Positions 1 to 41,305 of a stretch of DNA of 41,305 nt are shown here, in pieces. A program made the position numbers and the translations under genes. The stretch covers positions 1-41,305 of the forward strand of contig QIGO01000155.1 of assembly GCA_003230015.1 (NCBI GenBank). Direction: 5' to 3'. The notes under the pieces are model-generated. The model ran no database searches and was not told the DNA's origin. It was given only the letters and a program-made list of their open reading frames with translations. The first letter of the stretch is position 1; the number at the start of each line of letters is the position of its first letter. The DNA comes from Alphaproteobacteria bacterium. GTDB taxonomy: Bacteria; Pseudomonadota; Alphaproteobacteria; UBA6615.

Positions 1-614
1 CCAATGCCGACACCGACGGCAACGCCGAGGACGGCCAATCGATAGACCGGGTATTTGATATAGACGGCCGCCCCGGAATCCTTGATGACCGAAATGACCG
101 GCAACTGTGTTGCCCCGAACAGCCATTCCGGCGGCTCGAACTGATAGGTCGTGCCGGTCCAGATCGCCAACATCAAATCGGCGGCGACGATGGAAATGCC
201 GATCGTCACCAGGGTCTGGCGCAATTCATCGCCCGCCATGCGCCGGAAGATCAGGACCTGCATCAACACCCCGCTCATGGCCAGCGCCAGCACCGCCACA
301 AGCAGCCCGAAGAACCAGCTGCCACTCGCCTCGGCGGCTTCAAACCCGATGTAGCCGCCCAAAAGATACATCGAGCCATGCGCCAGATTGACGTTACGCA
401 TCAACCCAAAAACCAGCGTGAATCCACTCGCAACGAGAAAATAGAGCCCCGCCAATGTGACCCCATTGAGAAACGTGTTAACGAAGGTTTTCTTGCGCCC
501 CAGGGCGCCAACCAGCCAATCCGGCCAGACCGCGAAAATCATCCACAGGAAAACGGCCGCGGCCAAAAAGATGACGATCGCCCAAAAAGTGTGGCGCTCG
601 ATAAACGGCCTCAT
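1..614 (-). CDS. livH: Branched-chain amino acid ABC transporter permease, LivH-type (3' end runs off the window)
   Basis: Reverse-strand translation from ATG at 614: MRPFIERHTFWAIVIFLAAAVFLWMIFAVWPDWLVGALGRKKTFVNTFLNGVTLAGLYFLVASGFTLVFGLMRNVNLAHGSMYLLGGYIGFEAAEASG..., a typical LivH N-terminus. Confidence 0.88.
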   Translation of the reverse strand, partial: MRPFIERHTFWAIVIFLAAAVFLWMIFAVWPDWLVGALGRKKTFVNTFLNGVTLAGLYFLVASGFTLVFGLMRNVNLAHGSMYLLGGYIGFEAAEASGSWFFGLLVAVLALAMSGVLMQVLIFRRMAGDELRQTLVTIGISIVAADLMLAIWTGTTYQFEPPEWLFGATQLPVISVIKDSGAAVYIKYPVYRLAVLGVAVGVGI

Positions 615-1035
615 GGCTCGCGGCGCATGCGCGCGGCCTGTCCGCATACCAGAGGTTGCGGCATCACTTGGGTCCTCCCCCGGGGCGGCACCTCCCTCTT
701 ACGTGGAGTACACCCTTCCTCACGCCGGCGACCGGCACCTGGCTGCCTCTTCGTCGCTGGAGCCCAATATGGACTGTCATAAAGGGTGTCGCGAGATGAT
801 CGCAATCGCAACGCCTTCACGACCCTGTTTCGGGTAAGATCGGGTAAAGTTCCTCCGCCATGCTATTTTTTCGGGGCGGCGGCCTCGAGAATTCGGCCAC
901 GGTGGCGGTCCCATCGTCGAAAGAGCACGCGAGACAAATCATGTCATAGGCGGCGATGGTGCGCACCACCGGGCACATGCCGGACCGCCACCTCGCTTTT
1001 AAGACGGGTAAAAATGTGTAAAATCCTCTTCCACA

Positions 1036-1734
1036 ATGGTCGATCTAATGACATGGCGGATCGCTCTGCGATCCCCCGGCGTAACACTCGGGCCGGGCCT
1101 GCCGGCGGCTGTCGTCACGGCCGAGCCACGTTTTCGCCATGAGAGAATGCCGGCCGAAATTGGCCTCTTATTACCCACCAACGAAGGCCCCAAACAACTG
1201 ATCGACGCAGTCGTCGCGGATCCGGCCCGCTGCGGCGACGCCATCCTCGGCCTGTTTATGGCCAATCCTTTCCTCAACATATCCCTGGAGGGTCCAAGAC
1301 TGACCGGCGCCGGCGTCCGTTGGGTCGCGAACCTTCCCAGCGTCGAACAGCAGGACGAGGATTTCTCCAAACACCTGGCTGACGTCGCTTTGGATCGCGA
1401 GCGCGAATTGGACTGTCTTTCCAGATTTCGCGCCCAGGGGTTCCGTATTGCCGTCGTCGTCGCCGATGGACCAGGTGCTGTGGCGGCGGCCGCCATCGAG
1501 CCCGACACCATGATCATCCTGCCGCGCGTGGCCGATTTCGCCGCGGCATTCCCCTCTCTTCGCCAGCGCGGTGCGGCGGCGCAGGCCGTCTATGAGGCCA
1601 CGCGCGCCAACGGCTGGCACGGCCCGATTTTAGGCCTCGGGAAAGCCCGGGAAGCCCAACATCAGGGGCTTTGGCCCGAACGCCTGGACGGCTTGCTCTG
1701 CCGCCCGATCCGTGTTTCACATGAAATGAGCTAG
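1036..1734 (+). CDS. PEP-hydrolase-like TIM-barrel protein (stand-alone)
   Basis: 232-aa ORF; the segment ILGLFMANPFLNISLEGPRLTGAGVRWVANLPSV aligns by eye with ILLGVNVWGPRFDPVAEADSIRHAGFAGAVNFPSC of the neighbouring fusion protein. Start codon uncertain. Confidence 0.55.
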   Translation: MVDLMTWRIALRSPGVTLGPGLPAAVVTAEPRFRHERMPAEIGLLLPTNEGPKQLIDAVVADPARCGDAILGLFMANPFLNISLEGPRLTGAGVRWVANLPSVEQQDEDFSKHLADVALDRERELDCLSRFRAQGFRIAVVVADGPGAVAAAAIEPDTMIILPRVADFAAAFPSLRQRGAAAQAVYEATRANGWHGPILGLGKAREAQHQGLWPERLDGLLCRPIRVSHEMS

Positions 1735-3548
1735 CCGGAAAGCCCAAATCGCTTAATCTTGTTATAGAGGGTCTTGCGCGACATCCCCAACGCCTGCGCG
1801 GCCCGGGTGCGGTTGAACCCATGGCGCCAGAGGGCATCGACGATCCTGTCCTTCTCGGTGCGGACATTGCCGTCGGCACCGCTCTTTTGCCGCAGCAATG
1901 GCAAAAGCTCGGCCGGCTGAACCGGTTCGCTGCGCAACGGCCCGGCCAGCGCCCCAAGAACCGAGCGCAATTCCGCCTCGTTGCCGGGCCAAAGATGGGC
2001 CTGCAGGCACTGAATTGCCGCGAATGAAAAGAATGACCGATCCATGCTGGTGCTAAGACTATCGGCTGCCCGGGCGCTGACGATGGCCATAAGATCGTCG
2101 ATGCGCTCTCGCAACGGCGGCACACGCAGTGTCCAGCCGGCCATATGTGTCACTAGATCGGCTTCCAGCCCGGCTCCCAGCAGGTCCTCCTCCACCCGGC
2201 CCGCCATCACCGGTATATCGCAAACCAGCACGACACGCGGCGCCACTGGCAGGGTTCGCCGGGTCCCCGGCGCCCGAAACACACCGTCGCGCAGCGCCCG
2301 GGCCAAACGCCGTTGCGTCGCCCCCGGCAGACGGTGTGGTGCATGGATGACCAAAAGGCCGACTTCGCTGTCGGCCAAAGCCGGCCGGCGTTTGGCCAGG
2401 GTATCGGGATGCCCGAACAGGATGCTGCGCGCCCGGGCTGGAAAGTCTTCTCCGGCGACGTCGACATGCAGCATGCCTTGGGCACGGGCCGGATCGGCCA
2501 AACCGCTCAGGGCTTGCAGAACCGGCATTGGCCCCAGTCCCGGTTCTGCCAGCAGCAGGACGGCGTCGGAGGCCCCCGCCATTGTGCGCAGGCGGCGCAA
2601 AAAATCCAGATGGGCCTTCGAGCGGCCGACAAAGCCAAATCTCTGCGACCAGGAAACCAGGCCGGCACTCTCATTGTCTAGCGCCGCCCGCCGCTTGCTG
2701 GCTTGGCGAAAGGCGTCGACCTGATCGGCGACGGAAACCTCCAAAGGCATACGGTCGAAGGTGGAGCCGCCCACATAACCGTCGATGGGTGCCAGGGCAA
2801 GAATGCGGCCAAGATCTTCCGCCGTCGCGATCGGTCCGCCTTCCAGCAGAAACCGTGTATCCGGGTTGATGCGCTTGACCAGGCGGCCGATCTCGCGGGC
2901 CACGGTTGCCACTTCCTCGATCGTCGCCCGACGGCGATGGCCCAGCGCCCCACCCACATTCCAGCCCAGATTGAGGCAAATATGGTCGAGACCCGCATCC
3001 GCCGCGAGCCGTGCCTGGGTCCGGGTCGCGCAATAAAACATCGACGTGAGACCCGCATCCTGCGCCGCCCGCAATTGTTCCACCTCGATTTCAATGCCGC
3101 GCCCCGCTCGCGCAAGAATCTGCTGCATCGGTCGCGAAAAATGCATACAGCTTGGGAAGTTAACAGCCCCGGCGAATCCGGCGTGGCGGATCGAGTCCGC
3201 CTCGGCCACAGGATCGAACCGCGGCCCCCAGACATTGACACCCAGCAGAATCGGCACCCCGCATTGGGCCAGCAATTCCTCCCGCGCAAAGCCGTCCGTC
3301 AGGGTCCGTGCGTCAAAGATCGGCAGCATACAAGCAATCGAGGGTGCCCCCATATTGCGCAGCCGGCCAGCACTGATCGCCAGCAGAAAAGCCGCCCCGC
3401 CGCGTTCGGCCGCCAGGGCGGTATTCCCCGACCCGATGCACCGATAAGAAATCCAGATTTTCCGCCGATCGCAGTCAACGGCGACCTCCCAGGACCGTCG
3501 CGTCCGCTGGATACACGCCGGTCCGAAAACCCCAACGCCGGGCCTCAT
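1731..3548 (-). CDS. PEP-hydrolase-like TIM barrel fused to a degenerate sigma-54-activator AAA+ domain and a C-terminal Fis-type HTH
   Basis: N-terminal half IGSGNTALAAERGGAAFLLAISAGRLRNMGAPSIACMLPIFDA...GVNVWGPRFDP...; C-terminus KDRIVDALWRHGFNRTRAAQALGMSRKTLYNKIKRFGLSG is a Fis/NtrC HTH. The ORF extends to 4046 but would run into the divergent cytochrome gene; ATG at 3548 is a plausible start. Confidence 0.75.
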   Translation of the reverse strand: MRPGVGVFGPACIQRTRRSWEVAVDCDRRKIWISYRCIGSGNTALAAERGGAAFLLAISAGRLRNMGAPSIACMLPIFDARTLTDGFAREELLAQCGVPILLGVNVWGPRFDPVAEADSIRHAGFAGAVNFPSCMHFSRPMQQILARAGRGIEIEVEQLRAAQDAGLTSMFYCATRTQARLAADAGLDHICLNLGWNVGGALGHRRRATIEEVATVAREIGRLVKRINPDTRFLLEGGPIATAEDLGRILALAPIDGYVGGSTFDRMPLEVSVADQVDAFRQASKRRAALDNESAGLVSWSQRFGFVGRSKAHLDFLRRLRTMAGASDAVLLLAEPGLGPMPVLQALSGLADPARAQGMLHVDVAGEDFPARARSILFGHPDTLAKRRPALADSEVGLLVIHAPHRLPGATQRRLARALRDGVFRAPGTRRTLPVAPRVVLVCDIPVMAGRVEEDLLGAGLEADLVTHMAGWTLRVPPLRERIDDLMAIVSARAADSLSTSMDRSFFSFAAIQCLQAHLWPGNEAELRSVLGALAGPLRSEPVQPAELLPLLRQKSGADGNVRTEKDRIVDALWRHGFNRTRAAQALGMSRKTLYNKIKRFGLSG

Positions 3549-3810
3549 CTGAGCAAAGCGCGAACATCTGTGACAAATCGCCCGGAAATGACTGTTGAGG
3601 CGCCAGTGACATTGACATTTCGCTCGCCCGAAGGTGTATGTCCTTTCTGATCTTCCTGAGTAGCTTCGATGTTTTCTTGGCATAGTGCCACTGATTTTCC
3701 CGGCGGCCCGCTTGACCCTCCACGTAATCGCCTCAATAACGAAGTCGCAATGGGCCCGGCTGGGCAGGGCGCAAGGCGCATGACCATGTCGGTATTTGCC
3801 GGGGGGTGAC

Positions 3811-4282
3811 GATGAAACGACGCATTTTCTGGGCCGCCGGCGGCGCGCTTTTGGTCGCCGCTGCCGCACTTTTGGCGGCCATAGTGTGGCGGCAGCCGGC
3901 GAAGCCCTCAATGGACCCGAACAATGCCGCTTTAGTGGCGCTGGGACAAAGCACCTATGCGCAAAATTGCGCCGCTTGCCACGGTCAAAATCTGCAAGGT
4001 CAGCCGGACTGGCAAATTCGCTTGCCCAATGGCCTGCTCCCCGCACCCCCCCACGACGAGTCCGGCCACACCTGGCATCATCCCGACGACGTGTTATTTG
4101 ACCTGACCAAGAAGGGCCTGGTGCCCCCCAACGCTCCTGATGGCTATGAAACAGCGATGCCGGCCTACGAGGATATCCTTACCGACGCCGAAATAGCGGC
4201 GGTGCTGGCATATATCAAGAGCACCTGGCCACCGAATGTTCAAAAACGTCAACGGCGCCTGACCGAGCAGTCGCAACCCTGA
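3811..4282 (+). CDS. Membrane-anchored class I c-type cytochrome
   Basis: N-terminal hydrophobic segment MKRRIFWAAGGALLVAAAALLAAIVW, then NCAACHGQ (CxxCH) and a distal Met (ETAMPAYEDILTD). ATG approximately at 3811-3814 within ORF 3806-4282. Confidence 0.85.
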
Positions 4283-4486
4283 GCCGGCAGGGATACCTCC
4301 ACCGCTGGTGACCGCCGGGCCGCCACCGCCGCGACGTCTCGGATTCGGCTGCCTCAACACCATCCTGCCCTCACTAGATTGTCAAATATCTTGTACGAAG
4401 ACGCTATTGAACCTGAAGGAGGTATAGGCCCCTATTTAAAGGGCGCGGATCGGCGATGAATCCGTCCTCAGACGAGAAGACTAAGG

Positions 4487-5059
4487 ATGAGAAGTTTAAC
4501 CATAGCGGCGCTCATCGGTGCCGTGCTGGCGTTAACCTTGGCGGTACCCGGCGTACGGGCCGCGGAGGGCCCGCCCATCTCGGGCTCCGTGCAGAATTTC
4601 GACGTCCGGGACGAGCCGGTACCGATGCCGCAAATACCCTTGCAGACAAATCTTAACCAGGACCGGCCCCTCTCGGATTTCCGCGGCAGGGTCATATTGG
4701 TTAACTTTTGGGCCACTTGGTGCACCGGGAGTTGGCGTGAGCTGCCGACCCTCGAACGGCTACAGGCCAGGCTTGGTGGTGATAGTTTCACCGTCGTCAT
4801 TGTCAGCCAGGATGTTGAGGGCTGGCCGGTGATCGAGCCATTCCTCAAGCAGCGCCGCTTCGGCTTCCCTGAAAGCTACTATGACGCCGGTTTCAAGCTC
4901 GGAGATGCCGTCAACCTTCCGCCGCAAATGGGGTCGATACTGATCGACGAGCAAGGGCGCGAGGTCGGCCGCCTGGATGGCCCGGCCGATTGGGATACCG
5001 ACGAAGCGGCGGCACTCATTCAATATTACATAAATGCTGCTAGTGACGGTGCGACATGA
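4487..5059 (+). CDS. TlpA/thioredoxin-like periplasmic protein with atypical CxxS active site
   Basis: Signal-peptide-like N-terminus; NFWATWCTGSWRELPTLERL; strong similarity to the next ORF (PPISGSVQNF...VSQD..GW...). Confidence 0.85.
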   Translation: MRSLTIAALIGAVLALTLAVPGVRAAEGPPISGSVQNFDVRDEPVPMPQIPLQTNLNQDRPLSDFRGRVILVNFWATWCTGSWRELPTLERLQARLGGDSFTVVIVSQDVEGWPVIEPFLKQRRFGFPESYYDAGFKLGDAVNLPPQMGSILIDEQGREVGRLDGPADWDTDEAAALIQYYINAASDGAT

Positions 5060-5113
5060 CGCCATGGCGTGTCCGTCGATGCGGCATGGCAACCTCTTGC
5101 GCAGGAGTATGAG

Positions 5114-5698
5114 ATGAGGAAATCGGTTATCGCTGGAGCAGGCATATTGGCGGCTGTTGCCACAATGCTGCTGTTCGAGACCCCTGCCGCGCTCGCCGAT
5201 GTTCCGCCCATATCTGGATCGGTGCAGAATTTTGTCGCCTTTGACGAGCCGATACCCGCGTCAATCATCCCCTTGAGCACCAGAGACGGCGGCGAACAGA
5301 CATTCGAGGATTTCCGCGGCAAAGTCGTGGTGGTCAATTTTTGGGCGACTTGGTGCGGCCCCTGTGTGCGCGAGATGCCGACCCTGGCCAAGCTTCAGGA
5401 ACATTTCGCCGACAACGATGATTTCGCCTTCGTCATCGTTAGTCAGGATCGCGGCGGCTGGAAGGAAATCGCGCGTTTCATGAAAAGGCTGAAGCTGGAT
5501 TTCCCCAACAGTCTTCTCGATGACAAACTGAAGCTGAGCCGGCCCATGCAGGTGCGCAGCCTGCCCGTCGTGGCCATCATTGACCGCCAGGGCGGCGAGG
5601 TCGGCCGCCTCGTCGGTGGCGCCGAGTGGGACTCCCCCGAGGCCATCGAGCTTATCCAATACTATCTGGACGACGACGGCGGTCACGGCACCAGTTGA
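5114..5698 (+). CDS. TlpA-like thiol-disulfide oxidoreductase
   Basis: Signal peptide MRKSVIAGAGILAAVATMLLF; canonical NFWATWCGPCVREMPTL motif; SLPV cis-Pro loop. Confidence 0.9.
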   Translation: MRKSVIAGAGILAAVATMLLFETPAALADVPPISGSVQNFVAFDEPIPASIIPLSTRDGGEQTFEDFRGKVVVVNFWATWCGPCVREMPTLAKLQEHFADNDDFAFVIVSQDRGGWKEIARFMKRLKLDFPNSLLDDKLKLSRPMQVRSLPVVAIIDRQGGEVGRLVGGAEWDSPEAIELIQYYLDDDGGHGTS

Positions 5699-5730
5699 TG
5701 CCCCGCGAAACCCGAACAAGGAACGAAGCG

Positions 5731-7959
5731 ATGAAGACGAACGCCCTGCGCTTTGGCCGTCTGCTCACCCTGGGACTGGCGGCGCAAATTATCGCGCTGA
5801 CCGGCGCTTTCGCTCAGACCGACGGCGCCGCCAGCGACTGGGACGGTTCGCTTGACGAAGTCCCGGCCCGCGCCCGGCTCATCGCCGCCACCACCGGTGT
5901 CGGCCAGTTGGACGAGCTCCGCGTCGGCATTGAAATTGAGCTGGAGCCGGGGTTCAAGACCTATTGGCGCACCCCGGGCGGCCCGGGTTTCCCCACGTCC
6001 ATAGATTGGGAGGGCAGCACCAACCTGGATACGGCGGCGTTCAAATGGCCGGCGCCGACCCGGTTCGACGTTCTCGGCTTCGATTCCTTCGGTTATATAG
6101 ACCACGTCATTTTCCCCATTGAAATAATTCCCATAGAGATCGGCCAGCCGGTCCAACTGCGGGCCAATGTCGGCTATCTTGCCTGCGACGATATCTGTGT
6201 GCCCATGTCGGCCGATTTGACGCTTGACCTGCCGGCGGGACCGGCAGCCCCCTCCCAGTTCGCCAATCAGATAGATCAGTTTCGTGCCAGGGTCCCGGTG
6301 ACCGACGGCGTCATGGTGGGACTCAATTTCGAAGGCGCCGGGCTCCAGGGCACGACCGACGCGCCTCTCGTACAGATCGCTTTCAGCGCCACTGAACCGT
6401 TCGTGTCGCCCGATGTATTTGTCGAGGGCCCGGAAGAGATCTTCTTTGGCCGGCCCGAGATGCGCCTCGATGGCAATACAGTGGTCTTCACCGTGCCGGC
6501 CGAGGACGCTTTCGGCGAGGAACAGGTGAACATCTCCGGCCAGCCGTTGCGGGTTACCCTGGTCGAGGGTGGGCGCGCCTTGGAGGCGCGCATCAACCCG
6601 GAATGGGGCGGATTCGACGTCGCCGCACTCAGTCCCGCGATAGCTTCGGGCGGCGGGGTAGGAATCGGTGGACTGGGCGCCGCTGGCGCCGCTGGCGCGA
6701 CTGGCGCCGCCGGCCTGTCGATTTTTGCCGTCCTCGTTTTTGCCCTGCTCGGCGGCATGATCCTCAACATCTTTCCCTGTGTGCTGCCGGTGCTGTCCAT
6801 CAAGCTGTTGTCGGTCGTCGGTCACGGCGGTGGTAGCACCCGCGAGGTTCGCACCGGTTTTCTGGCCTCTGTTGCTGGCATTATTGCCGCATTTCTTGTT
6901 CTCGCGACCCTTGTCGTCGGTTTGAAGGCGGCTGGGCAGACGGTCGGCTGGGGCATTCAGTTCCAGCAACCGCTGTTCCTGGTTGGCATGATCCTCCTCC
7001 TGACCCTTTTCGCCTGTAACATGTGGGGCCTGTTCGAGATCCGTCTGCCGGGTCTCGTATCTGACACGGCCGTTCGGCACTCGGGTGGAACAAGTCTGAA
7101 GGGGCATTTTTTCTCCGGTAGTTTCACCACTCTCCTGGCGACACCGTGCACCGCACCTTTCCTGACCACCGCTATCGGTTTCGCGCTAACGCGGGGTATT
7201 GGCGAGGTTTACGCCGTTTTCACTGCCTTGGGAGTAGGCTTGGCGATGCCGTTCATATTAATTGCGGCCTTCCCCAAAATGGTCACCAAACTGCCCAAGC
7301 CGGGTCCCTGGATGATCACGGTCAAGAAAGTGCTGTCCCTGGCGCTGGTGGCGACCGCGGTATGGCTGCTGTCAGTCATGGCGGCACAGGTTTCCCTACT
7401 CACCGCATCCACCGTGGCCGCCTTGATGGTCGTCGTCGCATTGATCTTTGCCATGCGCAAATTCATACCCGCGCGCGCCGGCCGGGCAGTACCGGTGGCG
7501 ATCGCGGCGGTCGCCATATTCGCCTTCGCCACGCCGGCACTTCTGCCCCGTTCGGAGGTTGCATCAGCCGGCGTCGAGGTGCGCGCCGAGGTCGCCTATC
7601 AACCCTTTGATCCGGCGGCCATCCCGGCGCTGATATCCACCGGCAAAGTCGTATTTGTCCATGTTACCGCCGATTGGTGCATAACCTGCAAGGTCAATGA
7701 GAAACGTGTCCTCGAGGTTGGTGACGTCGCCTCGGCCCTGGCCAGGGACGATATAGTTGTCATGGAAGCCGACTGGACCCGACCGAACGACGATATCGCC
7801 GCCTACTTGGCAACCTTTGACCGGTTTGGTATTCCGTTCGACGTTGTTTACGGTCAGGACACGCCCAATGGCAAAACCTTGCCGGAGCTGCTGACGGCGA
7901 ACGCGGTTTTGACCGCCCTGGGTAATGCCAGCCCCACCCTGCGGCTGGCCCTAAACTAA
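5731..7959 (+). CDS. Protein-disulfide reductase, DsbD/ScsB family
   Basis: N-terminal domain with GYLACDDICVPMSADLTLDLP, multi-pass core with NIFPCVLPVLSIKLLS and ATPCTAPFLTTAIGFAL, C-terminal thioredoxin HVTADWCITCKVNEKRVL. Start ATG at 5731 (MKTNALRFGRLL). Confidence 0.92.
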   Translation: MKTNALRFGRLLTLGLAAQIIALTGAFAQTDGAASDWDGSLDEVPARARLIAATTGVGQLDELRVGIEIELEPGFKTYWRTPGGPGFPTSIDWEGSTNLDTAAFKWPAPTRFDVLGFDSFGYIDHVIFPIEIIPIEIGQPVQLRANVGYLACDDICVPMSADLTLDLPAGPAAPSQFANQIDQFRARVPVTDGVMVGLNFEGAGLQGTTDAPLVQIAFSATEPFVSPDVFVEGPEEIFFGRPEMRLDGNTVVFTVPAEDAFGEEQVNISGQPLRVTLVEGGRALEARINPEWGGFDVAALSPAIASGGGVGIGGLGAAGAAGATGAAGLSIFAVLVFALLGGMILNIFPCVLPVLSIKLLSVVGHGGGSTREVRTGFLASVAGIIAAFLVLATLVVGLKAAGQTVGWGIQFQQPLFLVGMILLLTLFACNMWGLFEIRLPGLVSDTAVRHSGGTSLKGHFFSGSFTTLLATPCTAPFLTTAIGFALTRGIGEVYAVFTALGVGLAMPFILIAAFPKMVTKLPKPGPWMITVKKVLSLALVATAVWLLSVMAAQVSLLTASTVAALMVVVALIFAMRKFIPARAGRAVPVAIAAVAIFAFATPALLPRSEVASAGVEVRAEVAYQPFDPAAIPALISTGKVVFVHVTADWCITCKVNEKRVLEVGDVASALARDDIVVMEADWTRPNDDIAAYLATFDRFGIPFDVVYGQDTPNGKTLPELLTANAVLTALGNASPTLRLALN
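6676..6711 (+). repeat. Four 9-bp tandem repeats (GGCGCCGCT-like) encoding (GAA)n in the ScsB/DsbD linker
   Basis: GGCGCCGCT GGCGCCGCT GGCGCGACT GGCGCCGCC, in frame, translates GAAGAAGATGAA just before the first core TM helix. Confidence 0.9.
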
Positions 7960-7996
7960 GATCGCGAGCGATCGCGGTCGACCCCGAGGAGGGGCA

Positions 7997-8569
7997 ATGC
8001 CCAAACGATTGTTGGCTTTTCTGCCGGCTTTGATTGCTGTTGGCGTCGGTGGCTTTTTTCTATGGGCGCTGGTCTCGGGTCGTGACGCTTCCATCCTGCC
8101 GTCAGTGCTCATTAACGAACCGGCGCCGCAATTCGCTTTGGCGCCGGTCGAGGATGTCGACCGGCCGGGCGTCAGCCGGGAAGACCTTTTGGGGCAGGTG
8201 ACTTTGGTCAATTTTTTCGCTTCCTGGTGCATACCCTGTCTGGCGGAACACCCACTGATCACCCGCATGGCCGAGGATGGCTTGCCGGTGTTCGGCATCA
8301 ACTACAAGAACGAGCCGACGGAGGCGCGCAATTGGCTGCGTAAATATGGCAACCCCTACACACGCATTGGATCGGATTACGACGGCCGCACCGGCATCGA
8401 GTTCGGCGTCGTCGCCTTGCCGGAAAGCTTTGTCATCGATCAAAATGGAGTGATCCGCTACAAGCAAGTTGGCGTGATTACGCCCGATGATTTGGAGAAC
8501 ATAATCCTTCCTCTGATTGCGGTGCTGCAAAAGGAGGGGGTTGCGAACGAAGGCGCCGATCCGCTTTAA
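7997..8569 (+). CDS. dsbE: DsbE/CcmG-type thiol:disulfide interchange protein
   Basis: N-terminal TM anchor; APQFALAPVEDVDRPGVSREDLLGQVTLVNFFASWCIPCLAEHPLI; GVVALPESFVIDQNGVIRYKQVGVI. Confidence 0.88.
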   Translation: MPKRLLAFLPALIAVGVGGFFLWALVSGRDASILPSVLINEPAPQFALAPVEDVDRPGVSREDLLGQVTLVNFFASWCIPCLAEHPLITRMAEDGLPVFGINYKNEPTEARNWLRKYGNPYTRIGSDYDGRTGIEFGVVALPESFVIDQNGVIRYKQVGVITPDDLENIILPLIAVLQKEGVANEGADPL

Positions 8570-8649
8570 CCTGCAGGTGGTAAAGGAATTGGCTTCGTCA
8601 GGTCGTTAGCCTGTATTGAAGCCTCAAGACAATAACGCGGAGATGTCCC

Positions 8650-9201
8650 ATGCCGCAGCGTTGGCTTTCGGCTTTGCTCCTGTCCATGGCCATGTGGTTT
8701 GCGACGCCCGACAGCCTAGCGGCGGCCGAACACCCGTTTGTGCTGACGCCCCAACTGAAGGCCCAGCTTGCGCAACTGGACGTCCTGCGCGGCGCCGACT
8801 TCGATCCGTTGGATTTCGGCGGCAAGGCCGTCCTGGTAGGTTTTTTTGCTAGCTGGTGCGTGCCTTGCCGCAAGGGTTTCATCGAGCAGCGCAAGCTTCT
8901 CGATCGGCTGGGCCGCGACCGCCTGAAGATCCTAGCCGTCAACTGGTTCGAAGATGCCACCCGCTATCCCGGTGAATCCATGCGGCTCAACCGTCTCCTC
9001 GATCGCATAACCCCCGGCATCACGGCCCTGGAGGGCAACCAAGCGGTCTATGACGCTTTTGGCCGTTTCCGCGGTCTCCCGGCAATATTCGTGTTTGATC
9101 GCACGGGTCGGGAGATCTATCGGTTCATGTATCTTGGCGGCCCCGGTAACGTTAACGCCGACTACCAGACAATCCGCACCCTGCTCGAAGCTCTCTCCTA
9201 A
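8650..9201 (+). CDS. TlpA-like thioredoxin-domain protein
   Basis: Signal peptide, GFFASWCVPCRKGF, RGLPAIFVFDRTGRE. Confidence 0.85.
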   Translation: MPQRWLSALLLSMAMWFATPDSLAAAEHPFVLTPQLKAQLAQLDVLRGADFDPLDFGGKAVLVGFFASWCVPCRKGFIEQRKLLDRLGRDRLKILAVNWFEDATRYPGESMRLNRLLDRITPGITALEGNQAVYDAFGRFRGLPAIFVFDRTGREIYRFMYLGGPGNVNADYQTIRTLLEALS

Positions 9202-9319
9202 CGGTATCGCCTCACACATTGTTGAGTCACGGTGACCAATATAGGTGCTTCGACTGGTTTATGATCAGAAACGCTTAACACGCCGGGGAACCGTCTCCGC
9301 CAACCTTGGGAAAGCCGCA

Positions 9320-10342
9320 ATGACCACTGCAAGAACAGCCACGACCCGAATCGCGGTCGGATTCGCTATGGGCCTTATGGCCCTCACAGCGTCAAGTTTA
9401 AGCCAGGCCCAGCCGCAGCTCTGGCAGTCCGAATGGCCACGCACGGACTTCGACAACACCAGCATCGACTACAGCGAGATCCTGTCGGGCGGTCCGCCCA
9501 AGGACGGCATCCCAGCGATCGATGATCCCCAATTCGGGACCATTGCCGATGGCGAGGCATATCTCGCCGATACCGAGCCGGTCGCCAGCATCGTGGTCAA
9601 TGGCAACGCCCGCGCCTATCCCATTTCGATCTTGATGTGGCATGAGATCGTCAATGACGAGTTCGACGGCCTGCCTGTGTCGATGACCTTCTGTCCCCTG
9701 TGCAACTCCGTCATTGCATTCGATCGGCGCGTTGGCGATCAGGTGCTGGACTTCGGCACCACCGGCAAACTGCGTTTTTCGGACTTGGTCATGTATGACC
9801 GCCAGACGGAGAGCTGGTGGCAACAGTTCCTCGGCGAGGCTGTCGTCGGCGAAATGACCGGACAGTTATTGAAAATGATTCCGTCACGGACGGAGTCTTT
9901 CGCCAAATACAAAGAACGCTTCCCCACCGGCGAGGTCATGCTGGTTCCCACTAATTTCCGCCGGTCGTATGGCGAGAACCCCTACGTCGGATATGACAGC
10001 TCAGCGCAACCCTTCCTATTTCGCGGTGAGTCTCCCAAGGACATCGCGCCTATGGCTTATGTCCTCGCCATTGGCAAGGAGGCATGGAGCTTGGATCTTC
10101 TTAAGGAACAGCGCCGCATCGAGATGGATGATGGCACTGTCATCACCTGGGAGCCCGGCATGAATGCGAGTATGGACGCCCGGGTGATCTCGCAAGGGCA
10201 AGATCTGGGCAATGTTGCCGTGCAGCGGCGCAACGCCGACGGAGAAATGGTAGACGTCGTACACGACCTCACTTTCTCCTTTGCCTTCAATGCGTTCAAC
10301 CCCGGCGCACCGATCTATCAGGCATGGCCGCCGGAAAGTTAA
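9320..10342 (+). CDS. DUF3179 domain-containing protein
   Basis: Signal-peptide-like start MTTARTATTRIAVGFAMGLMALTASSLSQA; DUF3179-type MTFCPLCNSVIAFDRRV and FGTTGKLRFSDLVMYDRQTESWWQQF. Confidence 0.85.
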   Translation: MTTARTATTRIAVGFAMGLMALTASSLSQAQPQLWQSEWPRTDFDNTSIDYSEILSGGPPKDGIPAIDDPQFGTIADGEAYLADTEPVASIVVNGNARAYPISILMWHEIVNDEFDGLPVSMTFCPLCNSVIAFDRRVGDQVLDFGTTGKLRFSDLVMYDRQTESWWQQFLGEAVVGEMTGQLLKMIPSRTESFAKYKERFPTGEVMLVPTNFRRSYGENPYVGYDSSAQPFLFRGESPKDIAPMAYVLAIGKEAWSLDLLKEQRRIEMDDGTVITWEPGMNASMDARVISQGQDLGNVAVQRRNADGEMVDVVHDLTFSFAFNAFNPGAPIYQAWPPES

Positions 10343-10380
10343 GCAGATAGCGTATGGCGCCAGAGCTTATTGTTACAGCT

Positions 10381-10455
10381 AGAGTGTTTCCAGGAAAAGC
10401 GGACACCGCTTTTCCGCCAGCAAACACGCTAAATGGTTTTGAGTCCATCAAAACC
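10381..10455. repeat. Double-hairpin intergenic palindromic element
   Basis: GGAAAAGCGG-ACA-CCGCTTTTCC (10393-10415, perfect 10-bp stem) flanked by AGAGTGTTT/AAACACGCT; second hairpin GGTTTTGA-GTCCA-TCAAAACC (10435-10455). Confidence 0.8.
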
Positions 10456-10491
10456 AGACCCTGGGGCAATGGCGCCATCACGCCACCCACG

Positions 10492-11528
10492 ATGAGCATC
10501 TTCATGCGACTCATCCCATCAACCACCCACGGGAAGGTTATAGCGGGTGGCTTGATTGCGGTGCTGCTGATCGCTTTCATCGTCACAAGACAGTCGGGCG
10601 AGGCGTCGTTTGCCACCAAATTTGCCTGGCCACAAACCGATTTCTCCCAATTTTCTCCCAATCGAATGTTGATTTCGGTGAGATCCTGTCCGGTGGTCCG
10701 CCCAAGGACGGTATCCCATCGATTGACGATCCAATATTCGCCACCATCGCCGACGTAAAAGACTTCCTCACCGATACCGAGCCGGTCGCCAGCATAGTCA
10801 TCAACGGCGACGCTCGGGCCTATCCCATGTCGATAATGATCTGGCACGAGATCGTCAATGACGAGGTCGGCGGTGTCCCCGTATCCATGACCTTCTGTCC
10901 CTTGTGCAATTCCGTCATCGCCTTCGACCGGCGCGTCGACGGCCAAATTCTGGACTTCGGAACCACCGGAAAACTGCGTTTTTCGGACCTGATCATGTAT
11001 GACCGGCAAACCGAGAGCTGGTGGCAACAATTCATCGGTGAAGGCATTGTCGGCGAGATGACGGGACAGCGCTTGCAGATGATACCCTCACGCACGGAAT
11101 CATTCGCGCGGTTCAAGGAACGCTTCCCCAACGGCCAGGTCCTGCTCCCGCCCCAGGGTGCGCGACGCTCATACGGCCAGAACCCCTATGTCGGATACGA
11201 CTCGTCGTCGAAGCCATTCATGTTCCGTGGAAAGTCGCCCGAAAACATCGCGCCCATGGCCTACGTCGTGGCTGTTGGCGACCAGGCCTGGAGTCTCGAT
11301 CTGCTCAAAAAAGACCGTCGTATCGAGACCGGCAACGGCCTGATTATTTCCTGGGAGCCGGGCATGAACTCAACGATGGACGCACGGGTAATTTCCCAGG
11401 GGCAGGATCTCGGCAATGTGGTTGTACAGCGCCGCAATACCGCCGGAGAGTTGGAAGACGTCGTGCACGACCTCACTTTTTCCTTTGCTTTCAACGCCTT
11501 CAACCCAGGCGGCACAATCCATCAATAG
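10492..11528 (+). pseudogene. Second DUF3179 gene, frameshifted by an 11-bp tandem duplication
   Basis: Frame 1 reads MSIFMRLIP...FAWPQTDFSQ up to about 10650; homology resumes in another frame as SNVDFGEILSGGPPKDGIPSIDDP...MTFCPLCNSVIAFDRRV... to 11528. Confidence 0.85.
10641..10662 (+). repeat. 11-bp perfect tandem duplication TTTCTCCCAAT x2
   Basis: Read directly: 10641-10651 and 10652-10662 are identical; deleting one copy restores the DUF3179 frame. Confidence 0.95.
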
Positions 11529-11597
11529 GCGCCACGACCAAACAAGTGGCTGCGGCGTAGAACTTCGAATCCGGATTGGCGAAGCACGTAAAACCGA

Positions 11598-12113
11598 TCA
11601 CTCATCTTCCTCCGTGCCGCGGAACGAACCGATAAGCATCACCGCCACGCCAATGAAAATAGCGGTATCGGCAAGGTTGAAGGTTGGCCAGCGATATTGT
11701 CCCACAAAGAAATCCAGGAAATCCGTCACGGCCCCGGCCCGGACGCGATCCAATATATTTCCCAGCGCGCCGCCGACAATCATGCCAATGCCGATAACAT
11801 CCCATACCGCGGTTGACCGCCACAGCCAAACCAGCAGGAAGATGACAACGGCAAGCGACAGAGCCGTGATCACCATCGGACCGGCCGGTCCCAGGCCGCT
11901 TAGAAAGCCGAAACTCACGCCTCGATTATAGCCCAGGACCAGGTTGAAGAACGGTGTCACCGGGATGATCCGCGGCGGATCCATCACCACGGCAACCATC
12001 AGCCACTTGGAGAACTGGTCGACGCCCAGCGCCACCAACGCAATCAGCAGTCCTTGTTTGACCTGGCGCGTCGGCGCCAATACCCGCGCGGCTATGCTCG
12101 CCCTGGCTTTCAT
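11598..12113 (-). CDS. lspA: Lipoprotein signal peptidase (signal peptidase II)
   Basis: GVDQFSKWLM, NLVLGYNRGVSFGF, GGALGNILDRVRAGAVTDFLDF, FNLADTAIFIGV: classical LspA motifs. Confidence 0.93.
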   Translation of the reverse strand: MKARASIAARVLAPTRQVKQGLLIALVALGVDQFSKWLMVAVVMDPPRIIPVTPFFNLVLGYNRGVSFGFLSGLGPAGPMVITALSLAVVIFLLVWLWRSTAVWDVIGIGMIVGGALGNILDRVRAGAVTDFLDFFVGQYRWPTFNLADTAIFIGVAVMLIGSFRGTEEDE

Positions 12114-12224
12114 CGAACTCCCTCATCTCTACGTTCCGGCCCGGAGTGTAGATGTATGTTTTCAAGAATGCCCCAAGAAAATCCGCCACCCGGCGCCATC
12201 ACCGGGTCCGCCTTGTCCTCGGGT

Positions 12225-12674
12225 CTAGTGGGCTTCTTCGGGTTCGAGGTGGTTTACATGCAGGCATTGTGAATGATCGCTTAACACCTCGATGACACGG
12301 CAGTCGGCAACCTGGCCCCCCGCGCATTGCTCGACCATTCTGTTTAATTCCGCCTTCAGGGCCAGCAACCGTGCGATCCGGCTTTCGACTTCCTGCAGTT
12401 GGGATCGGGCGATACTGTCCGCTGAATCACAGGGCTGCTCGCCGCTATCGGCCAGTCTCAGCAATTGTCGGATCGCTTCGAGGGGAAAGCCCAGCTGCCT
12501 GCCATGGCGTATAAAAGCCAGCCGCTCGATATGCCGTGCCCCGTAGCGGCGCTGGTTACCCGCCGTTCGGTCAGGCGTCGGCATCAGCCCGACTTTTTCG
12601 TAATACCTGATGGTCTGGACCTTGCAGCCGGTGTCTTTGGCCAGCCGCCCTATCGTATAGCTTTGTTCCATCAT
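12225..12674 (-). CDS. MerR-family heavy-metal regulator (CadR/PbrR-like)
   Basis: YTIGRLAKDTGCKVQTIRYYEKVGLMP; C-terminal Cys/His-rich metal-binding tail ...QCAGGQVADCRVIEVLSDHSQCLHVNH. Confidence 0.9.
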   Translation of the reverse strand: MMEQSYTIGRLAKDTGCKVQTIRYYEKVGLMPTPDRTAGNQRRYGARHIERLAFIRHGRQLGFPLEAIRQLLRLADSGEQPCDSADSIARSQLQEVESRIARLLALKAELNRMVEQCAGGQVADCRVIEVLSDHSQCLHVNHLEPEEAH

Positions 12675-12686
12675 CGAAATTTTTCC

Positions 12687-12717
12687 TTGAACCTACAGTC
12701 GCTGTAGCTCCTATATT
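12687..12717. promoter_or_regulatory. MerR-type operator/promoter: TTGAAC-19 bp-TATATT with dyad CTACAG-TCG-CTGTAG
   Basis: Perfect 6-bp inverted repeat (12693-12698/12702-12707) inside a 19-bp spacer, between merR-like gene and divergent P-type ATPase. Confidence 0.85.
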
Positions 12718-12856
12718 TAGAGCTAACACGGTTTCCGGACCAGGTCAAAGGCAGAAAATCCCCAAAACCCGGGAGATTCCTCCTCTGAAATAGGTCGCCG
12801 GGGCCCGTATCTGACATTCCTTTTAGCTCAAATAGACATTGGGCTGGAGTATTTCC

Positions 12857-15190
12857 ATGTCAACGCACCAAAAGCACCAACACAGCCACAAGCCCGAAAC
12901 CCAGGCATCGTCTGGCGGCGATTGCTGCAGCACGGCAGTATACAACATCGCCGGCACCGCCGGTTCGAGCCGATATCGTTACACTTTCGCGGTTCAGGGG
13001 CTCGATTGCGCCGAAGAGGTCTCGGCGCTCAAAAAGGTGGTTGGACCGGTCGCGGGCGGGCATGAGCATCTGGCTTTCGATGTCCTCAACGGCCGCATGA
13101 TGGTGCTCGAAGACGCCGGCACGGTAACCGCCGAGGAAATTCGTAAAGCGGTGCAAAGGACCGGCATGAGTGCCGTCGAATGGCGCGAGGGCGACGTTGA
13201 GGCCAAGCAGGCGAGCGAGAGGCACCACCGTGTTCAAACCTGGCTGACAGCACTCAGCGGCGTGTCCCTATTCACCGGATTAGCCCTGCATATCTGGCTC
13301 GCCGGCGGCTTTGGCGCCCATGACGGGCAGCCGACGCCGTTGCCTGAAATCATTGCCTATATCTTGGCTATTGGATTCGGCGCCCGCTTCGTCGTCGTCA
13401 AGGCCTGGTATGCCGCCCGCGGCCTGCGGCCGGATATGAACTTGCTCATGGTCATCGCGGTCTCCGGCGCCATCGGCATCGGCGTCTGGTTTGAGGCGGC
13501 GGCAATCAGTTTCCTGTTCGCCTTGTCGCTGCTGCTGGAAAGCTGGAGCGTCGGTCGCGCCCGCCGCGCCATCGCTCAATTGCTCGATCTGGCGCCGCCC
13601 ACGGCGCGCGTAATATTCGATTCCGGCGAGGAAAAAGAAGTTCCGGCGGCCCAGGTAGCGGTCGGATCGCGCTTTGTCGTCAAGCCGGGGGAGAAAATCG
13701 CCCTCGACGGCACGGTCCTGATGGGCATCAGCGCTGTGAACCAAGCGCCCATCACCGGCGAGAGCGTCCCGGCCTTGAAGGAGCCCGGCGCCGATGTTTT
13801 CGCCGGCACCATCAACGGCGAAGGCGCCATCGAGGTGGAAAGCACCAAGGCGTCCAACGATACCACGCTGGCGCGTATCATCCGCCTGATCGAGGAAGCC
13901 CAGGGCCGCCGCGCCGCCGCCGAGCAATGGGTTGAAAAATTCGCCCGCGTCTACACGCCCCTGGTCATCGTCCTGGCGATCGCCGTGTTTGCGCTGCCGC
14001 CGCTGCTGTTCGGTGGCATATGGGCCGAGTGGTTCTATCGCGCGCTGGTATTGCTGGTGATTGCCTGCCCCTGCGCCCTGGTGATTTCGACGCCGGTCAG
14101 CATCGTCTCCTCGCTGGCCGCGGCCGCCCGTCAGGGCGTGCTGGTCAAGGGCGGCACATATATCGAACAGCCCGCCCACCTCAAGGCCATCGCCTTCGAC
14201 AAAACCGGAACCCTGACGCGCGGCGAGCCGGCTGTGGCGGGTATCATCCCGCTCAACGGCCACACCGACGCCGAACTGCTGGAGCGCGCCGCCGCCCTGG
14301 AGGCACGCTCCAGCCATCCTCTTGCCCAGGCGATCCTGGACCGCGCCGCCCGCGCCAACATCGCGGTAACACCGGCGCAGGATGTGCAGGTGCTGCCGGG
14401 CAAGGGCGTCACCGGACGTTTTAAGGGTGAGGAATTCTGGCTCGGCTCCCATCGCTACTTGATGGAGCGCGGCCAGGAGACGGCCGAAACCAAGGCCCAG
14501 GCCGAGGTGCTGGAACGCCAGGGACGGACGGTTGTGGTGATCGGCAGTGACTCGCATGTTTGCGGTCTGATCGCGGTCGCCGATACGGTTCGCCCGGCTG
14601 CCCGAGAGGTCATCGCGGCATTGCGTGCCCGCGGGGTCGAGCATCTGATCATGCTCACCGGCGACAATCGGGCCACCGGCGAGGCCATCGCCCGCGAAGT
14701 CGGCATCGACGAGGTTCATGCCGAACTGCTGCCCGAGGACAAGGTCGCGGCGGTTGAGGCGTTGGTCGAAAAATACGGCACGGTGGCGATGGTCGGCGAT
14801 GGTGTTAACGACGCGCCGGCCATGGCACGGGCGAGCTTTGGCATCGCCATGGGCGCCATGGGCAGCGACGCGGCCATCGAGACCGCTGATATCGCGCTGA
14901 TGACCGATGATTTGGCCAAATTGCCGTGGCTGGTCGGCCACTCCAAACGAACGCTGGCCATTATCCGCGCCAACATCGTCTTTTCGCTGGGCGTCAAGGC
15001 TGCCTTCGCCATCCTCGCCTTTGCCGGCATTGCCACCCTGTGGGGGGCCATTGCTGCCGATGTCGGCGCTTCGCTCTTGGTCGTCGCCAACGCCATGCGA
15101 CTGCTTAACCAACGGCAGATGACCAAGGAAAAGCCCCCCTCACTGGCGGCGGAGCCTGCTCCTGCCCAGCGCATGGCCCATGGGCATTAA
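12857..15190 (+). CDS. cadA: Heavy-metal-translocating P1B-type ATPase (Cd/Zn/Pb, CadA/ZntA-like)
   Basis: CPCALVISTPVS, DKTGTLTRGEP, SSHPLA, MLTGDNRATGEAIA, MVGDGVNDAPA; N-terminal HMA-like GLDCAEEV. Confidence 0.93.
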   Translation: MSTHQKHQHSHKPETQASSGGDCCSTAVYNIAGTAGSSRYRYTFAVQGLDCAEEVSALKKVVGPVAGGHEHLAFDVLNGRMMVLEDAGTVTAEEIRKAVQRTGMSAVEWREGDVEAKQASERHHRVQTWLTALSGVSLFTGLALHIWLAGGFGAHDGQPTPLPEIIAYILAIGFGARFVVVKAWYAARGLRPDMNLLMVIAVSGAIGIGVWFEAAAISFLFALSLLLESWSVGRARRAIAQLLDLAPPTARVIFDSGEEKEVPAAQVAVGSRFVVKPGEKIALDGTVLMGISAVNQAPITGESVPALKEPGADVFAGTINGEGAIEVESTKASNDTTLARIIRLIEEAQGRRAAAEQWVEKFARVYTPLVIVLAIAVFALPPLLFGGIWAEWFYRALVLLVIACPCALVISTPVSIVSSLAAAARQGVLVKGGTYIEQPAHLKAIAFDKTGTLTRGEPAVAGIIPLNGHTDAELLERAAALEARSSHPLAQAILDRAARANIAVTPAQDVQVLPGKGVTGRFKGEEFWLGSHRYLMERGQETAETKAQAEVLERQGRTVVVIGSDSHVCGLIAVADTVRPAAREVIAALRARGVEHLIMLTGDNRATGEAIAREVGIDEVHAELLPEDKVAAVEALVEKYGTVAMVGDGVNDAPAMARASFGIAMGAMGSDAAIETADIALMTDDLAKLPWLVGHSKRTLAIIRANIVFSLGVKAAFAILAFAGIATLWGAIAADVGASLLVVANAMRLLNQRQMTKEKPPSLAAEPAPAQRMAHGH

Positions 15191-15195
15191 TAATT

Positions 15196-15223
15196 GCCGG
15201 CATTGATCGAGAACAATGCCGGC
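15196..15223. terminator. Hairpin downstream of the P1B-ATPase (putative terminator/stabiliser)
   Basis: GCCGGCATTG-ATCGAGAA-CAATGCCGGC, perfect 10-bp stem immediately after the stop codon; no clear T-tract. Confidence 0.6.
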
Positions 15224-15300
15224 TGGACACGATCAGGGCTATAGAAGCCTTTGGACCGAACAACATGCCGACCCAATGAGTATCGGTGCGGAGTAGTAAA

Positions 15301-15783
15301 ATGACTGATCAAGAACCTCGCCGGAATACACTTAGCGTTAGACCCCTTGCATTATTCACCGCCATCGCTATCGCCGGGGGCATCGCCACCGCATCACTCT
15401 CCGGGGCGGCAAACGCCGCCGCGATCACCGTTTACAAGTCCCCTTGGTGCGGTTGCTGTGCAAGTTGGGCGGAGCGTCTAGAGGCCGAAGGCCACACCCT
15501 GACGATCAATGACGTCGAGGACCTGGGCCAAATCAAGAAGTTGGCCGGCGTTCCCGAAGAACTGCAAGCTTGTCACACCGCCTCGGCGGAGGGTTATATC
15601 ATCGAGGGCCACGTACCGGCCAAGGAGCTCGCACGGCTACTCGCCGAACGCCCGGAGGCCAGGGGACTTGCCGTTCCGGGCATGCCGGGCGGATCGCTCG
15701 GTATGGAAGGCGGCGAGCCGGAGCCTTACGACGTCTTGCTCTTTGATGCCGATGGCACGACGACTGTCTACGCGCAATACTGA
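15301..15783 (+). CDS. DUF411 domain-containing (putative copper/metal-binding) periplasmic protein
   Basis: Signal peptide, ITVYKSPWCGCCASWAERLEAEGH..., ELQACHTASAEGYIIEGHVPAKELARLL. Confidence 0.88.
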   Translation: MTDQEPRRNTLSVRPLALFTAIAIAGGIATASLSGAANAAAITVYKSPWCGCCASWAERLEAEGHTLTINDVEDLGQIKKLAGVPEELQACHTASAEGYIIEGHVPAKELARLLAERPEARGLAVPGMPGGSLGMEGGEPEPYDVLLFDADGTTTVYAQY

Positions 15784-15936
15784 GGACGACGCCCGGTCGG
15801 TATATTGGTGACCCGCAAAGCAGCCCCCCGCTCCATCAACGGCCATGAATAACTCGAGATCGATAGAATCGACACACGTCTTGAATGCTGCGGCGGCAGG
15901 CTTTCGCGGAAACGGCCTGGATAACGGGATGAACTC

Positions 15937-17049
15937 TTGGCTGGATGGTCCATCGACGTGCTGAGAGCAAGGCATTTGATCGCGTTGGCTGTGTTGGCCT
16001 TCGGTTTGTTGGTTGCCCGCGGCGCCCAGGCGCATGGCGTCCTACGGCCCGATCAAAATCTTTGGACGGCTTGGAATCTTACCCCGGAGGTCACGCTCGG
16101 CACGCTGCTCGTGGCCGGCCTCTACATGACCGGTCTCTGGCGCCGGCAATATAAAACCGATCGCGCGCATCCCTGGCGGCATTTCTCCTTCTTCATCGGG
16201 CTCGCGGCGATCTTTCTCGCCCTTCAATCTCCCATCGACGCCATTGCCGAACGGATATTTCTGGTCCATCAGGTCCAGCACCTGTTGTTGCGCATGATCG
16301 GCCCGCTGGCGCTGTTCCTGGCCGCCCCGCAGGCGCTTCTGATCGCCGGCACGCCCGCTTGGGCACAACGCCGAATTGTCGCGCCCATCCTCACCAATGG
16401 CACCGTTCGCAACCTCTTCGGTATGCTCACTCATCCAGCACTGGTGACGGCACTTTTCATCGGCACCCTCTATTTCTGGCAGATTCCCCGCTTCCATAAC
16501 CAGGCCCTGCTAAACGACGCCATGCACTACCTCATGCATGTCAGTATGTTGATTCCGGGTCTGTTGTTTTTCTGGCGTATTTTCGATTCCCGACCGGCGC
16601 CCAAGGGCACCCGTTACGGCGTGCGCATTATGATGCTGTGGGTGATGATCCTCTCCAATATCGTCATTGGCTCCTATCTTGCGTTCAAGCAAGTGGTCCT
16701 TTACTCCGCCTATGCCGAACTCGGCCGTATTTGGGATATTTCTGCTCAAGCGGACGAGCTTTTCGGCGGCGCATTTATTTGGATACCCAGCAGCATGATG
16801 GGTGTTGTTACGGTCCTGATCGTGGTCCATATGTGGGGAAATCAGGAAACAAAAGACGAGAGCCGCCGCACTACCAGATTGCTGCGACAAGGCAATGGGC
16901 AAAACAATCTGTCAATAACGGCAGCCGACCTATACCGACAGACAGCCCGAAGAAACCGAGTTATGGCGCTCGGATATGCCAGCTTTGTGATCGTCGTATT
17001 CACCACGGCAATCACTATCGGAATATTCAGCCAGATTATGGGCTCTTGA
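15937..17049 (+). CDS. CtaG/Caa3-type cytochrome c oxidase assembly family membrane protein
   Basis: Multi-pass; HQVQHLLLRMIGPLALFLAAP, MHYLMHVSMLIPGLLFFW, LGRIWDISAQADELFGGAFIWIPSSMMG. Start is TTG at 15937 in the track; alternative starts possible. Confidence 0.85.
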   Translation: MAGWSIDVLRARHLIALAVLAFGLLVARGAQAHGVLRPDQNLWTAWNLTPEVTLGTLLVAGLYMTGLWRRQYKTDRAHPWRHFSFFIGLAAIFLALQSPIDAIAERIFLVHQVQHLLLRMIGPLALFLAAPQALLIAGTPAWAQRRIVAPILTNGTVRNLFGMLTHPALVTALFIGTLYFWQIPRFHNQALLNDAMHYLMHVSMLIPGLLFFWRIFDSRPAPKGTRYGVRIMMLWVMILSNIVIGSYLAFKQVVLYSAYAELGRIWDISAQADELFGGAFIWIPSSMMGVVTVLIVVHMWGNQETKDESRRTTRLLRQGNGQNNLSITAADLYRQTARRNRVMALGYASFVIVVFTTAITIGIFSQIMGS

Positions 17050-17522
17050 AGGCACCGTCGCGTTTCGCTGGCGTCCCTGCTCGCTCGACGGCAGGTGATT
17101 GCAGTTTACCGCCCCGCGCCCCGGCCACAGATAGGGCGAGCTGGCCCCTTGTTGATCGCGGCACGCCAACATTCGCCGGCGCTCGTTCTTGACCGTCACG
17201 CGTCGCCCTTGGTTGCCGCCAAGGAGTTCGAACTGCCGCCCGGCCCGCCCTTCGATCGCGACATGCCCGTCTGGATTGTTTGGCAAGTTGCGGGAGCTCC
17301 ACAGAAACCCAACATGGGCGCCGCGGCTTGAGCCGTCGGCACCAACCACCACCACGCAACCCTGCCGCGGCTCATATGGACTTCCGCCGCCTGCCGCCTC
17401 TCCAGGTCCCACCGCTGTTGCTCGGCCTGGGCGGCTTGTAGCCACGCCGGCCCAGCGCCCGTTCGGGCCACGGGATCCGCTGCAACCGTCGCGCGAACGA
17501 GCCAGTCCGGCGCCACGGGGCC

Positions 17523-17870
17523 ATGATGGGCGGGAACAATTCGGTAATGACCTTCGACACCAACGGCGACGGCCGCGTGACTCAGGCCGAGATCGACGAA
17601 TTTCGCAGCAACCGCTTGTCGGAATTCGATACCAATAGCGACGGCAACCTGACATTGACGGAATACCAGGCGCTTTGGCTCGCCGCCATGCGCGAGAAGA
17701 TGGTCGACCGCTTCCAGGACCTGGATGCTGACGGTAACGCTGTGGTGACGACCGAGGATTTCAAAAGACCATTCGCCAACTTGGTCCGCCGCTTGGATAA
17801 GAACGGCGACGGCGATTTATCTCGCGAACACAAAAAGAACGAAGCAATGGAGGAGAAGAAACAGGAATAG
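17523..17870 (+). CDS. EF-hand calcium-binding protein (N-terminus uncertain)
   Basis: Repeated D-x-[ND]-x-DG loops: FDTNGDGRVTQAE, FDTNSDGNLTLTE, LDADGNAVVTTED, LDKNGDGDLSREH. Confidence 0.75.
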   Translation: MMGGNNSVMTFDTNGDGRVTQAEIDEFRSNRLSEFDTNSDGNLTLTEYQALWLAAMREKMVDRFQDLDADGNAVVTTEDFKRPFANLVRRLDKNGDGDLSREHKKNEAMEEKKQE

Positions 17871-17927
17871 GCGACGTCACAAGACACCGTCAACATAACG
17901 GCCGATTTTGTAGAACCGCCACTCTGA

Positions 17928-18995
17928 TCAGGCTGCGGCGGTAACGCCACGCAGGTCCAATTCCTCGGCCCTGTGGCAGGCGACGGCGTGGTCTGGGGCA
18001 GTCTCGTTGAGCGTCGGCGTTTCGCTGCGGCAGCGATCTGTCGCGTGCGGGCATCGCGGATGGAAGTAACAGCCGCTGGGCGGGTGTGCGGGATCGGCGA
18101 CATCGCCTTCCAAGACGATGCGTTTCGACCGGGCACGGGGATCGGGCACGGGGACGGCGGAGAGCAGGGCCTCGGTATAGGGATGTTTGGGCGTTTCGAA
18201 GAGATCGCTGGTCTTGGCGATTTCGACGATCTTGCCTACATACATGACGGCGACCCGGTCGCTGACATGTTTCACGACGCTTAAATCATGGGCCACAAAC
18301 AGATAGGACAGGCCCAGGCGGTCCTGAAGCTCCAGCAACAGGTTGACGATCTGCGCCTGTACCGATACGTCCAGGGCCGACACCGGTTCATCGGCGACGA
18401 TCAGGCTGGGGTTGAGTGCCAAGGCCCGGGCGATACCGATGCGCTGGCGCTGGCCGCCGCTGAAGGCGTGCGGAAAACGATTGATGTAGGCCGCCGGTAG
18501 CTGCACGAGTCCCATCAGCTCCTGGACACGCTCTCGTCGCTCGACGAGATTTGTCATGCCGTTGACCAGCAGCGGCTCGCCGATAATGTCCATGATCGTC
18601 ATGCGCGGGTTGAGGGACGAGAAAGGATCCTGAAAGATCATCTGCATATGCTGGCGCATGGGCCGCAGATCACGCTTGCGCATGGGGCCGAGGTCGAGTG
18701 GCTCGCCCTGGTCGATACGGAAATGGATGGCCCCGGCGGTGGGTTCGATGGCGCGTAGAATACAGCGCGATGTGGTGGTCTTGCCGCAACCGCTTTCACC
18801 CACCAGGGACAGGGTCTCGCCTTGGCGGATATTGAAGCTGACATCGTCGACGGCACGCACCTGGCCGACCACCCGGCGCAGCAAGCCGCGGCGGATGGGA
18901 AAGTGCTTTTTCAGATTCTTGACGTCGAGAATAATCTGGCCCTGTGCAGGGTCCTTGGCGCCGCCGCCATCGCTTGTTTGCTGATCAAACGGCAT
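17928..18995 (-). CDS. Oligo/dipeptide ABC transporter ATP-binding protein, DppF/OppF-type
   Basis: GESGCGKTT Walker [16 protein letters not shown] signature, [19 protein letters not shown]-terminal oligopeptide zinc-like [14 protein letters not shown]. Confidence 0.93.
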
Positions 18996-20076
18996 CGTGC
19001 CGGGCCCCGGTATCTTTGCCGGATGGCATGCTTTGGCCGCTCGGGCCGTGATGGAGAAAGCAGCTCACGCCCTGCCTGTCGCCCATGGGCAGAAAGCGTG
19101 GGGTCTGACTGTCACAGAGACCCGGTATCGCGACGGTGCAACGCGGGTGGAAGGGGCAACCCGGCGGCCGCGCATAGGGGTGCGGGATAGAGCCTTCGAT
19201 GGTCGATAATTTAGAGCGCGGCCGCGCCAGGATGCTGGGAATCGAGTTAAGCAATGAGCGGGTATAGGGGTGTTTTGGATTGTGAAAAATATCGTCGACA
19301 GGCCCGTTCTCGACCTCTTTGCCCAGATACATGACCACCACATCGTCGGCCATTTCCGCGATCACGCCCATGTCGTGGGTGATCAGAATAATGGCCAGGT
19401 CGCGTTCGTCCTGGAGCTGGCGCAGCAAGTCGAGGACCTGGGCTTGAGTGGTAACGTCCAGCGCCGTGGTCGGCTCGTCGGCGATAAGAATGCGCGGGTC
19501 GCTGGACAGGGCCATGGCGACCATCACCCGTTGGCGCAGGCCGCCGCTGAGTTCGAACGAATATTCATCGATACGCCGGTCGGGCTTGGGCACCCCCACC
19601 ATATGCAGCAAATCGATGGCCTTGTTGCGCGCTTGTTTCTTGGTCAGCGGCTGGTGCAGGCGAATGGCCTCGATAATCTGATTGCCCACCGTGTGGTAGG
19701 CGCTGAAGGAACTCATGGGTTCTTGGAATACCAGCGCGATTTCAGCACCGCGAATTGCGCGATAGCGATCGCCCTTGGGGTCGAGTTTTGCCAGGTCGAT
19801 CATCTCCCGCGCGCCGTCCCGGCGCAGCATGACTTCACCGCCGACGACCTTTCCCGGGCTCTCGACAATGCCCAGTATCGAACGGGCGGTGACGCTCTTG
19901 CCGCAGCCACTTTCGCCGACGATGCCCAGTGTTTGCTTGCTGAACAAATCGAAACTCGTTCCGTCGACCGCACGAACGACCCCTTCGTCGAGGAGGAAAT
20001 GGGTCTCTAGGTTGCGCACCGAGAGGATCGGCTCGCGCCTCGGCCGGGCGGGCTCACCCATAGGGATCGGCGGCAT
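18985..20076 (-). CDS. Oligo/dipeptide ABC transporter ATP-binding protein, DppD/OppD-type
   Basis: [64 protein letters not shown]. Confidence 0.93.
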
Positions 20077-21199
20077 CGCGCAAACCGTCTCCCAGGAAGT
20101 TAAAAGCCAGAATGACGATGATCACCGGAATGGCGGAAAACAGCAGCCACGGGGCGATGGAAAGCGCTTGCAGATTTTGCGCGTCTTGCAGCAGCACGCC
20201 CCAGCTGATGGCCGGCGGCCGCAGGCCAAGCCCGAGAAAACTCAATGTGGTTTCGCTGATAATCATCGCCGGCAGGGCCAGGCTGACGGCGGCGATGATA
20301 TGGCTGAGAAAGGACGGCACCATGTGCCGAATGATAATGCGCAGCTGCGAGGCGCCGGAGAGTTCGGCCGCGACCACGAAATCTTCCTCTCGCAAGGCCA
20401 GAAAACGGCCACGCACGACGCGGGCAAGCTCGGTCCAGCCGATCAGCGAGATGATGACCGTGATGGCTATATAGACCTGCACGACACTCCATTGCCGCGG
20501 CAAGGCAGCGGCTAGACCCATCCATAGCGGTATGGTGGGAATGGAGCGCAATATTTCGATCAGACGCTGAATGAGGATGTCGATGGCGCCGCCATAATAA
20601 CCGGAGATACCACCCAAAAGAACACCAAGAAACAGGCTGATGGTCACGCCGGCAAGGCCGACCGACAAGGATATGCGCGTGGCGACCATGAGGCGCGACC
20701 ACAGGTCACGTCCCAGCAGGTCGGTGCCCAGCAGAAAGATCCGATCCTCGACCTTGCCGTCGTCCACGCCGATAAGGTGAATATCGGTCTTAAACAGGCC
20801 GAATAGCCGATAGCTGTAGCCGCGGGCGAATAATTTGACATCGATCTTCTGGGTCGGGTCGGGAGCGTAGATGATTTTGAATGTTTTCGCGTCGCGCTTG
20901 CCGGTGATCGCAAAAACATGGGGCCGGAATTCGCCCTCGTCGAACCATTGGATGCCTTGCGGGGCGATGAAGCTGCGGGCGGCTGCCGTCGATTGGGGAT
21001 CTGAATATGCAAGGAAATCCGCAAATATGGCTATGAGGTAGAACAATATGACAACGATGCCGCTGGCATAGGCCAATTTGTGTTTTTTGAAGCGCCACCA
21101 GGTGAGTTGCAGTTGGGTGGCGACGGCGATGCGTTCTTCGGCACTGCTGGCGGCTTTCGAGGTGGTGCCAAGGGGTAGCGTTGCGGCTTGTTCGCTCAT
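20054..21199 (-). CDS. Oligo/dipeptide ABC transporter permease, DppC/OppC-type
   Basis: DLLGRDLWSRLMVATRISLSVGLAGV, EEDFVVAAELSGASQLRIIIRHMVPSFLSHI, ETTLSFLGLGLRPPAISWGVLLQDAQ. Start MSEQAATLPLG at 21199. Confidence 0.9.
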   Translation of the reverse strand: MSEQAATLPLGTTSKAASSAEERIAVATQLQLTWWRFKKHKLAYASGIVVILFYLIAIFADFLAYSDPQSTAAARSFIAPQGIQWFDEGEFRPHVFAITGKRDAKTFKIIYAPDPTQKIDVKLFARGYSYRLFGLFKTDIHLIGVDDGKVEDRIFLLGTDLLGRDLWSRLMVATRISLSVGLAGVTISLFLGVLLGGISGYYGGAIDILIQRLIEILRSIPTIPLWMGLAAALPRQWSVVQVYIAITVIISLIGWTELARVVRGRFLALREEDFVVAAELSGASQLRIIIRHMVPSFLSHIIAAVSLALPAMIISETTLSFLGLGLRPPAISWGVLLQDAQNLQALSIAPWLLFSAIPVIIVILAFNFLGDGLRDAADPYG

Positions 21200-22188
21200 C
21201 CATCCAGCCCCGCGCGCAGCCGTGGATCGACCCACATCAGAACAAGATCGGAGATGAAGGTGCCAATGACGGTCAGCACCCCGAGCATCAACACGATGGT
21301 TCCGGCGAGCTGCATGTCTTGGGCAACAAGCGAGCGCAACAGCAGCGGGCCCACCGTCGGCAAACTCAGCACAAGAGAAATAATGATGCTGCCCGACACC
21401 ACAAACGGGAACAGATAACCGATGGTGCTGGCAAATGGATTGAGTGCGGCGCGTACCGGGTATTTTAGGATAACCCGGCTCTCCCGCATGCCCTTGGCGC
21501 GCGCCGTCACGACATAAGGTTTGCGCAACTCATCGAGCAGATTGGCGCGCATGATCCGGATCAGCTGTGCGGTACCGCCGATCGCCAGGATTAGTCCCGG
21601 CAGCGGCAAGTGTTTTGCCAGGTCCCAGACCTTGCCCCAACTCCAAGGTTCGAGCTGATATTCGGCCGAGAACAGGCCGCCAACATTGGCACCGAACAGC
21701 ACAAAAGAGAAATACAAGATAATGAGCGCCAGCAGGAAATTCGGCACCGCGAGGCCGAAAAAACCGACAAAAGTAAACACATAATCACCGATGGAATATT
21801 GACGCACGGCGGAATAGATACCGATCGGCAGCGCCAGGCCCCAGCTCAACAGAATGGCAAAAACAGAAATGATGACCGTCATCCAGAGCCGGTCGCCGAT
21901 AACCTCTGAAACTGGCCGCCGCCATTCCACCGAGAAACCAAAATCGCCCTGCACAACCCCGGTGATCCAAGCGAAATATTGCAAATACATGGGCCGGTCG
22001 AGGCCGAACTGGATGCGCAGCCCTTCGGCTTCCGCCAGGGAAACCTGACCGCCGGTGGCCGAGATGGAGGCAATATAGGCGTCAACGAAGTCGCCGGGAG
22101 GTAGCTGTATAATGACAAAGGCAATCACCGAAATGGCGACTGTCGTTGCAGCGGCGAAGATCAGGCGTCGGAAAATATATGCGAGCAT
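21196..22188 (-). CDS. Oligo/dipeptide ABC transporter permease, DppB/OppB-type
   Basis: MLAYIFRRLIFAAATTVAISVIAFVIIQLPPGDF; MRANLLDELRKPYVVTARAKGMRESRVILKYPVRAALNPF. Confidence 0.9.
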   Translation of the reverse strand: MLAYIFRRLIFAAATTVAISVIAFVIIQLPPGDFVDAYIASISATGGQVSLAEAEGLRIQFGLDRPMYLQYFAWITGVVQGDFGFSVEWRRPVSEVIGDRLWMTVIISVFAILLSWGLALPIGIYSAVRQYSIGDYVFTFVGFFGLAVPNFLLALIILYFSFVLFGANVGGLFSAEYQLEPWSWGKVWDLAKHLPLPGLILAIGGTAQLIRIMRANLLDELRKPYVVTARAKGMRESRVILKYPVRAALNPFASTIGYLFPFVVSGSIIISLVLSLPTVGPLLLRSLVAQDMQLAGTIVLMLGVLTVIGTFISDLVLMWVDPRLRAGLDG

Positions 22189-22207
22189 GGCCTTCCAACA
22201 ACAAGCT

Positions 22208-22237
22208 GCCTGGCGTCCCAACAATGGGACGCCAGGC
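22208..22237 (-). promoter_or_regulatory. Intercistronic stem-loop between SBP and permease genes
   Basis: GCCTGGCGTCCCA-ACAA-TGGGACGCCAGGC: perfect 13-bp stem, 4-nt loop. Confidence 0.85.
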
Positions 22238-22259
22238 CAACCAAGTAAACGTTAGCGCG

Positions 22260-24302
22260 CTACTCTTTGAAGAACCAGGTCTCCGGATGCGAGCCGCCCG
22301 GCGTCCGGCAATGCTGTGCGATACACACCCGCGAAGGGATGTTGCCCAGTTTGTTGCTGACAATACGCACGCCCATCAAGGCCGGCGATTGACCAACGGT
22401 ACCGATGCCGTATTGCTGGTCGATAACGATCTTCCAGATTTCCTGCGCCGTCTTAAAGCGCTCCTGCTCACGTTGGCCACCGGCCGAGCGGAACAGGTCG
22501 AAGATCTTTAACATATTCGGATCGTCCGGCTTGACCCCCTGTTCGCCGTTGGAGGCGAACCAGCTCGCCCACCGCGGCCCCATGAAGGCCTCGGTCGGAT
22601 CAACCGGGATGGCGTGGCGCGGGAAGAGATACAGCAGTTCTGTGCCGCCATTGGTCCACACCATGATTTGGTGTTTATTCTCGCGGGTACGGCCCATGGC
22701 CTGGCCACGCTCGAACTCGCGCACGTCAGCTTGAATGCCGATGTCCTTCCACTGTTCGGCAATCATCTCTGCTTGCTGGGGCCAAGGCAGGAAGGCTTTC
22801 ACCGCCTGGACCTCGATCCGCAGACGCTCGCCATTGTCGGTGCGCAGGCGGAAGCCTTCGCTGTCTTTTTTGTCCAGCCCGATGCTGTCAAGCAGTGCGT
22901 TAGCCTGGTCGGGTTCGAAGGTCGACCATTTGTCGCGCCATTCGGGGCCTGGGTTGTAGGGCGAGGAATCCGCCGGCACGGCCGAACCGGGAATACCAAC
23001 GCCCAGCCAGAACGTCTCGTTAAGCTGATCGCGATCGATGCCCATGGACAAGCTGCGGCGGAAGTCGGCGTTCTTCAGCCACTTGGCGATCTCCGGGTCC
23101 TCGTCATAGGTCTGATTGATCTGCAAAACCGTATCGGAGCCGTTGAAGGCCAGATCCAGGCGGACCGTGTAGTCGCTCTTCTCCTGGTTTTCCAAGATCA
23201 CCGGCAATTTCCCCAGGTCGATATGCCTCTCCTGCATGTCATACTCGCCGGCAATGGCGCGCAGGTTCAGGACCTCCGTATCCTCGGCCAGGGTCATGAC
23301 GATGCGATCGATGTAGGGAAGCTGATTGCCTTCGGTGTCGACGGCCCAATAGTATGGGTTGCGTTCCATCACCCAGGTCGGCGTATTGATCGGCGTTGTG
23401 GTCACCCAGGGTCCGAGGCGCGGTACTTCGGGATTGAGCTGCCAATCCTTCTTGAAATGCAGCATCTGCACCCAATCGTCGAAGCCTTCCGCCTCGGCCA
23501 TCGCGTTGACTTCTTCGAGCGACGAGTTTTCCGGCAGGAATTGCTTCAGATAATGCGCCGGTGCGTAAGCGCCGAAAGTCTGTCCGCGCGCCTGACGTAC
23601 GGATTGTCCGCCGCCGATCAGGGTATCGCCCGCCAACATGTCGATGAACAGGAAGTAGGGATCATCGAACTCGAACCGGACCGTGGTTTCGTCAACCTTG
23701 ACCACGCGACCGGGTTTGCCGTTCGGCGACATGTCGGCGATCGGCGTCGGCACGATGTCCGTATTGCTGTAAAGATCCTCGAACCAGAAAACGAAATCGT
23801 CGGCGGTGAATGGCGCTCCATCCGACCACCTCATGCCTTTACGCAGGCTTAGCGTAATGACACGGCCGTCATCGCTGATCGACCAATCCTTGGCCACGCT
23901 GGGCACGATCTCTGTGCCAGAAAAGTCCCAGAACAAGAGTTTGTCCGAGGCGTTGATACGGTTGCCGTTTTCGCCATCCGACGGGCCGATGAAACCGCGC
24001 CGCCACGTGCCGCCATATTTGCCGATCTCGTCCAGAACCTGAATAACGAGCGGTTCCGAAGGCAGCCGTGACTCGACCGCGGGCAGATCACCTGCCGCGA
24101 CCCGTTCGGCCAACATTGGCGCTTCGCTAAAGCTTGTTGGTATTCTTGCCGGGTCGCGAATAATTGTGGCGCCCTCGAGCTCACCAACCAGGCCCGACTC
24201 CGCCAGAGTCGATTGGGCTATAGCATCAACGACCAGACCGGTCGTCGACGTAAGAGCCGCTAATGTGGCGAAGCCAACAAGATAACGACTAAATCGATTC
24301 AT
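22260..24302 (-). CDS. Family-5 (peptide-type) ABC transporter substrate-binding protein
   Basis: Signal peptide; YGGTWRRGF, LRKGMRWSDGAPFTADDFVFWFEDLY, ADFRRSLSMGIDRDQLNETFW typical of SBP_bac_5. Confidence 0.92.
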   Translation of the reverse strand: MNRFSRYLVGFATLAALTSTTGLVVDAIAQSTLAESGLVGELEGATIIRDPARIPTSFSEAPMLAERVAAGDLPAVESRLPSEPLVIQVLDEIGKYGGTWRRGFIGPSDGENGNRINASDKLLFWDFSGTEIVPSVAKDWSISDDGRVITLSLRKGMRWSDGAPFTADDFVFWFEDLYSNTDIVPTPIADMSPNGKPGRVVKVDETTVRFEFDDPYFLFIDMLAGDTLIGGGQSVRQARGQTFGAYAPAHYLKQFLPENSSLEEVNAMAEAEGFDDWVQMLHFKKDWQLNPEVPRLGPWVTTTPINTPTWVMERNPYYWAVDTEGNQLPYIDRIVMTLAEDTEVLNLRAIAGEYDMQERHIDLGKLPVILENQEKSDYTVRLDLAFNGSDTVLQINQTYDEDPEIAKWLKNADFRRSLSMGIDRDQLNETFWLGVGIPGSAVPADSSPYNPGPEWRDKWSTFEPDQANALLDSIGLDKKDSEGFRLRTDNGERLRIEVQAVKAFLPWPQQAEMIAEQWKDIGIQADVREFERGQAMGRTRENKHQIMVWTNGGTELLYLFPRHAIPVDPTEAFMGPRWASWFASNGEQGVKPDDPNMLKIFDLFRSAGGQREQERFKTAQEIWKIVIDQQYGIGTVGQSPALMGVRIVSNKLGNIPSRVCIAQHCRTPGGSHPETWFFKE

Positions 24303-24339
24303 CTCGTCCTCCCATTAGATTCACCCACGGTTTAATGCC

Positions 24340-25104
24340 TCACACTGCCTCTGCAATCTTCTGATAACGGGCCCGGCTATTCATGCAGTGACGACGGGCC
24401 GATTCGCGCGCCGCGTCGGCGTCTTGCGCTTTGATAGCGGCATAGATTTCGCGATGCTCGGTTTGCACTTTATGCAAGTAGGCAGTTTGCTCCTCGGGTG
24501 TATGGACATCCACGCGTATGCGTTGGCGCGGAATAGTGAAGTTGCCGAGAAACTCAAGAAACTTCATATGGTAGGGATTGTGTGTCGCCCGGGCGATCGC
24601 GTGGTGGAAATCAAAATCGGCGGCGATCGCCGTGTCGCCTTGGGCAATGGCCTGATCAATTCGCCCCAAGGCATCGTCGATGTCACGTAAATTTTCGTCT
24701 TGCCGTCGTTCGGCAGCCAGCCCGGCCGCGTCGAGTTCAACGCTCGCGCGCAATTCCATCAGATGAATCACATCATGAATGGAGTCGAGCTGATCCGGGT
24801 CGATGCGGAAAGGACGCCGGCCCCGATCGGAGGCTACAAAGGCGCCGCTGCCCTGACGCGTTACCACAAGTCCATCGGCCCTGAGCGCCGAAACAGCCTC
24901 GCGGATAACGGTGCGGCTGACCCCAAAAGACGCCATCATCTCTTGCTCGGTCGGCAGTTTTACACCCGGCGCCAGGCGGCCCGAGGTGATCTCCTCCCGC
25001 AGTCGTGCAACCAAGGTACCGGTCAGATTCGCCGGCTGCTGTAGCGGCCGGAACGCCGAATGGGCGTCGCGCCGTGTATCTGCCATATCCATGCGATGGA
25101 CCAT
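24340..25104 (-). CDS. GntR/FadR-family transcriptional regulator
   Basis: LREEITSGRLAPGVKLPTEQEMMASFGVSRTVIREAVSALRADGLVVTRQGSGAFV; FCD-type C-terminal DFDFHHAIARATHNPYHMKFLEFLG. Confidence 0.92.
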   Translation of the reverse strand: MVHRMDMADTRRDAHSAFRPLQQPANLTGTLVARLREEITSGRLAPGVKLPTEQEMMASFGVSRTVIREAVSALRADGLVVTRQGSGAFVASDRGRRPFRIDPDQLDSIHDVIHLMELRASVELDAAGLAAERRQDENLRDIDDALGRIDQAIAQGDTAIAADFDFHHAIARATHNPYHMKFLEFLGNFTIPRQRIRVDVHTPEEQTAYLHKVQTEHREIYAAIKAQDADAARESARRHCMNSRARYQKIAEAV

Positions 25105-25210
25105 AACCGATCAAATCCGTATTGTCACTAGACTAAACAGGTATCCATATTATAATGTTATCGTACAAATCGGGCGTGGGCGATAATGCTCTATCTGGGA
25201 CGGGGCTGGC

Positions 25211-26116
25211 ATGGATTTGCTTGAGCTACAGAAACGAGTGGGAGGGGGCCTTTTATGTTTCCCCGTTACTCATTTCGACGCCGACCTCCATTTCGACCCG
25301 GAAGGCTACCGGAGGCACATCGACTGGCTGCTCGGGCACCGTCCGGCCGCATTGTTCGCGGCGGGCGGCACCGGAGAATTCTTCTCCCTCGGCCTTGAGG
25401 AATATGGCGATGTCATCAAAGCGGCCGTGGAGGTGTCCGGCGGGCGCACGCCGGTTATCGCCGGTTGTGGTTATGGCACGGTTATGGCGACTGATTTTGC
25501 CAAAGCTGCCGAAGCAGCGGGTGCCGATGCGTTATTGCTCCTGCCGCCCTACCTGCTGCGCTCGGAACAGGAGGGCCTATACCGGCATTTCAAAGCGGTG
25601 TGCGGCAGCGTTGGGCTTGGAATCATTGTCTACAACAGGGATAACGCCATTCTACAGCCGGATACCTTGATGCGCTTGGCCGCTTCCTGTCCGAATCTGA
25701 TCGGCTTTAAGGATGGCCATGGCGATATCGAACTGTTGACCCGGATCCGCCATATGCTTGGCGACCGGCTGATCTATATCGGTGGGATGCCGACGGCCGA
25801 ATTATTCGCCACGCCTTACCGGGCCGCGGGGATATCGACCTATTCGTCGGCCGTTTTCAACTTTATTCCCGAATGCGCAAAGGAATTTTTTAGCGCCGTA
25901 CTGGATGACGATCATGCCAGGACAACGGCGTTGCTCAAGTCATTCTTCTTGCCCTATCTGGAAATCCGCAACCGATGCAATGGCTATGCGGTCAGTATCG
26001 TCAAGGCCGGGTTACGCGTTGTCGGACGCGATGCCGGGCCGGTCCGCGCGCCGATCACCGATTTGACCGCGGCGGAACACGGTGAGTTAGCGGCAATCAT
26101 CGACCGAATGACCTGA
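25211..26116 (+). CDS. kdgD: 5-dehydro-4-deoxyglucarate dehydratase-like (DapA/KdgD superfamily)
   Basis: GLLCFPVTHFDADLHFDPEGYRRHIDWLLGHRPAALFAAGGTGEFFSL...YNRDNA...GFKDGHGDIELL. Confidence 0.87.
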   Translation: MDLLELQKRVGGGLLCFPVTHFDADLHFDPEGYRRHIDWLLGHRPAALFAAGGTGEFFSLGLEEYGDVIKAAVEVSGGRTPVIAGCGYGTVMATDFAKAAEAAGADALLLLPPYLLRSEQEGLYRHFKAVCGSVGLGIIVYNRDNAILQPDTLMRLAASCPNLIGFKDGHGDIELLTRIRHMLGDRLIYIGGMPTAELFATPYRAAGISTYSSAVFNFIPECAKEFFSAVLDDDHARTTALLKSFFLPYLEIRNRCNGYAVSIVKAGLRVVGRDAGPVRAPITDLTAAEHGELAAIIDRMT

Positions 26117-26529
26117 TATCCGTACCTGCGCGGGATCGGGTTTCAATATTATGACGCGCGCCACCTACCCTTTCTGTCACGACGGCCATGCGGCAACAAT
26201 CTGCCGCAGGCGCAAACACGACTCTGGATCAAACAGCAGGGTAGGTTTCGCGGTTGCACGACCCATCGCCCGGTCAGGACCAAAGTCCGGATACCACGTC
26301 GATTAGGAGCAGGTGTGGACGAGCGGCTCAAAACTGGTCGCAGCTCGATAATTCGTCCAGCCCTCAGTTCGCCAACGGGCAACACGGACTTTTCGGCCGC
26401 CGGCCGGGAAATCACCAACCGGTCTTGCGCATTCCCCCGTATCTCACTATCATCCTATTAGGCTCTTGAGCTATTATACCAATTTGCGAATCTCGCCGTG
26501 CGGACGGCTGAAAATTGGCAGGAAAATCA

Positions 26530-27253
26530 ATGACCATCAAGTGTGCCGTTATCGCGGTTGCCGCAAGCCTGAGCTTGTTTGGCTTTGCCGCAACGGCAGC
26601 CGACTACCAAGAAGCGCCAATACTCAGTGAGATGGTTTAGGCAGATACGCTGCCACCCGTGGATGAACGCTTGCCCACCAACCCACGAGTCATCGAGCCC
26701 CAGAACGAAGTTGGGACTTACGGCGGCACGATCCGTCGGGGATCGGCTCTATTATTTCCCGTTCCTTTACGTCAACATGACCCGGGAACCGCTCATTACC
26801 TATAACTACCCGTTCCCAGGCGACGCCCCGCCACAGCCTAACTTGGCCGAATCTTGGACCTTCAACGACGAAGGTACCGAAATGGCGATTAAGATACGAG
26901 AGGGGATAAAGTGGTCCGACGGCGCGCCTTTCACAACCGACGACATCATGTTTTATTGGTACGACGTGATGCTCGACGAGAATACCTCGGTGCCAATGGC
27001 GCCCGCGCTGTTCGTCGAAGCTGGTGTGGTACCCGAGCTCGAACAGATTGATGCCCTGACTATCAAGTTGATCTTCCCAGTCCCTTACAATTACGCTGAG
27101 CAATCACTGGCTGCGATCTGGGATAATTTCGCCTGGCCGAAGCATTTTCTGAGCGAATTCCATCCGCGATACAACAGCAACGCCACCTATGAAGATTTCA
27201 ACAAATTCGCTCCCTATTGGTCTGACCGTTCGAAAGTCACACTCGGCGCATGT
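26530..27253 (+). pseudogene. Decayed family-5 ABC substrate-binding protein gene, truncated by IS element
   Basis: Signal peptide MTIKCAVIAVAASLSLFGFAATAADYQEAPILSEMV then in-frame TAG (26638-26640), continues ADTLPPVDERLPTNPRVIEPQNEVGTYGGTIRRG, then frame switch near 26750 to DRLYYFPFLYVNMTREPL...KIREGIKWSDGAPFTTDDIMFYWYDVM..., ending at the IS junction. Confidence 0.85.
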
Positions 27254-27303
27254 GCTCTGCCCCCATTCTTTGGACCGCCGGAGGTTGGAGTTTTCCGGCT
27301 TGA

Positions 27304-28122
27304 TCAGGGTGACGGGCTGGTGGCGCCCCCCGATTTTGTCAGCGTGATCGGGACGTTGTTGCCGATCGCGCCATGTGGTCGTTCTTCGTTGTAGTATCTA
27401 CGCCAAGCCTCCAACTTTTCAGCCGCATCTGCAAGTGTCAGAAACCAGTGCTGGTTCAGGCACTCGGCCCGGAACCTGCTATTGAAGGCTTCGATGAACG
27501 CATTGTCGGTCGGCTTCCCCGGCCGCGAGAAGTCCAGAACGACGCCGCGCTGATAGGCCCACAGATTCATGTCGCGAGAGATAAACTCGCTGCCTTGGTC
27601 AACCCGGATCGTCTTTGGATAGCCGGTCCGGCGGCACACCCGATCCAAGGTCGCCACGACGTCTTCACCGCGATAGCTAAACCGGGCGTCGAGTACCGGC
27701 ACATAGCGCGAGAAGGTATCGACGACCGTCAGCACCCGTAGCTTCTTGCCCGTCGCGAGCTGGTCATGCACGAAGTCCATGGCCCAGACATCGTTCGGCC
27801 CCACCGCTTTCTGGCGACCTTCGCGCAGCTTGGCTTTCACCCGCCGCTTCGGCGTCTTGTTCCTGAGTTGCATGCCCAACTCCCTGTAGATGCGATATAC
27901 TTTCTTGATGTTGATCTGCCAACCTTCACGTTCCAGCAGCACATGGACGCGGCGATAGCCATAGCGCACACGTGTTTGGCAGATCTCTTTGATCCGTTTT
28001 TCAACGGCGGCCTGATCGGCGCGGCGGGATTTGTAGTGATACGTCGAACGGTCAAATCTCAGAGCCCCACAAGCCCGTCGGATCGACACCGCCCAATCGC
28101 GGCACATCCCGGCAACCAACAC
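27304..28122 (-). CDS. IS3-family transposase OrfB (DDE integrase catalytic domain)
   Basis: VRYGYRRVHVLLEREGW, NDVWAMDFVHDQLATGKKLRVLTVVDTFSRYV, RVDQGSEFISRDM, KPTDNAFIEAFNSRFRAECLNQHWF. Confidence 0.95.
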   Translation of the reverse strand: MLVAGMCRDWAVSIRRACGALRFDRSTYHYKSRRADQAAVEKRIKEICQTRVRYGYRRVHVLLEREGWQINIKKVYRIYRELGMQLRNKTPKRRVKAKLREGRQKAVGPNDVWAMDFVHDQLATGKKLRVLTVVDTFSRYVPVLDARFSYRGEDVVATLDRVCRRTGYPKTIRVDQGSEFISRDMNLWAYQRGVVLDFSRPGKPTDNAFIEAFNSRFRAECLNQHWFLTLADAAEKLEAWRRYYNEERPHGAIGNNVPITLTKSGGATSPSP

Positions 28123-28139
28123 ACGCTTCCGAGCAGGCC

Positions 28140-28330
28140 TCAGAGCTTTCGTTTGACAATGTCCTGCAGCATCGCTTTGTCCAGTGACAGATCAGCGACG
28201 ATCTTCTTCAAGCGGCCGTTCTCATCCTCGAGCTGCTTCAGCCGCTTCATCTCGCTCGGCAGCAGACCCGCATACTTCTTCTTCCAGTTGAAGTAGGTCG
28301 CCGGGCTGATCCCAGCCTTGCGACAGCCCT
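28140..28330 (-). pseudogene. IS3-family OrfA fragment (5'-truncated)
   Basis: Reverse-strand GCRKAGISPATYFNWKKKYAGLLPSEMKRLKQLEDENGRLKKIVADLSLDKAMLQDIVKRKL*; the N-terminal HTH part is absent. Confidence 0.85.
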
Positions 28331-28461
28331 AAAGCTCCGCGGCTACACGTGACGATAATTCGCACAGGGCACGCCCCCAAGAGCCTGCAACGGTGAGGCA
28401 GAGCCATTCTGGCGACGGCGTGGCCGCCCACATCCTGATCGTCAAAAAATTGGACGAGGAA

Positions 28462-29250
28462 ATGAGGTTAACCGAAGAGCAGCGATTCTTCTTCGACATT
28501 AAAGGGTATCTTGTCTTGCCAGATGTTCTGGACGAAGACATCGTCGAGCGACTGAAGGCCTACATCAATATCTTGGAAACAGCGCCACAGTCACTGCCGC
28601 CGGCCGACCGCGGCCTGCCCGGCGGTCCCGCCGCGGAACTGATCGACCACCCCGCCGTTATGGGGGCGTTGGAGTTCGCCATCCATGAGAACCGCGATAA
28701 GATCCGTCTGGAAGCCGCCCACTGCTCAATTCGCACAGCCGGTGATACACCGCCGCTCGGCCCCCATGCCGGGGGTCGTACGGTCAACCCAAACTATAGT
28801 TACCAATATCATGACGGTTGTATCTTCGCAGGCATGACGCGCGTCGTTTTTGAGCTCAACCCGGTAAGTCACGGTGCCGGCGGCACCTATTTTAAGCCCG
28901 GATCACACAAAGCAAACTTTCCCATTCCGCCCGCTGTCAAGAATATCGGTCACGCACTATTCGAAACCTACGGCTGCCCTGCCGGATCCATGGTGGTTTT
29001 TTCAGAAGCGGTTTGCCACTCGTCGGCACCTTGGTTAGACGAGAGCCGACCCCGTATCGCCATCTTTTATGCCTACAACCATATCAACTTGCGGCACCAC
29101 AAACCCGCCTTCAACCCAGACGTAATCGCCGGACTTTCCGAACCGCGGCGTCGGTTATTCCATGAGGTCTATCATCGCCTCTGGGATACGCGGGCCGAAC
29201 GTGATCCCGTCGGCGTCCACCGGGCAAGTCGGCAGGGCGCGGTGCGGTGA
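28462..29250 (+). CDS. Phytanoyl-CoA dioxygenase (PhyH) family protein
   Basis: MRLTEEQRFFFDIKGYLVLPDVLDEDIVERL...; YQYHDGCI, GGTYFKPGSHKANF, GSMVVFSEAVCHSSAPW..SRPRIAIFYAYN, consistent with the Fe/2OG PhyH fold. Confidence 0.85.
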   Translation: MRLTEEQRFFFDIKGYLVLPDVLDEDIVERLKAYINILETAPQSLPPADRGLPGGPAAELIDHPAVMGALEFAIHENRDKIRLEAAHCSIRTAGDTPPLGPHAGGRTVNPNYSYQYHDGCIFAGMTRVVFELNPVSHGAGGTYFKPGSHKANFPIPPAVKNIGHALFETYGCPAGSMVVFSEAVCHSSAPWLDESRPRIAIFYAYNHINLRHHKPAFNPDVIAGLSEPRRRLFHEVYHRLWDTRAERDPVGVHRASRQGAVR

Positions 29251-29320
29251 TCGGACATTCACAGCACAACATTGCCGGCGGATTTCGATCGAACAGCAAA
29301 CCGGTCGGCCGCAACGATAG

Positions 29321-30055
29321 TCAAGGCCCCTTTGGCGCCTGCCAATAGATGTCCGCGACATGGTCGAGGTGAACTTTCATGGCTTTCTCGGCGGCATCGG
29401 GATCGCGGTCGCGGATCGCGTCAAAGACGCGCTCATGGTCCTCGTAAACTTTTACAGGACTCGCACCGACCCGTGCGGAAACGCTGCGCTGCTCGGCGAG
29501 CCACTCGGAAAGCGCGGCGTCCAAAGCGGTGAATATCGGATTGGCCACGGCGGCAAATATGGCGCTATGAAAAGCTATATCGCTTCGTTCAAAGGCCGGC
29601 CCGTCACCAATATCCGCTTTATTGGCAGCCAGGGTTTTTTCTATGGCGGCAATATCTTCGTCCGATGCGCTCACCGCTGCGCGCCGCACGACGGCGCCCT
29701 CAAACAGCAGCCGTGCGTCCTGGAAATGGCGGATACCCTCGGGTTTCGAAAGAAACAGGCGCGCCGCCCCCCCCAGTTCATTGACCAACGCAGATGGCGT
29801 CGGCTCAACGACCCGAGCACGTTCGCCGCTGCTAACTTGGATCAATCCCATCTTCTGAAGAGCAAACATGGCCTCACGAACCGCCGTCCGGCCGACGCCA
29901 AACTGCTCCATGACCTCACGCTCGGACGGCAGGCGAGCGCCCGGACCGTACTCGCCGGAGTGAATAAGGCTCTCCAATTCCGTGACGACGTCTTCGTAAA
30001 GCTTCCGGCGGCGAATTTGGCGTTTTAACAATGGTTTATTTGTGGTCATTCCCAT
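29321..30055 (-). CDS. GntR/FadR-family regulator, NanR-like
   Basis: LYEDVVTELESLIHSGEYGPGARLPSEREVMEQFGVGRTAVREAMFALQKMGLIQVSSGERARV; SEWLAEQRSVSARVG. Confidence 0.92.
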   Translation of the reverse strand: MGMTTNKPLLKRQIRRRKLYEDVVTELESLIHSGEYGPGARLPSEREVMEQFGVGRTAVREAMFALQKMGLIQVSSGERARVVEPTPSALVNELGGAARLFLSKPEGIRHFQDARLLFEGAVVRRAAVSASDEDIAAIEKTLAANKADIGDGPAFERSDIAFHSAIFAAVANPIFTALDAALSEWLAEQRSVSARVGASPVKVYEDHERVFDAIRDRDPDAAEKAMKVHLDHVADIYWQAPKGP

Positions 30056-30333
30056 CCGTCAATGCTGCGTGTAAGCAGTTAGTCTACCGCAGACCCTATG
30101 CCATGTCTATCATTCAGTCAGGCTATCAGACTATCAACTAGGTTAGAAGAATGCCCCGTTCGAGGTGCACCTGTTTAAGCAGGAAGGCTGCGCCGCGAGC
30201 CTTAACGAAAGTTTGCATCTACATGCCCGCGGTCCAGCGCTGCGCAAAAGCGCGCCTGGCAAGATGTCTCCGACGTAATTCGTCTCGAGATGCCCACCAA
30301 GCCAGTCTGGCAGGCGCCTACCGCAGTCGCTAT

Positions 30334-31350
30334 CTAGTCAGCGGCGATAGTTTGCAGCCATTGAGCCGCCCGCTTTATGGCGACCTGGCTAATCGGCGCC
30401 AGCGTCAGCGCCTCAAGAAACGCGTGCGGAGCGTCGGGGTAGCGATCGACGGAAACGCTAATCCCGGCGCCCTCCAGAGCTGCCGCAAATGCCTCATTCT
30501 CGTCATGTAGAATGTCCCTGCCCGCGATCACCAGATGGGCCGGCGGAAGACCGGCAAGGTGAGCGCGCAGGGGCGAGGCCAACGGCTCTCGGCGCCGCGT
30601 CTCGTCGCGGCAATAACACCGCCAGAACCATGAGATTTTCTCGCAAGTAAGCTGGAATGGCTCGGCACTAAACAACCGGTAAGACGGGCGCGTCAGGTCA
30701 CAATCGTAAACGCCGTAGTTGAGTAACATTCCCAAGGCTGGAATATGCCCCGCATCTCGCATGGCCAGGGCCAGTGCGGCGGCTAGATTTGCCCCTGAGG
30801 AATCACCGCCCAGAACCATTCTCTCAGCCGCCAAACCCAATGACGCGCTGCGCTCCCGAAGGTCGTGAATGGCGGCCAGGCATGCCTCGGAAATGTGAGG
30901 ATAGACAGTCTCCGGAGCGCGTGGATAGTCAAGTCCAATGACCGCCCAGCCGCTGGCGGCTGCATACTCACGCATCAGCCGGTCATGGGTGTCGATACCA
31001 AGTAGCGCCCAACCGCCCCCGTGCAAATAAACAAGTGTACGCGCTGGCCGCCTTGCCGTAGGCCGATAGAGCCGTGCCTTCATCGGCCCTTCCACCGCCG
31101 CCAACTCGAGATCGAGTATCTCGGCCATGGCAGGCCCCCCTTGGTTCCAAGGGTGACGAACCGCCGCCGCGGTTGCACGAAGCTGTTGTAGGGAAGGCTC
31201 TTGTGAACCTAAGGAAACCGACCCGGAATTCAGCGCTTCGAGGAATGCGTGCAGACCATCATAGAGCTCACTGGCCGGATCTCCGGCGCCCTGAGTTTCC
31301 ATTTTTTCGAGTTTCGCATTTTCCTCGGACGGCGGCATATTCTCGGTCAA
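30334..31350 (-). CDS. Alpha/beta hydrolase, HSL-type esterase
   Basis: TLVYLHGGGWALLGIDTHD (HGGGW oxyanion motif), GGDSSGANLAAALAL nucleophile elbow, D...H (PDAPHAF). Confidence 0.92.
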   Translation of the reverse strand: MTENMPPSEENAKLEKMETQGAGDPASELYDGLHAFLEALNSGSVSLGSQEPSLQQLRATAAAVRHPWNQGGPAMAEILDLELAAVEGPMKARLYRPTARRPARTLVYLHGGGWALLGIDTHDRLMREYAAASGWAVIGLDYPRAPETVYPHISEACLAAIHDLRERSASLGLAAERMVLGGDSSGANLAAALALAMRDAGHIPALGMLLNYGVYDCDLTRPSYRLFSAEPFQLTCEKISWFWRCYCRDETRRREPLASPLRAHLAGLPPAHLVIAGRDILHDENEAFAAALEGAGISVSVDRYPDAPHAFLEALTLAPISQVAIKRAAQWLQTIAAD

Positions 31351-31358
31351 CAGCTGGG

Positions 31359-32438
31359 TCAGGCCGCGGGAAACAAAGGCCCGGCGTCGACACCAAGTGC
31401 GACAGCCTGTTCGGCAATATCGTCAATCGTCTGGGCCGCCAGCAAGATACCCGCGCGCGCGTATTCGCGTTCAAAATCAGCCTCGATTTCCCCGGGAACA
31501 AACAACCGCTCGACACCTGCGCGACGTCGCGACGTATGGACTTGTTCTCGGGCATGGATAATCCGCGCCTGGAGTGTCGCCGGTTCGACGAATGCCCCTA
31601 TATCGATGGCGATGAAAAATTGTCCGTCGAGGCCCGCCGTCGGGCCGTCAACCATATTGCCTAACTCGCTACCGTAGGCCGCCCCGGAAAGCAGGCTCGC
31701 GAGCAAGCCGACCATCATGCCCAACCCAACGCCTTTATGGGCACCGATGGGCTGGATAAGCCCTTCAAGCGCACGGCTGGCGTCCGTTGTCGGATTGCCA
31801 TCCACATCAAAGGCCCAGTCCGCAGGTATCGGGCTGCCCTTTTGGTGATAGACGCGGATCTTGCCATGCGCCGTGGCGCCGAAAGCGAAATCAAGTACGA
31901 GGGGGTCCTGCCTCCCCCCGATGGCAATCGACAACGGGTTAATGCCGACGATTTTGTCTCTGCCTCCCCACGGGGCCATCGTCGGCAGGGCATTTGTGCC
32001 ACATAGTCCGACCATATCCTGGCTGGCAGCTCGCAGGGTATACCAATCCAAGGCACCGCAGTGGTTTGAGCCGCGCAGAGCCGCGAACGCCACGCCATTC
32101 TCGCGCGCGGAGTCGATCGCGGCATCCATTGCGAACGTACCGCCGATCTGGCCCATGGCATTGCCGCCGTCGACGACGAGGGCGCCGCGGCGTTTCGAAA
32201 CGATTCTTGGGCGACCCTTCGGGTCAACGCCTTCCAAGGTCAGCTTTTTTACATAATCGGGAACACGCAAGACGCCATGCGAATGCACCCCGCGCCTGTC
32301 TGAATGCACGAGGGTTTCCGCCAGCAGGGAGGCGTCTGCCCCGCTCATACCACAGGCTAGAAATATCCCGCTTGTCACCGTGAGCAGATCGTCGGCCTTG
32401 ACCCGGCCATCGCTCTCGCTTTTTGGATAGACCGCCAT
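31359..32438 (-). CDS. Malate/L-lactate dehydrogenase (Ldh2/YlbC-type) family oxidoreductase
   Basis: HSDRRGVHSHGVLRVPDYVKKL, GSNHCGALDWYTLRAA, ALPTMAPWGGRDKIVGINPLSIAI, AHKGVGLGMMVGLLASLLSGAAYG. Confidence 0.92.
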   Translation of the reverse strand: MAVYPKSESDGRVKADDLLTVTSGIFLACGMSGADASLLAETLVHSDRRGVHSHGVLRVPDYVKKLTLEGVDPKGRPRIVSKRRGALVVDGGNAMGQIGGTFAMDAAIDSARENGVAFAALRGSNHCGALDWYTLRAASQDMVGLCGTNALPTMAPWGGRDKIVGINPLSIAIGGRQDPLVLDFAFGATAHGKIRVYHQKGSPIPADWAFDVDGNPTTDASRALEGLIQPIGAHKGVGLGMMVGLLASLLSGAAYGSELGNMVDGPTAGLDGQFFIAIDIGAFVEPATLQARIIHAREQVHTSRRRAGVERLFVPGEIEADFEREYARAGILLAAQTIDDIAEQAVALGVDAGPLFPAA

Positions 32439-32648
32439 CCAGGTCTCCTAGCGCGCTCGGCTCAATCAAATTTTCGCCGCATGGCAACCAGTGGCGAGCC
32501 CAACGGTCTTACAGGTTTGCCACGACGCATTCTGCCACCATTATTCCAATTCAGCCTCTATCTTACTGTTTTTACGCCTGTTTTTCAAGTACAAATCGCC
32601 AGATATACATTATTTTGTCTAGTGTATCCAATTTGGTATCAGTAGATA

Positions 32649-32694
32649 GCCGGTGCTGGAAGGCGTGCCGAACCGGCCGGCTTCCAGCACCGGC
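32649..32694. terminator. Long inverted repeat downstream of GntR gene (candidate terminator)
   Basis: GCCGGTGCTGGAAG (32649-32662) and CTTCCAGCACCGGC (32681-32694), perfect 14-bp stem with 18-nt loop. Confidence 0.6.
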
Positions 32695-32785
32695 ATCGTC
32701 TTCAGTGACAGGCCAATTTCTGGATGCCGGCGCGGTTGTTTCGATGGTCTCGGTAACGCTGGATAGCCTCAGCCACTGACCGGTG

Positions 32786-33469
32786 CTATTTCGTCGTATG
32801 TTGCCAATACAGGCGCGAGACCGAGTCTAGGTGCCGCTCCATGGCACCTTCGGCAGCGACCGCGTCGCGGGCGGCGATAGCATCAAAGATCGCCTTATGC
32901 TCGGCAAAGACACCCTCGAATGTAGCACCTGCCTTTGCCGAAACATCCCTCTGCTCAGCCAGCCACTCATTGAGCGCCATGTTGAGAGAGGTAAAAATCT
33001 GATTTCGGGAAATCATCGCGAGCGTATAGTGGAACATCATATCCGTGCTCGCGAATGTCTTGTGATCACTAGCTCTGCGATTTTCTTCCAGGGCGCTTTC
33101 CAGTGCCGCGATATCATCGTCGGTGGCATGCAGTGCCGCCTTGCGGGCCAAGCCAATCTCAAGCAGCGCACGGGCGTCCTGCAAATATCGGATACCTTCC
33201 GGGCGGCTCAGAAGATGCCGCGCCGGGCCCGAGAGTTCACTGACCATAGTATCGGCGGTGGGTCTTGAGACCCGCGCCGCAGCACCGGGTCGCGCGGTAA
33301 GCAGGCCTTTTCGCTGTAGCGCGAACAAGGCCTCACGAACACTGGACCGCCCGGCACCGAACTGCTCCATCAGCTTGCGCTCTGAAGGAATTCTGTCGCC
33401 AATCTGAAGTTTGCCTGAAAAAATCAGCAGTTCCAAATGATCGGCGATCTCTTCATATTTCTTCCGCAT
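32786..33469 (-). CDS. GntR/FadR-family regulator, NanR-like (paralog of 29321-30055)
   Basis: KYEEIADHLELLIFSGKLQIGDRIPSERKLMEQFGAGRSSVREALFALQRKGLLTARPGAAARV; NEWLAEQRDVSAKAG. Confidence 0.92.
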   Translation of the reverse strand: MRKKYEEIADHLELLIFSGKLQIGDRIPSERKLMEQFGAGRSSVREALFALQRKGLLTARPGAAARVSRPTADTMVSELSGPARHLLSRPEGIRYLQDARALLEIGLARKAALHATDDDIAALESALEENRRASDHKTFASTDMMFHYTLAMISRNQIFTSLNMALNEWLAEQRDVSAKAGATFEGVFAEHKAIFDAIAARDAVAAEGAMERHLDSVSRLYWQHTTK

Positions 33470-33627
33470 ACTTCCGCTGTCTTGCTGTTAGCACGTACAT
33501 TCCTTTCATAACACATGACCTCTACTGCTTTCAGTAGCCAATAGGGCGTTATGTCTATTCCCGAAGCGGTATACGGCTGACTATTACCAGCTCAGGCGCC
33601 GGAAATTGCAGATTACCCAATCTAAGG

Positions 33628-34515
33628 TCACATACCGGGGCCGGTATTGAGCCGGAGGCCGCTGGCATCCACGCAGAACACTTCAATTCGACCATGCTGG
33701 TGTTCGGAGACATAAAGGCGCTTCTCGTTATTGGCGCCGAAAGCAACATTTGTCGGCGCATTTCCGGCCGTGGGGATTCGGGCCGTTACCTCCCCTTCCG
33801 CCGATAGAACCGCCACATTGCCCTCACCATACACCGTGCACCAAAGCCGGCCATCGGAGGAAAACCCCATGCCATCGGGCCCGCGAAACCCGCCGCCCCA
33901 ATCGGTCGACAATACATTGGCAAAAAATTTGCGCGCGCCGAGCACCCGCCCATCTTTGCAGGCATATCGGTACACATTGCCGGTAATCATCTCATTTGCG
34001 TACAGATGACCGTCCGGTCCAAACGCAATGCCATTGGCAAAACGCAATCCGCGGTCAATTGCGCGCGCCGTCTTCTGGGCCAAGTCAATTTCATAAATTC
34101 GACCGTCGAAGTCGGCGCTTGCCCAGTCGGGCCGGATCTCCCCGTTGAGCACCCAATCCGTCATTAACATGCCACTATCGGTCATATAGAGCAGACCGCA
34201 CGAAGAAAAACACAGATCGTTCGGCAGCAAGAATTGCCCAACATCCGACAGGCCAAGAAATGTCTCGACAATGCCGTCCATGGTCACGCGGAGTAGCGCC
34301 GGCGGGCTTGTCTCCGCCACCCACGCAACCCCTTCGCCGTCAATGCAGAGACCATTCGGGCAACCCGTGCGCGCGATGCGCGTCACCGCCGAACCATCGG
34401 CGGCGATATGAGCCACACCGCCCCGGTCGGGCGCCATTTCTACACATAGCCAAGACCCATCAGGGCGCAGACGCGGGGTTTCCGGCGCGCCCAGTCCGTC
34501 TATGAAGATAGCCAT
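33628..34515 (-). CDS. SMP-30/gluconolactonase/LRE family protein
   Basis: TRIARTGCPNGLCIDGEGVAWVAE, LPNDLCFSSCGLLYMTDSG, GLRFANGIAFGPDGHLYANEM, GFRGPDGMGFSSDGRLW: beta-propeller repeats. Start MAIFIDGLG at 34515. Confidence 0.9.
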   Translation of the reverse strand: MAIFIDGLGAPETPRLRPDGSWLCVEMAPDRGGVAHIAADGSAVTRIARTGCPNGLCIDGEGVAWVAETSPPALLRVTMDGIVETFLGLSDVGQFLLPNDLCFSSCGLLYMTDSGMLMTDWVLNGEIRPDWASADFDGRIYEIDLAQKTARAIDRGLRFANGIAFGPDGHLYANEMITGNVYRYACKDGRVLGARKFFANVLSTDWGGGFRGPDGMGFSSDGRLWCTVYGEGNVAVLSAEGEVTARIPTAGNAPTNVAFGANNEKRLYVSEHQHGRIEVFCVDASGLRLNTGPGM

Positions 34516-34526
34516 TTGCGGTATGC

Positions 34527-35609
34527 CTACGAGTTCAGTGGGATTGGGACATCGCTCGGCAGCAAACCCTGTGCGACAAGGTCCTGCCACAACGCGGCTG
34601 GGATCTGCTCGGTGAACGCGTCGACATTGTCATCGACCTGTGCGGCATCGCGCGGCCCCATCAGTACCGATGCAACCGCGCCATGGTGCAGTGGAAATTG
34701 AATCGCCGCGGCCTTGAGAGACACCCCATGCGCGGCGCATATATTTTGCAAGCTGGCAGCCTTGGCAATGATTTCGGGCGGCGCGGGCACATAGTTGAAA
34801 GTTACGTTCTCTGTCCAAGTGGAGATCGCCGACCGATCGTCGCTGACGCCGCCAATCGATCCGGGCTCTGGGTGTGAAAGAATACCGCTATTATAGACAC
34901 CGCCGACAATCACGGAGACATGATGGCGCAGGCATTTTGGCAGCAGCTCTTGCAGCGCCGATTGATCGAGCAACGAATAGCGTCCGGCCAGCAGAAAGCA
35001 GTCAAACGCGGCACGGTCGATGAACTGCGCGAGCATCTCCCATTGATTCATGCCGCAGCCAATCGCCCCAATGGCCCCTTGGTCCCGTAAGTCCGAAAGC
35101 GCCCGGAACGCTCCGTCGATGGCCTCGTCGGGATGTAGATCCGGGTCGTGAATATGCAGCGCATCAAATCGGTTGAGGCCGGTTCTCGCCAAACTCGCCT
35201 CGACTGAACGCATAACGCCGTCATAACTAAAGTCGAAATACGGGCGCACCGGATCCGTACCTTTGTAAAGCTGCTCGCCTTGCCAGAGCACCATTGTGTC
35301 TTCTCGGCTGGCCAGTGGGCCAGCGTCCTCAGGTCTCAGCAACAGACGCCCAACCTTGGTAGACAGGATATATTCATCGCGCGGTCGCCCGGCCAAAGCA
35401 GCGCCGACATTGCGCTCCGCATTGCCATATCCATAGACCGGCGCGAGATCGAAGAACGAAATTCCGCGCGCGAAGGCACGGTCGACGATTGCCTTCACTT
35501 CGCCCGCCGAGATCGCTTCGTAGAGCCCGCCCAGCGGATTGGTGCCGAGTCCAAGAACCGGAATCTTTAGATCGGTTTTGCCGATTTTTCGGGTATCTGA
35601 AACGCGCAT
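34527..35609 (-). CDS. Aldo/keto reductase (D-threo-aldose 1-dehydrogenase / L-fucose dehydrogenase-like)
   Basis: LKIPVLGLGTNPLGGLYEAISAGEVKAIVDRAFARGISFFDLAPVYGYGNAERNVGAAL; NRFDALHIHDPD; GCGMNQWEM. Confidence 0.88.
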   Translation of the reverse strand: MRVSDTRKIGKTDLKIPVLGLGTNPLGGLYEAISAGEVKAIVDRAFARGISFFDLAPVYGYGNAERNVGAALAGRPRDEYILSTKVGRLLLRPEDAGPLASREDTMVLWQGEQLYKGTDPVRPYFDFSYDGVMRSVEASLARTGLNRFDALHIHDPDLHPDEAIDGAFRALSDLRDQGAIGAIGCGMNQWEMLAQFIDRAAFDCFLLAGRYSLLDQSALQELLPKCLRHHVSVIVGGVYNSGILSHPEPGSIGGVSDDRSAISTWTENVTFNYVPAPPEIIAKAASLQNICAAHGVSLKAAAIQFPLHHGAVASVLMGPRDAAQVDDNVDAFTEQIPAALWQDLVAQGLLPSDVPIPLNS

Positions 35610-35643
35610 TGGCGCCTCCTGAGAAGAGTAATTCGATGGCGGA

Positions 35644-37215
35644 CTACGCAACCGCCTCGCCACCGTCCTTTATCAGCCTGTCGGCGACGCGCCCAACATT
35701 GATCGCCTCGAGCAGAACCTGATCGGTCGCCTGCGGCCCCGCGACCTCACCGACCGCCCTGCCCTGATAGAAAACAATTACCCGGTCGCAGACCTGGCTA
35801 AACTCGGTAAGCTCGCTTGAATGAAACAAAAGGATTTTGCCGGCTTGTGCCTGTTGCTCGATAATGCGGTAGATCTCCTTCTTGGCGCCCACATCGACGC
35901 CGCGCGTTGGATCATTCAACAAGATGATCGCGGGGTCGGCTTCGAGCCATTTGCCAATCACCACTTTCTGCTGGTTGCCGCCCGATAGGCTGCCCACCCG
36001 CTGATGGAAACTGTCAAACACCAGACGCAGCGACTCGGCTTGACGCTGCGCGGCCTCGGCCATGGGCGCCTGGGAAAGAATGGAGCCAAACCGCGAAAGT
36101 GCACCCGCGACCACAACATTGAGATTGCTCAGAATATCTTGCTCCAGAGATAGTCCTTCGGTGCGCCGGTCGCCGGGGATGAGGGCAATACCGGCACGAA
36201 CCGCCCCTGGGATCGTGCGCGGGGCGCTCTGGCCATTGGGCAGGTTGATTGTACCCTGGCTCGCACGCGTGCGACCGAACAGCAAATCGAATATCGAAAG
36301 CAGACCGGAGCCATCCAAACCTGCCAGACCGATGGTCTCTCCCTTACGGGCCACAAGATCGAAATCCATCAGATCGGTGCCCAGAGAAACCCCGTCGATG
36401 CGCAAGCACTCATCCTCGTCGGGCGCGCCCGAAACCGGCGTCACGCGGCGCTGAGCGGTTTGGCCGAGATCCTTTTCACCCAACATATCCGTGACAATCG
36501 ACGTCATTGTCACATCGGAACGCGCTTGCTCGGACACCTTGTGGCCGTTGCGAAACACCGTCACCCGATCGGATAGGTCAAGAACTTCCTCGAGCCTATG
36601 GGAGATAAACAGGATGCCCACGCCCTTGTCGCGCAGCTTTCGCACGATAGCGAACAGCCGCGCACTCTCCTGAGCGTTCAACGCCGAGTTCGGCTCGTCG
36701 AGGATGAGTAGGCGCGCATCGATAGCGATTGCCTTGGCAACCTCGACAAGCTGCTGGTCGGCGATGCGCAAATTCCCGATCGGGCGGTCCAGTTGAATAT
36801 CCAGCCCGAGCCCTGACAGCAGCGGCCGCGCCCTGGCCTCCATCGCTTTCCGGTTGACCAAACCGAACCGCTGCGGCTCGCGGCCGACAAATATGTTCGC
36901 CACCGCGTCCAGATCGGGAAACAGCGATAACTCCTGAAAAACAATGGCAATACCGGCGCGATTGGCGTCGGCGACGGATTTGAAGAATACCGGGCGGCCT
37001 TCAAATTCGAAGCTGCCGCTATCGGCCTGCTCGGCACCCGCGACAATTTTCATCAATGTGGATTTGCCGGCGCCATTCTCGCCGCAAACAGCATGGATCT
37101 CGCCGGCGCGAACCTCCAGGTCAACGCCGGCGAGCGCCTGAATACCGCCATACCGCTTCTTGATCCCGCCAAGCCACAGCAGGACAGATGCCTCGCTGGG
37201 CTTGGACGCCATCAT
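35644..37215 (-). CDS. Sugar ABC transporter ATP-binding protein (RbsA/XylG/MglA-type, two NBDs)
   Basis: [29 protein letters not shown], second half [43 protein letters not shown]. Confidence 0.94.
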
Positions 37216-37233
37216 CGGGTTTCCCGCTACCGC

Positions 37234-38310
37234 CTATTGCGCGAGCAAATCGGCGAAGGATTGGACCTTGCTGTCAATATCGGCGAACAGGCTGTCGATC
37301 TCACTGGCATAGAATTCCCGCGTCGGCCCGACACCGCTGGCTAAAGAAGCCTCACGCTCGGTCACTGCCGCTACGTTTTCCGCCGTGATCACTTCGGGCT
37401 GCACATCGATCCACCCACGCGGAACATCTTCGCCGCTGGCGATTTTCTCCAGCATCGCGCGCATGGCGACATAGCCCTGCAGGAAAGGCTTTTGGCCAAC
37501 CGCTACAAGGGCGGTGCCGCTGGCAATACCCGCAAGTCCATCCGGATTGATGCCGATGGACGCGATTTCATAATCGGCACCATCGGCTTCTTTGATACGA
37601 ACAAGACTGGGCAGGTCATTTTCGCAAAAGCCCACATAAGCCAGCCCATCGGGATTGACATCCACGACCGAACGCCATTGCGAGAAATTCTCGGTCTGAT
37701 CGAATTTCACGTCGAACGGCCCCAACACCTCCACATTGGGCAGGCGCTCGGCGACACGCGTCTTGAAGCCGGTGACCCGGGCCTCGATGAGTGCCAGACC
37801 CGGCAGACAAATACCGGTGACAATCTGCCCCGCCGCGCTATCGCCAAGAGCATCGGCGATAACATCGGCCATCACCCTGCCCTGGTCGGCCTGTTTGGGT
37901 GCTGTATGCAAGGATTGCAGGGAAGCCGGCGATTCGACGTCGAAGGTCGAAACAACGACACCGGATTTGACCGCATTGTCGATGGGCCGGATCCAGAAAT
38001 CGGAGGGAAACGCGACCACAACGATGGCGTCGGCACCGGCGAGCACCAGATCCTGGAAAGCCGCGACCTCGGCCGAAACATCGAAGGCGGCTGGCCCACC
38101 GCTGCGAAAATTACCGCCGCACTCGGCGACCGCGGCTTCGGCGCCTTTTACAAGCTGCTGGGTATATGGTCCTTGAAAGTGAACCACGGCCGCGCCGGTC
38201 AGGCCCGAACAATCGAAACTCGTATCCTGTGCAAAGGCGCCGGGTGCCGTGAAGGCAAAACTGGCGCCGAGAGCAACCGTGAGCATTCCGGTTCTTATTC
38301 CACTTGTCAT
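37234..38310 (-). CDS. Sugar ABC transporter substrate-binding protein (periplasmic binding protein type 1)
   Basis: Signal peptide MTSGIRTGMLTVALGASFAFTAPGAFAQ; DLVLAGADAIVVVAFPSDFWIRPIDNAVKSGVVVSTFD. Confidence 0.88.
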   Translation of the reverse strand: MTSGIRTGMLTVALGASFAFTAPGAFAQDTSFDCSGLTGAAVVHFQGPYTQQLVKGAEAAVAECGGNFRSGGPAAFDVSAEVAAFQDLVLAGADAIVVVAFPSDFWIRPIDNAVKSGVVVSTFDVESPASLQSLHTAPKQADQGRVMADVIADALGDSAAGQIVTGICLPGLALIEARVTGFKTRVAERLPNVEVLGPFDVKFDQTENFSQWRSVVDVNPDGLAYVGFCENDLPSLVRIKEADGADYEIASIGINPDGLAGIASGTALVAVGQKPFLQGYVAMRAMLEKIASGEDVPRGWIDVQPEVITAENVAAVTEREASLASGVGPTREFYASEIDSLFADIDSKVQSFADLLAQ

Positions 38311-38337
38311 AGCATTCCTTCCCTTTTGGATGGTTCG

Positions 38338-39339
38338 TTACTTTCCTTGTCGTCTTCTGATTGTCGCGTCTAGCGCCACCGCGGCGATGATCATCACGCC
38401 GGTAACAAAGATGCTCCAATTCGCGGTGATACCGAACTGGACGATGCCGCTGCTAATAACGGCAATGACCAACGCCCCCAACGCCGCGCCGAGCACGGTA
38501 CCCCGGCCGCCCGACAATGCGGTGCCACCGACGATAGCCGCGGTAATCGCCAGCAGCTCAAACCCGGTGCCGAGATTGGGGTCGGCTGTCGAAAAAAAGG
38601 CCAGTGTAAGCATCCCGGAGACCGCACATAGGAACCCCGTGAGCATCAGGGTCTGAATGCGCACGCGGGCGATATTTATCCCACTGAGTTCGGCCGCTTT
38701 TAGATTAGAGCCAATGCAGCGCACCATGAAACCATATCGCGTGCGCCTATAGATGACGCTCAATATGATTGTGAGTGCTGCAAACACCCATATGACCATG
38801 GGTATGCCCAGGGGCGTGCCACCCAACAGCACAAAAAACGGATGTTCGCGAGGCAGGCCGTAGATATAACCGCCGCCGGAAATAATCAGAGTAATGCCCT
38901 TGAAAGCCGACAACGTACCCAAGGTAATTATGATCACCGGGATACCGAATAGCGTCGACAAAATCCCGTTAACAGCGCCAAGCGCCACACCGACGCCAAG
39001 ACAAATGACCACCGATACCCATGGGTCGATACCAAAATTGACCATCAGTATCGCGGCCAAGTTGATGGTGAGTCCATAAATTGAGGCTGTCGAAAGGTCG
39101 ATCTCCCCCATCGATAACTGGAAAACCACACCCAGCGCGATAATGCCGAACCAGGACGCCCGGGCACCGAAATTCGAAAGCGATGCAATCGACAGGAAAT
39201 TGGGCTGAAAGAGCGTTACCACCCCGATCAAAAGCACCAGAACGAGGAAAATCCCTAACTCACCGGCCCCGAGTATTCCGCTTTTGCGGGGCATGTTAAC
39301 GCGCATGGATGCCGGTGAAATGCTCACAGGTTCGCTCAT
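38338..39339 (-). CDS. Sugar ABC transporter permease (RbsC/XylH-type)
   Basis: LSMGEIDLSTASIYGLTINLAAIL, GAVNGILSTLFGIPVIIITLGTLSAFKGITLIISGG, RTRYGFMVRCIGSNLKAAELSGINIARVR, SGGRGTVLGAALGALVI. Confidence 0.92.
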   Translation of the reverse strand: MSEPVSISPASMRVNMPRKSGILGAGELGIFLVLVLLIGVVTLFQPNFLSIASLSNFGARASWFGIIALGVVFQLSMGEIDLSTASIYGLTINLAAILMVNFGIDPWVSVVICLGVGVALGAVNGILSTLFGIPVIIITLGTLSAFKGITLIISGGGYIYGLPREHPFFVLLGGTPLGIPMVIWVFAALTIILSVIYRRTRYGFMVRCIGSNLKAAELSGINIARVRIQTLMLTGFLCAVSGMLTLAFFSTADPNLGTGFELLAITAAIVGGTALSGGRGTVLGAALGALVIAVISSGIVQFGITANWSIFVTGVMIIAAVALDATIRRRQGK

Positions 39340-39525
39340 ACCCCACCACGGGAGGCGCCAAAAAACCCTGTGCGCCCTCTATCCGGAGCGATTTTGGCAC
39401 AACTGGTCTCATAGATCAACGTGGCCTTTCACTTCAACTTTCTTTGTATTTCTCCATATTTTATGCCGCAAAGGAGGATTTTCCTGTTTTCTAGGAACAT
39501 TTTGGTCTGATAAGATTTGGGTTTC

Positions 39526-40620
39526 TTAGAACGCCCCTGGTCGATCGCGTTTGAGGAATGGTTGGCGGGACCCTTCAGGATTCTGGCAGGGTTGGTCGGT
39601 GGGCGGAAACTTCATCTCACGCAGCTCGATTTGCGACCACTCAATGCTGCACCCCATATGCTGGAATAGGCCGAAACTCGCCGCTTTCGGGCGCGGCAAG
39701 TCCACTGGCAGTGCCCCCGTATCCTCCTCGCAGAGCCAATACCCTGGCTCGGCGGTTTCTGCCGGCCAAATTCTCCAGCGCACCCGCATCCCCTCCGGTT
39801 CCAATGCAGTTTGGTGACGCACGCGATAGAGACGGTTGCGCTCAATTGGAAAAGGCGTTGCCGGATTTGTCGCAATCGCCCACTCCCGCGGGTCGCCGGA
39901 ATGGTCGCCCCAGGCCAAGAAAGATCTGGCGCCGTCGCGCGGGCTCATCGCCGCCATGCCCGCCGAAATCCATCCCACCTTGATGCCGCGCCCTGGCATG
40001 CCTTCGGTCAAACCGGCAAAGAAGTCACTGCATCCCAGCCATTTAGCACCTTGCGTTTCGAGGAACCGGACCGCGTATGTCGCTTCCTGGCTTTGGGCAA
40101 GCGGGCCGATCACAAAAAGCGCATCCGGTGCGACCGGCGCACGTGAGCGGATGACATTGCGGATCGGATCCAAATCGAACACGCCATTGACCGCCTGACC
40201 AATCTCCTGAACGGACCGAGAGATCGTCAGGTCGCGCAGGTCCAGTGGCAAAGAAGGCGGCGTCGGATCCCAGTCATACGCCATGACCCGGCGATGACAG
40301 GTACCATGGGCATCGACCGCCTCGATCGCGATCGTATTTTCACCGGCGCGCAATTCGGGATCATGGGCCGAAAACTCAACGCAAAACTCACCTTGATCCC
40401 GGCACCGCAGCTCAGCGGGCGTATCTTTATAGCCATTGAGCCAGTCCGTATCCCGGTCGATCTGCGCCTCGACATAGAGCGCACGCCAAGGCCCTTGATT
40501 GAGGGAGAACCGGCTGTCGGAAACCGGGAAAGCCGCATCCTCAACCTTGCCGCGTATGGTGATATCGGCAGCTCTATACCTGAATGCCTGACGATCTCCA
40601 TAATCCAGCGCAATGGTCAT
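39526..40620 (-). CDS. Hypothetical protein, predicted beta-rich (no recognised family)
   Basis: Long ORF on the operon strand; start MTIALDYGDRQAFRYRAADITIRGKV at 40620; alternating beta-like pattern, C-terminus YRVRHQTALEPEGMRVRWRIWPAETAEPGYWLCEE..SIEWSQIELREM reminiscent of ConA/LamG-like sandwiches. Confidence 0.65.
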   Translation of the reverse strand: MTIALDYGDRQAFRYRAADITIRGKVEDAAFPVSDSRFSLNQGPWRALYVEAQIDRDTDWLNGYKDTPAELRCRDQGEFCVEFSAHDPELRAGENTIAIEAVDAHGTCHRRVMAYDWDPTPPSLPLDLRDLTISRSVQEIGQAVNGVFDLDPIRNVIRSRAPVAPDALFVIGPLAQSQEATYAVRFLETQGAKWLGCSDFFAGLTEGMPGRGIKVGWISAGMAAMSPRDGARSFLAWGDHSGDPREWAIATNPATPFPIERNRLYRVRHQTALEPEGMRVRWRIWPAETAEPGYWLCEEDTGALPVDLPRPKAASFGLFQHMGCSIEWSQIELREMKFPPTDQPCQNPEGSRQPFLKRDRPGAF

Positions 40621-40871
40621 GCCGAGTATCCAGTTTGATCGGAGCCGGGCCCCTTCACCGACCCGGCCAGTGACCATAATATCGGTATGACAAGTGCACG
40701 CAATACAGATCGGCGTGAGCGACCACCGCTGACGAAAGCATTTTCCCAAAAGCGCGACATCGCCGTGCCTATCGTCCGACAGCATCTGTCAAGTGTCACG
40801 CTGACCTTGACAGACCGATAACGACAATACCAAGTAGCGCGGAGCAACCGAAAGAGTGCGGCCGGCAGATC

Positions 40872-41305
40872 ATGATAGAGCCCATCGTTACGGATTTATT
40901 TCTTGCCCACCAACGGGTTGTCGAGGGTAAGAACGCAATCCTTATATCTCCCGAAGGCATAGCACTGGCGGTCGACACCGGAATCGAGCCCCATGAAGGC
41001 GCCGAGATGTTTGCCTTCATTCGTGCTGCGGGTGCCAATGATATTACCCTTTGCATAACGCACCACCACGGCGATCATGTGCTTGGCAGCGGCGCCTTCA
41101 GAGGCCTGCCGGTTGTCGCGCACGAACTTGTTGTACCGGCGATGCGTCAAAATCTGCCGCGCTACGCAAAAACCCTGGACCTGTCGATCGATGAAGTCAC
41201 GCAATCCCTGGCGTGGCCCACCAAGACATACAAGAAGACGGCGACAATCGAAGTCGGCCGATATTCGGTTCACCTTTCCCATGCGCCCGGTCACAGCGCC
41301 GATTC
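40872..41305 (+). CDS. MBL-fold metallo-hydrolase (3' end beyond window)
   Basis: Forward translation from ATG 40872: MIEPIVTDLFLAHQRVVEGKNAILISPEGIALAVDTGIEPHEG...LCITHHHGDHVLGSGAFRGLPVVAHELV...SVHLSHAPGHSAD; HxHxDH motif. Confidence 0.85.
   Translation, partial: MIEPIVTDLFLAHQRVVEGKNAILISPEGIALAVDTGIEPHEGAEMFAFIRAAGANDITLCITHHHGDHVLGSGAFRGLPVVAHELVVPAMRQNLPRYAKTLDLSIDEVTQSLAWPTKTYKKTATIEVGRYSVHLSHAPGHSAD

Follow-up and report, generated by a model that had tools for sequence, protein, structure and literature searches.

When a thioredoxin-fold protein of the TlpA type has lost both the second cysteine of its CxxC motif and the cis-proline (cis-Pro), is it a decaying copy or a protein maintained for something other than reduction? 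In thioredoxin chemistry, the first cysteine attacks and the second resolves, and a reductase deprived of the second halts at the mixed disulfide or makes use of an outside thiol. The question is raised by a gene, here named P1, in the draft bin of an uncultured alphaproteobacterium (GenBank assembly GCA_003230015.1; 3.07 Mb in 244 contigs, 74.6% complete), where it lies beside an intact paralog, P2. Coordinates are those of the window, i.e., the whole stretch of 41,305 nucleotides that was analysed (contig QIGO01000155.1).

The gene row and the active site of P1

The redox genes around P1 and the altered codons within it are the following:

3806..4282, + strand: c-type cytochrome 5' of P1 (Pfam PF00034, PF13442)
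4487..5059, + strand: P1, CxxS TlpA paralog, 190 aa (ATG start, TGA stop; sequence)
4718..4735, + strand: P1 active-site codons W78 C79 T80 G81 S82 W83 (TGG TGC ACC GGG AGT TGG)
4928..4930, + strand: P1 Met148 (ATG), in the predicted cis-Pro place (gapless profile alignment, AlphaFold)
5114..5698, + strand: P2, intact TlpA paralog, 194 aa, CGPC (sequence, Pfam)
5731..7959, + strand: ScsB/DsbD-type membrane electron importer (DsbD_N PF11412, DsbD_TM PF02683, PF13899)
7997..8569, + strand: DsbE/CcmG-type thioredoxin, WCIPC (TIGR00385 dsbE, 150 bits, cut-off 123.15)
8650..9201, + strand: further TlpA/Redoxin-like protein, WCVPC (Pfam Redoxin over cut-off)

A first-pass annotation of the window had described the P1 frame as intact over 190 aa, which was borne out, the frame being open and free of stops. 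The translation contains one Cys and no His, and a signal-peptide-like N-terminus (VRA/AEG, judged by eye) suggests that P1 may be secreted. By sequence, P1 is plainly a TlpA: Pfam, a 144-row alignment and an AlphaFold model with its PDB match assign it to the TlpA/ResA/CcmG-type thioredoxin fold. It exceeds the Pfam cut-off for AhpC-TSA and Redoxin, and its top NCBIfam model is that of rhizobial TlpA (NF047696), yet at 105.5 bits against a cut-off of 230; the same model is the best for P2 (102.5 bits, cut-off 230). P1 and P2 share 46% identity over 186 aa (E = 2e-51), and the named proteins nearest to P1 are alphaproteobacterial.

With spacings of 54 bp between P1 and P2 and of 32 bp between P2 and the ScsB-type gene, P1 heads an operon-like row comprising an intact TlpA, a ScsB/DsbD-type importer and a DsbE. 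An AGGAG ribosome-binding-like site lies 5' of P2, and a promoter scan gave nothing useful. The role of the importer, whose C-terminal thioredoxin domain carries WCITC, is drawn from its domains and from general knowledge of DsbD/ScsB. The cytochrome gene is 204 bp from P1 on the same strand, a tie that is positional only. The order is represented by 24 genomes in the search set, including the source bin; 22 of the 23 others have ScsB/DsbD homologues, at loci apart from their TlpA. TlpA and ScsB are not kept side by side in the relatives examined within the order, so that the operon argument is confined to the source genome. Elsewhere in the window, a frame on the minus strand (1731-4046) combines a PEP_hydrolase-like domain with an AAA lid and a Fis-type HTH, and would encode a regulator of the enhancer-binding kind joined to a domain of the TIM-barrel type. 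The redox genes are followed on the same strand by two adjoining DUF3179 proteins (9245-11528), and positions 12225-17870 hold a MerR-type regulator (minus strand), a heavy-metal P-type ATPase, DUF411, CtaG and an EF-hand protein.

The conversion of CxxC to CxxS that the first-pass annotation had seen in P1, against WCGPC in its neighbour, can be read directly in both motifs. In P2, TGG TGC GGC CCC TGT spans 5351-5365, with the Cys codons at 5354-5356 and 5363-5365 and the cis-Pro codon CCC at 5564-5566. In P1, Ser82 (AGT, 4730-4732) replaces the resolving Cys and Gly81 stands where CxPC has Pro; the attacking Cys79 and its W-A-T-W-C setting are wholly retained, as is the nearby Glu85.

The same annotation had held the catalytic cis-Pro to be replaced as well, setting PPQMGSILI of P1 against SLPVVAII of P2, which is right in substance, the exact change being from Pro to Met148. 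In the fit of P1 to a profile of 71 relatives, from which P1 had been left out, Met148 falls on the Pro column within an ungapped region, and the AlphaFold model, with a pLDDT of 92 over residues 141-150, has a helix (134-141), a loop and a strand (149-153), Met148 being immediately N-terminal to the strand. On alignment and model, Met148 is the cis-Pro position of P1, and the residue preceding it (column L147) is also changed. One pairwise alignment (phmmer) with Bradyrhizobium TlpA, containing a 3-residue gap, had offered Pro145 as a retained cis-Pro. It was rejected since it needs two compensating indels, the stretch K-L-x-x-A-V-N-L matching the family's K-F-S-R-A-I-G-V without a gap; the profile alignment and the position of the strand in the model also contradict Pro145.

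Rarity and origin of the CxxS protein

The second Cys is present in 143 of the 144 aligned homologues, and the cis-Pro in 142 of the 143 with a letter at that column, P1 being the sole exception each time. Of the order's 23 other genomes, 22 have TlpA homologues, mostly single-copy (G022 is the one without), and each homologue with a readable motif carries CxxC. At one locus of the order (L136, G018:C26:24822-25178), the TlpA match is short, with an in-frame TGA and a CxxC motif, and this copy may be broken or misassembled. A DNA pattern for the CxxS form, W-A-(S/T)-W-C-x-x-S-x-x-E-x-P with both Ser codon families, has no match outside the source genome among 372 genomes of the class; its CxxC form recovers 22 of the 24 genomes of the order. 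No further CxxS copy was found at the fetched loci of the class and wider groups, viral contigs gave no CxxS copy and one weak relative, and 161 plasmid records hold TlpA relatives, all below 60% identity, whose motifs were not inspected individually. As far as these searches reach, P1 is known from one genome and is without a known orthologue.

The first-pass annotation had reasoned that CxxC in all orthologs of close relatives would point to an isolated mutation or a sequencing error. In form, this is the pattern observed, all readable homologues being CxxC, but these are ordinary TlpA proteins and not demonstrable orthologues of P1. Several active-site codons of P1 have been altered independently, and with four distinct changes in the active site, neither an isolated mutation nor an error of sequencing can account for it. 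An assembly or sequencing artefact in the Ser codon could draw on the fragmented state of the bin, with its 244 contigs, and on the single base change that turns TGT into AGT; it is hardly credible when at least two base changes separate the codons of Gly81 and Met148 each from any Pro codon and the frame runs open from end to end.

Regarding the origin of P1, it sits unresolved at the base of the clade of the order in one tree, and in a second it branches immediately outside a clade formed by P2 together with the TlpA proteins of the order (support 97/86), its placement being unsure owing to long branches. P1 is the sister of P2 in neither tree, and a recent tandem duplication of P2 was set aside, although their sisterhood is not rejected (p-AU 0.137) and such a duplication is not excluded. 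P1 may have arisen long ago, or recently and with rapid change since then. Of the tandem TlpA paralog described in the first-pass annotation, the adjoining position and the 46% identity stand, whereas the trees lend no support to a simple tandem duplication.

Other tandem TlpA pairs were encountered. Two of them (L144, L088) have CxxC in both copies. In a third, from an uncultured member of the Flavobacteriaceae (L107:5294-6477, + strand), the first copy reads WASWKLPC and has a cis-Pro, and the second reads WCPPC. Judging by these motifs, the disarming of one copy in a TlpA pair may have taken place more than once, by different changes.

Decay or selection

Among the 22 columns conserved to at least 90%, P1 loses four of the five that belong to the active site (P81, C82, L147 and P148) and none of the 17 others, a clustering with a hypergeometric p of 7e-4; every other row of the alignment loses at most one active-site column. 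At the 80% threshold, a single residue beyond the active site is lost in P1, against an average of 1.9 in the other rows. The codon-position GC of P1 (0.65/0.46/0.70) matches that of the neighbouring genes. Between P1 and P2, pairwise pN is 0.37 vs. 0.69 for pS, with synonymous sites near saturation and a value that is not branch-specific. The usual marks of a pseudogene, namely stops, frameshifts, lost codon bias and random losses at conserved columns, are absent from P1, and on these sequence features its decay is unlikely. While the first-pass annotation had argued for neofunctionalisation rather than decay, it is the second half of this statement that holds, given the losses restricted to the active site, the codon bias, the lack of stops and the excess of pS over pN; neofunctionalisation in the sense of one of the functions it had named, i.e., a monothiol protein, a mixed-disulfide trap, a chaperone or a metal ligand, does not follow.

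P1 could nevertheless be a redundant duplicate in early decay, in which the active site was lost first and the gene is not yet broken. The occurrence of P1 in one genome only, next to readable order homologues that are all CxxC, and its long branch of 1.1-1.3 changes per site agree with such a course. Yet with P1 and P2 only about 45% identical, stops should already have appeared under neutral drift, only 20 of 1500 sequences remaining stop-free in a neutral simulation from P2 to 46% identity, and drift should have struck other conserved columns as well. A normal codon-position GC and a pN well under pS, subject to the near-saturated and not branch-specific dS, likewise speak against it, and early decay appears distinctly improbable. 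That P1 is a selected, non-reductase TlpA paralog is, by comparison, very probable, although selection on the retained Cys79 itself is not demonstrable from a single P1 sequence.

Possible roles of a TlpA protein with one thiol

Monothiol glutaredoxins are glutathione-dependent and keep their cis-Pro. Together with ArsC (PMC2757866), they resemble P1 in having a single attacking Cys with Ser in second place, but they belong to other families. Peroxiredoxins are thioredoxin-fold relatives with Arg at the cis-Pro position (PMC2757866); they keep the peroxidatic Cys, in T-x-x-C, whereas P1 keeps the N-terminal one, in C-x-x-S, and has Met148. Sco proteins are relatives of the same fold with a metal role, from which P1 differs by the lack of CxxxC and of His, and PF02630 (Sco/SenC) has no match in P1. 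The closest solved relative of P1, by sequence and predicted fold, is Bradyrhizobium TlpA (1jfu; NF047696), a working reductant of the copper-site proteins ScoI and COX II (PMC6696091). It has CVPC and the cis-Pro, unlike P1, which has neither. The AlphaFold model of P1 is a confident TlpA fold (mean pLDDT 92.1) and its top PDB matches are the mixed-disulfide complexes of TlpA C110S with ScoI (4txo) and CoxB (4txv). This engineered variant and P1 share the replacement of Cys by Ser at the resolving position; however, TlpA C110S is an artificial trap in which the Pro of CVPS and the cis-Pro (MPTS) are still present, whereas P1 is natural and both its prolines are gone.

From thioredoxin chemistry, P1 with its one thiol would be unable to complete a dithiol reduction cycle and would bind TlpA-type clients or partners non-catalytically. 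Attack of Cys79 on a disulfide would hold P1 in a mixed disulfide until an outside thiol frees it. The natural releasing reductant would be the intact P2, fed by the adjoining ScsB/DsbD-type importer, and likely clients would be proteins of respiration that carry Cys, for instance CoxB or c-type cytochromes. Holding by a mixed disulfide is supported by the laboratory CxxS TlpA, which held its client by a disulfide (4txo, 4txv). In its full version, in which P2 and the importer free P1 from the mixed disulfide, this reading is a plausible but tentative one.

Studies of related enzymes bear on both changes. The CSYS and SSYC variants of HP0377 reduce and isomerise less well, and replacement of its cis-Pro (P156T) leaves the protein inactive in vivo (PMC5909903). 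As CSYS was nevertheless able to reduce apocytochrome c (PMC5909903), CxxS alone need not inactivate. DsbA P151T loses efficient turnover, and with a PapD peptide it formed no mixed disulfide that was stable (PMC13269488); trapping by cis-Pro substitution has been reported by others, as cited in PMC13269488 and PMC5909903. By analogy, the loss of the cis-Pro in P1 may block client capture rather than stabilise it.

P1 might also act by its surface alone, in a purely structural role, binding the partners or clients of TlpA or pairing with P2 as a non-catalytic adaptor or competitor, Cys79 being a leftover. A scaffold retained after loss of the catalytic loop is the usual signature of a pseudo-enzyme, and in the independent tandem pair of the Flavobacteriaceae the first copy (WKLPC) has lost the other Cys and kept the cis-Pro; the complete preservation of Cys79 and W-A-T-W-C exceeds what a leftover needs, which makes this account less probable than a mixed-disulfide holder, although it deserves serious consideration. 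A conversion of the former reductase into a copper carrier, binding Cu(I) through Cys79 (thiolate) and Met148 (thioether), is unlikely. Met148 occupies the cis-Pro column, which packs against the active-site Cys in the TlpA-type fold, and the cis-Pro has been proposed to shield the motif of the active site from metals (Su et al., 2007, cited in PMC2757866). The TlpA clients ScoI and COX II are copper-site proteins (PMC6696091), and DUF411, CtaG and the heavy-metal P-type ATPase lie 8-12 kb downstream. In addition, SCO1/SenC (PF02630), which is matched in 21 of the order's 24 genomes, has no match in the source bin, where COX2 is present; but with the bin 74.6% complete, Sco may simply be missing from it. 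Further, P1 has no His and one Cys, a Cys plus Met site is weak unless a third ligand is provided, the proximity of the two residues is predicted, and the ATPase and MerR regulator score best with Zn/Cd/Pb-type models. The more specific proposal that P1, its Cys79 and Met148 brought opposite one another when the cis-Pro was lost, replaces Sco as Cu(I) carrier for cytochrome oxidase, with its thiol kept reduced by P2 and ScsB, is very unlikely.

On its sequence, P1 is a real variant of the TlpA family that occurs in nature, is clearly marked by its disabled active site and is known from one genome, and it looks like a non-catalytic relative maintained by selection. Its reach is limited in that it is a single sequence. 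CxxS and cis-Pro changes are the biochemists' means to trap the clients of thioredoxin-fold proteins or to halt turnover, and in P1 both appear in a natural protein that stands beside a working twin and an electron importer. P1 would thereby test whether periplasmic redox enzymes retain non-catalytic partners, and what it is that the cis-Pro prevents.
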